Below, piece by piece: positions 1 through 60,669 of a stretch of DNA of 60,669 nt (its first letter is position 1; each line of letters starts with the position of its first letter). A program made the position numbers and the translations under genes. Under the pieces are notes generated by a model that was not told where the DNA came from, did not search any database, and worked only from the letters and a program-made list of their open reading frames with translations. Source of the DNA: an uncultured Pseudomonadales bacterium (lineage in GTDB: Bacteria; Pseudomonadota; Gammaproteobacteria; Pseudomonadales; UBA7434); NCBI GenBank assembly GCA_943788835.1, contig CALSRU010000007.1, forward strand, positions 1 to 60,669, read 5' to 3'.

Positions 1-2294
1 CTGGAATATGGCTTACTGGGTAACGTAGCGGGAAGCCGAGAGCAAACGTTTTTCGGGATCAGCGTGAGTACCTGAAAAATGCCCTGGTAAATCAATTCAG
101 TCTGCCCAGCATCATTGCCGAAGATGAGCAGGGAAACGACATTGCCCTCTTGAGGCTAATGAATCGCTCTAACCGTTTTTGTTTTTGTCGAAAAGAACCG
201 CATAGATAGCTTTTCTCGTATTGCCGCCCAGGCGCCAGCGAAACAGACAGAGCTCATAATCCACTTTTGTTTGGCTTAGAGTCCTTTTCAGAATTCGTCA
301 GCAACTTTACGACGGAAATTGATGGTAGGGTATATCGACCTTGCAGGAGCTAGGTCTATTAATATTGACTCAAAGACGTCAAGCCTTGGAAGGATCCCGC
401 CAGCAGATAGCCACTAATACAACAGAGTTACAGGCGATAAGCACTGAAGAGCAGAGGGTAGCAACTCAGGTACCGTGAGGGTGCCAACTTTAATCAGATG
501 GTATTTGAGTTAGAGGGCGATGATCAAACACCGGGAGCAATTCAGCAACTTGAGACTGAGCTTCAGCAACCTATAGCACCAAAGAGTCATTTTATCTGCT
601 GCCGCTTTAGAGGCGCTGGGTAATTCAATTGCCTCTGATATTGCCGGCTTGACCACGAAGCAGCAAGAGCTAGCAGGATGCCAGTCAGCAGGTATCGTAT
701 AAGCAGCTATACGAAGCGGTATCTATGGTACAGCAAACCAGTCCAGAGAATTGCCCAGCTTGTAAAACGCCGCTCAATCAGCTTGTTGTTAACCCCTATG
801 CCCACGCAAATGAAGAATTGCAAAAGTTACAGCATTTGGCTGTTCTTCAGCAGGCGGCACAACAAACTGAGCAGAAATATACAGCAATCACTGGTCAACC
901 TGTCGCACATGTTTAAAGGCTTTGCTTGCGGCATCTCCCCCAAAACAACCCACTACATGCTGTATCAATTGGCTGATAACACGCAGCCTCATACCCGCCT
1001 GGTGGAACTGCCTTGCTGTCAGTATCACCCGATGGCCACACTCCTTGGCAGCACTTAGTAGCACAGGTCAGGCAGCTTGAAGAAGCCGATATCAGCAATT
1101 AGATCAGAGCCGTAGAAACGACGTGGGGCGCCCAGACTGGCTAAGCTTAATAGCTTATCGGGAGTTTTTCGCGACAGATCACAGGGACTTAAGACAAGGA
1201 GGCAGACAGGCCACTAACCTCAACCGCTACTGCCCAGCAGTTGATTGATAATTTCGACATAGAAAATGCGCAGCTTATTGCTGAAGTAGAAGCGGAAACA
1301 GCCGCTATTCGTAGAAACCAAGAAGAAATCGCAGCCGCATATGCTGGGTTTTGTTGCGAGACTCAACAATTACAATAACAGACTTCCAGCTCGGCTAGTT
1401 GCTGATCTTGGTGACATCACGGTCGCTCTATACAACGCATTTAACCGAAATGACACCGCAAGTGAGCTACTGGCCAGCATCAAGCTACCCCTGGCGCAGA
1501 ATCAGCGAATGGAAATAGCATTCCAGGATAACCCAGCTAGAATTTTATGACGCCCTTCACGTGCTTAGCGAGGGGCATATACGGTGTGTCGGCTTAGCTA
1601 TTTTGTTAGCAAAGAACCTTAATGAAAACTGTCCGTTACTAATATTCGATGACCCGGTAAATGCAATCGATGATGACCATCGGGAGTCAATTCGAAGGGC
1701 ACTCTTTGAAGACCAGTATTTTGCTGATAAACAAATTCTTCTCACGTGCCACGGAGAGGAGTTCTTTAAGGATATTCACAATCAATTGCCCGCTGAATTA
1801 GCCAACCAAGTTAAGTCATTTACTTTTTTACCTCGGATAGATGAATCTCACATACGTGTTGATTTTAATTGTGCGCCTCGTAACTACATACTCGCTGCCC
1901 GTGGGCATATAGGTCGAAACGAAATTAGAGATGCGCTGGCAAAATCACGCCAGGCTCTAGAGTCCCTAACACAAGGAAAAGTTTGGAAGTATGTTCACCG
2001 GCACGGAGATGGGCAATTTAAGTCTAAAGATGCGATCTCCAGTAGCGTCAATAGATCTAAGAAATCTTACCGAGCAATTGAGGAGTAAGATTGCTAAAGG
2101 TGATTTTGGCGATCAAAACAAAGAGAGTGTTTCCTGCCCCTATGGATGTTTTATTAGGGTTTAATGGTGATTCGCGTGAATGGCGATACTTGAACAAAGG
2201 CGTGCATGATGAAAATGATCGCGCGGAGTTTGATCGGCACACTGTAGAAGCGGTTGTCGCCACGCTTGAGCAACTAGACGCAGCCTTAGCATAA
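1..2294 (+). pseudogene. Decayed Rad50/SMC-like zinc-hook ATPase gene
   Basis: Continuous protein similarity can be followed only by switching frame many times, so this is one long gene broken by frameshifts. It runs in from beyond the left edge. Visible pieces are a coiled-coil-like stretch, a zinc-hook motif (CPACKTPL, about 764-787) within helical sequence, an ABC signature-like LSEGH (about 1564) and a Walker B block (LLIFDDPVNAIDDDHR, about 1645-1692). An H-loop-like ILLTCHGEEF follows, then a conserved-looking C-terminus ending at 2294. The longest intact piece is 1561-2088 (175 codons). Intact relatives would be DNA-binding ATPases of Rad50/SbcC type, often found on mobile or defence islands. 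No catalytic Walker A can be seen because the 5' part lies outside the window. Loss of function is clear from at least five frame changes. The exact subfamily is uncertain. Confidence 0.8.
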
Positions 2295-2576
2295 TCACCT
2301 CATTGTTGCGCTGTGGCATATACCGCGTCATAGGCCGATTGTACGGCCTTCTTCAGCATTAATTTGGGCAGCGGTCGCAAAAGAGAATGAGGCGCTCATT
2401 TGTAGAAATGCATGGTATCTTGAGATACTTGATGCAGACGAAAAACTGATACCTCAACCAACCCACATAAAAGCTAACAATTTTCAGTTCAATCTCAGCC
2501 ATTCCAAATCTTTTCAAACCTATATCACCGTCATGCCCACGCCCTCGTGCGTAACTAAATCGACGGAGATATAACC

Positions 2577-2879
2577 ATGACAATTTCATGCCCCAAATGT
2601 AATTCAACCCATATCAAGCTCAGAAACATAGCCCGACGTACCGGCGGTACAATCGGCACTGTAGCCGGTAGCAACCAGTGGCTGTCTATTGGCTCATGAA
2701 CAACCTATGGGGCACGAATCGGCTCTCAAGTCGATGACAACATCCTCTGATAACTACCAATGCCACGATTGCGGCCAGCGCTTTAGCACCAAATCTAATT
2801 CGCCCACCGCTATGACTCATCACACGCCCTTCCTGAAAACATCTACGACCACGAAGATGATGAGCTAGATCAACTCTAG
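2577..2879 (+). pseudogene. Broken zinc-ribbon / glycine-zipper small protein
   Basis: An ATG at 2577 follows a GGAG-type ribosome site. It opens a protein beginning MTISCPKCNS, with a first CxxC, and then a short TGGTIGTVAG glycine-zipper piece. A stop follows at about 2697. The matching second CxxC (YQCHDCGQRFS) lies downstream in another frame, and a third frame holds an acidic tail ending at 2879. From memory, intact relatives have two zinc-ribbon halves separated by a long glycine-rich hydrophobic segment and are common on plasmids and integrative elements. Here the middle is mostly deleted and at least two frameshifts are present. The gene is dead, and it supports reading the left edge as a decayed mobile element. 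The family assignment is from recollection of the motif layout only. Confidence 0.6.
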
Positions 2880-2880
2880 A

Positions 2881-3042
2881 ACCAGCCTCCTACTCCAATC
2901 AACAAACAACCTGTCAGAAGCGCAAATACTCAAACGTGCTGAAAGCATCTTATTCAAGCGCTTTGAACGCAGTTGCTACCCAACCACACCGGAAGCAACA
3001 AGGCGTTATTTAACTACCCACTTTCCAGATAAAAATCGTTAA
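2881..3042 (+). pseudogene. Possible RadC-like gene fragment
   Basis: An open stretch of 53 codons ends at TAA 3040-3042 and has no start codon in frame. It contains a helical segment (SEAQILKRAESILFKRFER) followed by TPEATRRYL. This resembles the entry into the JAB/MPN domain of RadC-like proteins, which are frequent cargo of phages and integrative elements. The metalloprotease-like HxH...D core is absent, so at best this is a 5' fragment. It sits directly behind two other broken mobile-element-type genes, which raises its plausibility. It could also be chance coding similarity. Confidence 0.35.
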
Positions 3043-3429
3043 ATTTTTTGCACTGATTCTCTTTTTTAATTGAACCAATTTTTCCCGCAACTCATACTCA
3101 GGCATGAATACTCACCAACATCCGCCTGTACCTCATCATCTAGCTTCAATCATGGCTGCTGTGGCTCACGCCGATAGTGGTTTCGGCATAGCTCTGGTAC
3201 TCTGCACCGCTTTAAAAGTTTATGCTGCTTGTTATGGGTCACATCAAACAATGCAACAAAGCTGATAGACGCATTCTCGGGTATAGGTTTTAAGAAAATC
3301 GCACTCATAAACACATACCATTCAAAAATTCAGACTAAAACCCACATTTATTTATGGACGTGTATTAAAACTTGCAAGACCCAGCAATTAACTACAAGCC
3401 AATATAAAACAAACACTTAACTAAACGAA
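3043..3429. other. Non-coding interval upstream of mutS
   Basis: A 387-nt AT-rich stretch between the mobile-element debris and mutS. A 63-codon open frame at 3229-3420 has no ribosome site and low-complexity composition, so I do not treat it as a gene. No clear sigma-70 promoter, terminator or repeat is visible. The mutS promoter is expected here but cannot be pinpointed. Confidence 0.4.
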
Positions 3430-6048
3430 ATGACAAAAAACAAAATAGAAACAAGGGCACCAGAAACCACTCACACCCCCATGATGCGCCAGTACTTAAA
3501 AATCAAGGCGCAGCATCAGCAAGAGCTGGTGTTCTACCGCATGGGCGATTTTTATGAGCTGTTCTACGACGATGCTAAACGCGCAGCGGAGTTACTCGAC
3601 ATCACGCTGACTTCGCGCGGCAAATCAGCCGGCGAGCCTATTCCTATGGCCGGTATCCCCTTTCATGCCGCTGAAGGCTATCTCGCCAAGTGCGTCAAGG
3701 CGGGCTTATCGGTCGCTATTTGCGAGCAAACGGGTGACCCCGCCACCAGTAAAGGACCCGTTGAGCGCAAAGTTATGCGCATTGTCACGCCAGGCACTAT
3801 CAGTGACGAGGCCCTGCTGGATGCCAAAACCGAGCCTTTGCTGGTTGCCATTCATCAGCAAGACAACCGCTATGGCGTGAGTTGGCTGGCTATGGCCAGT
3901 GGCAGCTTTTCAATTACGCAGGCCGATAGCCTGGATGAATTGATTGCTGTTTTAGCGCCGCTAGAAATCGCCGAACTGTTGTGTGTCGATCGCAATGCCC
4001 TGCCGCTAGATTTGATCAAACCCACTGCCGTGCGCGAGCGCCAAGTATTTGAATTTGATGCCGACACCACCGCACAAACGCTGACGCACCATTTTGCGAG
4101 TTACGATTTAGCAGCTTTCGGCATAGAGCAATATCCCCTAGCCATTTGCGCAGCCGGCGCATTGCTGCACTATGCCCAAACAACACAAAGCGGCCGGCTT
4201 GATCATATTCAGCATATTGCGCTTGAAAATCGCAGCGATCATTTGCTCATTGACCCCGCTAGTCGGCGCAACCTCGAGCTTGAAACCAGCCTCTCAGGCG
4301 GCACACGCAATACGTTGCTAGGCGTACTGGACACAGCGGCAACCGCCATGGGAAGCCGCTTACTACGCCAGTGGTTGATCAAGCCTCTCACCAACATCGA
4401 AGCCATCAATCAACGCCAGCGAGCGATTACCGGACTACTCGACAGCTATTTGTTTGAGCGCCTGCGCGAGCACCTCACGCCTATTGGCGACATGCAGCGC
4501 ATACTCACGCGCGTTAGCCTGCGTTCAGCTAGGCCCCGTGACCTGAGCCGACTGGGAGATTCATTACAGGCACTACCGGGGGTAAAAACCTGCTTACAAA
4601 GCGCCAATGATCAAACCCTTAATGAAGCCTTAGAACGGGTCACTGAGTTCCCTGAGCTTGAACAGTTGCTCGCCTCAGCACTGTGCGACAACCCGCCCAT
4701 GACCACTCGCGAAGGTGGCGTTATTGCTAACGGCCACGACGCCGAGCTTGATGAATTGCGCGCCCTGGGCAATGATGCCAGCGAGTTCTTGCTCGCTTTA
4801 GAAAAAGCTGAACGTGAAAAAACGGGGCTCAATAGCCTTAAAGTGGGGTACAACCGTGTACATGGGTATTACATTGAAATAAGCCGCAGCCAATCCGATC
4901 GCGCGCCTATTGAATACCAGCGCCGCCAAACGCTAAAAAATGCCGAGCGCTTTATCACCCCAGAACTTAAAACATTTGAAGACAGAGCGCTAAGCGCCAA
5001 GAGTAAAGCGTTAGCCCGTGAGAAAATATTGTACGAAGCCTTGCTCGACACGCTGAATGAGCATTTGGCTGACCTGCGTGAAAGCGCTGAAGCAATTGCC
5101 ACCATTGACGTATTAGCCACACTCGCTGAACGTGCCGATAGCTTGCAATGGCGCGCACCCATACTTGAAGCGCGCCCCGGCATTGTTATTAGCCAAGGCC
5201 GTCACCCAGTTGTTGAACAAGTGTCGAGCGAGCCTTTCATTCCTAACGATTTACATCTGGATAACGAGCGCAGAATGTTGGTTATTACAGGACCTAACAT
5301 GGGGGGTAAGTCGACCTACATGCGCCAAATTGCGCTGCTTACCGTGCTGGCACACATGGGCAGCTTTGTACCCGCTGAAGCAGCCACATTGGGGATCGTC
5401 GACCAAATATTTACCCGCATCGGCTCCTCCGATGATTTAGCCAGCGGGCGCTCAACATTTATGGTGGAGATGACTGAAACTGCCAATATATTGCACCATG
5501 CCACACCCAGCTCACTAGTCCTCATGGACGAAATTGGGCGCGGCACCAGTACATTCGATGGCCTATCGCTCGCCTGGTCTTGCGCCGAGTATCTGGCCGA
5601 CCAAATTGGTGCTTTCACACTGTTCGCCACCCATTATTTTGAACTCACATGCCTGCCTGAAACCCACTCTCGCATTGCTAACGTTCATCTCGATGCCACC
5701 GAGTTTGGCGATGATATTGTGTTTATGCATACAGTCAAAGACGGCCCAGCGAGCCAGAGCTATGGTATTCAAGTGGCCAAACTGGCCGGGCTACCTAAAC
5801 CTGCTATCGACTTTGCACGAGCCAAACTTCAGCAGCTTGAGCAAGGAGTAGACGCGTCTGCACCGCGCGCTGACACTCTAACCCAAACGAAAGAGCAGTT
5901 GAAAAAGACCAATGCAACACCACCGCAAAAAGATCTGTTCAGCCATAACAGCTCAGCCATCGAGCAATATGTAGAGGCGCTAGGAATAGACGATATGAGC
6001 CCCCGAGAGGCACTCAATGCGCTGTATGAAATGAAGAAGCTTTTATAA
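3430..6048 (+). CDS. mutS: DNA mismatch repair protein MutS
   Basis: Recognises mismatches and small loops and recruits MutL to start methyl-directed repair. The 872 residues compare with about 853 in E. coli. The N-terminal domain has the mismatch-wedging Phe-x-Glu (F41 and E43 in GDFYELF). The connector, lever and clamp regions follow. The C-terminal ABC-type ATPase has Walker [10 protein letters not shown] at about residues 621-629, the signature region [14 protein letters not shown] and Walker [19 protein letters not shown]-terminal extension rich in Lys/Gln ends in a small helical tetramerisation-like tail. The start is the ATG at 3430; the ribosome site is weak. The downstream order fdxA-rpoS-nlpD is the familiar gammaproteobacterial context. 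Nothing looks truncated or unusual. Confidence 0.98.
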
Positions 6049-6377
6049 GGGGCCTAGTAATCAGCGATAAGAACACCCTGCATTCAAGAAAAATTTGTGG
6101 CCTTTTATAAATAATGCGTGCGGTCATAACTTAAAAAACCTCTATTACGGCACTTTTCGAGCTTTTATCCGCGTGATAGAATCCCGCGCCTCGCAGCCTA
6201 GCAAGCCGACTAGAAGCCTAGCAAGCCGATCTAGCGGAAGCTATAGGCGATTGGGGAAACTGAACGAAGCAAGGCTCATGCCAAGTGTTTCTTCAGGTAC
6301 CGGTCGATAGCGTCTGGTGCGAGAATTATTCATCTTAAAGGCTACCGCATAGCCCTTGTCCGGAGTATCTAAGTACC
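6049..6377. other. mutS-fdxA intergenic with a 20-bp duplication
   Basis: A 329-nt interval. It contains a tandem duplication of a 20-bp unit (AGCCTAGCAAGCCGACTAGA at 6195-6214, near-copy at 6215-6234). A TAGAAT element at about 6176 could be a -10 box for fdxA, but no convincing -35 accompanies it. An open frame at 6095-6310 has atypical composition and no ribosome site, so it is not called. Confidence 0.5.
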
Positions 6378-6701
6378 ATGACATTTGTTGTTGGCGAAAA
6401 CTGTATTAAATGCAAACACACTGACTGTGTAGAGGTTTGTCCGGTCGACTGCTTTTATGAAGGTCCCAATTTTTTGGTCATTCATCCCGATGAGTGTATC
6501 GACTGTGCTCTGTGTGAGCCTGAATGCCCCGCCGATGCTATTTTTTCAGAGGATGAGCTTCCTGAAGATCAACAGGTCTTTTTAGAGTTGAATGCTGAGC
6601 TTGCCGAAACTTGGCCGAATATAACCGAGTTGAAGCCGGCCCCTGCCGATGCTGAAGAATGGAACGGCGTGCCCGACAAGCTCAAATTACTTGAACGCTA
6701 A
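6378..6701 (+). CDS. fdxA: Seven-iron ferredoxin FdxA
   Basis: A small electron carrier of the Azotobacter FdI type, 107 residues. The cysteine pattern C9, C12, C17, C21, C25 and then C40, C43, C46, C50 matches FdI with a one-residue offset. By comparison C9, C17 and C50 bind the 3Fe-4S cluster and C21, C40, C43 and C46 bind the 4Fe-4S cluster. The acidic C-terminal half is typical of the family. Pseudomonads and relatives keep it beside mutS and rpoS, where it has been linked to redox homeostasis. It converges on rpoS and the two share a hairpin terminator. The redox partner is not indicated by the sequence. Confidence 0.95.
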
Positions 6702-6813
6702 CTGATAAGCTAAGAATTACCTAAGTACGAGTGCCTAAGTAAGTCGCTAAGAGTATATGTATAAAGGTAAGGCGATATAAGCACGGCCTTAAAAGTAAGA
6801 CAATAAAATCAAG

Positions 6814-6850
6814 ACAAAAAAAAGACCCCAACTAGGGTCTTTTTTTTGTC
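6814..6850. terminator. Bidirectional hairpin terminator between fdxA and rpoS
   Basis: An A-tract, the arms AAAGACCC and GGGTCTTT around a short loop, then a T-tract. The symmetry lets it end transcription in both directions, which fits the convergent fdxA (+) and rpoS (-). Confidence 0.85.
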
Positions 6851-6862
6851 TTGATTAAACGC

Positions 6863-7870
6863 TTAGTGCGTGAAGACTTCCTGATTCGATAAGCCCTCAG
6901 CGCGCATAATATCCTTTAACCGGCGTAGTGCTTCAACCTGGATCTGTCTCACTCTTTCGCGCGTCAAACCAATCTCGGCGCCCACATTTTCCAAAGTTGC
7001 CGTCTCGTGCCCACGTAAACCGAAGCGACGAACAATAACATCGCGCTGTTTTTCAGAAAGATCATCGAGCCAGCGATTAACGCTATTGCGCAAGTTGCTA
7101 TCCTGTAAAATCTCGGAAGGATCCGAAACCCGCAAATCTGCAATAGTCTCAACTATCGTGCGATCGGACTCATGACCAATGGGCGCATCAATGGATGTAA
7201 CGCGTTCATTAAGCTTTAACATACGCTTAACATCAGCCACCGGCCTTTCAAGTAAGTTGGCGATGTCTTCGGCTGTAGGTTCATGATCAAGCTTTTGACT
7301 CAATTCACGCGAGGCGCGCAAATAAACATTGAGCTCTTTAACAACGTGAATCGGTAGGCGAATGGTGCGAGTCTGATTCATGATGGCTCGCTCTATTGTC
7401 TGACGAATCCACCATGTTGCATACGTTGAAAAGCGAAAGCCGCGATCAGGGTCAAATTTTTCAACTGCCCGGATTAGACCAAGGTTACCCTCTTCAATTA
7501 AATCGAGAAGAGTCAAGCCTCTGTTTAAGTAGCGTCTAGAAATTTTCACCACCAAACGCAGATTCGATTCAATCATACGCTTGCGTCCGGCCTCATCGCC
7601 TTTTAATGCTAAACGAGCGAAGTGCTTCTCTTCATCGGCCGATAAGAGCGGTGAAAAACCAATTTCATTGAGGTACATTTGGGTCGCATCAAGCGACTTA
7701 GGGATTTTTTCAACCTTTCTGCGACGGTCGTCCATCTTGCCGGCAATATCTTTAAATTCGCCATCTGATGCGTCCTCTACCTCTTCAACAACCACATCTT
7801 CAACCGTGGCCTTGTCGCTATTTTTGGCGTCCAGCTTAGCTTTTGCTTGCTTTTTTTCGGCCGCTTTCAT
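6863..7870 (-). CDS. rpoS: Stationary-phase/stress sigma factor RpoS
   Basis: Group 2 sigma-70 factor that directs RNA polymerase to general stress and stationary-phase promoters; 335 residues, the usual length. A charged, Lys/Glu-rich N-terminus precedes region 1.2/2 ([20 protein letters not shown]). The core-binding and -10 recognition block follows ([18 protein letters not shown]), then region 3 and the region 4 helix-turn-helix ([17 protein letters not shown]). It lies 139 nt downstream of nlpD on the same strand. In enterics and pseudomonads the main rpoS promoter lies inside nlpD, so regulation from there is likely but not shown here. The N-terminus before residue 45 is more repetitive than in E. 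coli, and its role is unknown. Confidence 0.97.
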
Positions 7871-8009
7871 CAGTCAAACCCCTCGTTTTAATTGCCGCTT
7901 TAATGGCTATCTGAACTAAGCCAGATCACCCTCCGGCACTTATAGAATTGAGCATCTTGTTCTACAACGTTACATCTTCTTCTACACCGTTACAGATGGC
8001 TTTACGAGC

Positions 8010-8852
8010 TTAGTATTGAGCCACTACCGGTCTTTTTTTAGGTAACAACGTCAGCGGGTTCACTGGCACACCTTTTTTACGAATTTCAAAATGCAGGTGC
8101 TCATGCGACGTTCCACTTCGACCAAGCTCAGCAATTTTTTGCCCAACCTTGACGCTGTCACCCTCACCCACTGTCAACCGGCTATTATGAGCATAAGCAC
8201 TCAAATAGGCATTACTGTGTTTAACAATCAACAAGTTACCATAGGCTGGCAAACCTGCGCCAGCATAAACAACCACACCGTTTTGAGCTGCATAAACCGC
8301 TTGACCTGTTTTACCGCTAAGATCCAACCCTTTGTGCCCCGCATTACCCGCCAACGAGAAAACCTTAATGACTTTGCCGCTAGTCGGCCAGCGCCAACTG
8401 GCAGCTGCTGCAGGCTCTGGCATTCTTTTTTTGGCCGGCACATGTGTCGTTGTTTCTGAGCGCTTTCCTGTCGAGGTTGAGGAAGATCTGCTCTTCTTCG
8501 CTACAGCTTTCTTTCGAAAGCGCTGGCGCTCTTGCAATGCACGCTCAATATCGAGCCTCAATATCTGCCCGCGCGCTAAATAGAAATCATCGTTCAAACC
8601 ATTGGCAGCAGCTAACTTTTCCGAATCTAAATTGTAGCGCCAAGCAATGGCATACAGTGTTTCTCCTTCGCTAACCCAGTGTGTGTTGATTTTTTCACTG
8701 GGTGGTTGCTGTCGCTCAACGACTGGGATGCTAGAGGAACCCGCACAACTCGTTAAGCCAATCACACATACGGAGCTGCTCAGCACCATAGTTGCCGCAT
8801 GCAACACCGCTTTAATATAGCGGCCAAACCACGATCGATTTCGATCGCTCAC
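8010..8852 (-). CDS. nlpD: NlpD-like LysM/LytM lipoprotein
   Basis: Outer-membrane lipoprotein expected to activate division amidases (AmiC type) at the septum; 280 residues. A signal peptide ends in the lipobox LTSC (Cys36). A LysM domain spans about residues 57-101. A basic, Ser/Thr-rich linker leads to a LytM/M23 domain at about 160-268. In this copy the LytM metal positions appear intact: H173-x3-D177, H222, and H252-L-H254. E. coli NlpD, as I recall it, has lost several of these. An active peptidase is therefore possible here. It is followed by rpoS on the same strand. Its upstream neighbour points the other way, so nlpD-rpoS forms its own leftward unit. Confidence 0.93.
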   Translation of the reverse strand: MSDRNRSWFGRYIKAVLHAATMVLSSSVCVIGLTSCAGSSSIPVVERQQPPSEKINTHWVSEGETLYAIAWRYNLDSEKLAAANGLNDDFYLARGQILRLDIERALQERQRFRKKAVAKKSRSSSTSTGKRSETTTHVPAKKRMPEPAAAASWRWPTSGKVIKVFSLAGNAGHKGLDLSGKTGQAVYAAQNGVVVYAGAGLPAYGNLLIVKHSNAYLSAYAHNSRLTVGEGDSVKVGQKIAELGRSGTSHEHLHFEIRKKGVPVNPLTLLPKKRPVVAQY

Positions 8853-9247
8853 TTCGAATACCTAAGCCTAAACATTGCCCTGTATACTCATGCTCATGTG
8901 TATGATTATTGAGAAAGAGCCCCGGCTAATTAAGTTGATTGTTAGGACTTGAGCCTAATATAATGATTTTAAACAAGGTTTGTATACTTTCGTTGAAAAA
9001 ATGTGCACTATTTCGCGTTATCGTACTGATGCATAAGCTTACTCAAACAAAGACAGCCTGCATCAGCAGTACCACCAACGCGCCTCGATTGTTTATTTAA
9101 TCACCACCATGCCTGAGCATGCAAGCATCAACAACAAAGGCTTGGAGAACTGCTTTGATATAATAAAAATCCGGCGTGCCATTGGTCGCTGGGCAAGCAG
9201 CAAAAATCACTCGACAGCTCTAGTATCTCACGCGAAATCAAAGGCCT
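8853..9247. other. Divergent intergenic between nlpD and yqaA
   Basis: A 395-nt AT-rich spacer that must hold promoters for both divergent genes. I see several AT-rich -10-like stretches but no convincing -35/-10 pair. A 52-codon open frame beginning at about 9109 overlaps the yqaA start in another frame and has no ribosome site, so I do not call it. Confidence 0.4.
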
Positions 9248-9901
9248 ATGACTCAAGACAGCGATAACGCTTCAAATCCAACGCCCAGCACAGCCACCGC
9301 CCCATCAATCAAGCCTCATGCCATTCGGCGACTCTATGATTGGGTATTACTGTGGGCTGAGCACCCACAGGCCACTTGGGCATTGTTTATCATTGCCTTT
9401 GCCGAAGCCTCATTCTTCCCTATACCGCCTGACATTTTATTGCTCGCCATGGCCATGGGCGCTCCCGCTCGCGCTATGCAATTTGCACTCGTAGCAACAG
9501 CAGGATCAGTGCTGGGCGGTATTGCCGGCTACGGAATGGGCTGGGGGCTATGGGGCAGTATGGATAACTTCTTTTATACCTATATTCCAGGCTTTAGCGC
9601 CGCAACATTCGATCTCATGGCTCAGCAATTTGCGGATAATACTTTTCTAACTATTTTTACTGCCGGCTTTACACCTATCCCGTTTAAAATATTTACCGTT
9701 GCAGCAGGTGCAGCTGCGGTTCCTTTTATATTGTTTGTGGTCGGCGCCATCATTAGTCGGGGACTGCGGTTTAGTATCTTAGCCGGCCTCGTCATGTGGC
9801 TTGGGCCCGCGGTAAAACTTTGGATAGATCGCTATTTCAATATTCTGACTATTGCCGCCACAATTATCTTGATATTAATCGTCGTGGTTTTGCGCCACTA
9901 A
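9248..9901 (+). CDS. YqaA/DedA-family inner membrane protein
   Basis: Integral membrane protein of 217 residues in the SNARE-associated/DedA (VTT) superfamily. A hydrophilic, Pro/Thr-rich N-terminus of about 25 residues precedes several hydrophobic segments. The conserved block EASFFPIPPDILLLAMA carries the typical acidic-Phe-Pro-Pro signature, and a second half-motif reads AGFTPIPFKIFTVAAG. DedA-type proteins take part in membrane lipid and proton-motive-force homeostasis; the YqaA branch is poorly characterised. It diverges from nlpD and is followed 66 nt later by glnE. The substrate is not known. Confidence 0.85.
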   Translation: MTQDSDNASNPTPSTATAPSIKPHAIRRLYDWVLLWAEHPQATWALFIIAFAEASFFPIPPDILLLAMAMGAPARAMQFALVATAGSVLGGIAGYGMGWGLWGSMDNFFYTYIPGFSAATFDLMAQQFADNTFLTIFTAGFTPIPFKIFTVAAGAAAVPFILFVVGAIISRGLRFSILAGLVMWLGPAVKLWIDRYFNILTIAATIILILIVVVLRH

Positions 9902-9967
9902 GCACCCTCAATATGAAAAGCTAGCTAGCAAAAAAAAAACCCTCAATAAGCTAAGAGATATAACCCG

Positions 9968-12766
9968 ATGGATGAAGCTTGCTCGAGCTATTTAGAAGGC
10001 ATCAAAAATAAACATGCCAACACTCTCGATGCTTTGCCAAACGATGATGAAGCGGCCTTACAGCTCATCATCGACAAAACTCACTCGCTGAATATTGCTG
10101 CCGCGCCTGCCAGCGATCTACGAAGCCTCAAAGCACAGTTTGCTTACCGCTGGGCAACAGCGCGCCTGAAAAAAAGCATTGCCGCTGACATGCTTGGACA
10201 ACTGCAAACTGCGTTCGCCGAAGCAACGATTGATACAGCGCTCAGAGCGGCATGGGCCGACAAACAATTTGATCGAGTTGTAGCTCAAAACAAACGCCAG
10301 CCCAACGGCTCTGTGCCCGGCCTCTTTATTTTAGGCCTGGGAAAACTGGGCGGCTTTGATCTGAACTTTTCAAGCGACATCGACTTGGTCGCTTTTTACG
10401 ACCCAGCCTCTCTACCCGTGGCAAATATGCATGGCCGCACCGACATTACTACGCGTGTTATTAAAAAGCTCACCCAACTTCTTGCAAAAATAGTCGACAA
10501 TGAATTTGTATGGCGTGTCGACTGGCGCCTGCGCCCCAATGCCTCTGCAATGCACTTAGCGATGTCAACTACGGCCGCCGAGGAATTTTATTTCTTTCAT
10601 TCCTACCCGTGGCATAGGCTAGCGATGATCAAATCACGCGTAGTTGCTGGTGATTTTTCAGCGGGTAATGCGTTTTTATCTGGCTTGGAACCGTATTTGT
10701 GGCGGCAAAATCTCGACTACCAAATGGTAGATGAAATATTCCTGCTCAAGCAAAAAATCAATCAAGAACACCCTCAGCTTAAGCATGCCCGCAGCCAGGG
10801 AACTCTCCACAACCAAGATCTAGGTGACGGCTTTAACTTGAAGCTGGGGCGCGGCGGCATCCGTGAAATAGAATTTATTGCCAATGCCATGCAACTTTTA
10901 TGGGGCGGAAAAAAACCTCAATTACGCTCGCCGCGCACATTAACCACGTTGCAACAACTGCAGCAGTGCGGACTGCTTAAAAACGATGACGCACAGCGAC
11001 TGTCTGAAGCCTACGCTTTTTACCGATTGCTCGAAGATAGCCTGCAAATTCTCGACAATAGCCAAACCCACCAACTGCCGCGTGAGACCGAACAACTGCA
11101 GCAGTTACTCGGTTTGCTAGAGCAATACGATACAAAAGGCCTGTGGGCAGAGTTAAGTCAGCATCGCAAACACGTCATTACTATATTTGACGGACTACTG
11201 GACATAGGCACGAGTGCGGACAATAACTCAGCGGCTGATCGCGCCGAGTCATTTCCCTGGGTCACTGATTTACCACCCACTGAAAAAGATATTTTTGAGA
11301 GCTGGAACAATGGTTTTGCCATGTATGGAATAAGCCATGCACAAAGTGACCCGCTCAAGCCACTGTTTGTCCAGCTCGCTGAACTACTCGATGCCTCTAA
11401 CATTGATCGTGCCGGTGCCATTATCAAACTCCATGATTTCTTCAGGACAATTCCCAAGGGCGGACAGTATTTACGCTTGCTCGCGCAGCATCCAGCGCTA
11501 CTGAATGATATTGTTCAACCGCTGCTGTACTCACCACATATGTCTAGCTTATTAGAGCAATCACCACATATTGTTGACCTGCTGTTAGAACCTCACGAAA
11601 CGCCATTACAACAAATAGAATTCGATAGTGAATTCGTACTGCAAACCACTAATTTTGAAACGCGGCTCGAGCGACTGCGTCGCTTTGTGAACGAGCAGCT
11701 TTACGTACACTGCTTGCAATTGGTGCACGGCCAATTATCCTCCATAGAACTCCAGCAACGCTTAACTGCATTGGCAGAGCATACTATTGAGTTAGGCTTA
11801 TCCATCACCAGCCAAGAAATGAATGTTAGTGAAGTACCTATTGCCATCATAGGTATGGGCAAACTGGGGATGCGGGCAATGGCGCCTAAGTCAGATTTAG
11901 ACTTGATTTTTATCGCTCGTGATGGGGTCGAGTTAGAGCATGCCAATCAATATTCGAGTCGCCTTCAACACCTTATGGAATTACGCACCCGAGAAGGTCG
12001 AGCCTATGAAATGGATATGCGTTTACGCCCATCAGGGCGCTCTGGGCCGGTAACCGTCTCGCTACGCAGCTTTGCCGACTATCAAAATAATAACGCTAAA
12101 ACCTGGGAGCACATTGCTCTTAGTGCAGGAAGACCCGTGGCCGGACCTCTTGAGCTACAGCAAAAAATTAGTGCAATACGTGCCAGTGTGTTGGGTAAAC
12201 CACGCGAGCAACAGCAGCTTAAATTTGATGCGGCAAAAATGTTGCGGCGCCTTCAAACACAGCGCATAGGCGACAAGAACAAGCCAGGCCTCAATATTAA
12301 ATTGCGCTCTGGCGGACTCATGGAGCTTGATTATCTGTCGGCCTGTGCCTGCTTGTTAGCAGAGCCCGGCGAGGCATTGGTTGCCCGACCTTACGATGAG
12401 ATGATTACAAAGGTGTGCGACGCTGGCCAACTCGGTCATCAAATATTTTCAGTCTCCCCTCACCATGAACAAAGCCTCATTGATTTTTCTGAAAAGATCA
12501 GTGAGGCAACCAATTTTTGGCGCCGCTTACAAATTTGGAGTCGAGTGATGGGACTAGACGATATTGCATTGTCGCAGCTAGCGCCACATATGCAGCCACA
12601 CCTGCTTAAAGATATGGACATGGAATCGTTAGAGCAGCTCGAGCATTGCATTAATGAAACCAGTGCATTCGTCAGCGCATCGATTGAAGCGCTACAGCAT
12701 AACTTTGAGCATGGGGCACCCACTGATTGGGAAGACTGGCAGGAGCTGCCGGTAAAGTGGCGTTGA
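9968..12766 (+). CDS. glnE: Glutamine synthetase adenylyltransferase/adenylyl-removing enzyme
   Basis: Bifunctional enzyme that adenylylates and deadenylylates glutamine synthetase under control of PII protein and glutamine; 932 residues against about 946 in E. coli. It has two nucleotidyltransferase domains. The N-terminal adenylyl-removase carries GLGKLGGFDLNFSSDIDLV at about residues 123-141. The C-terminal transferase carries GMGKLGMRAMAPKSDLDLI at about 629-647. Each has the G-x-G-K-L-G plus D-x-D metal motif, and a PII-responsive helical region lies between and after them. It is preceded by yqaA on the same strand and may be co-transcribed. No truncation is visible. Confidence 0.97.
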   Translation: MDEACSSYLEGIKNKHANTLDALPNDDEAALQLIIDKTHSLNIAAAPASDLRSLKAQFAYRWATARLKKSIAADMLGQLQTAFAEATIDTALRAAWADKQFDRVVAQNKRQPNGSVPGLFILGLGKLGGFDLNFSSDIDLVAFYDPASLPVANMHGRTDITTRVIKKLTQLLAKIVDNEFVWRVDWRLRPNASAMHLAMSTTAAEEFYFFHSYPWHRLAMIKSRVVAGDFSAGNAFLSGLEPYLWRQNLDYQMVDEIFLLKQKINQEHPQLKHARSQGTLHNQDLGDGFNLKLGRGGIREIEFIANAMQLLWGGKKPQLRSPRTLTTLQQLQQCGLLKNDDAQRLSEAYAFYRLLEDSLQILDNSQTHQLPRETEQLQQLLGLLEQYDTKGLWAELSQHRKHVITIFDGLLDIGTSADNNSAADRAESFPWVTDLPPTEKDIFESWNNGFAMYGISHAQSDPLKPLFVQLAELLDASNIDRAGAIIKLHDFFRTIPKGGQYLRLLAQHPALLNDIVQPLLYSPHMSSLLEQSPHIVDLLLEPHETPLQQIEFDSEFVLQTTNFETRLERLRRFVNEQLYVHCLQLVHGQLSSIELQQRLTALAEHTIELGLSITSQEMNVSEVPIAIIGMGKLGMRAMAPKSDLDLIFIARDGVELEHANQYSSRLQHLMELRTREGRAYEMDMRLRPSGRSGPVTVSLRSFADYQNNNAKTWEHIALSAGRPVAGPLELQQKISAIRASVLGKPREQQQLKFDAAKMLRRLQTQRIGDKNKPGLNIKLRSGGLMELDYLSACACLLAEPGEALVARPYDEMITKVCDAGQLGHQIFSVSPHHEQSLIDFSEKISEATNFWRRLQIWSRVMGLDDIALSQLAPHMQPHLLKDMDMESLEQLEHCINETSAFVSASIEALQHNFEHGAPTDWEDWQELPVKWR

Positions 12767-12835
12767 CGCCTCAACTTCTGGCAACTTCTTCTGGCAACTT
12801 CGCGCGAAAAAAAATGTTCTATTGCCACTCAAAGC

Positions 12836-13282
12836 TTACTCACTTTGCGCCAATAAACGATCTAACTGATTAGCAAATAACTGCCGATCGCGCTGCGAAA
12901 ACGGTGCGGGGCCACCGAGTTGGGCGCCACCCCCACGCAACTCTTCCATCATGTCGCGCATTTGTAGCCGCTGGCGAATATTTTCCTTGGAGTACAATTC
13001 ACCCCGCGGGTTAATAGCAACCCCACCGTTATCCACAACTTCCGCCGCTAGCGGTATATCGGCAGTCACCACCACATCACCGGGCTTCACCTGAGCGGCA
13101 ATATAATTATCTGCCACATCGAAACCCGCCGAAACAACCACACTATTGATAAGCGCTGACGGTGGCGTGGCCATCGGTACATTGGCCACTAGCGTGAGTT
13201 TTAGTCGGGTGCGCTCAGCGGCACGAAACAAAATCTCTTTGATCACAACAGGACAGGCATCGGCATCAACCCACAAATGCAT
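12836..13282 (-). CDS. DUF188 (YaiI/YqxD) family protein
   Basis: Small PIN-like-fold protein of unknown function, 148 residues from the chosen ATG. It begins [11 protein letters not shown], the hallmark N-terminus of the family, and contains VVTADIPLA and a basic [14 protein letters not shown] block near the C-terminus. An upstream in-frame TTG at 13300 would add six residues. I prefer the ATG at 13282 because family members begin right before the WVDADACP block. It lies head-to-tail with the SlyD-like gene upstream (51 nt). The acidic residues suggest a metal-dependent nuclease fold, but no activity is established. Confidence 0.88.
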
Positions 13283-13333
13283 CGCTATTGCTCGCCCCAA
13301 GAGATCAAGAGCTTCGATCGGCTCTTATGAATT

Positions 13334-13795
13334 TTAATGAACGTGTCCGTGCGCAATCTCTTCCTCGCTTGCGTCGCGAACATCCGTAATGGTTACATCA
13401 AAATGCAGCGCTTGACCGGCTAGAGGATGATTGCCATCAACAACAACGGTATCCTCACTCACCTCTGTCACTACGACACTGACAGCGCCATTGTCGCTTT
13501 GCGCTTCAAATTGCGCACCAACCTCAATATTGTCAACGCCCTCAAAAGCGGCCTTAGGCACCGACTGCTTTAACCCTTCATTGTATTCGCCATAGCCTTC
13601 AGCCGGCTCAACTACCACCTGTACCTGATCGCCTTTCTCTTTATCGGTCAGCGCTTTCTCCAAGCCCTCAACAATATTACCGGCACCATGTAAATAGCGC
13701 AGTGGGTCACCACCATCCGATGTGTCGAGCTGTTCGCCGCTGGCATCTTTGAGTGTGTAATGAATGCCAACAACTTTGTGATTTATGATTTTCAT
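13334..13795 (-). CDS. SlyD-type FKBP peptidyl-prolyl isomerase
   Basis: Cytosolic proline isomerase/chaperone, 153 residues. An FKBP core (VGIHYTLKDASGEQLDTS and LHGAGNIVEGLEKAL) is interrupted by the insert-in-flap domain (about residues 70-125, including EPAEGYGEY). It ends in a short GHVH tail, not the long His/Cys-rich metal-binding tail of E. coli SlyD, so it should bind little nickel. The start ATG at 13795 follows an AGGAAAA-type site. Likely roles are folding assistance and, by family, hydrogenase or Tat-substrate maturation; nothing nearby specifies one. Confidence 0.92.
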   Translation of the reverse strand: MKIINHKVVGIHYTLKDASGEQLDTSDGGDPLRYLHGAGNIVEGLEKALTDKEKGDQVQVVVEPAEGYGEYNEGLKQSVPKAAFEGVDNIEVGAQFEAQSDNGAVSVVVTEVSEDTVVVDGNHPLAGQALHFDVTITDVRDASEEEIAHGHVH

Positions 13796-14059
13796 GGGGT
13801 TTTCCTGCCAAATAATTAAAATTAAGCGCCTAGGCTTGCTGTTGCGGGCATTAAATCATGCGCTTTACTGGGATGCCAGCAGAGCTAACCGACAGATAGA
13901 CCGCTTCATAGCACAGCAATACCAAGTGCTACCCCTGAGCTTCAAAATATCAGTTACTGGCTAGCCACTAATGAAACTCAACTGACAGGGAAATTCTAAA
14001 CCAATAGTCATCATTAAAGGCTAAGGACTGTAATACAATGCAAAATTGAATAAGCCAAT

Positions 14060-15958
14060 ATGGAAGAACACCAAATGAATGCTCAAATACCGCACTGGGA
14101 CACTATCATCAGCAATGCACTGGTTTTCGATGGAACGGGAGCCGCCCCAGAGCAAATTGACATCGCTATTAAGCAGGGAAAGATTGTTGCTAAAGGTCAA
14201 AACTTGCCCGCTGCATGCGCCAACGAAATCATTGATGGCAAGGATCAATGGCTCATGCCAGGGCTGCTGGATATTCATACCCACCTCGATCTTGAAGTCG
14301 AAATCGATCCAGGCCTATCCGAAGCCGTCCGCCATGGCACCACCACCGTGCTCGTGGGCAATTGCAGCTTAGGTCTATGCTACGGTGCGCAAAAAAAAGA
14401 TGGCGCCGACCCCATAGTGGATTGCTTTGCTCGCGTTGAAAATGTGCCTAAAAGCGTTCTGTCAAAATGTGTTGAGGCCGCGACTTGGGATAATAGCAAA
14501 GACTATCTTGACCATTTTGATCAGCTCGCATTGGGCCCAAACATAGCAGCGTTTATACCTCACTCGATGTTGCGCATTGAGGTGATGGGCTTACATGACA
14601 GTATTACCCGCGAACCGACCGACAAAGAGCTCGATGCCATGTCGGATTTGGTTAAGAGCGGCATTGACGAAGGCTACATGGGCTTGAGCACCGACGGCCT
14701 GCCCTTTCACTACCTCTCCAACAGCCCTAACACTGATGTGCGCATACCTACTCAGCACGGCTCTTTTGGCGAGTACAAAAAGTTGCTCCAAGTGGTACGC
14801 GATCGCGGCCGCGTTTGGCAGACCACCGCCATCATTGAAAATAAACTAAAAATGTTTAGGTACTTCGCGCTTACTAGCGGCTTACTACATGGCAAACCCT
14901 TAAAAACGTCGGCGCTTACTGCTGTTGAATTTCCACAATTCCGTCGTGCCGTGCATATTTTTCTCGGCTTTGCCAAGCTAATGAACAATAAGTTCTTTAA
15001 AGGTCGCATGCACTTTCAATCGCTCGGCACTAAATTTCGCATCTGGTCAGACGGCGTCGTATCACCACTATACGAAGAGCTACCGGCCACTTGCAAGCTA
15101 ATTGCCACAGACTACGACGATGTAGCCGCAAGGCAAGCGATGCTTAACGACCCGCAATTTATTAAAGATTTTAGGCATGATTGGTATCTTGGTCGCAAAG
15201 GTTTTTCATTGGCCACATTAAAAGCAAAGATGGGTGCTCCAGACTTAAATGTAATACGTGAACCGCATTTGCTCACGTTTGATGGCGCCCCCATTGCCGA
15301 TTGGAATGGCGAAACATTCTTACAAGTTATGGAACGCCTTAATGATTTTCAACAAGGTAATCAAGGCGCCGCGCGCAGTGATGCTGAGCGGGAAGCTTTA
15401 GCTCTATTCCCGAACCCTCTGCTTGACGATGCCGATTTCATGCTACATATGCTGAGCACTTACGATACAAAATTTCGCTTTTATGCCGATGTCGCCAATG
15501 ACCGCGAAGAGGCCATCCTACCGCTTCTATTGAACAAGAATACGCTACCAGGCTTCAATGACTCAGGCGCACACCTAACCAACCTCGCTTTTTTTGATGG
15601 CAATCTTATGTCGCTTAAACACGCCTTAAATGATTCGGTTGCGACTTTTAGTAAAATTGTAAAACGGCTCACTCGCGAGCCGGCCGAGTTTTTTGGATTA
15701 GACACCGGCACCATCGATATTGGTGCACAAGCAGATATCACCATGATTAACCCCAATGCACTTCGCCAACACGATGACGTAGCAACAAGGATTTATGAAC
15801 ATCGAGATATTTTCAATCACAAACAACTACTGTCACGTTCCGATGGCGTGGTTAGTAATGTTTTTATTAATGGCGAATGTGTGTGGCGCAACAATCAAGT
15901 GACCGACGCATTAGGCAAAAAAACTTTGGGCAGGGCTCTTCGCGCTCATGCAAGTTAA
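14060..15958 (+). CDS. N-acyl-D-amino-acid deacylase-like amidohydrolase
   Basis: Zinc amidohydrolase of the D-aminoacylase group, 632 residues. The metal-binding HTH is at H73 and H75 in GLLDIHTHLDLE, a ligand-type cysteine is C102 in VLVGNCSLG, and a late catalytic-region motif is NDSGAH. The family removes acyl groups from N-acyl-D-amino acids or opens related cyclic amides. The exact substrate cannot be read. At 632 residues it is longer than typical D-aminoacylases (about 480-500), with an enlarged middle region. It starts at the ATG at 14060; an ATG five codons later is an alternative. It ends overlapping the start of a broken small gene. There is no signal peptide, so it is cytoplasmic. 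Confidence 0.85.
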   Translation: MEEHQMNAQIPHWDTIISNALVFDGTGAAPEQIDIAIKQGKIVAKGQNLPAACANEIIDGKDQWLMPGLLDIHTHLDLEVEIDPGLSEAVRHGTTTVLVGNCSLGLCYGAQKKDGADPIVDCFARVENVPKSVLSKCVEAATWDNSKDYLDHFDQLALGPNIAAFIPHSMLRIEVMGLHDSITREPTDKELDAMSDLVKSGIDEGYMGLSTDGLPFHYLSNSPNTDVRIPTQHGSFGEYKKLLQVVRDRGRVWQTTAIIENKLKMFRYFALTSGLLHGKPLKTSALTAVEFPQFRRAVHIFLGFAKLMNNKFFKGRMHFQSLGTKFRIWSDGVVSPLYEELPATCKLIATDYDDVAARQAMLNDPQFIKDFRHDWYLGRKGFSLATLKAKMGAPDLNVIREPHLLTFDGAPIADWNGETFLQVMERLNDFQQGNQGAARSDAEREALALFPNPLLDDADFMLHMLSTYDTKFRFYADVANDREEAILPLLLNKNTLPGFNDSGAHLTNLAFFDGNLMSLKHALNDSVATFSKIVKRLTREPAEFFGLDTGTIDIGAQADITMINPNALRQHDDVATRIYEHRDIFNHKQLLSRSDGVVSNVFINGECVWRNNQVTDALGKKTLGRALRAHAS

Positions 15959-16192
15959 AGCACACTATCAGTCAGCCGCCCTGCTACTAGGGCTTCTCTC
16001 CCCACTGGCCACTGCTGATAGCATCAATACAAAAGCGGGGTCATTGACTTCAACTTATACCCCTACTTAAACAGCGTCGATTCTGACAGCAGTGCAACCG
16101 TCAACATTGCTGTCTCTTTAGCGCATCGATTTTCTTACTTCAGCTTAACCAACTTTTCCAACCAAGCCGGCAAGAAGAAATTAACAACTTAG
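15948..16192 (+). pseudogene. Frameshifted small exported protein gene
   Basis: An ATG at 15948 overlaps the last codons of the amidohydrolase gene. It starts a clear signal peptide (ALLLGLLSPLATADS) leading to INTKAG. In that frame a stop appears soon after, at about 16068. One base over, the sequence continues coherently as GVIDFNLYPYLNSVDSD, then FSYFSLTNFSNQAG, until TAG at 16190. A one-base loss at the GGGG near 16037-16040 explains the switch. The remaining protein is short, so the gene is probably 3'-truncated as well. It looks like the start of an outer-membrane or periplasmic protein; I do not know the family with confidence. Confidence 0.6.
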
Positions 16193-16249
16193 CTGTAGGC
16201 TTTGAATAAAAAATAAAGTGGTAGCATTAACCTCGACTGGCTTGCAGTT

Positions 16250-18481
16250 TTAAAAAGCGAGCCTCATTCCTACCGTTGCTGTTCTTGCTTTATTAGGGCG
16301 CGCACCGTACGGTTGTCGCCCCACGATATTCTCTTCGCTAGTTGCATTCTCTAAACGACAATATATTCCCAAATCATCATTAACCTGCCGACTTACAACT
16401 AAATCGAGTGTTGTGCTGCTTTCGGTTTTTTCGTAAGCATTGCATGAAGGCTTAGTGCACACTTCATCAACATAGCTCATCGCCGCATTCATCGCCCAGC
16501 GATTCATTTCGAGACCTAATGAAAGTGCGAGCTGATTTTCAGGAATATACGGAATGACGTCTCCCTTTGTCACGCTGCCAAAAAATTCAGTGTCACTAAA
16601 GGATGAGTCGAATTCAGAGTGGGTGTGGCTATAAACCAATGATAGCGGCATAGAAATATCGCGACCAATTTCATAAACATTACTCATAGTAAACTCGACG
16701 CCGCGAACCATCGCTTTACCGCCATTGGATGTATCCCCAGGGTCACAGTTACTGCCTGATGATGCCGTGCAAGTCCCCAATATATTTTCATAGTCGTTGT
16801 AAAAACCCACAAGTTCTGCCGATAAAGTGCCATTTTGGTAGCGCGCACCCACCTCATAATTGACCGACTCCTCTTCCTTCACGTCTGGCTCGTTTGAAGG
16901 TGTGCTGAAACCTTTATGTGCACCGCCTAAAATAGTCAGCTGGTCGTTGATATGATAAAGCGCGCCAAAACCGGGCAGTAAAACGGCTATATGATTTTTA
17001 CGCGAGTCACGAAAGCTTCTTTGAGCACCGTCGTTATAACGGGCTCGCTGTAGGTCGATATCTTCATAACGCAAACCTGGAGTAAGCACCCAATCGCCAA
17101 AAGTGATCGTGTCATGTACGTACAGTGAAGTCGCCTTCGCTTGCTGTACGCGATTACCCGCATCCCCCAATGCATTAGCCGATAAAAAAACTAGCGAACC
17201 ATTCTGCTGAGCATAGAAAAAATCTTGCTGTAAACGATCTTCTTCATCTTCGTGATGGCGGATACCCATCTCTAATTTATGTTGAACAGAATCCCCGCTT
17301 AAGTCCCAGTCGAGCTTCACCTGCACACCCCGTGAATAGTACTCACGATTATTGTCACGAAGTTGAATACTAGTATTGTCTGGCGTATCTCCCCCATCAA
17401 GGATGGCTTGTAAATCTGAAGAGGAAAGCCCTCCCAACGTGAGGCCTCGATTAATTCCTTGAACAATATCAAACCAACTGTCGAAGTCTGTTGTTACATC
17501 TGTATCAATATCAAACTTCTCAGTTTTGAACCAACTTCGCTTATGCGTATTCTCGTAAGCCGTTGCAGCAATGCGCGCTTTTTCACTAATAGAGAATTCA
17601 TAGCGCAAAATAAATTGGTTATGCTCAGTTGCAATGTTGTCTAAATCCGACAACCCATAACGTCGATAGGGGTCGTTAGAAAAATCTGAATCAGTTAATC
17701 CTAGGTAGCTTTGATTAGAGTTTTGCTGAGCGTATTGATATTTAAACTCAACCGCATGGCGTGAATCATCCGGCGCATAAGCCAGCTTCAACATGTAGTC
17801 TTCAACATCCAGTCCAGTATCGTTATTACTTCGATCAATTTTTTGGTATCCATCTGACTTCCATTGATGCGTCTCAAGCATAAAGCCAAAGCCTGACTCA
17901 TGAGTCGATCCATAAACGACATGGCTACGTGTTGTCGAGTCACTACCCACTTCCAAGTTAACTTTGCCTTCCGTTGCTTTTGGAATAGGCGTCGACACAA
18001 AATTTACCGCCCCCCCAACTGTGTTGGGGCCTTGAGTAATAGCAGAGGGGCCTTTAACGACTTCGACGTTGTACATACGACCCATTGTAGGAAAGTAATA
18101 GGCAGACGAGGCAGAGTACGGGGCTGGAGCTACTAAAACGTTGTCCTCCAACAATACCACGCGAGCACTTCGCTCGGTGGGTACACCGCGAATACCGATA
18201 TTTGGCCGCAAGCCGTAACCGTCTTCTACCTGAACAGACACACCAGGTACCGTTCGTAAAATACGTTGAATGTCGGCATATTCAAATATCTCTAAATCAT
18301 CATCACTCAAAAGATGAGCCGAACCAGTAACCGCCTCCAATCGCTCCTGATTACCCAAAATTGTCACTTCTTCAAAGAACCCAGCTTGCTCAGCATGGTC
18401 GGCATAAGAAAAAACAGCAAATGTCGCTAAAAAAGCGGTTAATGTCGCTAAAAATGATCTAATTGTCATAATGTCGGTCAT
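16250..18481 (-). CDS. TonB-dependent outer membrane receptor, FecA-like
   Basis: Outer-membrane transporter of 743 residues, driven by TonB. A signal peptide ends near AYA/DHAEQA. The plug domain has the TonB-box-like start EEVTILGNQERLEAVTGS, then DIQRILRTVPGVSVQ, GYGLRPNIGIRGV and VEVVKGPSAITQGPNTVGG. A beta-barrel follows, ending with a terminal phenylalanine (GMRLAF), as expected for insertion into the outer membrane. The plug resembles the ferric-dicitrate receptor group. It diverges from the amine oxidase-like genes across a spacer holding a candidate Fur site. There is no FecIR pair beside it. The ligand, an iron chelate or another metal complex, remains open. An ATG four codons in is an alternative start. 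Confidence 0.9.
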   Translation of the reverse strand: MTDIMTIRSFLATLTAFLATFAVFSYADHAEQAGFFEEVTILGNQERLEAVTGSAHLLSDDDLEIFEYADIQRILRTVPGVSVQVEDGYGLRPNIGIRGVPTERSARVVLLEDNVLVAPAPYSASSAYYFPTMGRMYNVEVVKGPSAITQGPNTVGGAVNFVSTPIPKATEGKVNLEVGSDSTTRSHVVYGSTHESGFGFMLETHQWKSDGYQKIDRSNNDTGLDVEDYMLKLAYAPDDSRHAVEFKYQYAQQNSNQSYLGLTDSDFSNDPYRRYGLSDLDNIATEHNQFILRYEFSISEKARIAATAYENTHKRSWFKTEKFDIDTDVTTDFDSWFDIVQGINRGLTLGGLSSSDLQAILDGGDTPDNTSIQLRDNNREYYSRGVQVKLDWDLSGDSVQHKLEMGIRHHEDEEDRLQQDFFYAQQNGSLVFLSANALGDAGNRVQQAKATSLYVHDTITFGDWVLTPGLRYEDIDLQRARYNDGAQRSFRDSRKNHIAVLLPGFGALYHINDQLTILGGAHKGFSTPSNEPDVKEEESVNYEVGARYQNGTLSAELVGFYNDYENILGTCTASSGSNCDPGDTSNGGKAMVRGVEFTMSNVYEIGRDISMPLSLVYSHTHSEFDSSFSDTEFFGSVTKGDVIPYIPENQLALSLGLEMNRWAMNAAMSYVDEVCTKPSCNAYEKTESSTTLDLVVSRQVNDDLGIYCRLENATSEENIVGRQPYGARPNKARTATVGMRLAF

Positions 18482-18905
18482 CCAATATATTTTAAGGGCA
18501 GCGTAAGCAAACGTAATTTGAACAATGTTGCGGGCATCAGCGTTAAATGCTCAGCCATAAGGTAAGCTTAAGGAAATCTTAATCTAAATGCAACTCATTA
18601 TCATTTGTATTTAGAGAATTTATAACAATCCACATATATCCAAGAACAGCAGCAACCCACATTGCTACTGGCCACTCGTACAAAAAACAATCATACTTAA
18701 ACGCTCAGACTCGAAAAAAATCGACATAGCCGCTAGACTCTTCATGCTAATTCGATGTGTCCAGTTGAACAATCCAGCGCTATTTGAGAGCCAACTAATC
18801 TTCCTCTCAATAGTGTTTAGATATTGCTTATAGGCCTTTGGCATGCGCATCGCGTCAACCCGCATTTGCTCAACCATCTTTAACCTTGTCGCGTTAAAAG
18901 CGAGC
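18482..18905. other. Divergent regulatory spacer, TonB receptor / CAO-like cluster
   Basis: 424 nt between the receptor and the exported-protein genes. Besides the Fur-like element I see no RNA gene. An 80-codon minus-strand open frame (18665-18907) lacks recognisable features and is not called. Confidence 0.45.
18584..18610. promoter_or_regulatory. Candidate Fur-binding site
   Basis: Read on the minus strand, AAATGATAATGAGTTGCATTT is an imperfect palindrome whose left half, TGATAATGA, matches the Fur half-site well. The right half is weaker. It lies about 105-125 nt upstream of the TonB receptor start, where iron regulation would be expected. A match to one half only leaves real doubt. Confidence 0.4.
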
Positions 18906-19757
18906 ATGCCACTGCGGCCTACCCGCTCTATTTTTTTGAGTTTGTGTTACCTAGGCAGTATCGCTGTATTAGGAGCCCCAGCCGGCCTAACCTGCGCCGC
19001 TGAAGCAAGCGTCAATGACAACACTAAACCCGTTGATTTTGCTGTTCAAAAAAATAATCCTCGAAAACACGACGCGCTGCGCCACAGCGAGCGTGATCGC
19101 ATTTTGCAAAGCATCAAAAAGAAACACCCCCATTTCAAACAGCAAGAGAGCCTTGCAAGCGACTTTACCGCTGAAGAGCCTATTCTTTTATTGCTTGAAA
19201 AACGCCCCAGCAATAAAAAGCAAAATAGCCCTCGCCTAGCCGATGCCTACTATTACGATTACAAAACCAATGAAACAATTCACTGTATTGTGAATCCAGA
19301 AACAGGCGTTATTATTGAAGAGCTCCGCACCGTGCAACTACAGCTGCCCTTAGTCGAAGAAGAAATTGAACGGGCGTTTACTATTTATTTACAGAGCTCA
19401 CACCGCAATGAATTAGCCGATGCCTACCGCGAAGCCACCGGGCAATCGTTAATTGATGTTAATAGCCTGCACTTTAAAGCCTTCATACTGCATGGCAGCG
19501 CCAACATGAAGCGACTCAATGCAGCCACAAAGCGCTGCGGTCGCTCGCGCTGCGCAAAACTATTGATTCACACTGAAGAAAATATTGCATTAAACATCAC
19601 ACCCATTATTGACTTGTCTACAGGTCAAGTTATTCAGGGCAATACTGAACGAAGCGAAGGCCGTCCAATACCAGCCGTCAATGCAGACTCACCTCAAGAA
19701 CCCGTGCACAGGCATGAACGAACTGGCGGGAGTGAACAACATGCGCTTCCGCATTAA
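18906..19757 (+). CDS. Exported protein resembling copper amine oxidase N2/N3 domains
   Basis: 283 residues from the ATG at 18906. That start puts a good signal peptide (basic PLRPTRS, then IFLSLCYLGSIAVLG) at the N-terminus; an ATG 21 codons upstream would bury it. The middle reads LADAYYYDYKTNETIHCIVN, then PETGVII. This recalls the strand pattern of CAO domain N2 (R-A-x-x-Y-D...VDLTTGKV). It is followed by QLPLVEEEIERAFTIY, like the start of N3. A Cys-containing block (RCGRSRCAKLL) and a second strand set (IIDLSTGQVI) follow. It overlaps the next gene by 17 nt. With a CAO catalytic core encoded separately downstream, I infer a split oxidase. The similarity is weak and needs a profile search; without it this is an unknown periplasmic protein. 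Confidence 0.5.
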   Translation: MPLRPTRSIFLSLCYLGSIAVLGAPAGLTCAAEASVNDNTKPVDFAVQKNNPRKHDALRHSERDRILQSIKKKHPHFKQQESLASDFTAEEPILLLLEKRPSNKKQNSPRLADAYYYDYKTNETIHCIVNPETGVIIEELRTVQLQLPLVEEEIERAFTIYLQSSHRNELADAYREATGQSLIDVNSLHFKAFILHGSANMKRLNAATKRCGRSRCAKLLIHTEENIALNITPIIDLSTGQVIQGNTERSEGRPIPAVNADSPQEPVHRHERTGGSEQHALPH

Positions 19758-21084
19758 GGGATTAGTGCATCGAGTAATGCCAGCCGCTGCGCCGCAAGCA
19801 TTCGCACTCATAATAAGCGTTTTATGGTTTTCTACATCAGTCTCTAGCGCGCATGCTGCATCGTGCACAGGCGAGGCACTTGTGAATGTCACATTGCCTA
19901 GCGGTGCGCAGTGGGAACTGTGCTGGGAGTTGCGTGACGAAGAAGGTGTGGTCATCAAAGAAGCCGCCTACAAGACCCCGCAAGGATCTTTTCGCAACGT
20001 CTTAAAAGAGGCGTCCTTAGCGCAAATCAATGTAGCGTACGACGATGGCACACCGAGCCAGCGCCACGTCACTGACATTGCCAATGGTGGCGGACTTGGC
20101 CTCAACATCCATTCACTCTCCCCTCTCGACTGTATTGATGGCAGCTTACATGCTAGTGCGGGCAACACTGTGCTTTGTGTAAAAACCAAGCCTCGCGGCT
20201 ATGCCTACAAGTCTTATGCTCTGCTTGAACAGGGCCATATGCTGGTGCTGGAGAGTCGCGCAACGGTGGGACTTAGCAGCTACATCATCCATTGGCGCTT
20301 GTATGACGATGGCAGCATTGAACCCAGCGTAGGGCTAACTGGCCTGCTGCCAAAAATTGGCTCAGATCCCAGCTATGGCTGGCCGTTAGATCAAAACAAT
20401 CGCGTTGGTGTAGCATTTAACACCAGCTACTTTTGGCGTTTAGACTTTGATTTAGCTGCCGATGGCAGCAACGAAAGCATCGAAGAGTTTGAAGTTATTT
20501 CATCGGCAGATCGTCGTACAAAAAGCTTGAGCGTAACCACCTTAAGCAGTGAAACGAGTCGCTCAGTAGCTCCGGATGTAAAACGATCGTGGCGCATAAG
20601 AGATGTTAGTACAGGCGTGACGAATGCTGACGGTCGCTCAATATCCTATCATTTATCACCGATGCATACGGCGCATCGTTATACAGGCGCTGCAACCGAA
20701 AGCTGGGCTCAGGATGACATTTATTTCACACGCTTCAATACCTGCGAGCGCTTCGTTGTAGATAACCCTACCAACGAAGGCTGCGCGGATAACGTATCTG
20801 GCTTCATCAACGGCGAGAGCATCGACGATGAGGATGTAGTACTTTGGTACAAAGTTAATTATCACCATCTGCCACGCAGCGAAGATGAACCGGCTGTACA
20901 AATACATTGGGATGGTTTTATTATCGCTCCCAGAGACTGGACTGCCACCAACCCTCTAGCCGCATTAAGCCAGCCTGATTTAAATTATTCGATCACAAGC
21001 AACAACGATTCATCAGGCAACACCGATTCGTCAAACAACAAGTGCGTTAATGCCCGGCTGCCTTTCTGCCCGGAGCTTGGCTAA
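19741..21084 (+). CDS. Degenerate copper amine oxidase core, exported
   Basis: 447 residues from the ATG at 19741, chosen for its GGGAG site and because it exposes a signal peptide ending SSAHA. The fold markers of CAO domain D4 are present in order: [31 protein letters not shown], a DIYFTRF strand, VVLWY and [11 protein letters not shown]. The catalytic residues are mostly gone. The TPQ-precursor tyrosine position is serine (S179 in TVGLSSY), and the copper HxH is F226-N-T228. Only the third histidine (H376) and a base-like D112 remain. It therefore cannot be a standard amine oxidase. It is a paralogue of the next gene, sharing the GAQWxxCWE start, and is translationally coupled to it (TAATG overlap). 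It may be a structural or binding subunit. Confidence 0.75.
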
Positions 21085-24000
21085 TGCTGCGGCCTATCAC
21101 TGATCGTTTTTTCAAACCCCGAGCTATTAATAAATACCGATTAATGGTCGCCATCTGCTTTTTTTGGTGTTTGGAGTTTTCAGCGAGTACTCATGCACAA
21201 GCGACGCTCAATTGCTCGGCAAGCTACCAAATCAGTCATACATTTGCTAACGGCGCGCAATGGGATATGTGCTGGGAGAGACAGAATCGTGAAGGCATTA
21301 TTTATTCTGACATTTACTATACGGCGCCTGGTGGATCAGCACGTCAAATTTTAAATAGTGTCGCCATCGCACAGATCCACGTACCCTACGATGATGATGG
21401 CGCCCGCTATCATGACGTCAGTGACTACGGCTTAGGGACAGCTCAATACTTAAATGACTTGCAAGAGGCCGATTGTCCAGATGGCACTCGCGTGCAGGAA
21501 AATGGCAAGAATGTCATTTGTCGTTCTGTCTATACCGATGAAACTAGCTCACTTACCAACAACGCTACGACACCCAGCGAAATTTTAAGCGTATTCAGCG
21601 TCTCTCATGTCGGTGCGTACAATTACATTCCCGAATACCGCTTTCACGACACAGGCGTTATAGAGCCTGTAATGGGTGCAACCGGCACGCTACAGCGCTA
21701 TGGCAGCAATACCGCTGAGGGTTGGACCGTCCGCACCGGTAGCAACCCCGTCGGCATCTCTCATTTACATAATTATTATTGGCGCCTCGATTTCGACCTT
21801 GGCACTAGTGGCACCGATGATGTCTTTGAAGAAATTGAATTCGTTGCCGAAAGTGGCAGCAACACCAGCTTTGAGAAATCCGTCACCGACTTCACTACCG
21901 AAGTGGCACGATCTATCAATGCCGATACACGCCGCTTTTGGCGCGTGCGAGATAACACAGACAACAACGCTGATGGTCTACCAGTTTCCTACGATATTCT
22001 ACCGCTGGATACGGGCCACCGCGATATAGGCCCAGCCGATGAACCATGGACAGAAAATGATATTTATGTGACACAACATCGTGCTTGTGAACGATTTGCT
22101 TCGCGCAACCCATCGGACCCCGGTGGCTGCCTGGCTAACGAACATGTCAGTGATTTTGTCAACGGCGAGTCACTTGCGAATGAAGACCTTGTCGTTTGGT
22201 TTGGTCTTACATTTCATCATATACCGCGCGACGAAGATGAACCACGCATGCATGCACATTGGAATCATTTCAGACTGATCCCACGAGACTGGACGGCAGA
22301 GTCAGTCAACAGCCAAGTTAATTTTCCGCCCACTATTATTGAGATTGGCGATCAAAGCAATTTGCTCGGTGAGACCGTCAACTTACAAATTATTGCTGCT
22401 GACCCTAGCAATCAAATACTCACTTATACACAAAGTGGCTTGCCTGCGGGGCTTTCCCTCGATGCAAACTCTGGCTTGATTAGTGGGGCCGTAACGGCTG
22501 CAGAAGGTACTTATCCAGTAAGCATAACCGTAACAGACTCTGGCAATGCCAGTAATACAATTGAATTAAGTTGGTCGGTAGATACCGATGCCGATAATGA
22601 TGGGATTCCAAACGGGTTAGACAATTGCCCATCCATACCTAACATAAATCAGCTCGACACCGATGAGGACGGCTATGGTAATGCCTGTGATGAAACCCCT
22701 CTCGGCGCATGCGCAAGTTTTGCCAGTGCTGACGTACCTCAAGCAATTTCAGCATCGGGCACACCCACGATACTATCAAGCCTGCCCGTTACACTTAATG
22801 GGTCATTGAGCAGCGTAGCCATTATTAACCTGGCAGGTTCTCACACTTACATGAGTGACTTGACTTTCACCCTGACAAATCCCTCTAACACGAGCGTAAC
22901 CATTATTGAATCATCATGTGGTAGCAATGATAATTTTGATCTTGCACTGGATGATAGTGCAAATTCTAGCTACCCGTGCCCGCCTATAGGTGGAGGAACT
23001 TATTTACCCAGTAATTCTCTTGCGCCGTTTCTTGGGCAAGCAGCAGGCGGCGATTGGACACTTAGCATAGCCGATACTTTTAATGATGATGGCGGCTCTC
23101 TCGACAGCTGGGGCTTGCAAATTTGTACCGGCGCCACATCAAGCAGCAGTGATCAGTTTTGGTTAGAAGGTTTCGAAGGCGTAAACAACTGGACCCAGGA
23201 CCCACTTGGAACAGATAGCGCGACTAGCGGGCAATGGAGCGCAGGCAATCCCATGCAAACGCAAATTTCGCAAGGAATTATGCAACCTGAAAACTCATCA
23301 GAAGGCACACAAGCACTAATTACTAACCCTGCCGGCGGTTCGGTAGGTGCAAATGATATTGATGGTGGCGCGGTCACTGCAAAATCTCCTCTCATCTCGC
23401 TGCCATCAGCGACCAATATCGCATTGAGTTTTGATTTCTTCTTCGCACATGATGCAAATGCCACTAGTGCTGATTACTTTCGTCTGAAGCTAGTCGATAC
23501 ATTTAACACCACGCTTTTAGTTATCGCAGAAGAACTGGGTACTGGCGACGTGCGTGAAGGCCAATGGACAACAGTAAACAGCATAAACTTAAATGCCTAC
23601 CAAGGCCAAGATGTAGCGCTGATAGTAGAAGCTGCAGATGACGGCACGAGCAACATTGTTGAAGCTGGCCTCGACAACATTAAAATACTCACCACGCAGC
23701 TTGATGCCGACTCCGACGGCATTGTTGATTCGTTAGATAAATGCCCCAATATTGCAAATCCCAACCAGATTAATACCGACAATGACAGCTTCGGCGATGC
23801 CTGCGATGCATTCCCTAATGACCCAGACAATGACGTCGACGGGGACACAATCAGCGGACATATCGACAACTGCCCTGCTGTGGCAAACGGGCCCAACGAT
23901 GGCAGCAATCAACTCGACAACGATGGTGATAACATCGGCGATGCGTGCGACATTGATGCCGATGGTGATGGCATCGACGGCAACGGCAGTGGCGGCCCGG

Positions 24001-25415
24001 GAACCGATATTAATGACCTCGATAATACGATAGCAACGGATGCCGATAGTGATGGTGTTGATGATGCAGGTGGCGGAACGCTCAATGGCCCCGACAACTG
24101 CCTCGGTATAGCTAACGCTGACCAAGTTAATACGGATGGCGATGGACTCGGCAATGCGTGTGATCTATTCCCGAATGATCCAGACAATGACCTTGATGGT
24201 GACACCATTAGTGGGCACATCGACAACTGCTTTGCTGTGGCAAATGGACCCAACGATGCCAGCAACCAACTCAACTTCGACAACGATGCCTTTGGCGATG
24301 CTTGCGATAGCGACGCCGATGGCGATGGCTTTGACGGCGACGGTGCCGGTGGGCCGAGCGCCAATGACGTCGATGATCTCAATGCCGGTCTAGCGGTTGA
24401 TCCCGATGGAGATTTAGTCGATAGCAGCAATGTGCTTGCCGTAACTCAAGATAACTGCCCCGCCGAAGCTAACGCCGATCAAACTAATACCGATGGCGAT
24501 GCTCAGGGCGATGCCTGCGATTTATTCCCCAACGATCCAGACAATGACCTTGATGGCGACACCATTAGTGGGCACATCGACAACTGCCCTGCTGTGGCGA
24601 ACGGGCCTAACGATGCCAGCAATCAACTCAACCTCGACAACGATGCCTTTGGCGATGCTTGCGATAGCGACGCCGATGGCGATGGCTTTGACGGCGACGG
24701 TGCCGGTGGGCCGAGCGCCAATGACGTCGATGATCTCAATGCCGGTCTAGCGGTTGATCCCGATGGAGATTTAGTCGATAGCAGCAATGTGCTTGCCGTA
24801 ACTCAAGATAACTGCCCCGCCGAAGCTAACGCCGATCAAACTAATACCGATGGCGATGCTCAGGGCGATGCCTGCGATTTATTCCCCAACGATCCAGACA
24901 ATGACCTTGATGGCGACACGATTAGCGGACATATCGACAACTGCCCTGTTGTGGCGAACGGGCCTAACGATGCCAGCAATCAATTAGACGATGATAATGA
25001 CAATGTGGGTAACGTCTGTGATACGTTCCCTAATGACCCCGACAATGACATTGATGGCGACACCGTTAGCGGTGAGATCGACAACTGCCCGACAGAACCC
25101 AATACCGATCAACTCAACACCGATGGTGATAGTGAAGGCAACGCCTGCGATGCCGATGATGACAATGACAATTTAACCGATATTGAAGAACAGCAATATG
25201 GAACCGATCCGTTATTGATTGATACTGACGGCGACGGCATTAACGACGCCGAAGAAATTGCTGTGGGTCGCAACCCCAACCAATTCGACGCCTTTATTCC
25301 ATTACCGATTTGGGCATTTGGGCTTTTAAGCTTAATAATGTTTGGTATTTATAGTTATCGTTCTAAACATATCAAAAATAAATACCGCCTACGTTCCGAT
25401 AAGCAAAGACTGTAA
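21084..25415 (+). CDS. Copper amine oxidase core fused to TSP3-repeat adhesin-like tail
   Basis: 1443-residue exported protein. Signal peptide 1-40. CAO-like core about 41-403: base-like D111 (HDVSDYGLG), candidate TPQ tyrosine Y179 in VGAYNY, copper ligands H227/H229 ([14 protein letters not shown]) and H379 ([11 protein letters not shown]). The usual N-Y-[DE]-Y is A-Y-N-Y here. An Ig-like He_PIG domain follows (about 414-500), then a TSP3 calcium repeat and a proprotein-convertase P-like domain (about 543-680). A jelly-roll-like domain, many TSP3 repeats (about 870-1400) and a C-terminal hydrophobic anchor, [17 protein letters not shown] plus basic residues, complete it. By family it would oxidise primary amines to aldehydes at the cell surface; the substrate is unknown. 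Its start overlaps the stop of the degenerate paralogue. It lacks the N2/N3 domains, which the first gene of the run may supply. Confidence 0.75.
23808..24993 (+). repeat. 357-bp in-frame tandem repeats in TSP3 region
   Basis: Period 357 bp (119 codons): 23808, 24165, 24522 and a partial fourth from 24879. Copies two and three are almost identical at DNA level; copy one is divergent in its second half. Each encodes Asp-rich calcium-binding repeats ([16 protein letters not shown]). The near-identity points to recent duplication or gene conversion and makes length variation between strains likely. It is also a risk spot for assembly collapse. Confidence 0.9.
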
Positions 25416-25529
25416 TCTACGTCCAATATTTCGTGTAATAGACTTATGCCTTCAACATTAATAATTGGTTTACTCAATGAACCGTCTGCGCCAATATCTA
25501 GGGCCATACACCAACTAAGTCATAGATTC

Positions 25530-26837
25530 ATGCAAAGCTGCTTTAACATATTCTGTATCTCTTTATTTTTTATCTGTCATGCTGCGAGCGCAACCAACAC
25601 CGAAGTCAGTTGGTCATCAAAAGAATTAAGCATGCTCAAACGCTTGTACATCAGCAAGCCGCTAGCCGCTCCCGCAAGCCCAAGTAATCGTGTAGCCGAC
25701 AATCCTCAAGCTGCTCAGTTAGGAGAAAAACTTTTCTTCGATACTCGCTTAAGCCTCAACAATGACTTTTCCTGCGCAACGTGTCATCGACCTGAGTATG
25801 CCTTTACCGACAGACGATCGCGAGCCGCCGGCATGGGAAGCGCGATGCGCAACACGCCTACACTTGTGGGTAGCGCAAATTACAAATGGCATTACTGGGA
25901 CGGCCGCAGCGATTCGCTATGGGCTCAGGCGTTAATTCCGCTAGAGTCAGCCGATGAAATGGGTGGCAGTCGCGTGGCTATATTGCGAACCATCATGGAT
26001 GACCCAGAATACGCGGAACACTATCAACAATTATTTGGCGACCTGCCTGCCACAACCACGCTTGCTAAGCTACCTCAACATGCAGGCCCACTCGGCGACC
26101 TAACTACACGAACGGCTTGGTACCAACTATCTGAAAAAACCAGGCATCAAATTAATATTTTCTACGCCAACATTGGCAAAGTTTTCGCCGCTTATGAGCG
26201 CACCTTACAACTACAGCCCACACGATTTGATCGTTATGCTGCCGAGCTATTAAAAGCTGCAACAGCTTCGAGAACGCGTCCCGTTGTATTTAGCTCTCAT
26301 GTAATGACCGAGTCAGAAATACACGGCGTAAAGCTTTATTTAAATGACAAGAAAACCAATTGCCGCAATTGTCATAATGGCCGCTCATTTAGCAACAGTA
26401 AGTTTTACGATATCAACACCGCTAAGCTGGACGGCAAGAGCGTGGACTATGGTCGCGCTTTAGGACTCGACGCAGCGCGCCATGATCCATTTAACTGCCT
26501 TGGCAAATACAGCGACCTGCCCGACCACAAAAAAGAAAAAGTCTGTCGCTTATCAAAGTTAAGCGATGAAAAAGATAACACACTCATGGTCGGCGCCTTC
26601 AAAACGCCATCTCTTCGCGGACTTGTGCATACCGCACCGTATTTTCACAACGGGCGTTTAGAAACGCTTGAAGGAGTACTTCAGTACTATTCTGAAGAGG
26701 CACACCGACTAGAAAAAACCGGCATTCATAATAAAAAAATCATCCAAGCCAAACAAGAACATGCTGTAGAGCCTTTGCAATTAACCCGCCTAGAAAACCG
26801 AGCATTGCTTGCCTTTTTACTTGCCTTATCAAACTAA
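25530..26837 (+). CDS. Di-heme cytochrome c peroxidase/MauG-like protein
   Basis: 435 residues from the ATG at 25530, chosen because it opens a signal peptide (SCFNIFCISLFFICHAASA). An in-frame ATG at 25446 would add 28 residues. Two c-heme sites are visible: CATCH (C82, C85, H86) and CRNCH (C278, C281, H282). The tryptophan block HYWDGRSDSLW sits between them, and TAPYFHNGRLETLEGVLQYY is near the end. The family includes peroxidases and MauG, which builds the tryptophan-derived TTQ cofactor. The axial residue that separates these classes cannot be assigned by eye. Its position 114 nt after a CAO-like gene suggests a shared redox task, possibly cofactor maturation or use of the peroxide that amine oxidases release. 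Both are inferences. Confidence 0.88.
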   Translation: MQSCFNIFCISLFFICHAASATNTEVSWSSKELSMLKRLYISKPLAAPASPSNRVADNPQAAQLGEKLFFDTRLSLNNDFSCATCHRPEYAFTDRRSRAAGMGSAMRNTPTLVGSANYKWHYWDGRSDSLWAQALIPLESADEMGGSRVAILRTIMDDPEYAEHYQQLFGDLPATTTLAKLPQHAGPLGDLTTRTAWYQLSEKTRHQINIFYANIGKVFAAYERTLQLQPTRFDRYAAELLKAATASRTRPVVFSSHVMTESEIHGVKLYLNDKKTNCRNCHNGRSFSNSKFYDINTAKLDGKSVDYGRALGLDAARHDPFNCLGKYSDLPDHKKEKVCRLSKLSDEKDNTLMVGAFKTPSLRGLVHTAPYFHNGRLETLEGVLQYYSEEAHRLEKTGIHNKKIIQAKQEHAVEPLQLTRLENRALLAFLLALSN

Positions 26838-26920
26838 ACTTTCTCAAACGAGGCTTTTTCAAAAGCTTATCTAGCATTTATGCAATACACTGAATGCTGA
26901 CGAGAGCTCTAAGGTCAAGC

Positions 26921-28177
26921 CTAAGGTAAAACAAGATTTACCGGATCAGAAAAATGGCTAACACTGCCATTGACATCCACAGTCGCAATGGAGAAATAAT
27001 AGTTTCCAGACGCCAGTGCCTCTACTTCATAGCTAGTCACCAATCCCCCAAGACCATCTTGGGCAGCAATACTACTATTTGTGCCAGTATCAATTTGATC
27101 GGCCAAGTAATAGTAAATTTCGTATCCGTCTATTTCACTCACGGCCAAGTAGGTACCATCTTCACGGGTCGTTGGAGTCACCCAGTCAAGTAAGACATTC
27201 GCAACTAAAGGTACTGGAGGCGCCTCAACCACTATCGCAAGCTCAGCAATGGCACTCAAACCCAAGCCATCAAAGCATTCAGCCACAAGACTAAAACTCC
27301 CCTCGACCAAGCCGGCAAGTGACTGATCCATGTTCGAATTCCACTGGTAGGGAGCGTACGACTCGCGTCTAATTAAATTTCCATTTTTATAAAGATTGCA
27401 GAATTCGATAAATCCGTCGGCATCACTGGCATTAATCTCCACTTCAAGTCCATCTCCAGCTTGAACAACAGCATTAAGGGCCGGCATAAGAAAATTAACA
27501 ACTGGAGCCATGTTCACAGGCGGCTCCTCTGGCGGCGGCGGCGCCGGCGGAGTTGCATCCGTAATCATCACTGATAAAGTTGCGATACTTGTGTTGCGTG
27601 CCTCATCACTGGCCTCACACTCCACCATCGTCGTACCCACAGGAAAGCTGCTACCGCTGGACGGTAAGCAAAGCAGAGTAACGTTGCTATCAACCTGATC
27701 GTAAGCCTGCACACTATAGTTCACAGCAACAGGTGACCCATCAAATGAGTCCTGCTCAATCAGTACAGGTAAGTTTATTATTGGAGCAGCATCATCGATC
27801 ACACTAATTAAGAAAGAATTTGAAGTGATATTTTGGCTAGCATCTTCTGCCCAGCAATTGACTTGCGTTTGGCCCAAAGAAAAAACACCGCCAGATAGAT
27901 AATCACACTGAGTAGTAACCGCACCATCAATTGCATCACGGCTGTTCGCCGTATAAAACACAACGGCTCCTGCGGCTGTCGTCGCGCTAGCAACTATATC
28001 GCTAGGCAAAGTCATAACCGGCCCTGCTGTATCCACCTCTTCTACCCTGACTGGCTTCGTCTTCTTTTTTGATCGAGGATTACTGTCCTCCGACGAACTG
28101 GCCCATCGACCCCCTTTTTCTGCATAGCTACTGAAAGGAATTAAACACATTATTAAAAGGAAAAAAATCGCGCGCAT
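26921..28177 (-). CDS. Secreted protein with HYR, Ig-like and FN3-like domains
   Basis: 418 residues with a signal peptide (AIFFLLIMCLIPFSSYA). After a basic linker come two HYR-type beta domains (about 47-130 and 131-208), recognisable by GVFSLGQTQVNCWAEDAS and FPVGTTMVECEASDEA. A proline-rich linker (PPAPPPPEEPP) is followed by an Ig/cadherin-like domain with FCNLYKNG, and an FN3-like domain with GYEIYYYLADQI ends the protein. There are no catalytic residues and no membrane anchor. Such architecture fits surface binding or scaffolding. It converges on the di-heme gene with an 83-nt gap, so a link to that cluster is by location only. Confidence 0.8.
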   Translation of the reverse strand: MRAIFFLLIMCLIPFSSYAEKGGRWASSSEDSNPRSKKKTKPVRVEEVDTAGPVMTLPSDIVASATTAAGAVVFYTANSRDAIDGAVTTQCDYLSGGVFSLGQTQVNCWAEDASQNITSNSFLISVIDDAAPIINLPVLIEQDSFDGSPVAVNYSVQAYDQVDSNVTLLCLPSSGSSFPVGTTMVECEASDEARNTSIATLSVMITDATPPAPPPPEEPPVNMAPVVNFLMPALNAVVQAGDGLEVEINASDADGFIEFCNLYKNGNLIRRESYAPYQWNSNMDQSLAGLVEGSFSLVAECFDGLGLSAIAELAIVVEAPPVPLVANVLLDWVTPTTREDGTYLAVSEIDGYEIYYYLADQIDTGTNSSIAAQDGLGGLVTSYEVEALASGNYYFSIATVDVNGSVSHFSDPVNLVLP

Positions 28178-28479
28178 TTGCCACCACCTTTATTCATCAG
28201 AACAGGTAGTATTTTAATTTTTAAACCCACCAAGAGATTCAATCAGTTCACAAAGTCAGTGCCGCAATAAAAAGATAAAACCAATGTAGCTATTGGTCGG
28301 CATTACTAATGCCAACCAATACCGATTTTCAAGTTCCCGCAGTTCTCAAGGTAATAACCGCCCATGAGTCATCGTGTTAATTCGCCAATTGTGAACAGGA
28401 AATACTGCATTAAATTTGACGTAAACAATCCTATTGCTTACAGTGCTGTTCTTTCCAACATTTGAAAAACTTATATCTT
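28178..28479. other. Divergent spacer upstream of lipA
   Basis: 302 nt between the HYR protein and lipA. It is AT-rich, and I see no recognisable promoter pair, RNA or repeat. Confidence 0.35.
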
Positions 28480-29559
28480 ATGCGGCCCAAACAGCCCAGC
28501 AAATCAGAGCAAAAATCCTCGCCAAGCACTAGCGTCAATAGCGGCGTAAAATTCGTCACACCTCAAGGGTTTACGGCGATCAAAGATGGCGTGAAGACGG
28601 GCTCGAGCACGAACAGCGGCCAAGCTCCCAGCCCCGCAGCTGGCAAGGCTCGCAAGCCATCGTGGTTACGTATCTCTACCCACACCACGCCAGAATTCAA
28701 GTCCGTTAAAAAAACGGTCGACAGCCACCGCTTATCGACTGTTTGCGAAGAAAGCCACTGCCCCAACATGAATGAGTGCTGGAGTAATGGCACCGCAACG
28801 ATCATGGTGATGGGCTCAGTGTGTACAAGGGCATGCCGCTTTTGCTCGGTAGACACGGGCAACCCTAATGGCTGGCTTGACATCGAAGAGCCCGAAAACT
28901 GCGCTCGCTCGGTTGCATTAATGAACTTGCGCTACGTGGTTATCACCTCGGTCGACCGTGACGACCTCAGTGATGGCGGCGCACAGCACTACGCCAACTG
29001 CGTAGCTGCTATTAAGCGATCCAACCCCACTACTGCGGTAGAAGCCTTAACGCCCGACTTCAATGGCGACCTCCAGTGTGTTGCAACCGTAGTTAATTCA
29101 GGTCTTGAGGTATTTGCCCAAAACCTCGAAACCGTTGAACGCCTAACCCATCCGGTGAGAGATCCTCGTGCAGGCTACCAACAAACGCTCGATGTGTTAG
29201 CTTTTGGTAAAAACGAACGCCCCCAAATTTTAACCAAAACCAGCTTAATGGTGGGTTTAGGTGAAACGGATGACGAAATAAAACAAGCCATGGAAGATAT
29301 GCGCCGTCACCAAGTAGATATATTGACTCTGGGCCAATATTTACAACCCACCAAAAACCACCTACCGGTTGAGCGCTGGGTGCACCCGGATGAATTCAGT
29401 CGCTATAGAGAACTTGGGCTAACACTGGGCTTTACGGAAGTAGCTGCGGGACCCTTAGTAAGGTCTAGCTATCGGGCGGATAAAATTCTCGAAAAAAACA
29501 ACCTCGGCTTAGGGCTCCCTCAATCGATGGCTGGCGATATCCCTGTTAAAAATATTTAG
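28480..29559 (+). CDS. lipA: Lipoyl synthase
   Basis: Radical-SAM enzyme that inserts two sulfurs into octanoyl groups on lipoyl domains. From the ATG at 28480 it is 359 residues; a TTG at 28462 would add six. The auxiliary-cluster cysteines are C89, C94 and C100 ([12 protein letters not shown]), and the radical-SAM cluster is C115, C119, C122 (CTRACRFC). The C-terminal RSSY serine is present. The N-terminus is about 35 residues longer than in E. coli and is low complexity, so the true start could be further in; no strong ribosome site helps. lipB is not beside it. It converges on ung with a 6-nt gap and a small hairpin (about 29555-29572). Confidence 0.95.
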
Positions 29560-29565
29560 CACCCG

Positions 29566-30240
29566 CTAAATCTGCCAATCAATGGTCGCCCGCCCCTTTG
29601 CTTTCAAATACGCATTTATTGTAGAAAACGGCTTGCTGCCAAAAAAACCCCTATAGGCTGATAATGGTGACGGGTGTGCCGATCTAATAACAAGGTGTTT
29701 CTCCTCGTCAATACATTGACCTTTTTTTTGCGCATAGTTACCCCATAGTACAAAAATCAGCCCTTCACGCTCAGTACTCAGCCGCTCTATGATCTGGTCA
29801 GTAAATGGCTCCCACCCCTGGCCCGCATGAGACGCAGCTAGATCGTGCTCCACAGTTAATATCGAATTTAGCAACAGTACGCCTTGCGCAGCCCAAGCCT
29901 GGAGGCAGCCATGCTCGGGCGCACTGCAGCCGACATCATTATTAAGCTCTTTGAAAATATTCACCAACGAGGGAGGGATAGGTAGGCCTTGCGGCACTGA
30001 GAAACACAGACCATGCGCCTGCCCAGCACCATGGTAAGGATCTTGACCAATAATAATCACTTTAACATCTTCAAAAGCGGTCGAATTTAGCGCATTAAAA
30101 ATCTGTTTTTCAGGCGGATACATCAACTTACCCTGCGCTTTTTGCTCAGTTAAAAACGTTTGTAGTGCCAGCATGTACTCACAATCAAACTCACCATCAA
30201 GCTTGTTACGCCATGAGGCATGCAACTGTATTTTATTCAC
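29566..30240 (-). CDS. ung: Uracil-DNA glycosylase
   Basis: Base-excision repair enzyme that removes uracil from DNA; 224 residues, the standard length for family 1. The water-activating motif GQDPYHGAGQAHGLCFSV carries the catalytic Asp. The minor-groove loop HPSPLSAYRGFFG carries the catalytic His. The uracil pocket reads LLLNSILTVE. The start ATG is at 30240. Confidence 0.97.
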   Translation of the reverse strand: MNKIQLHASWRNKLDGEFDCEYMLALQTFLTEQKAQGKLMYPPEKQIFNALNSTAFEDVKVIIIGQDPYHGAGQAHGLCFSVPQGLPIPPSLVNIFKELNNDVGCSAPEHGCLQAWAAQGVLLLNSILTVEHDLAASHAGQGWEPFTDQIIERLSTEREGLIFVLWGNYAQKKGQCIDEEKHLVIRSAHPSPLSAYRGFFGSKPFSTINAYLKAKGRATIDWQI

Positions 30241-30333
30241 GGCATTTACTCATTAAATATCACGCCAATTCATTTAAGCTCTTTTATCGACACCTTCGTA
30301 CGCAAATCGCCTCAACACTGGACACCGATAAAC

Positions 30334-30846
30334 ATGTCGCCTCGAAATATCTTTGCCATAACACTGATTATCGCTTCACTCGTTCTTCTCTATCCTGGTG
30401 TCACTCAACCGCTCTTACAAATCACGGTTAGTGCCAATATGCCGATTCTAGGCTCGCTACAGTTTTATAATGAAACGCAAAGTATCTATCAATCTATTGT
30501 CGCTTTATGGCAACACAATAACGTACTAGTGGCCGTTTTAATTTTGATATTTAGTATTGTAATACCGGTCCTCAAAGCATTACTACTTTGCATTGCGATG
30601 CTAATGCGCCATCAAAAAATCTCCGTCAACCTGCATCGTTTTATTAGCTTTATTAGCAAATGGTCGATGGCTGATGTATTTGTAGTTAGCGTTTTTATGG
30701 CCTTTTTAGCCACGCAATCCAATGATTTTATAGAGGCCGTTATCCATCCCGGCTTTTATTATTTTTTATCTTATTGTGTTGTTTCAATTATGGCCACACA
30801 ACTATTGCATTTCCCTACCGCGCAAACACAGCACGAGGAACGCTAA
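30334..30846 (+). CDS. PqiA-type integral membrane protein
   Basis: 170 residues from the ATG at 30334. An upstream ATG at 30220 adds 38 hydrophilic residues and overlaps ung, so I reject it. About four hydrophobic segments are visible. The diagnostic block SKWSMADVFVVSVFMAFLA matches the PqiA family, whose members work with MCE-domain proteins in lipid trafficking between membranes. No MCE partner gene is adjacent. At 170 residues it is a single PqiA repeat, not the doubled form. Confidence 0.85.
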   Translation: MSPRNIFAITLIIASLVLLYPGVTQPLLQITVSANMPILGSLQFYNETQSIYQSIVALWQHNNVLVAVLILIFSIVIPVLKALLLCIAMLMRHQKISVNLHRFISFISKWSMADVFVVSVFMAFLATQSNDFIEAVIHPGFYYFLSYCVVSIMATQLLHFPTAQTQHEER

Positions 30847-30977
30847 GAAAAGTTAAGCAACAAAAAAATAGCAGGTAGCAAATAAAAGCCAACGTAAAAC
30901 CGGCTCAAAAAAACGACGTGATGCAAAAGAATAAGAGCACCCAACACTATGCATTGGGCCGCGCATCCCACGTACTG

Positions 30978-31814
30978 CTACAGGCGTGCATCGCACCACC
31001 GCAGAACATCGTCTAGCACTTGATTCTGTTCAGGCTCATTAAAAATTTCATGAAAAAGGCCCGGATAAATCTTTAACAACTTTTCAGTCGAGCCAACATG
31101 ATCATACAAAAATTTCGAACCGCTCGGCGCTGTTAACTGGTCTGCACTTCCATGGAGAAGTAACAGAGGGATTGTTATGTCATGCGCTTGATCCTGAGCC
31201 CGCTGCATGGCAGAAAACATCTCAACTAATTGTCTGGCCGATAGCTTACCGCTATAAACCAGCGGATCTTTGCGATAGGTCTCTACCACCAATGGGTCAC
31301 GACTAACCAAGCTGGCATCTAACTGCAGCACACCCAGGCGAGGCCACCATCGAGAGAGCAAACGAATAATAAATATTTGCCATGCCGGTGGTGCCACATC
31401 GCTTTGAATCGCGGGGCCGGAAAGAACACACGCAATATATTTTTCCTGAAAATCCAACAATGCATTAGCCGCAATCAAACCACCCATAGAGTGACCCAAT
31501 AAAATACACGGTAGCTGGGGATACTCAGCATGCACTTGCAATCGCAATGTCTCTAAATTCTGAATATAGTGATCAAAGCTTTCAACAAAACCAGGCGTAC
31601 CGTCGGACATACCATGCCCAATATGGTCTAACGCAACGACCATATAATCTCGCTCAACAAAATATTGAGCAACATGCACATAACGCCCACTATGCTCAGC
31701 GGCCCCATGAGCAACAAACACAATAGCTTTTGGCGCAGTATCAGGTCGCCATGTTTGGAAAAAAACATTACCCCCGTCAACTCCCCTAAAGTGGTCCTGC
31801 GTTGTTTTCATCAA
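30978..31814 (-). CDS. Alpha/beta hydrolase, monoacylglycerol lipase-like
   Basis: 278 residues. The serine nucleophile lies in GHSMGG, the oxyanion region is VAHGAAEHSGRY, and the late acid and histidine are in LLHGSADQLTAP and YPGLFHEIFNEPE. The layout matches lysophospholipase/monoglyceride lipases (hydrolase_4). Its start overlaps the gpsA stop by 4 nt (ATGA), so it is the last gene of a glycerolipid operon. That context favours a lysophospholipid or acylglycerol substrate. Confidence 0.9.
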   Translation of the reverse strand: MMKTTQDHFRGVDGGNVFFQTWRPDTAPKAIVFVAHGAAEHSGRYVHVAQYFVERDYMVVALDHIGHGMSDGTPGFVESFDHYIQNLETLRLQVHAEYPQLPCILLGHSMGGLIAANALLDFQEKYIACVLSGPAIQSDVAPPAWQIFIIRLLSRWWPRLGVLQLDASLVSRDPLVVETYRKDPLVYSGKLSARQLVEMFSAMQRAQDQAHDITIPLLLLHGSADQLTAPSGSKFLYDHVGSTEKLLKIYPGLFHEIFNEPEQNQVLDDVLRWCDARL

Positions 31815-32812
31815 CCTGGCTCCGACTCTGCACCCGGTGCCACACGCAATAAACCGCGATACGCTTGCCGCGCTGTACCCCCTTCATAAACCACCCGATA
31901 AACATCGCGAGCAATAGGCATTTCAATTTGGTATTTATCGGCTAATGCAATGACTGCCGGAGCACTTTTCACTCCCTCAGCGACCATGACCATTTGCTCA
32001 ATAATTTCTTCTATATTTCGGCCTTTACCCAATTCAACGCCGACATGACGGTTACGGCTTTGCGAACTCGTACAGGTAGCAATCATGTCGCCCATACCCG
32101 CAAGTCCTGCAAAAGTTTCGGCCTGGCCGCCCATCGCCACGCCTAATCGCGTAACTTCAGCCAGCCCCCGAGTAATCAACGCTGAGCGAGTGTTGTCGCC
32201 TGCCCCTTGGCCGTCGCCCATGCCCACAGCAATCGCGATAATATTTTTTAGCACGCCGCCCAGCTCACAGCCTATGACGTCATCATTAGTGTAAACACGG
32301 AACAAACCGCTGCGAAATACCGCCTGTAACTGATGAGCAATAGCCTCATCGTCCATGGCAATAACACTGGCCGCCGCCTGTCCTGCCATGATTTCGCGAG
32401 CAAGATTAGGGCCTGTTAATACGCCTGCAGGATAGCCGGGGAAAACCTCATTAATGATTTCAGTCATGCGCATACCCGTATTGTGCTCTAACCCTTTGGT
32501 CAAACTCACAAATGGAATAGCAGCGGGTAGGAAAGGCTTTATCGATTCCAAAACCTCTCTAAATACATGTGAAGGCACCCCCATAATGATGACATCAGCA
32601 TCTTCAACGGCGGCTTTAATGTCGGTCGTGGCTTTTAATCGGACATGCAACTTGGCCCCTGGCAAATATTTTTCATTAGTGTGCTGCTCATTAATTTCTG
32701 TAACCGTTACTTCATCGCGCGCCCACAACATCACTTCGACATTTCTTGAAACCAACGAAGCTACCGTGGTACCCCATGAGCCACCCCCCAATAAAGCCAC
32801 TTTTAGATTCAT
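31811..32812 (-). CDS. gpsA: NAD(P)-dependent glycerol-3-phosphate dehydrogenase
   Basis: Makes sn-glycerol-3-phosphate from dihydroxyacetone phosphate for phospholipid synthesis; 333 residues. I start at the ATG at 32812, which follows GGAGAAAAC and opens directly into the NAD-binding motif VALLGGGSWGTTVA. The longer frame to 32872 would add 20 unrelated residues that overlap plsB. Catalytic and substrate motifs are present, including GELGGVLKNIIAIAVGMGDG-type sequence (here GCELGGVLKN) and TSSQSRNRHVG. It lies 14 nt after plsB and overlaps the lipase gene, which fits one operon feeding its product to PlsB. Confidence 0.97.
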   Translation of the reverse strand: MNLKVALLGGGSWGTTVASLVSRNVEVMLWARDEVTVTEINEQHTNEKYLPGAKLHVRLKATTDIKAAVEDADVIIMGVPSHVFREVLESIKPFLPAAIPFVSLTKGLEHNTGMRMTEIINEVFPGYPAGVLTGPNLAREIMAGQAAASVIAMDDEAIAHQLQAVFRSGLFRVYTNDDVIGCELGGVLKNIIAIAVGMGDGQGAGDNTRSALITRGLAEVTRLGVAMGGQAETFAGLAGMGDMIATCTSSQSRNRHVGVELGKGRNIEEIIEQMVMVAEGVKSAPAVIALADKYQIEMPIARDVYRVVYEGGTARQAYRGLLRVAPGAESEPG

Positions 32813-32826
32813 AGTTTTCTCCAAAG

Positions 32827-35163
32827 TTAGCGCAGCAACGCGGTCGAGCGAATAGTATCGATGCGACGACAAAGCTCACGAAAATTCTGACTCATCTCAA
32901 TACGTCTCTGCGCTAGATTTTGCTGGTTCTCGACGGGCAAATCGGTAGCGACGCCATCATCAGTACCACCCGCTAAATTCAAATTGCTCATTAGCTTGTA
33001 ACCATTTTCAAACATTAACTTGCCTATCGACGCCTCACTCGTAATGCGCTGCTGCAAATAAGCTTGCCGAGCATAAGCCAGTGCTTGTTTAACGCAGTCT
33101 TTTTCATCCGCCAGTGGTTCGTCTCCCACTCTAGCCAGCACATCGGTAACCACCCTATAGGCCTCGACGTAAGGCAACAAAGTAGCATGGGCTACCAGCG
33201 GACGGCACTTGAGCAATAGCTTTTGAGCTGCAAAGCCGCTCTCTTCTAGTTGAGTGATCCAATCAGGGCTATAGCGACTAAGCTCCTCGTCGACTTGCTT
33301 TCTAAACTCATCAATGGGCGCATAGAAAAACTCAAACTTAAATAGATCCCGCAGTCGCTCAGCTTCCTGCCAAAAACCGTCCAACCCTTTACCCGGCTCG
33401 TTAGCCACACAAAGCATGGCTAATTCGATTATTGCCTTGTTAACGAAATGATGGATAACCGTATTACGATAATAACCGGCGGCAGCATGTTGCTGCGCTG
33501 CAATGGTAAACACTACTTCAGGCCCGCCTTCGTAGCGAGTAACTAAGCCTTTATTAACCAGCGCATCAATAAGCCCCTCATAGGCATCATGATTGTCCGG
33601 ATCAAAAGTTGACGACATAGGAATCGAACGTGTTCTTGCCCAATCGGCCAAATCTTGCAATTCGCGACTCAACTCCTCTCGCGTTAACGCACGTGGTGCC
33701 GCACCTAATAAAATCATTGCTACTAGCGAGGGCAAGGTCAGGGGCGTAACCTTATTAACCTCAACGCCCACTTGAAAGGCAAGCTTCTGTAACGCCAGCG
33801 TATCGTCAGATGATGGCGCATTTTTAATAACCACAGGTTCACCAAAATTAACATAAATGCGACCCATAGGCTGACGTAAACCCCGCATGTAGTTAATAAA
33901 CCAACGTAGGCTTTCCGGTTGTTTTATCCCACCGGCTTGCTCACTGGTATAGTCATCAACGTCGCCAATCAGATCATAATTAATGCTGATTGGTACAAAA
34001 TGTAAATCTCGGGTATCACTGGCATGCGCAGCTTCAATCACATACTTAAATAAACCATAGCGCGGGGGCATTAATTTACCCACACGAGAGCGAGTGCCTT
34101 CAAAAGCCCACGTCAGCGGAAAACGTTTTTCTAATAAATAGCCCAGGTACTGACGCAAAATCATTTTGTATAACGGGTTATCTTGAAAGCTACGCCGAAT
34201 AAATATGGCTCCGGCACGCTTGGCAGCAAAACCCAAGCCAGCAAAGGCCATATTCACTCCACCGAGTATGTGTGGCGCAGGAAAATCATTTTCATAAAAC
34301 AGTGAGTACACTGAAAACCCATCAACATGGGTTTTATGCGTCCAAAGAAGTGCTGTAGGGTATTCGCGCACTATTTTTCGCACCCGCTCCAGACCAGCCT
34401 GATCTACCACCATCTCTGATTCATAGCCCAAAGACATCAACCGGCGATTGAAGTTGGCCATGACGTCGATCCAAAAGGATTTAGGTATGGCAATAAGCTC
34501 TTGTTTAATTTCTTTAGCTTCACTTTGCAACGAATCTATCGAGCGGCCCGTGTCAACCGTGAGTTGTTGCAGGGCGCTTTTAAAACGCGGGCGATGACTC
34601 AAATGCATCGCCACTCGTCGTGGCACTCTGTACCGATTACCACGCAAACGCCGCTCGGCTAAATCGAGCGCCAGCCCTGCCTGCCCTGCGACAAAATCTG
34701 GAAAATCATCAAAATTGAAAGACTCACCTCGGCGCTGCTGAATACGCTCACTCAATTCGCCAATCGTGGCGGAATCGGCGACTAAAATTTTCACCCTCTC
34801 ATGATGATCTTTTAATGCGCGGCGAGCTCGCACCGGCCCAGGCCTGCGAGGGTTGCCAAATAACAAATCGCGAAAGCGCGGCGTGCTATTTTTTTCATGT
34901 AGTGAGCGCAGCCAAGCCACGCGCAGAGGCACCACAGGTGTATCGTCACCAATGCGTAAAGCACTGGCTAGAGATTCACTGGGAATATTTTCTTGATTAC
35001 GTGAAATCGGCAGAGTTACGCAGTGCAACTCACCAGGGTAGCCCGATTTTTTATATTGCTGCGCCACAAATTCCTGCAACAGCTCTTCTTCTACCTCGTG
35101 AGCCGCATCAAGTAGCAGCAAGATATTGGCATTCTCACCAGCAGGCCAAATAATTTCACTCAC
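32827..35163 (-). CDS. plsB: Glycerol-3-phosphate acyltransferase
   Basis: Adds the first acyl chain to glycerol-3-phosphate; 778 residues. The acyltransferase centre is the H-x4-D motif in WTHKTHVDGFS at about residue 275. GAIFIRRSF, the AFEGTRSR block and the HFVPISINYD strand follow. An N-terminal domain of about 250 residues and a long helical C-terminal domain complete it. The THKTHVDG motif looks closer to the actinobacterial PlsB2 style than to the E. coli HRSHMDY form, though I judge this by eye. It lies directly upstream of gpsA and 79 nt downstream of a HAD-PlsC fusion. Confidence 0.92.
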   Translation of the reverse strand: MSEIIWPAGENANILLLLDAAHEVEEELLQEFVAQQYKKSGYPGELHCVTLPISRNQENIPSESLASALRIGDDTPVVPLRVAWLRSLHEKNSTPRFRDLLFGNPRRPGPVRARRALKDHHERVKILVADSATIGELSERIQQRRGESFNFDDFPDFVAGQAGLALDLAERRLRGNRYRVPRRVAMHLSHRPRFKSALQQLTVDTGRSIDSLQSEAKEIKQELIAIPKSFWIDVMANFNRRLMSLGYESEMVVDQAGLERVRKIVREYPTALLWTHKTHVDGFSVYSLFYENDFPAPHILGGVNMAFAGLGFAAKRAGAIFIRRSFQDNPLYKMILRQYLGYLLEKRFPLTWAFEGTRSRVGKLMPPRYGLFKYVIEAAHASDTRDLHFVPISINYDLIGDVDDYTSEQAGGIKQPESLRWFINYMRGLRQPMGRIYVNFGEPVVIKNAPSSDDTLALQKLAFQVGVEVNKVTPLTLPSLVAMILLGAAPRALTREELSRELQDLADWARTRSIPMSSTFDPDNHDAYEGLIDALVNKGLVTRYEGGPEVVFTIAAQQHAAAGYYRNTVIHHFVNKAIIELAMLCVANEPGKGLDGFWQEAERLRDLFKFEFFYAPIDEFRKQVDEELSRYSPDWITQLEESGFAAQKLLLKCRPLVAHATLLPYVEAYRVVTDVLARVGDEPLADEKDCVKQALAYARQAYLQQRITSEASIGKLMFENGYKLMSNLNLAGGTDDGVATDLPVENQQNLAQRRIEMSQNFRELCRRIDTIRSTALLR

Positions 35164-35242
35164 CTCATTGCGCTCCTGATAAAAATAAATATAGACAAAC
35201 CCAGCTAATAGAAGTTATCGGTGCCGGTGTCTCTACAACCAC

Positions 35243-36928
35243 TTACACAGCCTTTGTGGGCGCTGTTAAGCTTGCTATCTTTCCTTTTAACTCAGCTTTA
35301 TTTCTTATCGGCGGCTTCTTAGCAGACTTTGATTTGGTCTTCTTCACCTTCGCCGCTGCCTTTGCTGCTTTGGGCGCTTTAACATCGGTACTTGAGCCCT
35401 TGGAATCACTTGACCCTTTCTTTGTCTTTTTCTGTGTGCGCTTCCTCGCTTTGGGCTCAGCCACAGCAACCTTTTCATGCTGATCAATCGGGGCTATTTG
35501 CTCGGCCTGCCCCATGACCTCTTGAAACATTGCACGTACCTGCGCGACATGTTGATCTATCGTTTCGGCGCGCCAGTCACTGGTATCGACCGGTGGCAGC
35601 ACATCGACTTCTACCGTCGCCGGATGGAAGATAAAATCCCCTTTGGGTGCACTATCAAGTGCATTGTGAATGACCACCGGCACTATCGGCACACCGGCCT
35701 GAATAGCCAAGTGAAAAGCACCCTTCTTAAAAGGTGCTAATTGCGGCGTTGTTGTGCGCGTACCCTCTGGGGCAACCACCACTGACTTACCCTCGTTGCG
35801 AATAATATCAACGAGTGGCTGCATAGCCTCTATGGCACTGCCACTATTGGCACGATCAATAAGAACCGTGCCAGCAAATTCCATAACACGTCCAACGAGC
35901 GGGATATTACGTATCTCTTTTTTACCAATAGCAGCAATATCGCGCCTCAACAGACTGACCATAATCACCACATCAGCTTTACTCTGGTGATTAAAAATGA
36001 AAACCGCTGGACGCTGTGCCCATAAATTATGCTCACCATTGACCTTTAAATTCAAACCAATAAGCGCACTTGCCGTTTCGGCAAACAGTGCCGCCGAAAA
36101 ATTCTGTGCGCGCCTACGTGAACCCGTTAGCGCCCAAATAGGAAGACCTGCCACAAATGACGTTACGACAGAGCTCGTTGCCGCTACTGCACGCACCCAA
36201 TCGGTAACGCCAGCACGCCCCCGACTAGCAAAACGGCGGATGGGCCAGCCATTGCGTTCAGCAATACCAGTAAGTTTACGATTCGGGTTCAAGGCTCGCG
36301 GGTTGCCAACGCGTTCCAGCAATTCAAGGTCGTCATGACTATCCGAGTAAAAAAACGTTTGATCGAGATCAACACCATAGTCAACCGACAACTGCTCAGC
36401 GGCGGCCACTTTGCCTGGACCAAAGCAGGTAGGCCGCACAACTGAGCCGGTGAATTTACCGTCCACCACTTCTAGATGCGTACACAGGAGATTATCGATA
36501 CCCAGATTATCAGCCGCAGGGCGCACCTGATAAGGCAGTGCGGACGAAATAATGGCCACCGTGTGGCCTTTCCGCTTATGCGCTTCAATTAAGGCGCGAC
36601 TCTCGGGATAAATTAATCGAGCGATATATTTTTCATGGAGCTCTTGCGCAAACTCCATGTAGCTGGCCTCGGTCATACCGCGCAATAACTGAGAGGTCAC
36701 TACCATCATGGACGAAAAACCAATACTACCCAAACCAAAACTGGTCATGGCAGCCGCAAGCTCGGCGAATTCTTTAGCTGACACATCGCCGCGCTTAACC
36801 TGCTCGCGAATAAACGTCATAGCAGAATAGCCATAGATTATGGTGCCATCAAAATCAAAAAAGGCCCCAATATGTGGCCCCTCTTCACTGGCTTCAATTT
36901 CTGCTATTACATCTTTATGTAGGCTCAT
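35243..36928 (-). CDS. HAD phosphatase-PlsC acyltransferase fusion
   Basis: 561 residues in two enzymes plus a tail. The N-terminal HAD-IB domain (about 15-235) has the nucleophile motif FFDFDGT at D25/D27 and FFYSDSHDDLELL for magnesium. The C-terminal PlsC-type 1-acylglycerol-3-phosphate acyltransferase (about 290-470) has FNHQSKADV (H-x4-D) and PEGTR. A Lys/Ala/Ser-rich low-complexity tail of about 80 residues follows. The acyltransferase would add the second acyl chain to make phosphatidate. The HAD part may dephosphorylate a lipid or small phosphate. It is first in the leftward run to plsB and gpsA. Confidence 0.9.
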   Translation of the reverse strand: MSLHKDVIAEIEASEEGPHIGAFFDFDGTIIYGYSAMTFIREQVKRGDVSAKEFAELAAAMTSFGLGSIGFSSMMVVTSQLLRGMTEASYMEFAQELHEKYIARLIYPESRALIEAHKRKGHTVAIISSALPYQVRPAADNLGIDNLLCTHLEVVDGKFTGSVVRPTCFGPGKVAAAEQLSVDYGVDLDQTFFYSDSHDDLELLERVGNPRALNPNRKLTGIAERNGWPIRRFASRGRAGVTDWVRAVAATSSVVTSFVAGLPIWALTGSRRRAQNFSAALFAETASALIGLNLKVNGEHNLWAQRPAVFIFNHQSKADVVIMVSLLRRDIAAIGKKEIRNIPLVGRVMEFAGTVLIDRANSGSAIEAMQPLVDIIRNEGKSVVVAPEGTRTTTPQLAPFKKGAFHLAIQAGVPIVPVVIHNALDSAPKGDFIFHPATVEVDVLPPVDTSDWRAETIDQHVAQVRAMFQEVMGQAEQIAPIDQHEKVAVAEPKARKRTQKKTKKGSSDSKGSSTDVKAPKAAKAAAKVKKTKSKSAKKPPIRNKAELKGKIASLTAPTKAV

Positions 36929-37098
36929 TACCGCACACTCCCTAAGAGCTGCGAGTGTAACGCATTTGTCGTGTTAATTTGACGGTAATCACCGGAATAA
37001 TTCATCTCAATAGCGAGATGGAATAACTTTTAAACAGTTTAATAGCTAAACATTTACGGACTTAGACAATGGCCCTTTTTTGTTGGTATGAGAATTCG

Positions 37099-38541
37099 CT
37101 ATGTCTTTAAAGAACTGTTGGCTGCCAGTGCGCGCTGCCGAGTCACCTTAAGATCCAGTATTGGCTCGGGGTAATCTACCCCCAGCTCAATACCCGCGGC
37201 TGCTAGCATTTCAGGCTTTGCTTCCCACGGCTTATGCAAAAACTTGCCCTTCAATCCGGATAATTCGGGGCAGTACTGTTTAATGTAAACGCCTTCCGAG
37301 TCAAATTTTTCGCTTTGTAAAACAGGGTTAAAAATACGAAAAAAGGGTGCGGCGTCGGCACCGCAACCCGCCGACCACTGCCAACTTGCACTGTTACTAG
37401 CCAGGTCAGCATCAACCAAACAATCCCAAAACCAAGCCTCACCTTCGCGCCAACTAATGAGCTGATTTTTAACCAAGAAAGACGCCACTATCATGCGCAC
37501 ACGGTTGTGCATGTAACCGGTCTGCCACAATTCACGCATACCCGCATCGATAATCGGAAAACCGGTTTGACCCTTTTGCCATAGACCCAAAGCCTTCTTA
37601 TCATGCAGCCAAGGGAACGCTGCATATTTAGGATTAAAAGGCGCCTCGGGGATATGCGGCCAGTGGTAAAGGAGATAATAAGAAAACTCGCGCCATGCAA
37701 TTTCTCTTAGGTAATGAATTAAATCATCAGATCCAAACTGCGCCTCCTCCTGCTTGATGCGATGCCACACTTGATGTGGCGATATTTCGCCAAAATGAAG
37801 ATGCGGAGACAGTAATGAAGTGCAATTAGACGCTGGAAAATCACGGCCCACTTTGTATTGATGTAGACCGTTTTCAATAAAAGTTTCCAGCTTGCTAGCG
37901 GCTGCATCCTCGCCCACTTGCCACATTTTTTTGATGCCACTGTCCCAGGCAATAGTCGGTTTTAAATTGAGGGCCTCAAGGCTGCACTCACTACTAGTTA
38001 CTGGGCTTTGAGCAAAGCGAATATCTTTAATCGCGGGTAGAGGTTGCCGCGGATCTGGAGCATTCAAACACCCATTCTTGTAATAAGGTGTGTACACTTT
38101 ATAAGGCGTTTGATCGCCTTTCAAAATGGTCCATGGCTCCCATAATAGCGAACCGTTGTGGCTACTGGCTGATATGCCAAGCTCCTGCAGGGCGTTTTTT
38201 ATTTTTTTATCTCGCGCTATACGCCAAGGTTCATAACACCGACTCCAATGCACGCTTTGGGCTTTGGTTTCTTCTACCAACTTCAATAGAATATTGCTGG
38301 CATCGCCGCAGAAAACACGCAACTTTCCGCCCAGGGATTGGTTGAGATTATGCAACGACTGATGCAACCAAACTCGACTCGCACCCCCCATTTTCCAAGG
38401 GCCTGCATTAACATCGTCAAGAATATAAATCGGCAGAATATCCCCGTCACTTTGCGCCGCGTGTAAAGTCGGATTGTCATGAACACGCAAGTCTTGCCGA
38501 AACCAGACTATGGTGGTCGCGTTATTTTTAGCAGATGCCAT
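37099..38541 (-). CDS. phrB: Deoxyribodipyrimidine photolyase
   Basis: Light-driven repair of cyclobutane pyrimidine dimers; 480 residues from the ATG at 38541. A TTG 15 codons upstream is a poor alternative. The N-terminal antenna domain starts TTIVWFRQDLRVHDNPTL. The FAD-binding region has DAGMRELWQTGYMHNRVRM and the terminal block SWQWSAGCGADAAPFFRIFN with the electron-transfer tryptophan area. It is on the same strand as, and 75 nt downstream of, a DUF2878 gene. Both diverge from an RpoE/ChrR pair. In Rhodobacter the photolyase belongs to the RpoE-ChrR singlet-oxygen regulon, so co-regulation is likely. Confidence 0.95.
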   Translation of the reverse strand: MASAKNNATTIVWFRQDLRVHDNPTLHAAQSDGDILPIYILDDVNAGPWKMGGASRVWLHQSLHNLNQSLGGKLRVFCGDASNILLKLVEETKAQSVHWSRCYEPWRIARDKKIKNALQELGISASSHNGSLLWEPWTILKGDQTPYKVYTPYYKNGCLNAPDPRQPLPAIKDIRFAQSPVTSSECSLEALNLKPTIAWDSGIKKMWQVGEDAAASKLETFIENGLHQYKVGRDFPASNCTSLLSPHLHFGEISPHQVWHRIKQEEAQFGSDDLIHYLREIAWREFSYYLLYHWPHIPEAPFNPKYAAFPWLHDKKALGLWQKGQTGFPIIDAGMRELWQTGYMHNRVRMIVASFLVKNQLISWREGEAWFWDCLVDADLASNSASWQWSAGCGADAAPFFRIFNPVLQSEKFDSEGVYIKQYCPELSGLKGKFLHKPWEAKPEMLAAAGIELGVDYPEPILDLKVTRQRALAANSSLKT

Positions 38542-38616
38542 TTTTTGCCAACCTTTAATACTGTGAATTGCGAGACTGCCCACCAAGCGATGAGCGCACG
38601 CTTAGCTTTTGCTTGC

Positions 38617-39132
38617 TTAGATTGATTCGTTGAAACGCTCGGCAGCGCGCTGTGCCAGCCACAAACACATGGGAAAAGCCACTGCCCAAGCAAAAGCGAT
38701 GAAGCCCAACGACCAAGCCCGAGGTTCAGCCAAGCTCACATCCGTCAAGCGAATACCGGCATAATAGCTAAATGGAGCCGCAAGGGCACCCAATAACACG
38801 GCTAAGTAGAGATGGCTGTGCAACCAGCGCAGCGAATGATTGAGCAAAGTAGAAAACACAATCCAAAGGCAAATCAACCACACTGGCGGTATTACCAAAT
38901 CGTTGGGCAACACGATGACACCGGATCGGATTAACATCGAATCGACAAAAAAGCCCAACACGACCACCTGCACAACCAGCAAAATCTCGCGCCAATCATC
39001 AGCGATAAAACGAAGATGTAACATAACTACCGTCAGAGCTGTCGCTATGGCAATCTCATTGCCGCCTAACACGCAGCAAAGCCATGCACCATTGAACATA
39101 GCCACATTGGTCAAACTCTTCGATTTACTCAT
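38617..39132 (-). CDS. DUF2878 family membrane protein
   Basis: 171 residues with about five hydrophobic segments and a conserved-looking start (FNGAWLCCVLGG). I recognise the DUF2878 layout, which often travels with photolyase and ChrR-type regulons in gammaproteobacteria. The function is unknown. It is upstream of phrB in the same direction and probably shares its transcript. Confidence 0.75.
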   Translation of the reverse strand: MSKSKSLTNVAMFNGAWLCCVLGGNEIAIATALTVVMLHLRFIADDWREILLVVQVVVLGFFVDSMLIRSGVIVLPNDLVIPPVWLICLWIVFSTLLNHSLRWLHSHLYLAVLLGALAAPFSYYAGIRLTDVSLAEPRAWSLGFIAFAWAVAFPMCLWLAQRAAERFNESI

Positions 39133-39480
39133 ACAGCCACACTACGTTGCTTCACATTCGTCGGTTCAGATTCTGAGGCTCACAATCATTTGCTGGCAGC
39201 CGCCCCATGACCCTGTAGTCAATGCTAGACATGAGCTGACTCCGTTGACGTGTTGAAAGCGTATCGGAAGAATTTTAGCTGTAAGCAAATATTTTGGCAC
39301 TACACTCGCGAGTATCTAAGTTAGCCAATTGCCCCGCCGCCCCGCCGTCACCAACTGGCCAATAGCCAAGCTTTACATAGGTACTACATAGGTACCACAT
39401 AGCTTCTATATAGGAATACATAGGTGCCTCGTGGGTAATGCATGGGCAATACAGGGATACTACACAGGGGAACTAGAACA

Positions 39481-39540
39481 ATGCTACGGCCAATCATAGA
39501 GTGCTACGGCCAATAATAGAGTGCTACAGCCAATAAAAAC
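39481..39540. repeat. Three 20-bp tandem repeats
   Basis: Unit GTGCTACGGCCAATAATAGA, near-perfect, at about 39481, 39501 and 39521. Upstream (about 39375-39440) there are looser ACATAGGTACC-type repeats. Location: about 50 nt before the candidate RpoE-type promoter. Confidence 0.8.
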
Positions 39541-39589
39541 TGCACTATCAACGAGATACGCACCCAGGAAAATCACCCGTTTGGCACGA

Positions 39590-39618
39590 TGATCTTATCT
39601 CACAATTAAGGCGTATAA
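39590..39618 (+). promoter_or_regulatory. Candidate RpoE/ChrR-type ECF promoter
   Basis: TGATCT at 39590-39595 and CGTATAAG at 39612-39619 are separated by 16 nt. This resembles TGATC...TATAAG elements of RpoE-ChrR regulons and suits autoregulation of the sigma gene. The resulting leader would be about 200 nt. Confidence 0.55.
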
Positions 39619-39824
39619 GCCTCTATATTAGTAACTCGCAGCTCAACCACGACCACCCGGTGTCAAAGAGCGCTCCTACACGAAGAACAGTTATGCTAAA
39701 ATCTATTGAAAATCAGACGGTTAGTTCGGGCAACACGAACGGCCCGAATAGGTCACCCCGCGGTCAAAGCGCCGCGTCCATGCACGGTGCAGAGGTTGAA
39801 AGCCTCTGCAAGAAAAGGAGTAGC

Positions 39825-40484
39825 ATGTACCAAAGTGGAGTAAAAGAGCGTCTAGCCCATGATGAGTGGGCGGCAGTAATGCACAAGATCGCCGCCGATC
39901 AAGATCGGAAGGCCTTCGAAAAGCTGTTCGCGCACTTCTCACCGAAGATCAAAAGTTTTTGCATGATGCTCCGTTCGCAGCATACATCGCCGCAAATGGC
40001 AGACGAACTCGTACAAGATGTCATGATTAAGGTTTGGACCAAAGCACAATATTTTAATTCCGACAAGGCGAGTGTAAGTACCTGGATTTTTACCATTGCC
40101 CGCAACTGCCGAACCGATTACCTGCGCAAACTCAAGCGCACCGAGACGCCGTTGGTAGCTGATGATCTATGGCCCATGGCCGAAGAGGAAGCACCTTTTG
40201 CCTCGCTTGAACAGCGCCGCATTGAAAAAAATATTCATCATGCGTTAACGCTGCTGCCGCCAGAGCAAGCCGAGGCGCTTAAACAAATTTACATCTCTGG
40301 CAAAACCCATGCTGAAGTAGCATCGGCTCTCGGCCTGCCGCTAGGAACGGTCAAGTCGCGTGTGAGACTAGCCATTGCAAAACTGCGCATTAGCATGGGT
40401 GAGCTATTCGCCGACGAAGCCGACGCTGAGCCAGCCGACGCAACCGGCAGCAACAAAGCGGCAGGTGCGGAGCTTGAGCCATGA
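39825..40484 (+). CDS. rpoE: ECF sigma factor, RpoE/ChrR group
   Basis: 219 residues from the ATG at 39825, which has an ideal AAAAGGAG site 5 nt upstream. A GTG at 39660 would add 55 residues of low similarity. Region 2 includes FEKLFAHFSPKIKSFCMML and VSTWIFTIARNCRTDYLRK. The region 4 helix-turn-helix reads GKTHAEVASALGLPLGTVKS. An acidic, Ala-rich tail of about 30 residues ends it. It overlaps the anti-sigma gene by 4 nt (ATGA). By family it is held inactive by ChrR and released by singlet oxygen or related photo-oxidative stress. The divergent photolyase fits that role. Confidence 0.9.
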   Translation: MYQSGVKERLAHDEWAAVMHKIAADQDRKAFEKLFAHFSPKIKSFCMMLRSQHTSPQMADELVQDVMIKVWTKAQYFNSDKASVSTWIFTIARNCRTDYLRKLKRTETPLVADDLWPMAEEEAPFASLEQRRIEKNIHHALTLLPPEQAEALKQIYISGKTHAEVASALGLPLGTVKSRVRLAIAKLRISMGELFADEADAEPADATGSNKAAGAELEP

Positions 40485-41302
40485 GCGATTCAATGAAAGA
40501 ACGAGACGCTAACAATAACTCCGCTAACCAACATACTTTAAGGTCCCCCACTATGCCGCGGCTTCACCCCGATATACACTGGCTAATCGATTACGCGGCA
40601 GGCACCCTTCCGCTATCTCACGCGTTATGCGTAGCCGCACATACTGAATACTGCAGCTCATGCCAAAGCAAGGTTCGTGAACTCAGCGCTATTGGCGGTT
40701 CGCTTATGAGCAGCGAAACAGACACTATTCACGCCGTTGAAGCCGGAGCCAGTGAACAGCTAAACGGAGACGAGTCGGAAGCACTGAACAACCTATGGGC
40801 CGCCATCGAGCAAGCAGAAGTCGCTCAGAGCGATACTGAAGTAACGAGCCCTGCGAAGCAAGCCAGCCACGCAAGCACGCCGCAGAGCGAAACCACTGCT
40901 ACGTTGCCCGCGTGTGTGAAAAAATTGGTTCCCAGCACCATGGAGCAGCTAAATTGGAAGAAACTGGGCAGACACTTAAGCGTCTCTCATTTAGCCTCAG
41001 GTGATACACAGCGAGAAGTGGCGCTGCACCGTATTCAGCCAGGTCGCGGGGTTGCTAACCACGACCACAAAGGAGAGGAAGTAACCGTGGTATTGCGCGG
41101 CAGCTTTTCCGATCAAAAAGGCATTTATCTGCCAGGAGATTTTCTGGTGATGCAGGCAGGACACAGCCACCAACCCGTTGCGAGCGGTGACATGGAATGC
41201 ATTTGCCTGTCGGTCGTAGATGCGCCCATCAAGTTTACCGGCCCAATCAATCGACTCATCAACCCCTTCCTGAAAATTCACCCTTCGCCAGCACCAGCCT
41301 AA
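40481..41302 (+). CDS. chrR: ChrR-type zinc anti-sigma factor with cupin domain
   Basis: 273 residues. The N-terminal anti-sigma domain has zinc ligands H29, H54, C58 and C61, the same spacing as in Rhodobacter ChrR, as I recall it. A linker of about 100 residues is rich in Ser, Ala and Glu. The C-terminal cupin (about 170-250) has HDHKGEE and AGHSHQP, the metal-binding histidines and glutamate that sense singlet oxygen in the family. The start overlaps the sigma gene stop, so it is translationally coupled. The N-terminus is about 24 residues longer than usual. An internal ATG at codon 25 would give the standard length. Confidence 0.92.
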   Translation: MSDSMKERDANNNSANQHTLRSPTMPRLHPDIHWLIDYAAGTLPLSHALCVAAHTEYCSSCQSKVRELSAIGGSLMSSETDTIHAVEAGASEQLNGDESEALNNLWAAIEQAEVAQSDTEVTSPAKQASHASTPQSETTATLPACVKKLVPSTMEQLNWKKLGRHLSVSHLASGDTQREVALHRIQPGRGVANHDHKGEEVTVVLRGSFSDQKGIYLPGDFLVMQAGHSHQPVASGDMECICLSVVDAPIKFTGPINRLINPFLKIHPSPAPA

Positions 41303-41321
41303 GGCACCGACAGACCCACAG

Positions 41322-41369
41322 CTTTCTAGCCTTTCCGCCTCGAAGTTCGAGTCCTGAAAGGCTAGAAAG
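41322..41369. repeat. Perfect 14-bp inverted repeat after chrR
   Basis: Arms CTTTCTAGCCTTTC and GAAAGGCTAGAAAG flank a loop of about 20 nt that itself contains a small palindrome, CTCGAAGTTCGAG. No T-tract follows, so it is not a standard intrinsic terminator. It could be a factor-dependent or RNA-stabilising 3' structure. The rest of the 308-nt chrR-maeA gap shows nothing else recognisable. Confidence 0.75.
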
Positions 41370-41610
41370 GTAGCGCCGTCCTCAGGGCTATCGCCAAACG
41401 CCCTCCACCGTAGTTCCAATCGATATCTCAGCGACAGGTGGGATTTTTCACTTCATACGCGCAAGCCACTTGAGTAAACTGTGGCAGCAATAAATTACGA
41501 TTTATCGTCTCTTCTCGCATTGTCCTCCCGCTTCGTTTTGAAAACTCAACGATAGTTCGACAGCTTGCTGACGGTAGTAGAGCAACTCGCCCCTAGCAAC
41601 AGGTAAAACT

Positions 41611-43293
41611 ATGTCAAAACGCCCATTGTATTTGTCACTTGCGGGCCCCGCCCTGCTCGAAACACCGCTTTTAAACAAAGGTAATGCCTTTAGCAAAGAA
41701 GAGCGTCGCGATTTAAATATTTTAGGTCTCTTGCCCGAAGTCATTGATACGATTGATGAGCAAAAAGATCGCGCCTACCAGCAATTACATGCCTTCCACA
41801 CCGATATGGATAAGCATATTTATTTGCGCAATATTCAAGACACCAATGAAACACTTTATTACCGCTTGGTGATTGAGCATCTCGAAGAGATCATGCCCAT
41901 TATCTACACACCTACGGTGGGGCAAGCATGCCAGCAGTTTTCTAAAATTTATCGTCGTCATCGCGGCCTGTTCATTTCTTATGACGACCAAAACTCTATT
42001 GACGACATGCTACAAAATGCGACCAAAAAAAATGTCAAAGTCATTGTAGTCACCGATGGCGAGCGCATTCTTGGCTTGGGCGACCAAGGCATTGGCGGCA
42101 TGGGCATCCCAATTGGCAAGCTCGCACTCTACTCAGCCTGCGGCGGCATCAGCCCCGCTTATACCCTACCAATTACGCTTGATATCGGCACCAACAACCA
42201 AGAACTCATTGACGATCCTTTATACATGGGCAGTAAACATCCACGTATTACCGGTCAAGACTACGACGATTTTCTCGAGTCCTTCATTCAATCCGTAACC
42301 AACCGCTGGCCTAACGCTCTTATTCAGTTCGAAGATTTTTCTGGCGTTAATGCAAACCGCTTACTTGATCGCTATCGCAAACGGATCTGCTGCTTCAACG
42401 ATGATATACAGGGCACCGCTGCAGTTACTGTAGGTACTTTGTTAGCTGCATGCAAAGCGAAAGATGAGCCACTAAAAGATCAAGTCATCACTTTTTGCGG
42501 CGCAGGCTCGGCGGGCTGCGGCATTGCAGAACAAATTGTTGCGCAAATGGTTTCTGAAGGGATTAGCGAAGCACAGGCACGCAGTCAAATATTCATGATC
42601 AATAGCCGCGGCCTCGTAGTTGATAACATGGCTGGCCTCAAAGATTTTCAACTCGGTTTTTGCCAGCCCTCCAGTGTGGTGCTGAACTGGGGCATCAGTG
42701 AAGACACGGCCAGCCTAGAGCAAACCGTTAAACATTCTAAAACGACGGTACTCATTGGCGTTTCCACGGTAGCCGGGCTGTTTACGCAAGAAATTGTTGA
42801 GCAGGTTTATCGCAATGCACCAAGACCAATTATATTGCCGCTGTCAAACCCCACTTCAAAAGTTGAGGCACTGCCCAAAGACATCATTGAGTGGACCGAA
42901 GGCAATGCCATTATTGCGACCGGCAGTCCGTTTGATCCGGTCAATTATCAAGGTAAAGACTATCCTATTGCGCAGTGTAACAATGCGTATATCTTTCCTG
43001 GCATTGGCTTAGGTGCGGTGGCCTGTGAAGCCAGATACATCACTAATGGTATGCTCATGGCATCCAGTTATGCGCTGGCCGAATACTCCGCCACGCACAA
43101 CCAAAACAACGAGACGCTGCTACCCAGCCTCAACGATATTCGAGCCGTTAGTCAGTTTATTGCGAAAGCGGTCTACAAGCAGGCCATTGTTGACAGAGCC
43201 GCATGGCCAACCAGCGATGAACGTATCGACCAACGCATTGAAAGAAACTTTTGGGAACCCGAATATCGCAATTATCGCCGCGCTGCGGTTTAG
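41611..43293 (+). CDS. maeA: NAD-dependent malic enzyme
   Basis: Oxidative decarboxylation of malate to pyruvate; 560 residues, close to E. coli MaeA (565). The substrate and metal block reads [13 protein letters not shown], with [18 protein letters not shown] and [13 protein letters not shown] for divalent metal and malate. The Rossmann motif is [15 protein letters not shown], and [11 protein letters not shown] is near the C-terminus. A stand-alone gene with its own downstream hairpin. It links the citric acid cycle with pyruvate supply. Confidence 0.96.
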
Positions 43294-43301
43294 TTATACT
43301 T

Positions 43302-43391
43302 AGTTAAGCAGTACTCAGTTAAACAGTACTCAGTTAAGCAATACTCAGTTAAGCAATACTCAGTTTAGTCATGCCCAGTTAAGTCATACGC
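43302..43391. repeat. Six 15-bp tandem repeats after maeA
   Basis: Unit AGTTAAGCAATACTC repeated six times in register at 43302, 43317, 43332, 43347, 43362 and 43377; the last two copies diverge. It starts 8 nt after the maeA stop and runs up to a hairpin. A likely slippage-prone minisatellite with no coding role. Confidence 0.88.
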
Positions 43392-43409
43392 ACGTTTTAA
43401 TGTGCGTTT
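43388..43409 (+). terminator. Possible terminator of maeA
   Basis: A 6-bp stem (ACGCAC...GTGCGT) followed by only three T residues. A modest hairpin that could end maeA transcription. Confidence 0.4.
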
Positions 43410-43437
43410 GCACCGCCATAACTCGTTAAGAGGCCTT

Positions 43438-44982
43438 ATGTCGTTAACGCAGCTCGCCTATCGTGCATTAGACACGATAGAGCGCTTAGGCAATCGCCTA
43501 CCTCACCCCGCACTGCTCTTTATGGGCCTAGCGGCCACTGTGATTGTGCTGTCATGGGTGATGTCGTCGCTCGATGTCGCTGCCGTTCACCCTATCAACG
43601 AACAAACGTACACCGTAGTCAGCTTGATGAACGGCGCGGGGCTGCGACGCATTCTCGGCGAAGCGGTCAGCAACTTTACCCACTTTGCACCGGTGGGTGT
43701 GGTGCTCGTTATCATGATGGGCATTGGCGTCGCTGAACACTCTGGATTGATTGCCTGTGTATTGCGCAGCATTGTTAAACGCACTTCACAACCCCTACTT
43801 GCCTACGTCACTGCATTTGCAGGGGTGATGTCGAGTATTGGCGCCGACGTGGGTTATGTTGTTCTCATACCCATAGCGGCATTGCTTTATCAAGCGTTCG
43901 ACCGCCCTGCACTGGCCGGTATTGCCGTGGCATTTGCCGGCGTATCGGCCGGCTTTAGCGCCAACCTGCTCATTGGCCCGGTGGATGTGATGCTCGCCGG
44001 CATCTCCACCGAAGCGGCGCATTTAATTGATGCATCGGCCGAAGTCACTGCCACCGACAATTATTATTTTATTATTGTTTCAACGGTACTCATTACCTTA
44101 GTAGCAGGATGGGTCAGCAATCATGTGGTGGAGCCGCGCCTTGCTCAGCAAAAAGACCGGCAACAAGATCAGCCCGATGCAGGCTCAAACTCAAACACCA
44201 ATGCAGATACGCTTACTCAACAACATACTCACCAACATTCTCAACAACATACTGAACAGCACATCAGTCTCGCTTGGGTGGGTGGGTTTAGCGCTATCTA
44301 TTTCGCCGGTATCATTTTGCTGAGCTGGCCTGGCCTCGGTGCATTGGCAGCAACTGCCGAGAGTCGCTCACCCCTACTTGCTAATTTGGTGCCATTACTA
44401 GCCATTTATTTCGCCATGGCAGGCTATGTGTTCGGTCGTAGCAATGGGATTTATCGCTCGGCATCACAAGCTATAGACAGCATGGAAAAATCGATTGCCA
44501 CCATGGCCTATTACATCGTGCTGATGTTTTTTGCCGCGCAGTTCGTCAATTATTTTGCCTGGACCAACATCGGTACGGTAACGGCTATTGCTGGGGCCCA
44601 GTGGCTGGGCTCGTTGCAGCTCAGCCCCATTGTTTTGCTATTGGCCATTATTGCGCTATCGGCATCCATCAATTTATTGGTCGGCAGTGCCTCGGCTAAG
44701 TGGGCGCTGCTGGCGCCGGTGTTTGTGCCCATGCTTATGTTGCTGAACATTCCGCCAGAACAAACACAAATGGCCTATCGCATTGGCGATAGCACCACCA
44801 ACATCATCACACCGCTTATGCCCTACTTTGGCATTGTGCTGGCCTATGCCCAGCGCTACCAAGCCCAACTAGGCCTTGGCAACATTATCGCCATGATGCT
44901 GCCCTACTCACTGGCGTTGCTCGCCACCTGGAGCTTGCTCATTGCCATTTGGATTGCAACGGGCTTACCGCTAGGGCCTTAA
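43438..44982 (+). CDS. AbgT-family transporter
   Basis: Integral membrane protein of 514 residues from the ATG at 43438, chosen for its AAGAGG site; the upstream frame start at 43402 lacks one. It has around a dozen hydrophobic segments. The N-terminus (ALDTIERLGNRLPHPALLF) and SPLLANLVPLLAIYFAMAGY plus NLLVGSASAKWALLAPVFV are hallmarks of AbgT. Members carry p-aminobenzoyl-glutamate or export sulfonamides. The substrate here is unknown. A cytoplasmic loop near residue 255 contains an unusual Gln/His stretch (QQHTHQHSQQHTEQH). No abgA/abgB hydrolase genes are adjacent. Confidence 0.92.
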   Translation: MSLTQLAYRALDTIERLGNRLPHPALLFMGLAATVIVLSWVMSSLDVAAVHPINEQTYTVVSLMNGAGLRRILGEAVSNFTHFAPVGVVLVIMMGIGVAEHSGLIACVLRSIVKRTSQPLLAYVTAFAGVMSSIGADVGYVVLIPIAALLYQAFDRPALAGIAVAFAGVSAGFSANLLIGPVDVMLAGISTEAAHLIDASAEVTATDNYYFIIVSTVLITLVAGWVSNHVVEPRLAQQKDRQQDQPDAGSNSNTNADTLTQQHTHQHSQQHTEQHISLAWVGGFSAIYFAGIILLSWPGLGALAATAESRSPLLANLVPLLAIYFAMAGYVFGRSNGIYRSASQAIDSMEKSIATMAYYIVLMFFAAQFVNYFAWTNIGTVTAIAGAQWLGSLQLSPIVLLLAIIALSASINLLVGSASAKWALLAPVFVPMLMLLNIPPEQTQMAYRIGDSTTNIITPLMPYFGIVLAYAQRYQAQLGLGNIIAMMLPYSLALLATWSLLIAIWIATGLPLGP

Positions 44983-45099
44983 ACTCAAAGGCCTTAACCC
45001 AAAGTCCGAAAAAGCTCTTTGCTGACTTGAAGACACTCGAAAAGCATCGTTTAGATGATGCTCGGCGACCCTATGCTAGTGTCCAGACGGCGCCGGACC

Positions 45100-45927
45100 T
45101 CATGCCTTAGAAACCACCCACTCGTTATTTTCATCCAAACAGGCCTCTGATTCGTTGCTCTCTTGCAGCTTACCCTTGTTAATAATAGTAAAAGACAACA
45201 CTCGGCAAAGTCTGCCTGCCACTGAATACTCTTTCACCACGGTAATTTCGCCGCCCACAGCCGACCGTGGATTACCCCAGCGCTCAACCGATCCGACTTT
45301 CGAATTATTCAACCTCATCAATGCCGAGTCAGTTAATAGCTTGATGTCACTCGGGCTCATACTCCCAGCCGTTTTAAACACCGAACTGGACGCCCCCGAA
45401 ACCATCTTAAACGGCGCTTTAACAATACCCGTGAAGAAACCCGTTACTGCCCCCTCGCTAGCTTGCTTGCCAGCCCTACTCGCCTCTGCGATCAAACGCT
45501 CGGCTCTGTCCATGGTTGAGGGTAGCTGTTCGCGAACATTCGCAACCTCGGCAATCACCGGCGGAATGGCCTGTCGAACTTGCTCAACCTCGGCCAGTAT
45601 TGGTGGGATACTTTCGCGTGTTTTTCCTACTTCGGTGAGCACCGCCGGCAGCTCAAGGCGCAATGCCTCTACCTCTGCCAAAATCGCCGGGATCTGCTCT
45701 CGAACTTGAGCCACCTCCTCAACAATACTGGGAATAAGCGCAGTAATACTTTCAGCCTCCTGCAATACGGGCCCCATAAAGGCGGCTGCCTCATCCACCT
45801 GATCAAGAATCTCAGGTAATTCATCAACGGCTTGGATAAGCGCATAACTAAAGTAGGCAATAGCGCCTGCGAGGCAAACTAAGCTAAACGAAAAAAATAG
45901 CCGACTGTAATGTGGAGCCTTTTCCAT
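45100..45927 (-). CDS. Membrane-anchored protein with six 14-residue repeats
   Basis: 275 residues. One N-terminal membrane helix (LFFSFSLVCLAGAIAYFSYAL) is followed by a periplasmic rod. Six consecutive 14-residue units span 65-148, pattern [IL]P-x-[IV]-[LIV]-x-E-V-x-x-[VL]-R-x-x, for example IPAILAEVEALRLE. Fourteen equals two heptads, which suggests a kinked coiled coil with proline at each unit start. A C-terminal globular part includes RWGNPRSAVGGEITVVKEY and one Cys pair. I do not recognise a named family, and the function is unknown. Neighbours give no hint. Confidence 0.75.
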   Translation of the reverse strand: MEKAPHYSRLFFSFSLVCLAGAIAYFSYALIQAVDELPEILDQVDEAAAFMGPVLQEAESITALIPSIVEEVAQVREQIPAILAEVEALRLELPAVLTEVGKTRESIPPILAEVEQVRQAIPPVIAEVANVREQLPSTMDRAERLIAEASRAGKQASEGAVTGFFTGIVKAPFKMVSGASSSVFKTAGSMSPSDIKLLTDSALMRLNNSKVGSVERWGNPRSAVGGEITVVKEYSVAGRLCRVLSFTIINKGKLQESNESEACLDENNEWVVSKA

Positions 45928-46212
45928 AAGGTGGTACCCAAAGGTGACGAATTATTGTTTAGGGCGATTTAATCATAGGCCCATGTCAGATGGCTAGCTT
46001 ACCATTTAACGCGCAGCACCTCGCATCAATCCTTTAGCGAGCTGACTGATTTTTCGCAAGCAAACCCGTTACCAATAACCGAACCTAAATAATACGTTGT
46101 TTAAGACTCTCTAACGCGTGCTCTAGCACTGCCCCGTTTCATTGCCTATGTCTTTACGTATGGCCATGCACTACAATCGGTTTACATTTTTTTATTGCCT
46201 TAAAGGTTCACC

Positions 46213-46726
46213 ATGTCTTTATCCATGCACCAGTGTTCAATGCCCGTTTTTATTCATAGCCTAAACAATCTTGCCGCTCTACTTAAAAAAGGTGAGGCGC
46301 ACTTTGAGAAAGAAGGGCTTGATGGCTCTGAATTAATTAACGCTCGGCTTCACCCCAACATGCATCCTTTATCGCGCCAAGTACAAATTGCCTGCGATGT
46401 AGCAAAGGGAGCGGGTGCTCGTATTAGTGGCATTGAAGCACCCAAATACGATGACACCGAAAGCACGTTTGCCGAGCTTTACACACGCATCGACAACACC
46501 CTTGATTTTTTAAGTGCCCTACCGGCTAAAGACAATTAACGACACCGAAGACAAAGAGATTAAAATGCAGGCTGGCCCATATGAGCTGGAATTTACCGGC
46601 AGCACCTACCTCATTAAGTGGGCGCTACCCAATCTTTATTTTCACATCTCTACCGCTTACAACATCTTGCGGCACAATGGCGTAGACATCGGAAAAATTG
46701 ATTTTCTAGGCCCTATCAATTCATAG
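46213..46726 (+). pseudogene. DUF1993 gene split by a frameshift
   Basis: The first frame (46213-46539) encodes MSLSMHQCSMPVFIHSLNNL to LDFLSALPAKDN, the N-terminal two-thirds of a DUF1993 protein. The rest continues in the +1 frame from about 46525 to 46726: INDTEDKEIKMQAGPYELEF, then FHISTAYNILRHNGVDIG. Together they give the usual length of about 170 residues. A single-base error around 46520-46530 joins them. The sequence is otherwise well conserved, so this is either a very recent mutation or a sequencing error. Function unknown; the fold is a DinB-like helical bundle. Confidence 0.85.
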
Positions 46727-46748
46727 TGCGATTGTTCATAAAATAATA

Positions 46749-46861
46749 GAACGCGGTGGTTCTCACCCTCTCAATCGCACCCATAAAAAAACCCGCAAAC
46801 GCGGGCTTTAATATTTGGTACCTAGTGGATTGATCACTTCAGCCTAAGGGCTGTAGTGACC
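46749..46861. repeat. Truncated, displaced copy of the 168-bp tRNA-Val repeat
   Basis: Matches the tandem array at 47885-48388 from GAACGCGGTGG through the terminator hairpin and on to GGGCTGTAGTGAC. The tRNA-derived segment reads GGTACCTAGTGGATT, with GACCG altered. Sequence right after it includes AAAATGCACAGCA, an inverted piece of the array unit. The rest of the 329-nt gap before the PEP-CTERM gene holds only that gene's terminator. Confidence 0.85.
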
Positions 46862-46965
46862 GTACTAGGGACACACACCGCCTCCATTTTCAAAATGCAC
46901 AGCAACATCGAGGGCTTGCTTATAAATCGGTAAATGCTCGTAACGCGCCATGCTCAACACCTCAC

Positions 46966-46997
46966 AAAAAAAAACCTGCGGGGGGAAACCCCCCGCA
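46966..46997 (-). terminator. Intrinsic terminator of the PEP-CTERM gene
   Basis: On the minus strand a stem of TGCGGGGGG with CCCCCCGCA is followed by nine T residues. A strong terminator, 60-90 nt after the 47056-47694 stop. Confidence 0.88.
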
Positions 46998-47055
46998 CAC
47001 CCAAATCACTGCGTGATTTAAATTAACAAATCATTCAAATCAGCAAAGCAGCGAA

Positions 47056-47694
47056 TTAGCGATGTCTGCGCTTCACCCCTACCAATCCTAACAACGCCGT
47101 GCCAAATAACCACGCCGCCGCAGGAACAGGTACCGAACTGACATCGCCCGCGCGGACTGCCCAACTATAGTAACTAAAATTCTTGGTGAGGTAGTCCTGG
47201 CTGCCATCACCGGTACTGAAGGCCCAGGCGAGAAAGTTAAAAGTATTAGGCACATACTCCTCGCCGTACCAATAAAACCAAGACTGCACGTTCAAGAAAC
47301 TCTCTGTGCCACCACCGAGCGTCGCATCGGTAAAGCTCACATTGCCTGATATTGAAGTTCCTGCCGTATAGCCCAGGTTGTTGTAAAACATATGGCCCAA
47401 TTCGCCGGTGGTGACGTTATAACCGGAAGCCGGGGCATTGCCTGCTGAAGCTAAACGCCAGTCGTCAAAACCGCCGTAGCTGAGTTGATCAGCCCAGGTA
47501 TTAGCATCGGCCCAAGTCATTCGACCATCCGCATCGTAGCCGGTGGTTTGCGCGTAATTCGCATCCTGCATCCAAGTAATATCCAGCACATCATCATAGA
47601 TAAGGCCATTGCCTCGATCGTACAATGCAGCATGAGAAGATGAGCTAACAACAACAAACAGACACGCCACTAAGCGCAGTAGAAAAGGTTTCAT
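47056..47694 (-). CDS. PEP-CTERM-type exported protein with DUF1566-like domain
   Basis: 212 residues. A signal peptide (LLRLVACLFVVVSSSSHAA) is followed by a domain with DRGNGLIYDDVLDITWMQDA and FDDWRLAS, the DUF1566-type pattern. The C-terminus reads VPVPAAAWLFGTALLGLVGV and then KRRHR. That is a VPxPA-type PEP-CTERM sorting signal, which an exosortase would cleave. Such proteins usually accompany exopolysaccharide loci, and one begins at the right edge of this window. It sits between a truncated repeat and a tandem array, and may have arrived by insertion between repeat copies. Confidence 0.85.
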   Translation of the reverse strand: MKPFLLRLVACLFVVVSSSSHAALYDRGNGLIYDDVLDITWMQDANYAQTTGYDADGRMTWADANTWADQLSYGGFDDWRLASAGNAPASGYNVTTGELGHMFYNNLGYTAGTSISGNVSFTDATLGGGTESFLNVQSWFYWYGEEYVPNTFNFLAWAFSTGDGSQDYLTKNFSYYSWAVRAGDVSSVPVPAAAWLFGTALLGLVGVKRRHR

Positions 47695-47835
47695 TTTAAT
47701 TCTCCAGGTTTTTTTTCGTTATCCATGTAGCCATCGGGGGAGATGACTGCCAAATTTGAATTATTCTGCGAATTTACCAAGCGGCTAATATATAGTCAAC
47801 TCATCAATTGTGACGGCCCGATAATTTTAGGGGTC

Positions 47836-47864
47836 TAATTTTAGGGCTCAGAGCCCTAAAATTA
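47836..47864. repeat. Perfect 14-bp palindrome
   Basis: TAATTTTAGGGCTC and its exact complement are separated by a single base, so a cruciform or long hairpin is possible. A near-copy of the left arm lies just upstream. It marks the boundary of the repeat array. Role unknown. Confidence 0.8.
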
Positions 47865-47884
47865 CAAAAGCCGGCTTTAATATT

Positions 47885-48388
47885 TGGTACGACCGAGTGG
47901 ATTGATCACTTCAGCCTAAGGGCTGTAGTGACCTGCTGCGCAGGCAGCTCGCAAGCGATCTGTCTAAAATGCTGTGCATTTTATCGAACGCGGTGCTTCT
48001 CACCCTCTCAATCGCACCCATAAAAAAACCCGCAAACGCGGGCTTTAATATTTGGTACGACCGAGTGGATTGATCACTTCAGCCTAAGGGCTGTAGTGAC
48101 CTGCTACGCAGGCAGCTCGCAAGCGATCTGTCTAAAATGCTGTGCATTTTATCGAACGCGGTGGTTCTCACCCTCTCAATCGCACCCATAAAAAAACCCG
48201 CAAACGCGGGCTTTAATATTTGGTACGACCGAGTGGATTGATCACTTCAGCCTAAGGGCTGTAGTGACCTGCTACGCAGGCAGCTCGCAAGCGATCTGTC
48301 TAAAATGCTGTGCATTTTATCGAACGCGGTGGTTCTCACCCTCTCAATCGCACCCATAAAAAAACCCGCAAACGCGGGCTTTAATATT
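47885..48388. repeat. Three 168-bp tandem repeats seeded by the tRNA-Val 3' end
   Basis: Exact period 168 bp: units start at 47885, 48053 and 48221, and the next register is the true tRNA-Val at 48389. Each starts with the last 19 nt of the tRNA (TGGTACGACCGAGTGGATT on the plus strand). A hairpin-rich segment follows (CACTTCAGCC stem, CCTGC..GCAGG stem, AAAATGC..GCATTTT stem), then the tRNA terminator (CCCGCAAACGCGGG). Copies differ by only a few bases. This is a local duplication of the tRNA tail plus terminator with extra sequence. Confidence 0.95.
48358..48381 (-). terminator. Intrinsic terminator of tRNA-Val
   Basis: Minus strand: CCCGCGTTTGCGGG stem-loop followed by seven T residues, 8 nt after the tRNA. 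Copies of it recur once in every 168-bp unit and in the displaced copy near 46785-46807. Confidence 0.85.
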
Positions 48389-48465
48389 TGGTACGACCGA
48401 GTGGATTCGAACCACCGACCCCCACCATGTCAAGGTGGTGCTCTAACCAACTGAGCTACGGTCGT
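48389..48465 (-). tRNA. tRNA-Val (GAC anticodon)
   Basis: 77 nt including encoded CCA. Acceptor ACGACCG pairs with CGGTCGT, and the discriminator is A. The D-arm has GCTCAGTTGGTTAGAGC, the anticodon loop TTGACAT in a CCACC/GGTGG stem, and the T-arm GGTTCGAATCC. All arms fold. Confidence 0.97.
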
Positions 48466-48555
48466 ACAATAACTGGGTACGTACATTGGCTAGGTAACAC
48501 GAGCCGCTGTACGGGGCGGCTATTATACGTAGCCTGCGGCTGGCCGCAATGGCAA

Positions 48556-50583
48556 TCAGCCTACAAATACTTGTTGTTTGAGCTGTTGCAGCTGATCTCG
48601 CAACACTCCAGCCTCCTCAAACTCAAGATCACGGGCGTGCTGATGCATTTGGACCTCTAATTGCTTGATTTTTTTCGATAATTCTTTCGGCGACAATGTT
48701 GTTAGCGGGTCTGCATAATCGGCCAACGAAGGCTCTGCCACTTTGCGATCGCGGCCTTTCTTACCACCGCGGCCCGGTATCATGCGCGCGCCTTCCATAA
48801 TGTCAGCCACACTTTTTTTAATGCCTACCGGCTCAATGCCGTGCTCTTGGTTGTAGGTTAATTGCACCTCTCGGCGGCGGCTAGTTTCATCTAAAGCACG
48901 CTGCATTGAACCGGTTATCTTGTCAGCATAAAGAATAGCCTTGCCATTTAAGTTTCGGGCGGCACGGCCAATAGTTTGAATCAGCGATGTTTCTGAGCGT
49001 AAAAAACCTTCCTTGTCAGCATCGAGAATAGCCACTAGCGACACCTCCGGCATATCTAAACCCTCGCGCAACAAGTTAATCCCCACCAAAACATCAAAAT
49101 GGCCTAGGCGAAAATCGCGAATAATTTCAACGCGCTCCACTGTATCAATGTCCGAGTGTAAGTAGCGCACCCGCACGTTGTGCTCATCTAAGTACTCCGT
49201 TAAATCCTCCGACATGCGCTTAGTCAATGTGGTCACCAAAACACGCTCTTCAATAGCCGTTCGCTTCCCTATCTCCGACAGCAAATCATCTACCTGCGTA
49301 AGTGCAGGTCTCACTTCCACTTCTGGGTCGATCAAGCCGGTAGGACGCACCAACTGCTCGACAATTTGGGCCGATTTTTCACGCTCATAGGGCCGCGGGG
49401 TGGCCGTAACATAAATACACTGGCCCACCAAAGATTCCCACTCTTCAAAGCGCAGCGGCCTATTATCTAACGCTGAAGGTAAGCGGAACCCGTATTGCAC
49501 GAGCGTTTCTTTGCGTGAGCGATCGCCTTTATACATAGCGCCAATTTGCGGAACCGTTACGTGCGATTCATCAATCACCACTAAGGCGTCTTTAGGCAAG
49601 TAATCAAACAACGTGGGTGGTGGCTCGCCCGGCTCGCGCCCTGATAAATACCGCGAGTAATTTTCGATACCGGTACAAAAACCTAGCTCACGAATTAGCT
49701 CTAAGTCGTAACGGGTGCGCTGCGATAAGCGCTGCTCTTCAACCAATTTGTCTTGATCGTGCAACTGTACTAGCCGCTCGCGCAGCTCTTCTTCAATACC
49801 ATCTATCGCTTTGAGCATATTGTCGCGCGGTGTCACATAGTGCGACTTAGGGTAGATGGTAAACCGCGGCAATTTAGCCTGAACTTCGCCCGTTAGTGGA
49901 TCAAACAGGCTGAGTTGTTCTAGCTCATCATCAAATAGATCGACTCGGATGGCATCGCGTTCGGACTCCGCCGGAAAAATATCAATGACATCGCCGCGCA
50001 CTCTAAAAGTACCGCGAGAAAAATCAATGTCGTTGCGTGTGTATTGCAACTCCGAAAGGCGCTGGAGAATCTCTTGCTGGCTGTAGCGGTCGCCGCGGCG
50101 CAAATGCAGCACCATTTTCAGGTACGCCGCTGGGTCACCCAAACCGTAGATTGCCGACACCGTCGCCACTACCAGCGCATCAGGACGCTCTAGCAATGCC
50201 TTAGTGGCCGACAAGCGCATTTGCTCTATGTGCTCATTGACCGACGAGTCTTTTTCAATAAAGGTGTCAGATGCAGCAACATAGGCCTCCGGCTGGTAGT
50301 AATCGTAATAGCTGACGAAATACTCAACCGCGTTGTTTGGAAAGAACTCTTTAAATTCACCGTATAGCTGAGCGGCCAGCGTCTTGTTGTGCGCCATAAC
50401 AATGGTGGGCCGCTGCATTTCAGCCACCACGTTGGCAATGGTGTAAGTTTTACCCGACCCGGTCACACCCAGTAACACCTGCCCGGCAAGCCCCGAATTA
50501 AGGCCATCGACCAACTGCTTAATGGCTTTGGGCTGATCGCCGGCGGGCTGATAATTGGAGACGACTTCAAAAGGTTTAGACAT
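48556..50583 (-). CDS. uvrB: Excinuclease ABC subunit B
   Basis: Central helicase-like component of nucleotide excision repair; 675 residues, the standard length. Walker [11 protein letters not shown] is near residue 40. The beta-hairpin region has [11 protein letters not shown]. Helicase motifs include DESHVT and, in the second half, [14 protein letters not shown]. The UvrC-binding UVR motif is at the end ([20 protein letters not shown]). The start is the ATG at 50583. It stands between two tRNA genes. uvrA and uvrC are not in the window. Confidence 0.98.
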
Positions 50584-50836
50584 GGGTGCTTATACGCCCG
50601 CAAGCGAAAAATGGCTGAGAAAACCCGCGATCATACCGACAGTTGGCAAGCCTATAAAGCACTATCTGGTCTCATAAAAGCCACCTACACGCATGATTGG
50701 CCTTTTTTTTACCATACCGCGCAAACCCCACTTGACGAACACCGCTCACGCCCTTAATATTCGCGCCCTACCGAGGTTTGTGATCTATAATTCATTGATC
50801 TGGCAGCCAATATAGCTGTTTAGGTAGACCAACAAT

Positions 50837-50912
50837 TCCGCCTTAGCTCAGTTGGTAGAGCAAATGACTGTTAATCATTGGGTCGCTGGTTCGAGCCCAG
50901 CAGGCGGAGCCA
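50837..50912 (+). tRNA. tRNA-Asn (GTT anticodon)
   Basis: 76 nt with encoded CCA. Acceptor TCCGCCT pairs with AGGCGGA; discriminator G. Anticodon loop CTGTTAA in an AATGA/TCATT stem, T-arm GGTTCGAGCCC. A TATAAT element at 50786-50791 could be its -10 box. Confidence 0.97.
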
Positions 50913-50920
50913 TATAAAGC

Positions 50921-50950
50921 AAAAAAAGCTGCAGCAATGCAGCTTTTTTT
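50921..50950. terminator. Terminator after tRNA-Asn
   Basis: AAAAAAAGCTGC, a short loop, then GCAGCTTTTTTT. It can act in both directions, serving tRNA-Asn (+) and the CNNM-type gene (-). Confidence 0.88.
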
Positions 50951-50994
50951 GTGGGTGGAGGAAAATAGCTTGATTGCGTGCCTGGGCTTAACGC

Positions 50995-52035
50995 TCACGG
51001 CTGAGCTTTTTTATCTCGCAGCCGCGCTCGAAACCGATCGCGGGCTAACGCCTGCATATCGGCAACCGAATCACTCTCATCCACAATTTCTCGACCCAGC
51101 AGGGTTTCAATGGCATCCTCCAAAGTCACAATGCCAGAGGTTTGACCAAAGTTATCCTGCACCAGATACATATGAGCACGGCCTTTAATAAACATATCGA
51201 GCAATCGATGCACGGGCAGCTTTTCGGAGACTACATCCAGCGGCTTTGCCAGCTGCTCAACCGCTGTACCGCCCTCACCCTGGCGCAACGCTTCGTACAG
51301 ATCTTTTAGCATAACCAGCGTAGTAATATCGTCGACGCTATCACCATACACAGGCAGCCGTGAAAAGCGGCGATTATTTTCATCGCTTAAAGCCTCAGAA
51401 ACGGTAGTTTTTTTCGATAGCATTTGCACCACCGAGCGCGGTGTTAGCACGGCTTGCGTTGCCACCTCGCGCAATTTAAGTAAATTTAATAAATACTGGC
51501 TTTCTTCATCGAATAAATTACCGTCTTTATGCCCCAGACTTGCCATGGCAATAATTTCATCGCGAGTGACTTCATCCTCAATTTTTCGGCTAAATAAATT
51601 CGTTAGCTTAGTCGCAAGCCACACCAGCGGATAAACAATGCGCACCAGCGCAAGAATAACCCAAGCAGCCGGCACTGCCAGCGTACGCCAATAACTGGCA
51701 CCCAGGGTTTTGGGAATAATTTCAGAAAAGTACAAAATGGCTAGCGTTAACAGCACAGCAATCAGGCTTTCCCACTGCTGGCCAAACACCTGCAATGCCT
51801 GCGAACCAACACCAGCGGCACCAATGGTATGAGCGAAGGTATTGAGAATTAAGATAGCGGAGAGTGATTTATCTAGGGAGTTGCGCACCTTGGCCACGAC
51901 TGCACCGGCGCGCGGTTTATCAGTATTCAGTGCCTCAGCAAAGCTGGGTGTCATTGATAGTAGCACCGCCTCAAGAATAGAGCAGATGAACGAAACCCCG
52001 ATGGCGATGGCGAGATAAACAAACAGCACTGTCAT
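50995..52035 (-). CDS. CNNM/CorC-type transport protein with CBS pair
   Basis: 346 residues. The N-terminal DUF21/CNNM membrane domain (about 1-150) contains LEAVLLSMTPSF and ILYFSEIIPKTLGASY. A CBS-domain pair (about 200-320) includes LTPRSVVQML and GIVTLEDAIETLLGREIVDE. The C-terminal CorC/HlyC transporter-associated domain seen in longer relatives is missing, which fits the short form. The family is tied to magnesium or cobalt efflux. It converges on tRNA-Asn. Confidence 0.9.
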   Translation of the reverse strand: MTVLFVYLAIAIGVSFICSILEAVLLSMTPSFAEALNTDKPRAGAVVAKVRNSLDKSLSAILILNTFAHTIGAAGVGSQALQVFGQQWESLIAVLLTLAILYFSEIIPKTLGASYWRTLAVPAAWVILALVRIVYPLVWLATKLTNLFSRKIEDEVTRDEIIAMASLGHKDGNLFDEESQYLLNLLKLREVATQAVLTPRSVVQMLSKKTTVSEALSDENNRRFSRLPVYGDSVDDITTLVMLKDLYEALRQGEGGTAVEQLAKPLDVVSEKLPVHRLLDMFIKGRAHMYLVQDNFGQTSGIVTLEDAIETLLGREIVDESDSVADMQALARDRFRARLRDKKAQP

Positions 52036-52146
52036 GATTTTGCGTTTTTTTCATCCTGAATTATCAGCGTCTATATTTCATTGTGCTTTAGTTTAACTGG
52101 GTATTGCAAGTATTTAACGGAAGAAAACAGTTTGACTACTTTAGAC

Positions 52147-52170
52147 AAAAAACGGCCCCCGAAGGAGCCG
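52147..52170 (-). terminator. Intrinsic terminator of the cupin gene
   Basis: Minus strand: CGGCTCC, a TTCG tetraloop, GGGGCCG, then six T residues. A classical terminator about 25 nt after the cupin stop. Confidence 0.88.
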
Positions 52171-52191
52171 CTGGTATGTATAAGCTGACGA

Positions 52192-52671
52192 TCAATCAGC
52201 AACGTAACCCGGGTACCCAGGCTCGAGAATAGTAATCATTTTTTGGCCCTCCGGAAGATCAAAGGTATCGATCACGATCGCATCTTCAGTACCTAGATTC
52301 GCAGCGGTCATGGGCGTATGAGGCGGCATGTAATAGCACGTACCGGCCGGATTTTCTGTTGGCTCCTGCCCTTCTACAAAGTCGGTAATCGTGCCGGAGA
52401 TGACGCAAGTCCAACCGCCAAAATCATGGATATGAATACCAACCCTCGTCCCAGCTAATCGCACTCCATTGTGAATGACCAAGCGACTACCGTCAGCGGT
52501 TATTGTATCGAGCATCACAAAGCTATTGCCCAGCGGCGCGAGTATGCCCGGTGGTATTTCGCCATTAATCGTCGTTACCGGTTTGTTAATCATTGAATCA
52601 GAAAAAACGCTCAAACTGAACAAACTAAAAAACCCGAACAAAGCCATTGTTATCGTTTTATTGCTAAACAC
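52192..52671 (-). CDS. Exported cupin-domain protein
   Basis: 159 residues from the GTG at 52671, chosen because GAGG lies 8 nt upstream and the product then begins with a signal peptide (MALFGFFSLFSLSVFSDS). A longer frame to 52776 has no ribosome site. One cupin barrel is visible: GTRVGIHIHDFGGWTCVISG with an HIH metal pair, then GTCYYMPPHTPM with a third histidine. Secreted cupins of this kind bind metals or small ligands. No substrate is indicated. Confidence 0.75.
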   Translation of the reverse strand: MFSNKTITMALFGFFSLFSLSVFSDSMINKPVTTINGEIPPGILAPLGNSFVMLDTITADGSRLVIHNGVRLAGTRVGIHIHDFGGWTCVISGTITDFVEGQEPTENPAGTCYYMPPHTPMTAANLGTEDAIVIDTFDLPEGQKMITILEPGYPGYVAD

Positions 52672-53137
52672 GTTGTTTTCCTCAAAATATTGGAGACATA
52701 CCCTCCCAAAAAGATTTTTAAAGTTACATGAACTAACAGCCAATTGAAACCCCCAAGCCATTCGGCTTAACCGCAAAAAATTAGCTACGCTCCACCCTGG
52801 TAACAGTGTTCAATAAACCTCAGGCTCAGTAAATATACCTAAGTAAGAGTGACTATTGAAAATGGTACCAACCCTGACACACTGTTCAGCAGGGGAATCT
52901 GATTGCCCCTTTGGGCAGACGCAGCATAACGTCTAACCATTTAACTGAAATTATTTTTTCTACGTGCATCCAAATGAGCCGCTCGTTACGTCTTATGTAT
53001 TAGGCAGGTACAGATTGATAAGTAAAGTACGCACTTTACCGCCTATAGACAAATCCGTGGGGCTAGTGCAAAGACATCAATTGATGAGCCCCGCCGAAAA
53101 ATTTTCGCTGTTACAGCGTAACTAGAGGAGCATCAAC
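52672..53137. other. Divergent spacer, cupin / DUF6249 operon
   Basis: 466 nt. It holds an imperfect hairpin (AGGGGAAT...ATTGCCCCT, about 52891-52910) and the AGAGGAG site of the 53138 gene. No confident promoter is seen. Confidence 0.4.
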
Positions 53138-53905
53138 ATGAAAATCTTGGCAACCGTAACCCTGGTATATTTGCTATGTCTACCCGCCGCCTTTGCTAGC
53201 AGTCATGACCAACCCACTACGCCTAACGCAGTGGCTATGGAGCAAGAAACCGCTAGTGTAGAAAATAGTGAAGCGGTTCAAAAAGAACAATTTAAAGACG
53301 ACGTTGAAGCACTAAAAGCCACGATAATTGGGCGCATCATTGCCGAGCTTAGCTCTGAATTAGAGGGAAGCCCAGACATTAGCGAGCAAGATCGGGCCAA
53401 AATAGAGCGCGTGATTGACCGGCTAGACAATATGGAAACACTCGCCGATCTTCGGAGCTTGTCAGATCTTACTGGCCAGAGCGTGAGTGCCCAAGACATC
53501 AATGCGGGAGGAATGAGCGAATACGAAAAATGGCAGCAGGAATCGGATTCGTGGCTGGACGCTTTAATACCCATTGTGGCTATCGTCTTTGTTTTTGGCG
53601 CACCGGTGCTGATAGTCGCCACGGTTATGCTCATTGGCTATCGCAAAAAACGCTTACAACACGCCACACTGGACAAATTCATCGACAGTGGTCAACCGGT
53701 TCCTGCCGAGCTATTGGCCAGCCTGCAAAGCAATACCAGCAAAAACGGACAACAAAAAGGCGTCATGTATGGGTTAGTCGGTATCGGTGTCGGCTTGGCT
53801 GGGTGGTTAATGCACTCGTCGGGCATTGGCGCACTCGGCATTATTATTTTATTCGTGGGTATCGCACATTTACTGATAGGGAAGTTAGAAACCAAGGCTG
53901 AGTGA
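53138..53905 (+). CDS. DUF6249-like membrane protein
   Basis: 255 residues. Signal peptide (TLVYLLCLPAAFAS), then a long charged helical region (about 35-125), and a membrane part with IPIVAIVFVFGAPVLIVA. A basic cytoplasmic stretch has DKFIDSGQPVPAELL, and two more hydrophobic segments end it. The GAPVLIV...GQPVPAELL layout is typical of DUF6249. It is the first gene of a tightly packed run with an ECF sigma gene. It could be a membrane component of the signal, but the function is unknown. Confidence 0.7.
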   Translation: MKILATVTLVYLLCLPAAFASSHDQPTTPNAVAMEQETASVENSEAVQKEQFKDDVEALKATIIGRIIAELSSELEGSPDISEQDRAKIERVIDRLDNMETLADLRSLSDLTGQSVSAQDINAGGMSEYEKWQQESDSWLDALIPIVAIVFVFGAPVLIVATVMLIGYRKKRLQHATLDKFIDSGQPVPAELLASLQSNTSKNGQQKGVMYGLVGIGVGLAGWLMHSSGIGALGIIILFVGIAHLLIGKLETKAE

Positions 53906-54480
53906 ATGAGTCAATCATGACATCTGATGATCGGATCCTTATTGCAAGAATCCTTAAGCAGAATGACCAGCGGGCTTATAGTGAGCTGGTCAATCGGTAC
54001 CAATCTCGGCTTCGTTATAGCTTGCGCCAGCTAACGGGCTGGGATGAAGCACTGGCCGACGATCTGGCTCAAGATACCTTTATAAAGGCATTTAAAAATT
54101 TGGCGTCGTTTAAGGGTGAATCACAATTTTATACTTGGCTTTACCGCATTGCCTACCGCGAATTCGCCAGTTATAAACGCGCACTAAAGCCGGTTGCCCC
54201 CTTGCCTGAAATACTCCCAGACACGCACCACGCCAACCCTATGACTGACGTCAACACACATCGGGATCTTGCCCATGCATTGGCGCAACTACCTTACGAG
54301 CAAGCCGCCAGCTTACACCTGCACTTACATTGTGAATTCACCCAGCAGGAAGTGGCCGACATTATGGGCGCGCCATTGGGCTCAGTAAAAAGCCATCTAT
54401 TGCGTGGCAAAAATACGCTGCGAGTTTTATTATCTTCGTGGCAGACTAATGCTTCAGACAAAGGGGCAAAACAGGCATGA
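53902..54480 (+). CDS. ECF RNA polymerase sigma factor
   Basis: 192 residues from a GTG that overlaps the previous stop (GTGA); an ATG five codons on is an alternative. Region 2 has DDLAQDTFIKAFKNLASFKG and FYTWLYRIAYREFASY. The region 4 helix-turn-helix is FTQQEVADIMGAPLGSVKSH. It differs from the RpoE/ChrR-type factor at 39825. A 4-nt overlap joins it to the next gene, a likely membrane regulator. Confidence 0.88.
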   Translation: MNESIMTSDDRILIARILKQNDQRAYSELVNRYQSRLRYSLRQLTGWDEALADDLAQDTFIKAFKNLASFKGESQFYTWLYRIAYREFASYKRALKPVAPLPEILPDTHHANPMTDVNTHRDLAHALAQLPYEQAASLHLHLHCEFTQQEVADIMGAPLGSVKSHLLRGKNTLRVLLSSWQTNASDKGAKQA

Positions 54481-54818
54481 ATAACCACCCACAACGAGAC
54501 GTTAGCGACGACATTTTTAGGCGCTTACGCAAGTCAGAACCCTACCTAGAAGATAACGGCTTTACCGCTGCGGTAATGGCTCATTTGCCCAAGCAAGCTG
54601 AGTTACCTCTGTGGCAGAAAAGCGGCTTAATTATACTGTTTGGGCTCATTGGCGTTGCATTAGCAGCGTCAATGCTACCTGTGCAAATAACACCACTGGC
54701 GCCACTGGCTGCCATGCTGACTGATCACATTGTGAAGTTAGAAGTTTTTGGTTTTACAGCCGCCGCTACCTTCACGCTAGCAGGCGCTGCACTATGGTTC
54801 ACCCAACACGAGATGTAA
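54477..54818 (+). CDS. Small membrane protein, possible anti-sigma factor
   Basis: 113 residues. The cytoplasmic N-terminus contains EDNGFTAAVMAHLP, similar to the DUF5056 start. Two hydrophobic segments follow (LIILFGLIGVALAASML and AAATFTLAGAALWF). Its position right behind an ECF sigma gene with an ATGA overlap argues for a membrane-bound anti-sigma role, though no zinc motif is present. Confidence 0.6.
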   Translation: MNNHPQRDVSDDIFRRLRKSEPYLEDNGFTAAVMAHLPKQAELPLWQKSGLIILFGLIGVALAASMLPVQITPLAPLAAMLTDHIVKLEVFGFTAAATFTLAGAALWFTQHEM

Positions 54819-54854
54819 CCCGCCCCGGCGTATCAACAACTTGCGAGAAAACCT

Positions 54855-55289
54855 ATGCAACTCTTGTCAGTCAACAGACCCAACTACCGCACCCTGATAC
54901 GCGATGTCAGCATGCTACAAATTAAACTGTTTGCAGACAGTATGCGCGACCTGATTTTGGTGCCGCTGTCTATTAGCGCCGGCGTACTGAGCTTGCTATG
55001 GCGCAGCGATAATAAACCCGGCACACAGTTTTACCATGTGCTGCGTGCCGGACGGCGCAGCGACCGCTGGATTGACTTGTTTGGTGCTGCAGACCGCGTG
55101 TATGGCCCTGCAGAAGGCGCCGGCAGGCCATTGCCGCAAGAAGATATGGAGGCGATCATTGCGCGCGTTGAGGATTTCATTGCCCACAAATACAACAGTG
55201 GAAGCTTCAGCGAAGAAAATAAAGTTCAGCTCAACAATGCTTTGAGTTTATTGCGCGAGCATCAAACCGGTGACAAAAATTCGCCTTAA
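54855..55289 (+). CDS. Conserved-looking hypothetical protein
   Basis: 144 residues. One possible membrane segment (DLILVPLSISAGVLSLLW) near residue 40 is preceded by a helix, DVSMLQIKLFADSMR. The C-terminus (about 90-140) is charged and helical. No named family is recognised. It follows the sigma/anti-sigma run by 36 nt and may belong to that operon. Its stop overlaps the NfeD gene stop on the other strand. Confidence 0.65.
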   Translation: MQLLSVNRPNYRTLIRDVSMLQIKLFADSMRDLILVPLSISAGVLSLLWRSDNKPGTQFYHVLRAGRRSDRWIDLFGAADRVYGPAEGAGRPLPQEDMEAIIARVEDFIAHKYNSGSFSEENKVQLNNALSLLREHQTGDKNSP

Positions 55290-55579
55290 TATTTATTGAT
55301 GTCGCTTTTCTGCACTCGATCTTGCAAAAAGCGCTTCATGATTAATATGGCGACTACCGACAACACGCCGTAAAGAATGGATAAGTCGGCCCAATCATTA
55401 AGAAACAGATAGAACCCCATGGCCTGTAAGTACAAAACCACCGACATAATGACGGCCGATATACCCAGCGCCAGTAAAAAATAAGCCGCGCCTATTAACA
55501 TTTCCGCAAGAATGAAAATGATGCCCGCTATGAGCCATACCTCGGAAAAGAAAAGCCAGTGATTTAAAAATTCCGCCAT
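55286..55579 (-). CDS. NfeD-like membrane protein, short form
   Basis: 97 residues with three hydrophobic segments, including WLIAGIIFILAEML and YFLLALGISAVIMSVVL. NfeD proteins normally end with a soluble OB-fold domain; only a short basic tail is present here. It lies 8 nt after an SPFH gene, the usual partner, so the two act together in membrane-domain organisation. Confidence 0.8.
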   Translation of the reverse strand: MAEFLNHWLFFSEVWLIAGIIFILAEMLIGAAYFLLALGISAVIMSVVLYLQAMGFYLFLNDWADLSILYGVLSVVAILIMKRFLQDRVQKSDINKY

Positions 55580-55587
55580 GTCGTCAC

Positions 55588-56514
55588 CTATTTTTTACCT
55601 AGAGTTTCTAATACCGTAGTAAACGCACCCAGTGTTTGCGTAATGTTGGTAGGCAAAATAACCGTTTTGGCATTGTCTGCTGCGGCTACTTCCGACATCG
55701 CCTGAACCTGCCTTTTCATAATTTCATAATCTACCGCTGGCTGTCCATTATCGGCTATTGCCTGTGCAACCAATCGTGTTTGCTCTGCATCTGCGCCCGC
55801 CTTTACCGTAACGGCATAAGCCTCTGCGTCTGCAGTAATTCTAATGGCCTCGGCTTTTTTATCCGCTTCATACAAAACCGCGTCGGCGGCTAACTCTACC
55901 GATCGCTTACTGCCCTCAGCCTCTGCTATTGATGCGCGCTTTTCACGCTCAGCATTTAATTGCTGTCGCTGGGCTTCTTTGGTTTGCTCATCAATAAGCA
56001 CATCGGTAATGGCGGTAGAGGTAATCATAAGGCCCCATTCACTGGCCTTTTTTTGCAGGTTTTCGCCAATCTCCTCATTCATTGACTCGCGTGAAGATTG
56101 CAAGTCATCGAGGTCTAGCCTACCTGCCGCCGAACGGACGATTGAGGTGGCTTCTGTATCGATGGCTAAATCGACATCTTGAATGCGGTAAACCGATTTG
56201 GCAGCATCTACCACACGATAAAACACCGTGGCTTTTAACTTGACCTCTACATTGTCTTTGGTAATAACCGAAATAGTGAATTCAGGCAGCTGTCTTTCTA
56301 AAATAGAAATGCGTCGACTAATTTGATCTAAAAAAGGCACAATAAAATTCAAACCCGCATTCAGCGTCTTCGTATATTTGCCAAACCGCTCAATGGTGTA
56401 TTCCTCAGACTGCGGAACAACTTTTATGCCCCGCCAAATGCTCGAAATAGCAATGATGAGAATTAAGAAGGACACAACCCCAGATAACGTAACCTGTATG
56501 TCTGCTTCATTCAT
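55588..56514 (-). CDS. SPFH/stomatin-like protein (QmcA type)
   Basis: 308 residues with an N-terminal membrane helix (LSGVVSFLILIIAISSIW). The SPFH/Band 7 domain runs from VPQSEEYTIERFGKY through ERQLPEFTISVITKDNVEV, and a long Ala/Glu-rich coiled coil (about 170-250) leads to the C-terminal region. Such proteins form large membrane scaffolds and associate with NfeD-type partners such as the next gene. No protease motif is present. Confidence 0.92.
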   Translation of the reverse strand: MNEADIQVTLSGVVSFLILIIAISSIWRGIKVVPQSEEYTIERFGKYTKTLNAGLNFIVPFLDQISRRISILERQLPEFTISVITKDNVEVKLKATVFYRVVDAAKSVYRIQDVDLAIDTEATSIVRSAAGRLDLDDLQSSRESMNEEIGENLQKKASEWGLMITSTAITDVLIDEQTKEAQRQQLNAEREKRASIAEAEGSKRSVELAADAVLYEADKKAEAIRITADAEAYAVTVKAGADAEQTRLVAQAIADNGQPAVDYEIMKRQVQAMSEVAAADNAKTVILPTNITQTLGAFTTVLETLGKK

Positions 56515-56818
56515 GAGTGTGTATTCCTGTAATTTGGGTTAACTAACGGTGCCAGGGCGCTTGGCGATCTAGGCCATGATATTTAATGAGCAGACCAATA
56601 TTCTCGGTGTTTTTGCAGTCATGCTAGATAGAGTATCACAGCTAATCGCGACGGCGGCACTTAACCTGAAGCGGTGTGTATTTACCGCGCCACAAGATAA
56701 TTTTTCGCCAAACAGAAGCCCTACTTGACGGTACCGTGCATCAAAACCTTTACACGTCTTTATTAGATTTTACCAAGCGGTAGTCCAGAGCCTTTTGCTC
56801 ACACTACAACTCAAGGTT
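56515..56818. other. Intergenic spacer upstream of the SPFH gene
   Basis: 304 nt between the SPFH start and the stop of the GST-like gene. No RNA, repeat or convincing promoter is seen. Confidence 0.35.
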
Positions 56819-57844
56819 TTAAACAAGGTATTTAAGGCAATCAGCCTTTGCCAAAAAGTCCTCTAAGGCTGGATCACTGTTTGCCGCTGCAAACTTTTGC
56901 TTAATCATTGCGAAGCCCAGTGCTGGGTATTTAAACGTTTTTTGAAAGTATGACTGGCCGCCCATGGCAAGCTGGGTTTGCTTTTCACCGGCCTGCCACG
57001 CTTGTGCGTTGGCATTACTCCAGGCCAAAAAACGAGGGCCTACTTCTTGGCTAAAAATGGGCTGTAGCGTGGGTGCTAGCGACTCCAAAGTTTCAAAATC
57101 TCCAGCATTTTTTGGCTCTAACATGCGTTGAATCCAGTCCACCACCTTCGGGCCGCGGGCTTCTAATATCGCGCAGCAGCTTGGGTCTGTATAGGCCTGA
57201 TACAGCTGCCCCCACAAACCAAAATCGCCAAATGATGGGCGCTCGCCAAACAGGTACGAGCGCGACTGCAGGTGCGCTTGTAGCATGTCGACTACATTGG
57301 CGAACGATTCAACCAGCAAGGGCTTGTTGTTTTCATTAGAACCGGCAAAGGCCATGCGCGGAACCATGCGCTTAACAATAAGAGGAGCAAACAAGGGACC
57401 CAACAATTTCCCTACCCAGCCCGTTGTTAACCCAGCAATAGTGCCCTGCGCCAAGGTTGCCGAACGGCATTTCTGGTCGGCCGGATAACTCCAACGATAA
57501 TGAAACATCAGCTTGTTACCCCATTCATCGCCGTATTCTTCAAGTAACTCTGATAAAAATCGAAGTGCGGGATCCTGCGGGTGAATAGACGGCTCGGGAT
57601 ACCGCTCTTCTAGCAATTCTATAATAGGCGTAGAGTCTTGCATTGCGCTGCCATCGGGCAACAGCACCATCGGAATGAGCGGCACCTTAGCGTGCTGCTT
57701 AAAAAGCTTATTGTGACTGAATCGATCCATCCATTGATGCGGCACACTCTTATAACGCATAGCCGCTAGCACTTTCATTGAATAGCCCGATTCAGGGCGC
57801 CCCATCAAACCGTACTGCCCGCTTTGCAAGGTTGTTTTAGTCAT
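56819..57844 (-). CDS. Glutathione S-transferase-like protein
   Basis: 341 residues. The N-terminal thioredoxin-like domain (about 10-95) includes YSMKVLAAMRYKSVPHQW, VPLIPMVLLPDG and the glutathione-contacting DSTPIIELLEERYP. The C-terminal helical domain has RPSFGDFGLWGQLYQAYTDP. It is about 100 residues longer than standard GSTs, with an extra C-terminal segment. Substrate unknown. A terminator separates it from wcaJ upstream. Confidence 0.85.
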   Translation of the reverse strand: MTKTTLQSGQYGLMGRPESGYSMKVLAAMRYKSVPHQWMDRFSHNKLFKQHAKVPLIPMVLLPDGSAMQDSTPIIELLEERYPEPSIHPQDPALRFLSELLEEYGDEWGNKLMFHYRWSYPADQKCRSATLAQGTIAGLTTGWVGKLLGPLFAPLIVKRMVPRMAFAGSNENNKPLLVESFANVVDMLQAHLQSRSYLFGERPSFGDFGLWGQLYQAYTDPSCCAILEARGPKVVDWIQRMLEPKNAGDFETLESLAPTLQPIFSQEVGPRFLAWSNANAQAWQAGEKQTQLAMGGQSYFQKTFKYPALGFAMIKQKFAAANSDPALEDFLAKADCLKYLV

Positions 57845-57968
57845 TTTGGGTTCCGTGATTTGGGGTATGTTGAAATTATTTTAGGGCGCGAGCAATGCCA
57901 TAACAAGCTAGATCGAGCTACGGCGAACTAAGGCAAACTAAGACGAGCTAAGCCGAGCATAAACAACA

Positions 57969-57988
57969 ACGGCCCCTAAAGGGGCCGT
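57969..57988 (-). terminator. Terminator downstream of the WcaJ-type gene
   Basis: Minus strand: ACGGCCCC, TTTA loop region, GGGGCCGT, followed by a T-rich TGTTGTTT. It lies about 80 nt after the 58071 stop. Next to it (57905-57955) short GAGCTA/GGC-type repeats occur. Confidence 0.75.
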
Positions 57989-58070
57989 TATTTGCCGTAA
58001 ATCGGTGAATGAAGGGTTTAAATCTTTTTAACCCTACCGCCCTTCCTAACTTAATTAGTTGATCTTGCTA

Positions 58071-59444
58071 CTAATACGCATTGCGATTAATGAAACCTTT
58101 AAAAACGGTCATGCAAATTATTTTCAGGTCCAACCATAATGACCAGCGACGAATGTAGTCCAAGTCATGTGAAATGCGGGTGTGAAGACAAGTATCACCC
58201 CGCCATCCATTCACTTGCGCCCAACCAGTAATGCCCGCCTTGACCATGTGCTTTTGCATATAACCAGGAATTTCGCTTCTGAATTTTTGTACAAATTCTG
58301 GGCGCTCAGGCCGAGGCCCCACAATAGACATATCGCCTTTGAGTACATTAAAAAACTGTGGAAGCTCATCGAGACTCGTACGGCGCAAAAATTGCCCAAA
58401 GCGAGTTGCTCGCTGCTCGCCAGCCTTCGCCCAAACGGGCCCGGTTGAAGCCTCGGAATTGACAGGCATAGAGCGCAGCTTATACATCATAAAGGGGCGT
58501 CCATTCCAACTTAAACGCTGCTGCCTAAAAAACACGGGGCCTGGTGAGCTAATCTTAACGCCAACCATTAATGCAACTAAGAGGGGGCTGATTAGTAACA
58601 AAATCAAACACGATAACAAGCGATCTTGAATCGCTTTTAAAAACCGGTTTAGGCCATCCATAGGGGTTATCGATACGTTGATAACGGGCAAGCCGGCTAC
58701 CACACTCAGGGATTGGTTCATCATTCCTAGCGCAAACATATCCGGTACAATTCGTATGTCACACGAGCTTTGTGGGACTATGGTTAGAATTTTTTGAATT
58801 TGGTCACTTTTCGTAAATGGCAGCGCTATCCAAATTTGGTCTGGACGGAATTCTTCAACATAACTCAGCCCTCGCTCTAATTCACTATCATTGGGCCGAT
58901 CAGACTTCAGCGTGAAACAAGCCTCTACTTTTAAGCCCGTTTCACTGGATGCTTGCAGCCTTGTTTGTGCCGTATCGCCAAGTTCATCCGAGCCAAAGAT
59001 AACCACTGTGCGTTGGTTATACCCCTTAGCTCGCAGCTCCTTCAATATAATCCTGACGCAGTAGTGGATTATCACAGTCAGCGCCCCACCCAGTAGCCAC
59101 CAACACAACAGCCATTCACGAGTGTGAACACCAGACCCACCGGTAGAGTAGACAATAAGGCTAAGGACAACGATCGTAGCTGTCCAAGCTAATAACAAAC
59201 TGCTGACTTCCGTAATGAAGTTAATACCCCGCCAACTTTTATACAGATTGAACTTGCGAAGCAAGATACCCCCAATCAAGAGGCCACAAATAAGGGTGAA
59301 CTGATAAGAAGTGCTGATATTCGCACTGGGGATCAATAAGCGATGTGCAGCTAAACCTGCCCCAAGAATACAGGCTAGATCTAGAATTTTTTGTACATCT
59401 GAAATGAGTGAAGAATGTTCTTTTAGTAGGCTTTTATTGCGCAA
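58071..59444 (-). CDS. WcaJ-type undecaprenyl-phosphate sugar phosphotransferase
   Basis: 457 residues. The N-terminus carries four hydrophobic segments and a CoA-binding-like soluble region (YNQRTVVIFGSDELGDTAQT). One more membrane segment (LILLLISPLLVALMVGVKI) precedes the catalytic domain. The catalytic domain has SPGPVFFRQQRLSWNGRPF, MYKLRSM, RRTSLDELPQFFNVLKGDMS and GPRPE. It starts lipid-linked repeat units by moving a hexose-1-phosphate to undecaprenyl phosphate. It diverges from a Wzz-like gene, marking an exopolysaccharide locus. Confidence 0.93.
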   Translation of the reverse strand: MRNKSLLKEHSSLISDVQKILDLACILGAGLAAHRLLIPSANISTSYQFTLICGLLIGGILLRKFNLYKSWRGINFITEVSSLLLAWTATIVVLSLIVYSTGGSGVHTREWLLCWWLLGGALTVIIHYCVRIILKELRAKGYNQRTVVIFGSDELGDTAQTRLQASSETGLKVEACFTLKSDRPNDSELERGLSYVEEFRPDQIWIALPFTKSDQIQKILTIVPQSSCDIRIVPDMFALGMMNQSLSVVAGLPVINVSITPMDGLNRFLKAIQDRLLSCLILLLISPLLVALMVGVKISSPGPVFFRQQRLSWNGRPFMMYKLRSMPVNSEASTGPVWAKAGEQRATRFGQFLRRTSLDELPQFFNVLKGDMSIVGPRPERPEFVQKFRSEIPGYMQKHMVKAGITGWAQVNGWRGDTCLHTRISHDLDYIRRWSLWLDLKIICMTVFKGFINRNAY

Positions 59445-59956
59445 GATCAGTGTCGTCCATGTTGTAAGTAACTACTTTACCGGCCACGAGGGCCAGCCTA
59501 ATATTCAAGCTATTTAAAATCGCCTTATTCATAACCTTAACAAATACCTGCCTAGGCTTTAGCTCTCAGCTGCCGCACAAGCTTATATTAGAATTCCATT
59601 CAAATACTGATGCAGATCACAATCTTAGGCATTTCTGTCATTGAATGTAAGGCCTATACCGAGTGAAAATTACACTAGTTTGCAAGAGCGACGATTGATC
59701 TAACCGCACCTTTCTTGGAATACATAATAATCATTAATAACGCAGCAAAGACCTAAAGGTTTACACTGGCGCTGCGGGTGTATAATAAAACCCGTCAAGC
59801 TCCTAGCGAGACATTAAGTCGCAACGTGAAGAAACTAAGGGAAGAACAAACGCTTTTAAACCTCATTGAGCCACCCAGTTACTCGATCTTCAAACAGCGC
59901 TTGAAATCATCCGGGCTATAACCCTGCGAAAAACTAAAGATCCACGGAGAAAACAA
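59445..59956. other. Divergent spacer opening the polysaccharide locus
   Basis: 512 nt. It contains one plausible promoter towards the Wzz-like gene (listed) and a leader of about 165 nt. I looked for the ops/JUMPstart element GGCGGTAG and did not find it. Confidence 0.5.
59760..59786 (+). promoter_or_regulatory. Candidate sigma-70 promoter of the Wzz-like gene
   Basis: TTTACA at 59760-59765 and a perfect TATAAT at 59781-59786, spacing 15 nt, which is short. Transcription would start about 165 nt before the coding region. Confidence 0.45.
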
Positions 59957-60669
59957 TTGAGCACCAGTGAAACAGAGAACACGCTCCCCGTCGGCACACC
60001 CATGCAGCCGGTTTACTTAGTGCAAGCTAATAATAGAAAAACAGATGATGAAATTGACCTGCGCGAGCTATGGAACGCGCTTTGGCAAGGCAAGGTAACG
60101 ATTATTGCCATCACCTCGGTTTTTGCTATTGCCTCGGTCATTATTGCTTTAATGCTGCCCAATATTTATCGCTCTGAGGCACTGCTGGCTCCAGCAGAGG
60201 AATCCCAAGGCGGTGGCCTGTCGGCGCTGGCCGGGCAGTTTGGCGGCCTGGCAAGCATTGCCGGCATTAACTTATCGGATGGTGCAACCGACCCCACCGT
60301 GGTGGCTATCGAAACACTCAAGTCGCGCCGCTTTGTTAAAACATTTATTGATAAACATAAACTCTTGGTGCCATTAATGGCCTCTACTGGCTGGAATGAG
60401 TCTGACAATACACTCACTATTGATGATGACATTTACAACAGCGACACTCAAGAATGGGTGCGCGATGTTAGCCCACCGCTGCAAGCCAAACCCTCAGACA
60501 TGGAAGCCTACAAGGTTTTTATGGAAGATGTGTTAAGCGTATCGCAAGATAAAAAATCGAGCCTTGTACGAATTGGCGTAGAGTTTTATTCACCAACCCT
60601 CGCCAAGCAATGGGTCGATTGGCTTGTGACTGATATCAATGACTACATGCGAGCCAAAGATCTTAACAG
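59957..60669 (+). CDS. Wzz-like chain-length/polysaccharide export protein, 5' part
   Basis: The first 237 codons are present; the frame is still open at the window edge. I start at the TTG at 59957 because GGAG lies 7-8 nt before it; an ATG at 60002 is the alternative. A cytoplasmic N-terminus contains DEIDLRELWNALWQGK, the Wzz signature. One membrane helix (VTIIAITSVFAIASVIIALM) follows, then LPNIYRSEALLAPAEE. A periplasmic alpha/beta region with GGLSALAGQFGGLASIAG comes next. It controls polysaccharide chain length, often together with a tyrosine kinase. It pairs with the divergent WcaJ-type gene. Confidence 0.88.
   Translation, partial: MSTSETENTLPVGTPMQPVYLVQANNRKTDDEIDLRELWNALWQGKVTIIAITSVFAIASVIIALMLPNIYRSEALLAPAEESQGGGLSALAGQFGGLASIAGINLSDGATDPTVVAIETLKSRRFVKTFIDKHKLLVPLMASTGWNESDNTLTIDDDIYNSDTQEWVRDVSPPLQAKPSDMEAYKVFMEDVLSVSQDKKSSLVRIGVEFYSPTLAKQWVDWLVTDINDYMRAKDLN

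Follow-up and report, generated by a model that had tools for sequence, protein, structure and literature searches.

The window analysed here, a 60,669-nucleotide stretch from an uncultured Pseudomonadales bacterium, carries four consecutive forward-strand genes whose products resemble the parts of a copper amine oxidase (CAO) together with a di-heme protein (Table 1). The first-pass annotation had read these genes as a CAO N2/N3-like protein, an inactive CAO core, an active-looking core with a surface tail and a MauG-like protein, and all four were recovered at the positions it gave. Both junctions from which it had concluded that the first three genes are made together, a 17-nt overlap and a TAATG stop/start, are present, and 30 nt separate gene 3 from gene 4. 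For gene 1, the program-called open reading frame begins at 18843, and the ATG at 18906 yields a cleaner signal peptide. Genes 2 and 3 are the sole Cu_amine_oxid matches in the window's genome. Within the genus, gene 2 was found in this genome and in two others (G087 and, at a contig edge, G012) but in none of a further 9 that were searched, several being incomplete; the module is accessory within the genus. The TonB-dependent receptor gene beside the locus also has the N23 gene as its neighbour in two genomes of the genus.

Table 1 Features of the CAO-like locus and its flank in the window
Feature	Position	Strand	Description
TonB-dependent receptor	16250..18481	-	Divergent, beside the locus
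Gene 1 (N23)	18906..19757	+	Exported, 283 aa; signal peptide, then predicted CAO N2 and N3 domains
Gene 1/gene 2 overlap	19741..19757	+	17 nt, opened by the gene 2 ATG
Gene 2 (COREd)	19741..21084	+	Exported CAO core, dead
Gene 2 His109	20065		At the place of the base Asp
Gene 2 Ser179	20275		At the place of the TPQ Tyr
Gene 2 Phe226, Thr228	20416, 20422		At the places of two copper His
Gene 2 His376	20866		Third copper His, retained
Gene 2/gene 3 junction	21082..21086	+	Stop/start overlap TAATG
Gene 3 (COREa)	21084..25415	+	Exported CAO core plus tail
Gene 3 CAO core	about 21195-22322	+	
Gene 3 Tyr102			Tyr369-equivalent
Gene 3 Asp111	21414		Base Asp
Gene 3 Ala178			At the place of the Asn before TPQ in single-chain CAOs
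Gene 3 Tyr179	21618		TPQ-type Tyr
Gene 3 His227, His229, His379			Predicted copper ligands
Gene 3 tail			Ig-like, thrombospondin-3 and P domains
Gene 3 C-terminal segment	from 25296		Hydrophobic
Gene 4	25446..26837	+	MauG/MbnH-type di-heme protein
Gene 4 CxxCH motifs	25773 and 26361		
Gene 4 Tyr415	26688		Aligns with MauG position 294

Genes 2 and 3 both match the Pfam family Cu_amine_oxid, gene 2 at 1.3e-33 and gene 3, as a whole protein, at 1.1e-39, with a PF01179 score for the latter of 137 bits against a cut-off of 27. Core positions were fixed by alignment to E. coli amine oxidase, and the catalytic base Asp of the cores occupies what we take to be the ECAO D383 position. The claim that gene 2 is an inactive core was borne out residue by residue, since the base, the topaquinone (TPQ) position and two copper positions are all replaced (His109, Ser179, Phe226 and Thr228). 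The gene 3 core looks active, as judged from its residues: the TPQ Tyr, three copper His, base Asp and Tyr369-equivalent are present (6/6). It has Ala178 instead of the Asn of the N-Y-D/E motif, and N2, N3 and core are not joined in its chain, N2/N3 being the predicted content of gene 1. The surface tail described earlier is likewise there, with all three kinds of domain and the hydrophobic C-terminal segment.

These residue states recur across relatives. With live and dead cores classed by whether the HxH pair is present or lost, so that counts of HxH itself are circular, the base Asp, TPQ Tyr, three copper His and Tyr369-equivalent are retained in 83/83 live cores. Among the 38 dead-core rows, which include two pieces of one gene (L027), the base Asp persists in 1 and the TPQ Tyr in 6; 15 of 36 dead cores combine an Arg at the TPQ place with an Asp where one of the copper His would lie, perhaps as a buried salt bridge. 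The Asn before TPQ is retained in 9/9 single-chain reference CAOs and replaced in every one of the 83 live cores (Ala 44, Trp 29, Glu 5, Ser 3, Gln 2), hence their chemistry may differ. According to PMC9491219, the N381A mutant of AGAO is 160-fold slower and has a flipped TPQ. By simple hydropathy, and leaving out L027, the N-terminus is hydrophobic in 69/82 live and 30/36 dead cores, and the C-terminus in 23/82 live and 0/36 dead cores, the latter counts marking the live core as the one that is sometimes anchored. In those live-core tails that were tested, the repeats are of thrombospondin-3, Ig-like or cadherin-like type.

Gene 1 matched no family in a Pfam search, with neither N2 nor N3 above cut-off, and its sole direct profile match is to the NCBIfam primary-amine oxidase model PRK11504 (profile positions 57-210, E 0.0018). 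Among its relatives (n = 55), one matches Pfam N2 at 0.0034 and another DUF4136 at 0.008, and a Thiothrix homologue matches the NCBIfam primary-amine oxidase model at positions 11-125 (E 1.1e-7). Used as a profile against the PDB, the family alignment (A3, 55 rows) matched CAO N-terminal domains with a best E of 0.0034, the first unrelated chain appearing at 0.03, and hhalign of the family against single-chain CAO N-termini gave a probability of 96% for the N2 part only. The AF2 model of gene 1 (pLDDT 82.7) consists of two helix-plus-four-strand units. CAOs make up 50/50 of the PDB matches listed by Foldseek (best E 7.8e-8) and 50/50 of the entries listed by VIA-align (Z 8.2-10.5; for example, residues 22-219 on AGAO 9-193), which places both domains of the model in the N2/N3 fold. 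Family profile, hhalign (N2 part) and fold search (both domains) thus identify gene 1 as a predicted N2/N3 protein; the earlier assignment holds by fold but not by Pfam match. A gene-1 profile search of 30 genomes also had a match in a single-chain CAO, on its N2 part (G686, E 1.5e-6) and in the same frame as a Pfam CAO match; we give it no weight because frames lacking any Pfam CAO match gave weaker matches too (G666, 3.7e-5; G665, 8.5e-5; G670, 7.4e-4).

A genome-collection scan, from which the best 80 of 231 relatives were retained (L019-L098; L017 is the same locus as L019, and L019 alone was counted), gave 81 loci with the window included, and their open frames were sorted by profile. The query used to confirm relatives was the live core, hence loci with a dead core alone would be under-sampled. 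A separate N2/N3 gene (N23) occurs in 71/81 loci (the best 80 of 231 relatives plus the window). The order N23-COREd-COREa, with YtkA-type and MauG-like genes optional, is found in 34 Pseudomonadota loci and the window, and the two-gene order N23-COREa in 29 loci of Actinomycetota, 5 of Chloroflexota and 1 of Pseudomonadota (gammaproteobacterial). One locus has COREd-COREa at a contig start, and 8 have a live core without N23 or COREd beside it; in 8/8 of these, the assembly also has a full locus, as judged by accession prefixes. Locus L046 is cut by a contig end, and in L027, a Chloroflexota metagenome contig, the COREd frame is broken. Apart from this broken COREd, the dead core lies directly upstream of COREa in 36/36 cases. 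In two Thiothrix genomes (L121, L122) the order is COREd-COREa-N23-COREd-COREa, where each dead core comes with a live one and N23 may be shared between the pairs. Since the same order recurs in dozens of loci across three phyla, it is not due to chance, and the related gene sets in several bacterial groups identify the split as a conserved arrangement, not a broken gene. Conservation of the gene run, on which the first-pass annotation had staked its reading, was therefore found in the genome survey, while its coupling of the split to a dead paralogue applies to most gammaproteobacterial loci but not to the two-gene loci of the two other phyla, which have no COREd.

Among 30 split-core genomes that we chose from those behind the 80 loci, 30 contain N23 and 3 also have an evident single-chain CAO, with frames 663-734 aa long. 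Of 398 Pseudomonadota genomes drawn evenly, 22 were above the Pfam cut-off; the window's genome alone among these has the split form, frame lengths in the remaining 21 being 668-817 aa. A plasmid search returned 57 records, all at <60% identity, and the 15 listed carry a primary-amine oxidase feature (8), a tyramine oxidase feature (1) or none (6). A maximum-likelihood tree of 73 rows thinned at 72% identity, built without L103 (branch 5.6 in a first tree, probably in the wrong frame), the near-duplicate L108, L119 (which has a stop and was absent from the first tree too) and the L027 COREd pieces, separated the split family from single-chain CAO references at 100/100 and united the dead cores in one clade at 100/99.

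In Thiothrix locus L031, N23, COREd and COREa share one frame with one stop per junction, and were therefore modelled as a read-through. The fused AlphaFold model has a pLDDT of 82.4 and a pTM of 0.72, against the ~0.6 expected, by our own reasoning on pTM and not as a tool output, if N23 and one core alone were placed, so that the two cores seem mutually placed; AlphaFold's placement of them may reflect CAO homodimers that are already known. VIA-align matched essentially COREd alone (residues 222-597, with 1 of the 50 rows listed reaching 710), which has the CAO core fold in this model at Z 30.5-35.4 over 336-361 residues, and the Foldseek alignments listed span 647-700 columns at an rmsd of 31-32 A. 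N23 does not appear at its canonical CAO place relative to COREd in the fused model, which lends moderate support to the pairing of the cores and, by Foldseek and VIA-align, none to the place of N23.

Gene 4 matches Pfam CCP_MauG at 4.5e-39 and has two c-type heme motifs, in keeping with the earlier description of a di-heme MauG-like protein. It also has a Tyr at MauG position 294, as do 16/16 complete gene-4 relatives. In MauG, Tyr 294 is a heme ligand, and some related di-heme peroxidases are Met-ligated; on this basis, gene 4 is grouped with MauG/MbnH/BthA rather than with the Met-ligated enzymes. With the NCBIfam models for MauG and MbnH it stays under the curated cut-off (TIGR04039, 137.3 bits against 362.85; TIGR03791, 116.7 against 443.85). 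Including the window and the contig-end-cut L046, 17 loci have a MauG-like gene after the cores, the other 15 being, like the window, of COREd-COREa type; the gene is absent from 9 COREd-COREa loci having at least 2 kb of downstream sequence. Its proposed membership of the system thus stands for the window and 16 relatives but not for these 9 dead-live loci, and the di-heme gene accompanies the split CAO family only in part. A YtkA-type lipoprotein gene, recognised by profile matches (the YtkA Pfam match being tested on one locus), is located after the live core in 17 loci of Thiotrichales type, and before the MauG gene where both are seen; the window has no such gene. The flanks examined beside the two-gene loci (up to 10 kb) showed no MauG, YtkA or TonB homologue, and no conserved gene beside the N23-core pair was seen across both Actinobacteria and Herpetosiphon. 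Many high-GC clusters near these pairs look like antisense frames.

Given the domain identities, residue states, gene order, conservation and phylogeny observed here, we lean towards reading the locus as coding for an exported CAO, held at the cell surface and assembled from separate subunits: a heterodimer of a dead and a live core and an N2/N3 subunit, with a di-heme partner. Gene 3 would be the catalytic core, binding copper via three His, and its Tyr179 would self-convert to TPQ, a quinone that would turn a primary amine and O2 into an aldehyde, NH3 and H2O2. The dead core of gene 2 would stand where an ordinary CAO homodimer has its other subunit, so that the resulting heterodimer would contain a single active site, and gene 1 would provide the N2/N3 domains as a non-covalent subunit. 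H2O2 from the oxidase would reach the gene 4 di-heme enzyme, which may use or remove it, or oxidise a residue of a partner protein. We infer complex formation and its stoichiometry, and read gene adjacency, the doubled pairs of two genomes and the one fused-chain model as favouring a COREd/COREa heterodimer. Engineered active/inactive heterodimers of AGAO do work, one working subunit being enough, according to PMC4497604. Counting against this reading are the non-canonical place of N23 in the fused model, the replaced Asn of the live cores, the 8 loci with a live core lacking both neighbours, and the absence of COREd from the loci of Actinobacteria and of most Chloroflexota. A more specific form of this proposal, a three-subunit quinoenzyme with an obligate live/dead pair, one Asn-less re-tuned TPQ site, a shareable N2/N3 cap and a MauG-type partner acting on its H2O2, is possible but doubtful.

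COREa might instead form an ordinary homodimer completed by N23, with COREd outside the enzyme, helping its assembly, inhibiting it or acting as a copper-site chaperone. The N23 plus one-core loci (29 Actinomycetota, 5 Chloroflexota and 1 gammaproteobacterial) and the 8 orphan live cores fit such a role, as they show that COREd need not adjoin every COREa. However, COREd has the CAO core fold in the fused model, and its position upstream of the live core (36/36) and co-duplication with it in two genomes are as for a stoichiometric partner, which makes a helper outside the enzyme unlikely. That gene 2 is a decaying duplicate on its way to loss, and the split a chance gene fission, would agree with its dead residues and with the broken COREd frame of L027, but is highly improbable: it is already contradicted by conservation, as the COREd frame is open in 36 loci from several gammaproteobacterial groups, COREd forms one clade (100/99), and a separate N23 gene exists in three phyla.

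The CAO fold could also have been recruited for non-amine copper or redox chemistry, with COREa as a Cu/quinone copper-handling protein and the MauG-like enzyme oxidising a residue of COREa or COREd, much as MbnH oxidises a residue of MbnP. Such a function would suit the loss of the Asn before TPQ in all live cores, the Tyr294-equivalent of every complete MauG-type copy, the YtkA-type lipoprotein of 17 loci and the TonB receptor adjoining the window locus. We nonetheless regard it as quite unlikely, because the base Asp and the Tyr369-equivalent, which are needed for amine oxidation, are retained in 83/83 live cores, and the two-gene loci have no MauG, YtkA or TonB homologue in the flanks examined (up to 10 kb). 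Moreover, ordinary CAOs form TPQ without a helper, according to PMC4497604.

The reading of a CAO in separate subunits departs from CAOs as described in PMC4497604, which are single-chain homodimers. Relative to these enzymes (PF01179, N2 PF02727, N3 PF02728; E. coli amine oxidase, AGAO), gene 3 has the same core fold, three copper His, TPQ Tyr, base Asp and Tyr369-equivalent, and gene 1 the same predicted N2/N3 fold, whereas here N2/N3 has its own gene, a dead core paralogue is present, the Asn before TPQ is replaced throughout the live cores, and the live core bears a tail. The engineered AGAO WT/Y382F dimer of PMC4497604 likewise joins one TPQ-competent and one TPQ-less core, but it is man-made from single-chain subunits with N2/N3, while the dead subunit proposed here would be natural and conserved. 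Gene 4 shares with MauG/MbnH/BthA the CCP_MauG domain, two CxxCH motifs and the Tyr aligned with MauG 294, and differs in lying under the curated cut-offs for MauG and MbnH and in having CAO-like cores as neighbours. Among the open-access papers listed in literature searches, titles and the opening lines of abstracts contained no earlier description of a split CAO or of a CAO beside MauG.

If true, a split CAO with a dead/live pair would allow the roles of the N domains and of the second subunit to be asked about. The role of the TPQ conformational change is debated, according to PMC9491219, and the Ala, Trp, Glu, Gln and Ser residues at the Asn position would form a natural library that bears on it. 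Gene 1, unnamed by Pfam, would gain a testable role.

Two Cocleimonas loci (L024 and L026) carry one dead core followed by two live cores in succession, and the first live core of L024 bears an Ig/cadherin-like tail of ~1,050 residues. On a Caldilineaceae metagenome contig (L027, 955-2227), the dead-core gene is divided between two frames, reflecting either sequencing error or decay. A YtkA-type lipoprotein gene was found 3' of the live core at 17 loci, based on profile matches, with the Pfam match tested on one.

Genes neighbouring the split copper amine oxidase (CAO) genes or their relatives.
Feature	Locus	Position	Strand	Placement
TonB-dependent receptor	window	16250-18481	-	divergent from the N2/N3 protein gene (N23)
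HYR/Big_7 domain protein	window	26921-28177	-	convergent with the MauG-like gene
YtkA-type lipoprotein	L024	15779-16207		after live core

Upstream of the orphan live cores of L037, L045, and L053, which lack an adjacent N23 or dead core, lies a rhomboid gene cluster. Two of the three rhomboids tested from these loci matched rhombosortase TIGR03902 (1.5e-9 and 5.8e-6, both below cut-off). The C-terminal tails of the three live cores run from Gly-Gly through a hydrophobic stretch to Arg, and these proteins are possibly sorted surface CAOs.

The TonB-dependent receptor gene also adjoins N23 in two same-genus genomes, G087 (L017/L019, a single locus) and G012 (L018), and none was found in the flanking sequence examined at the other loci. 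This receptor is a genus-level companion of the split CAO locus, perhaps serving a ligand or metal.
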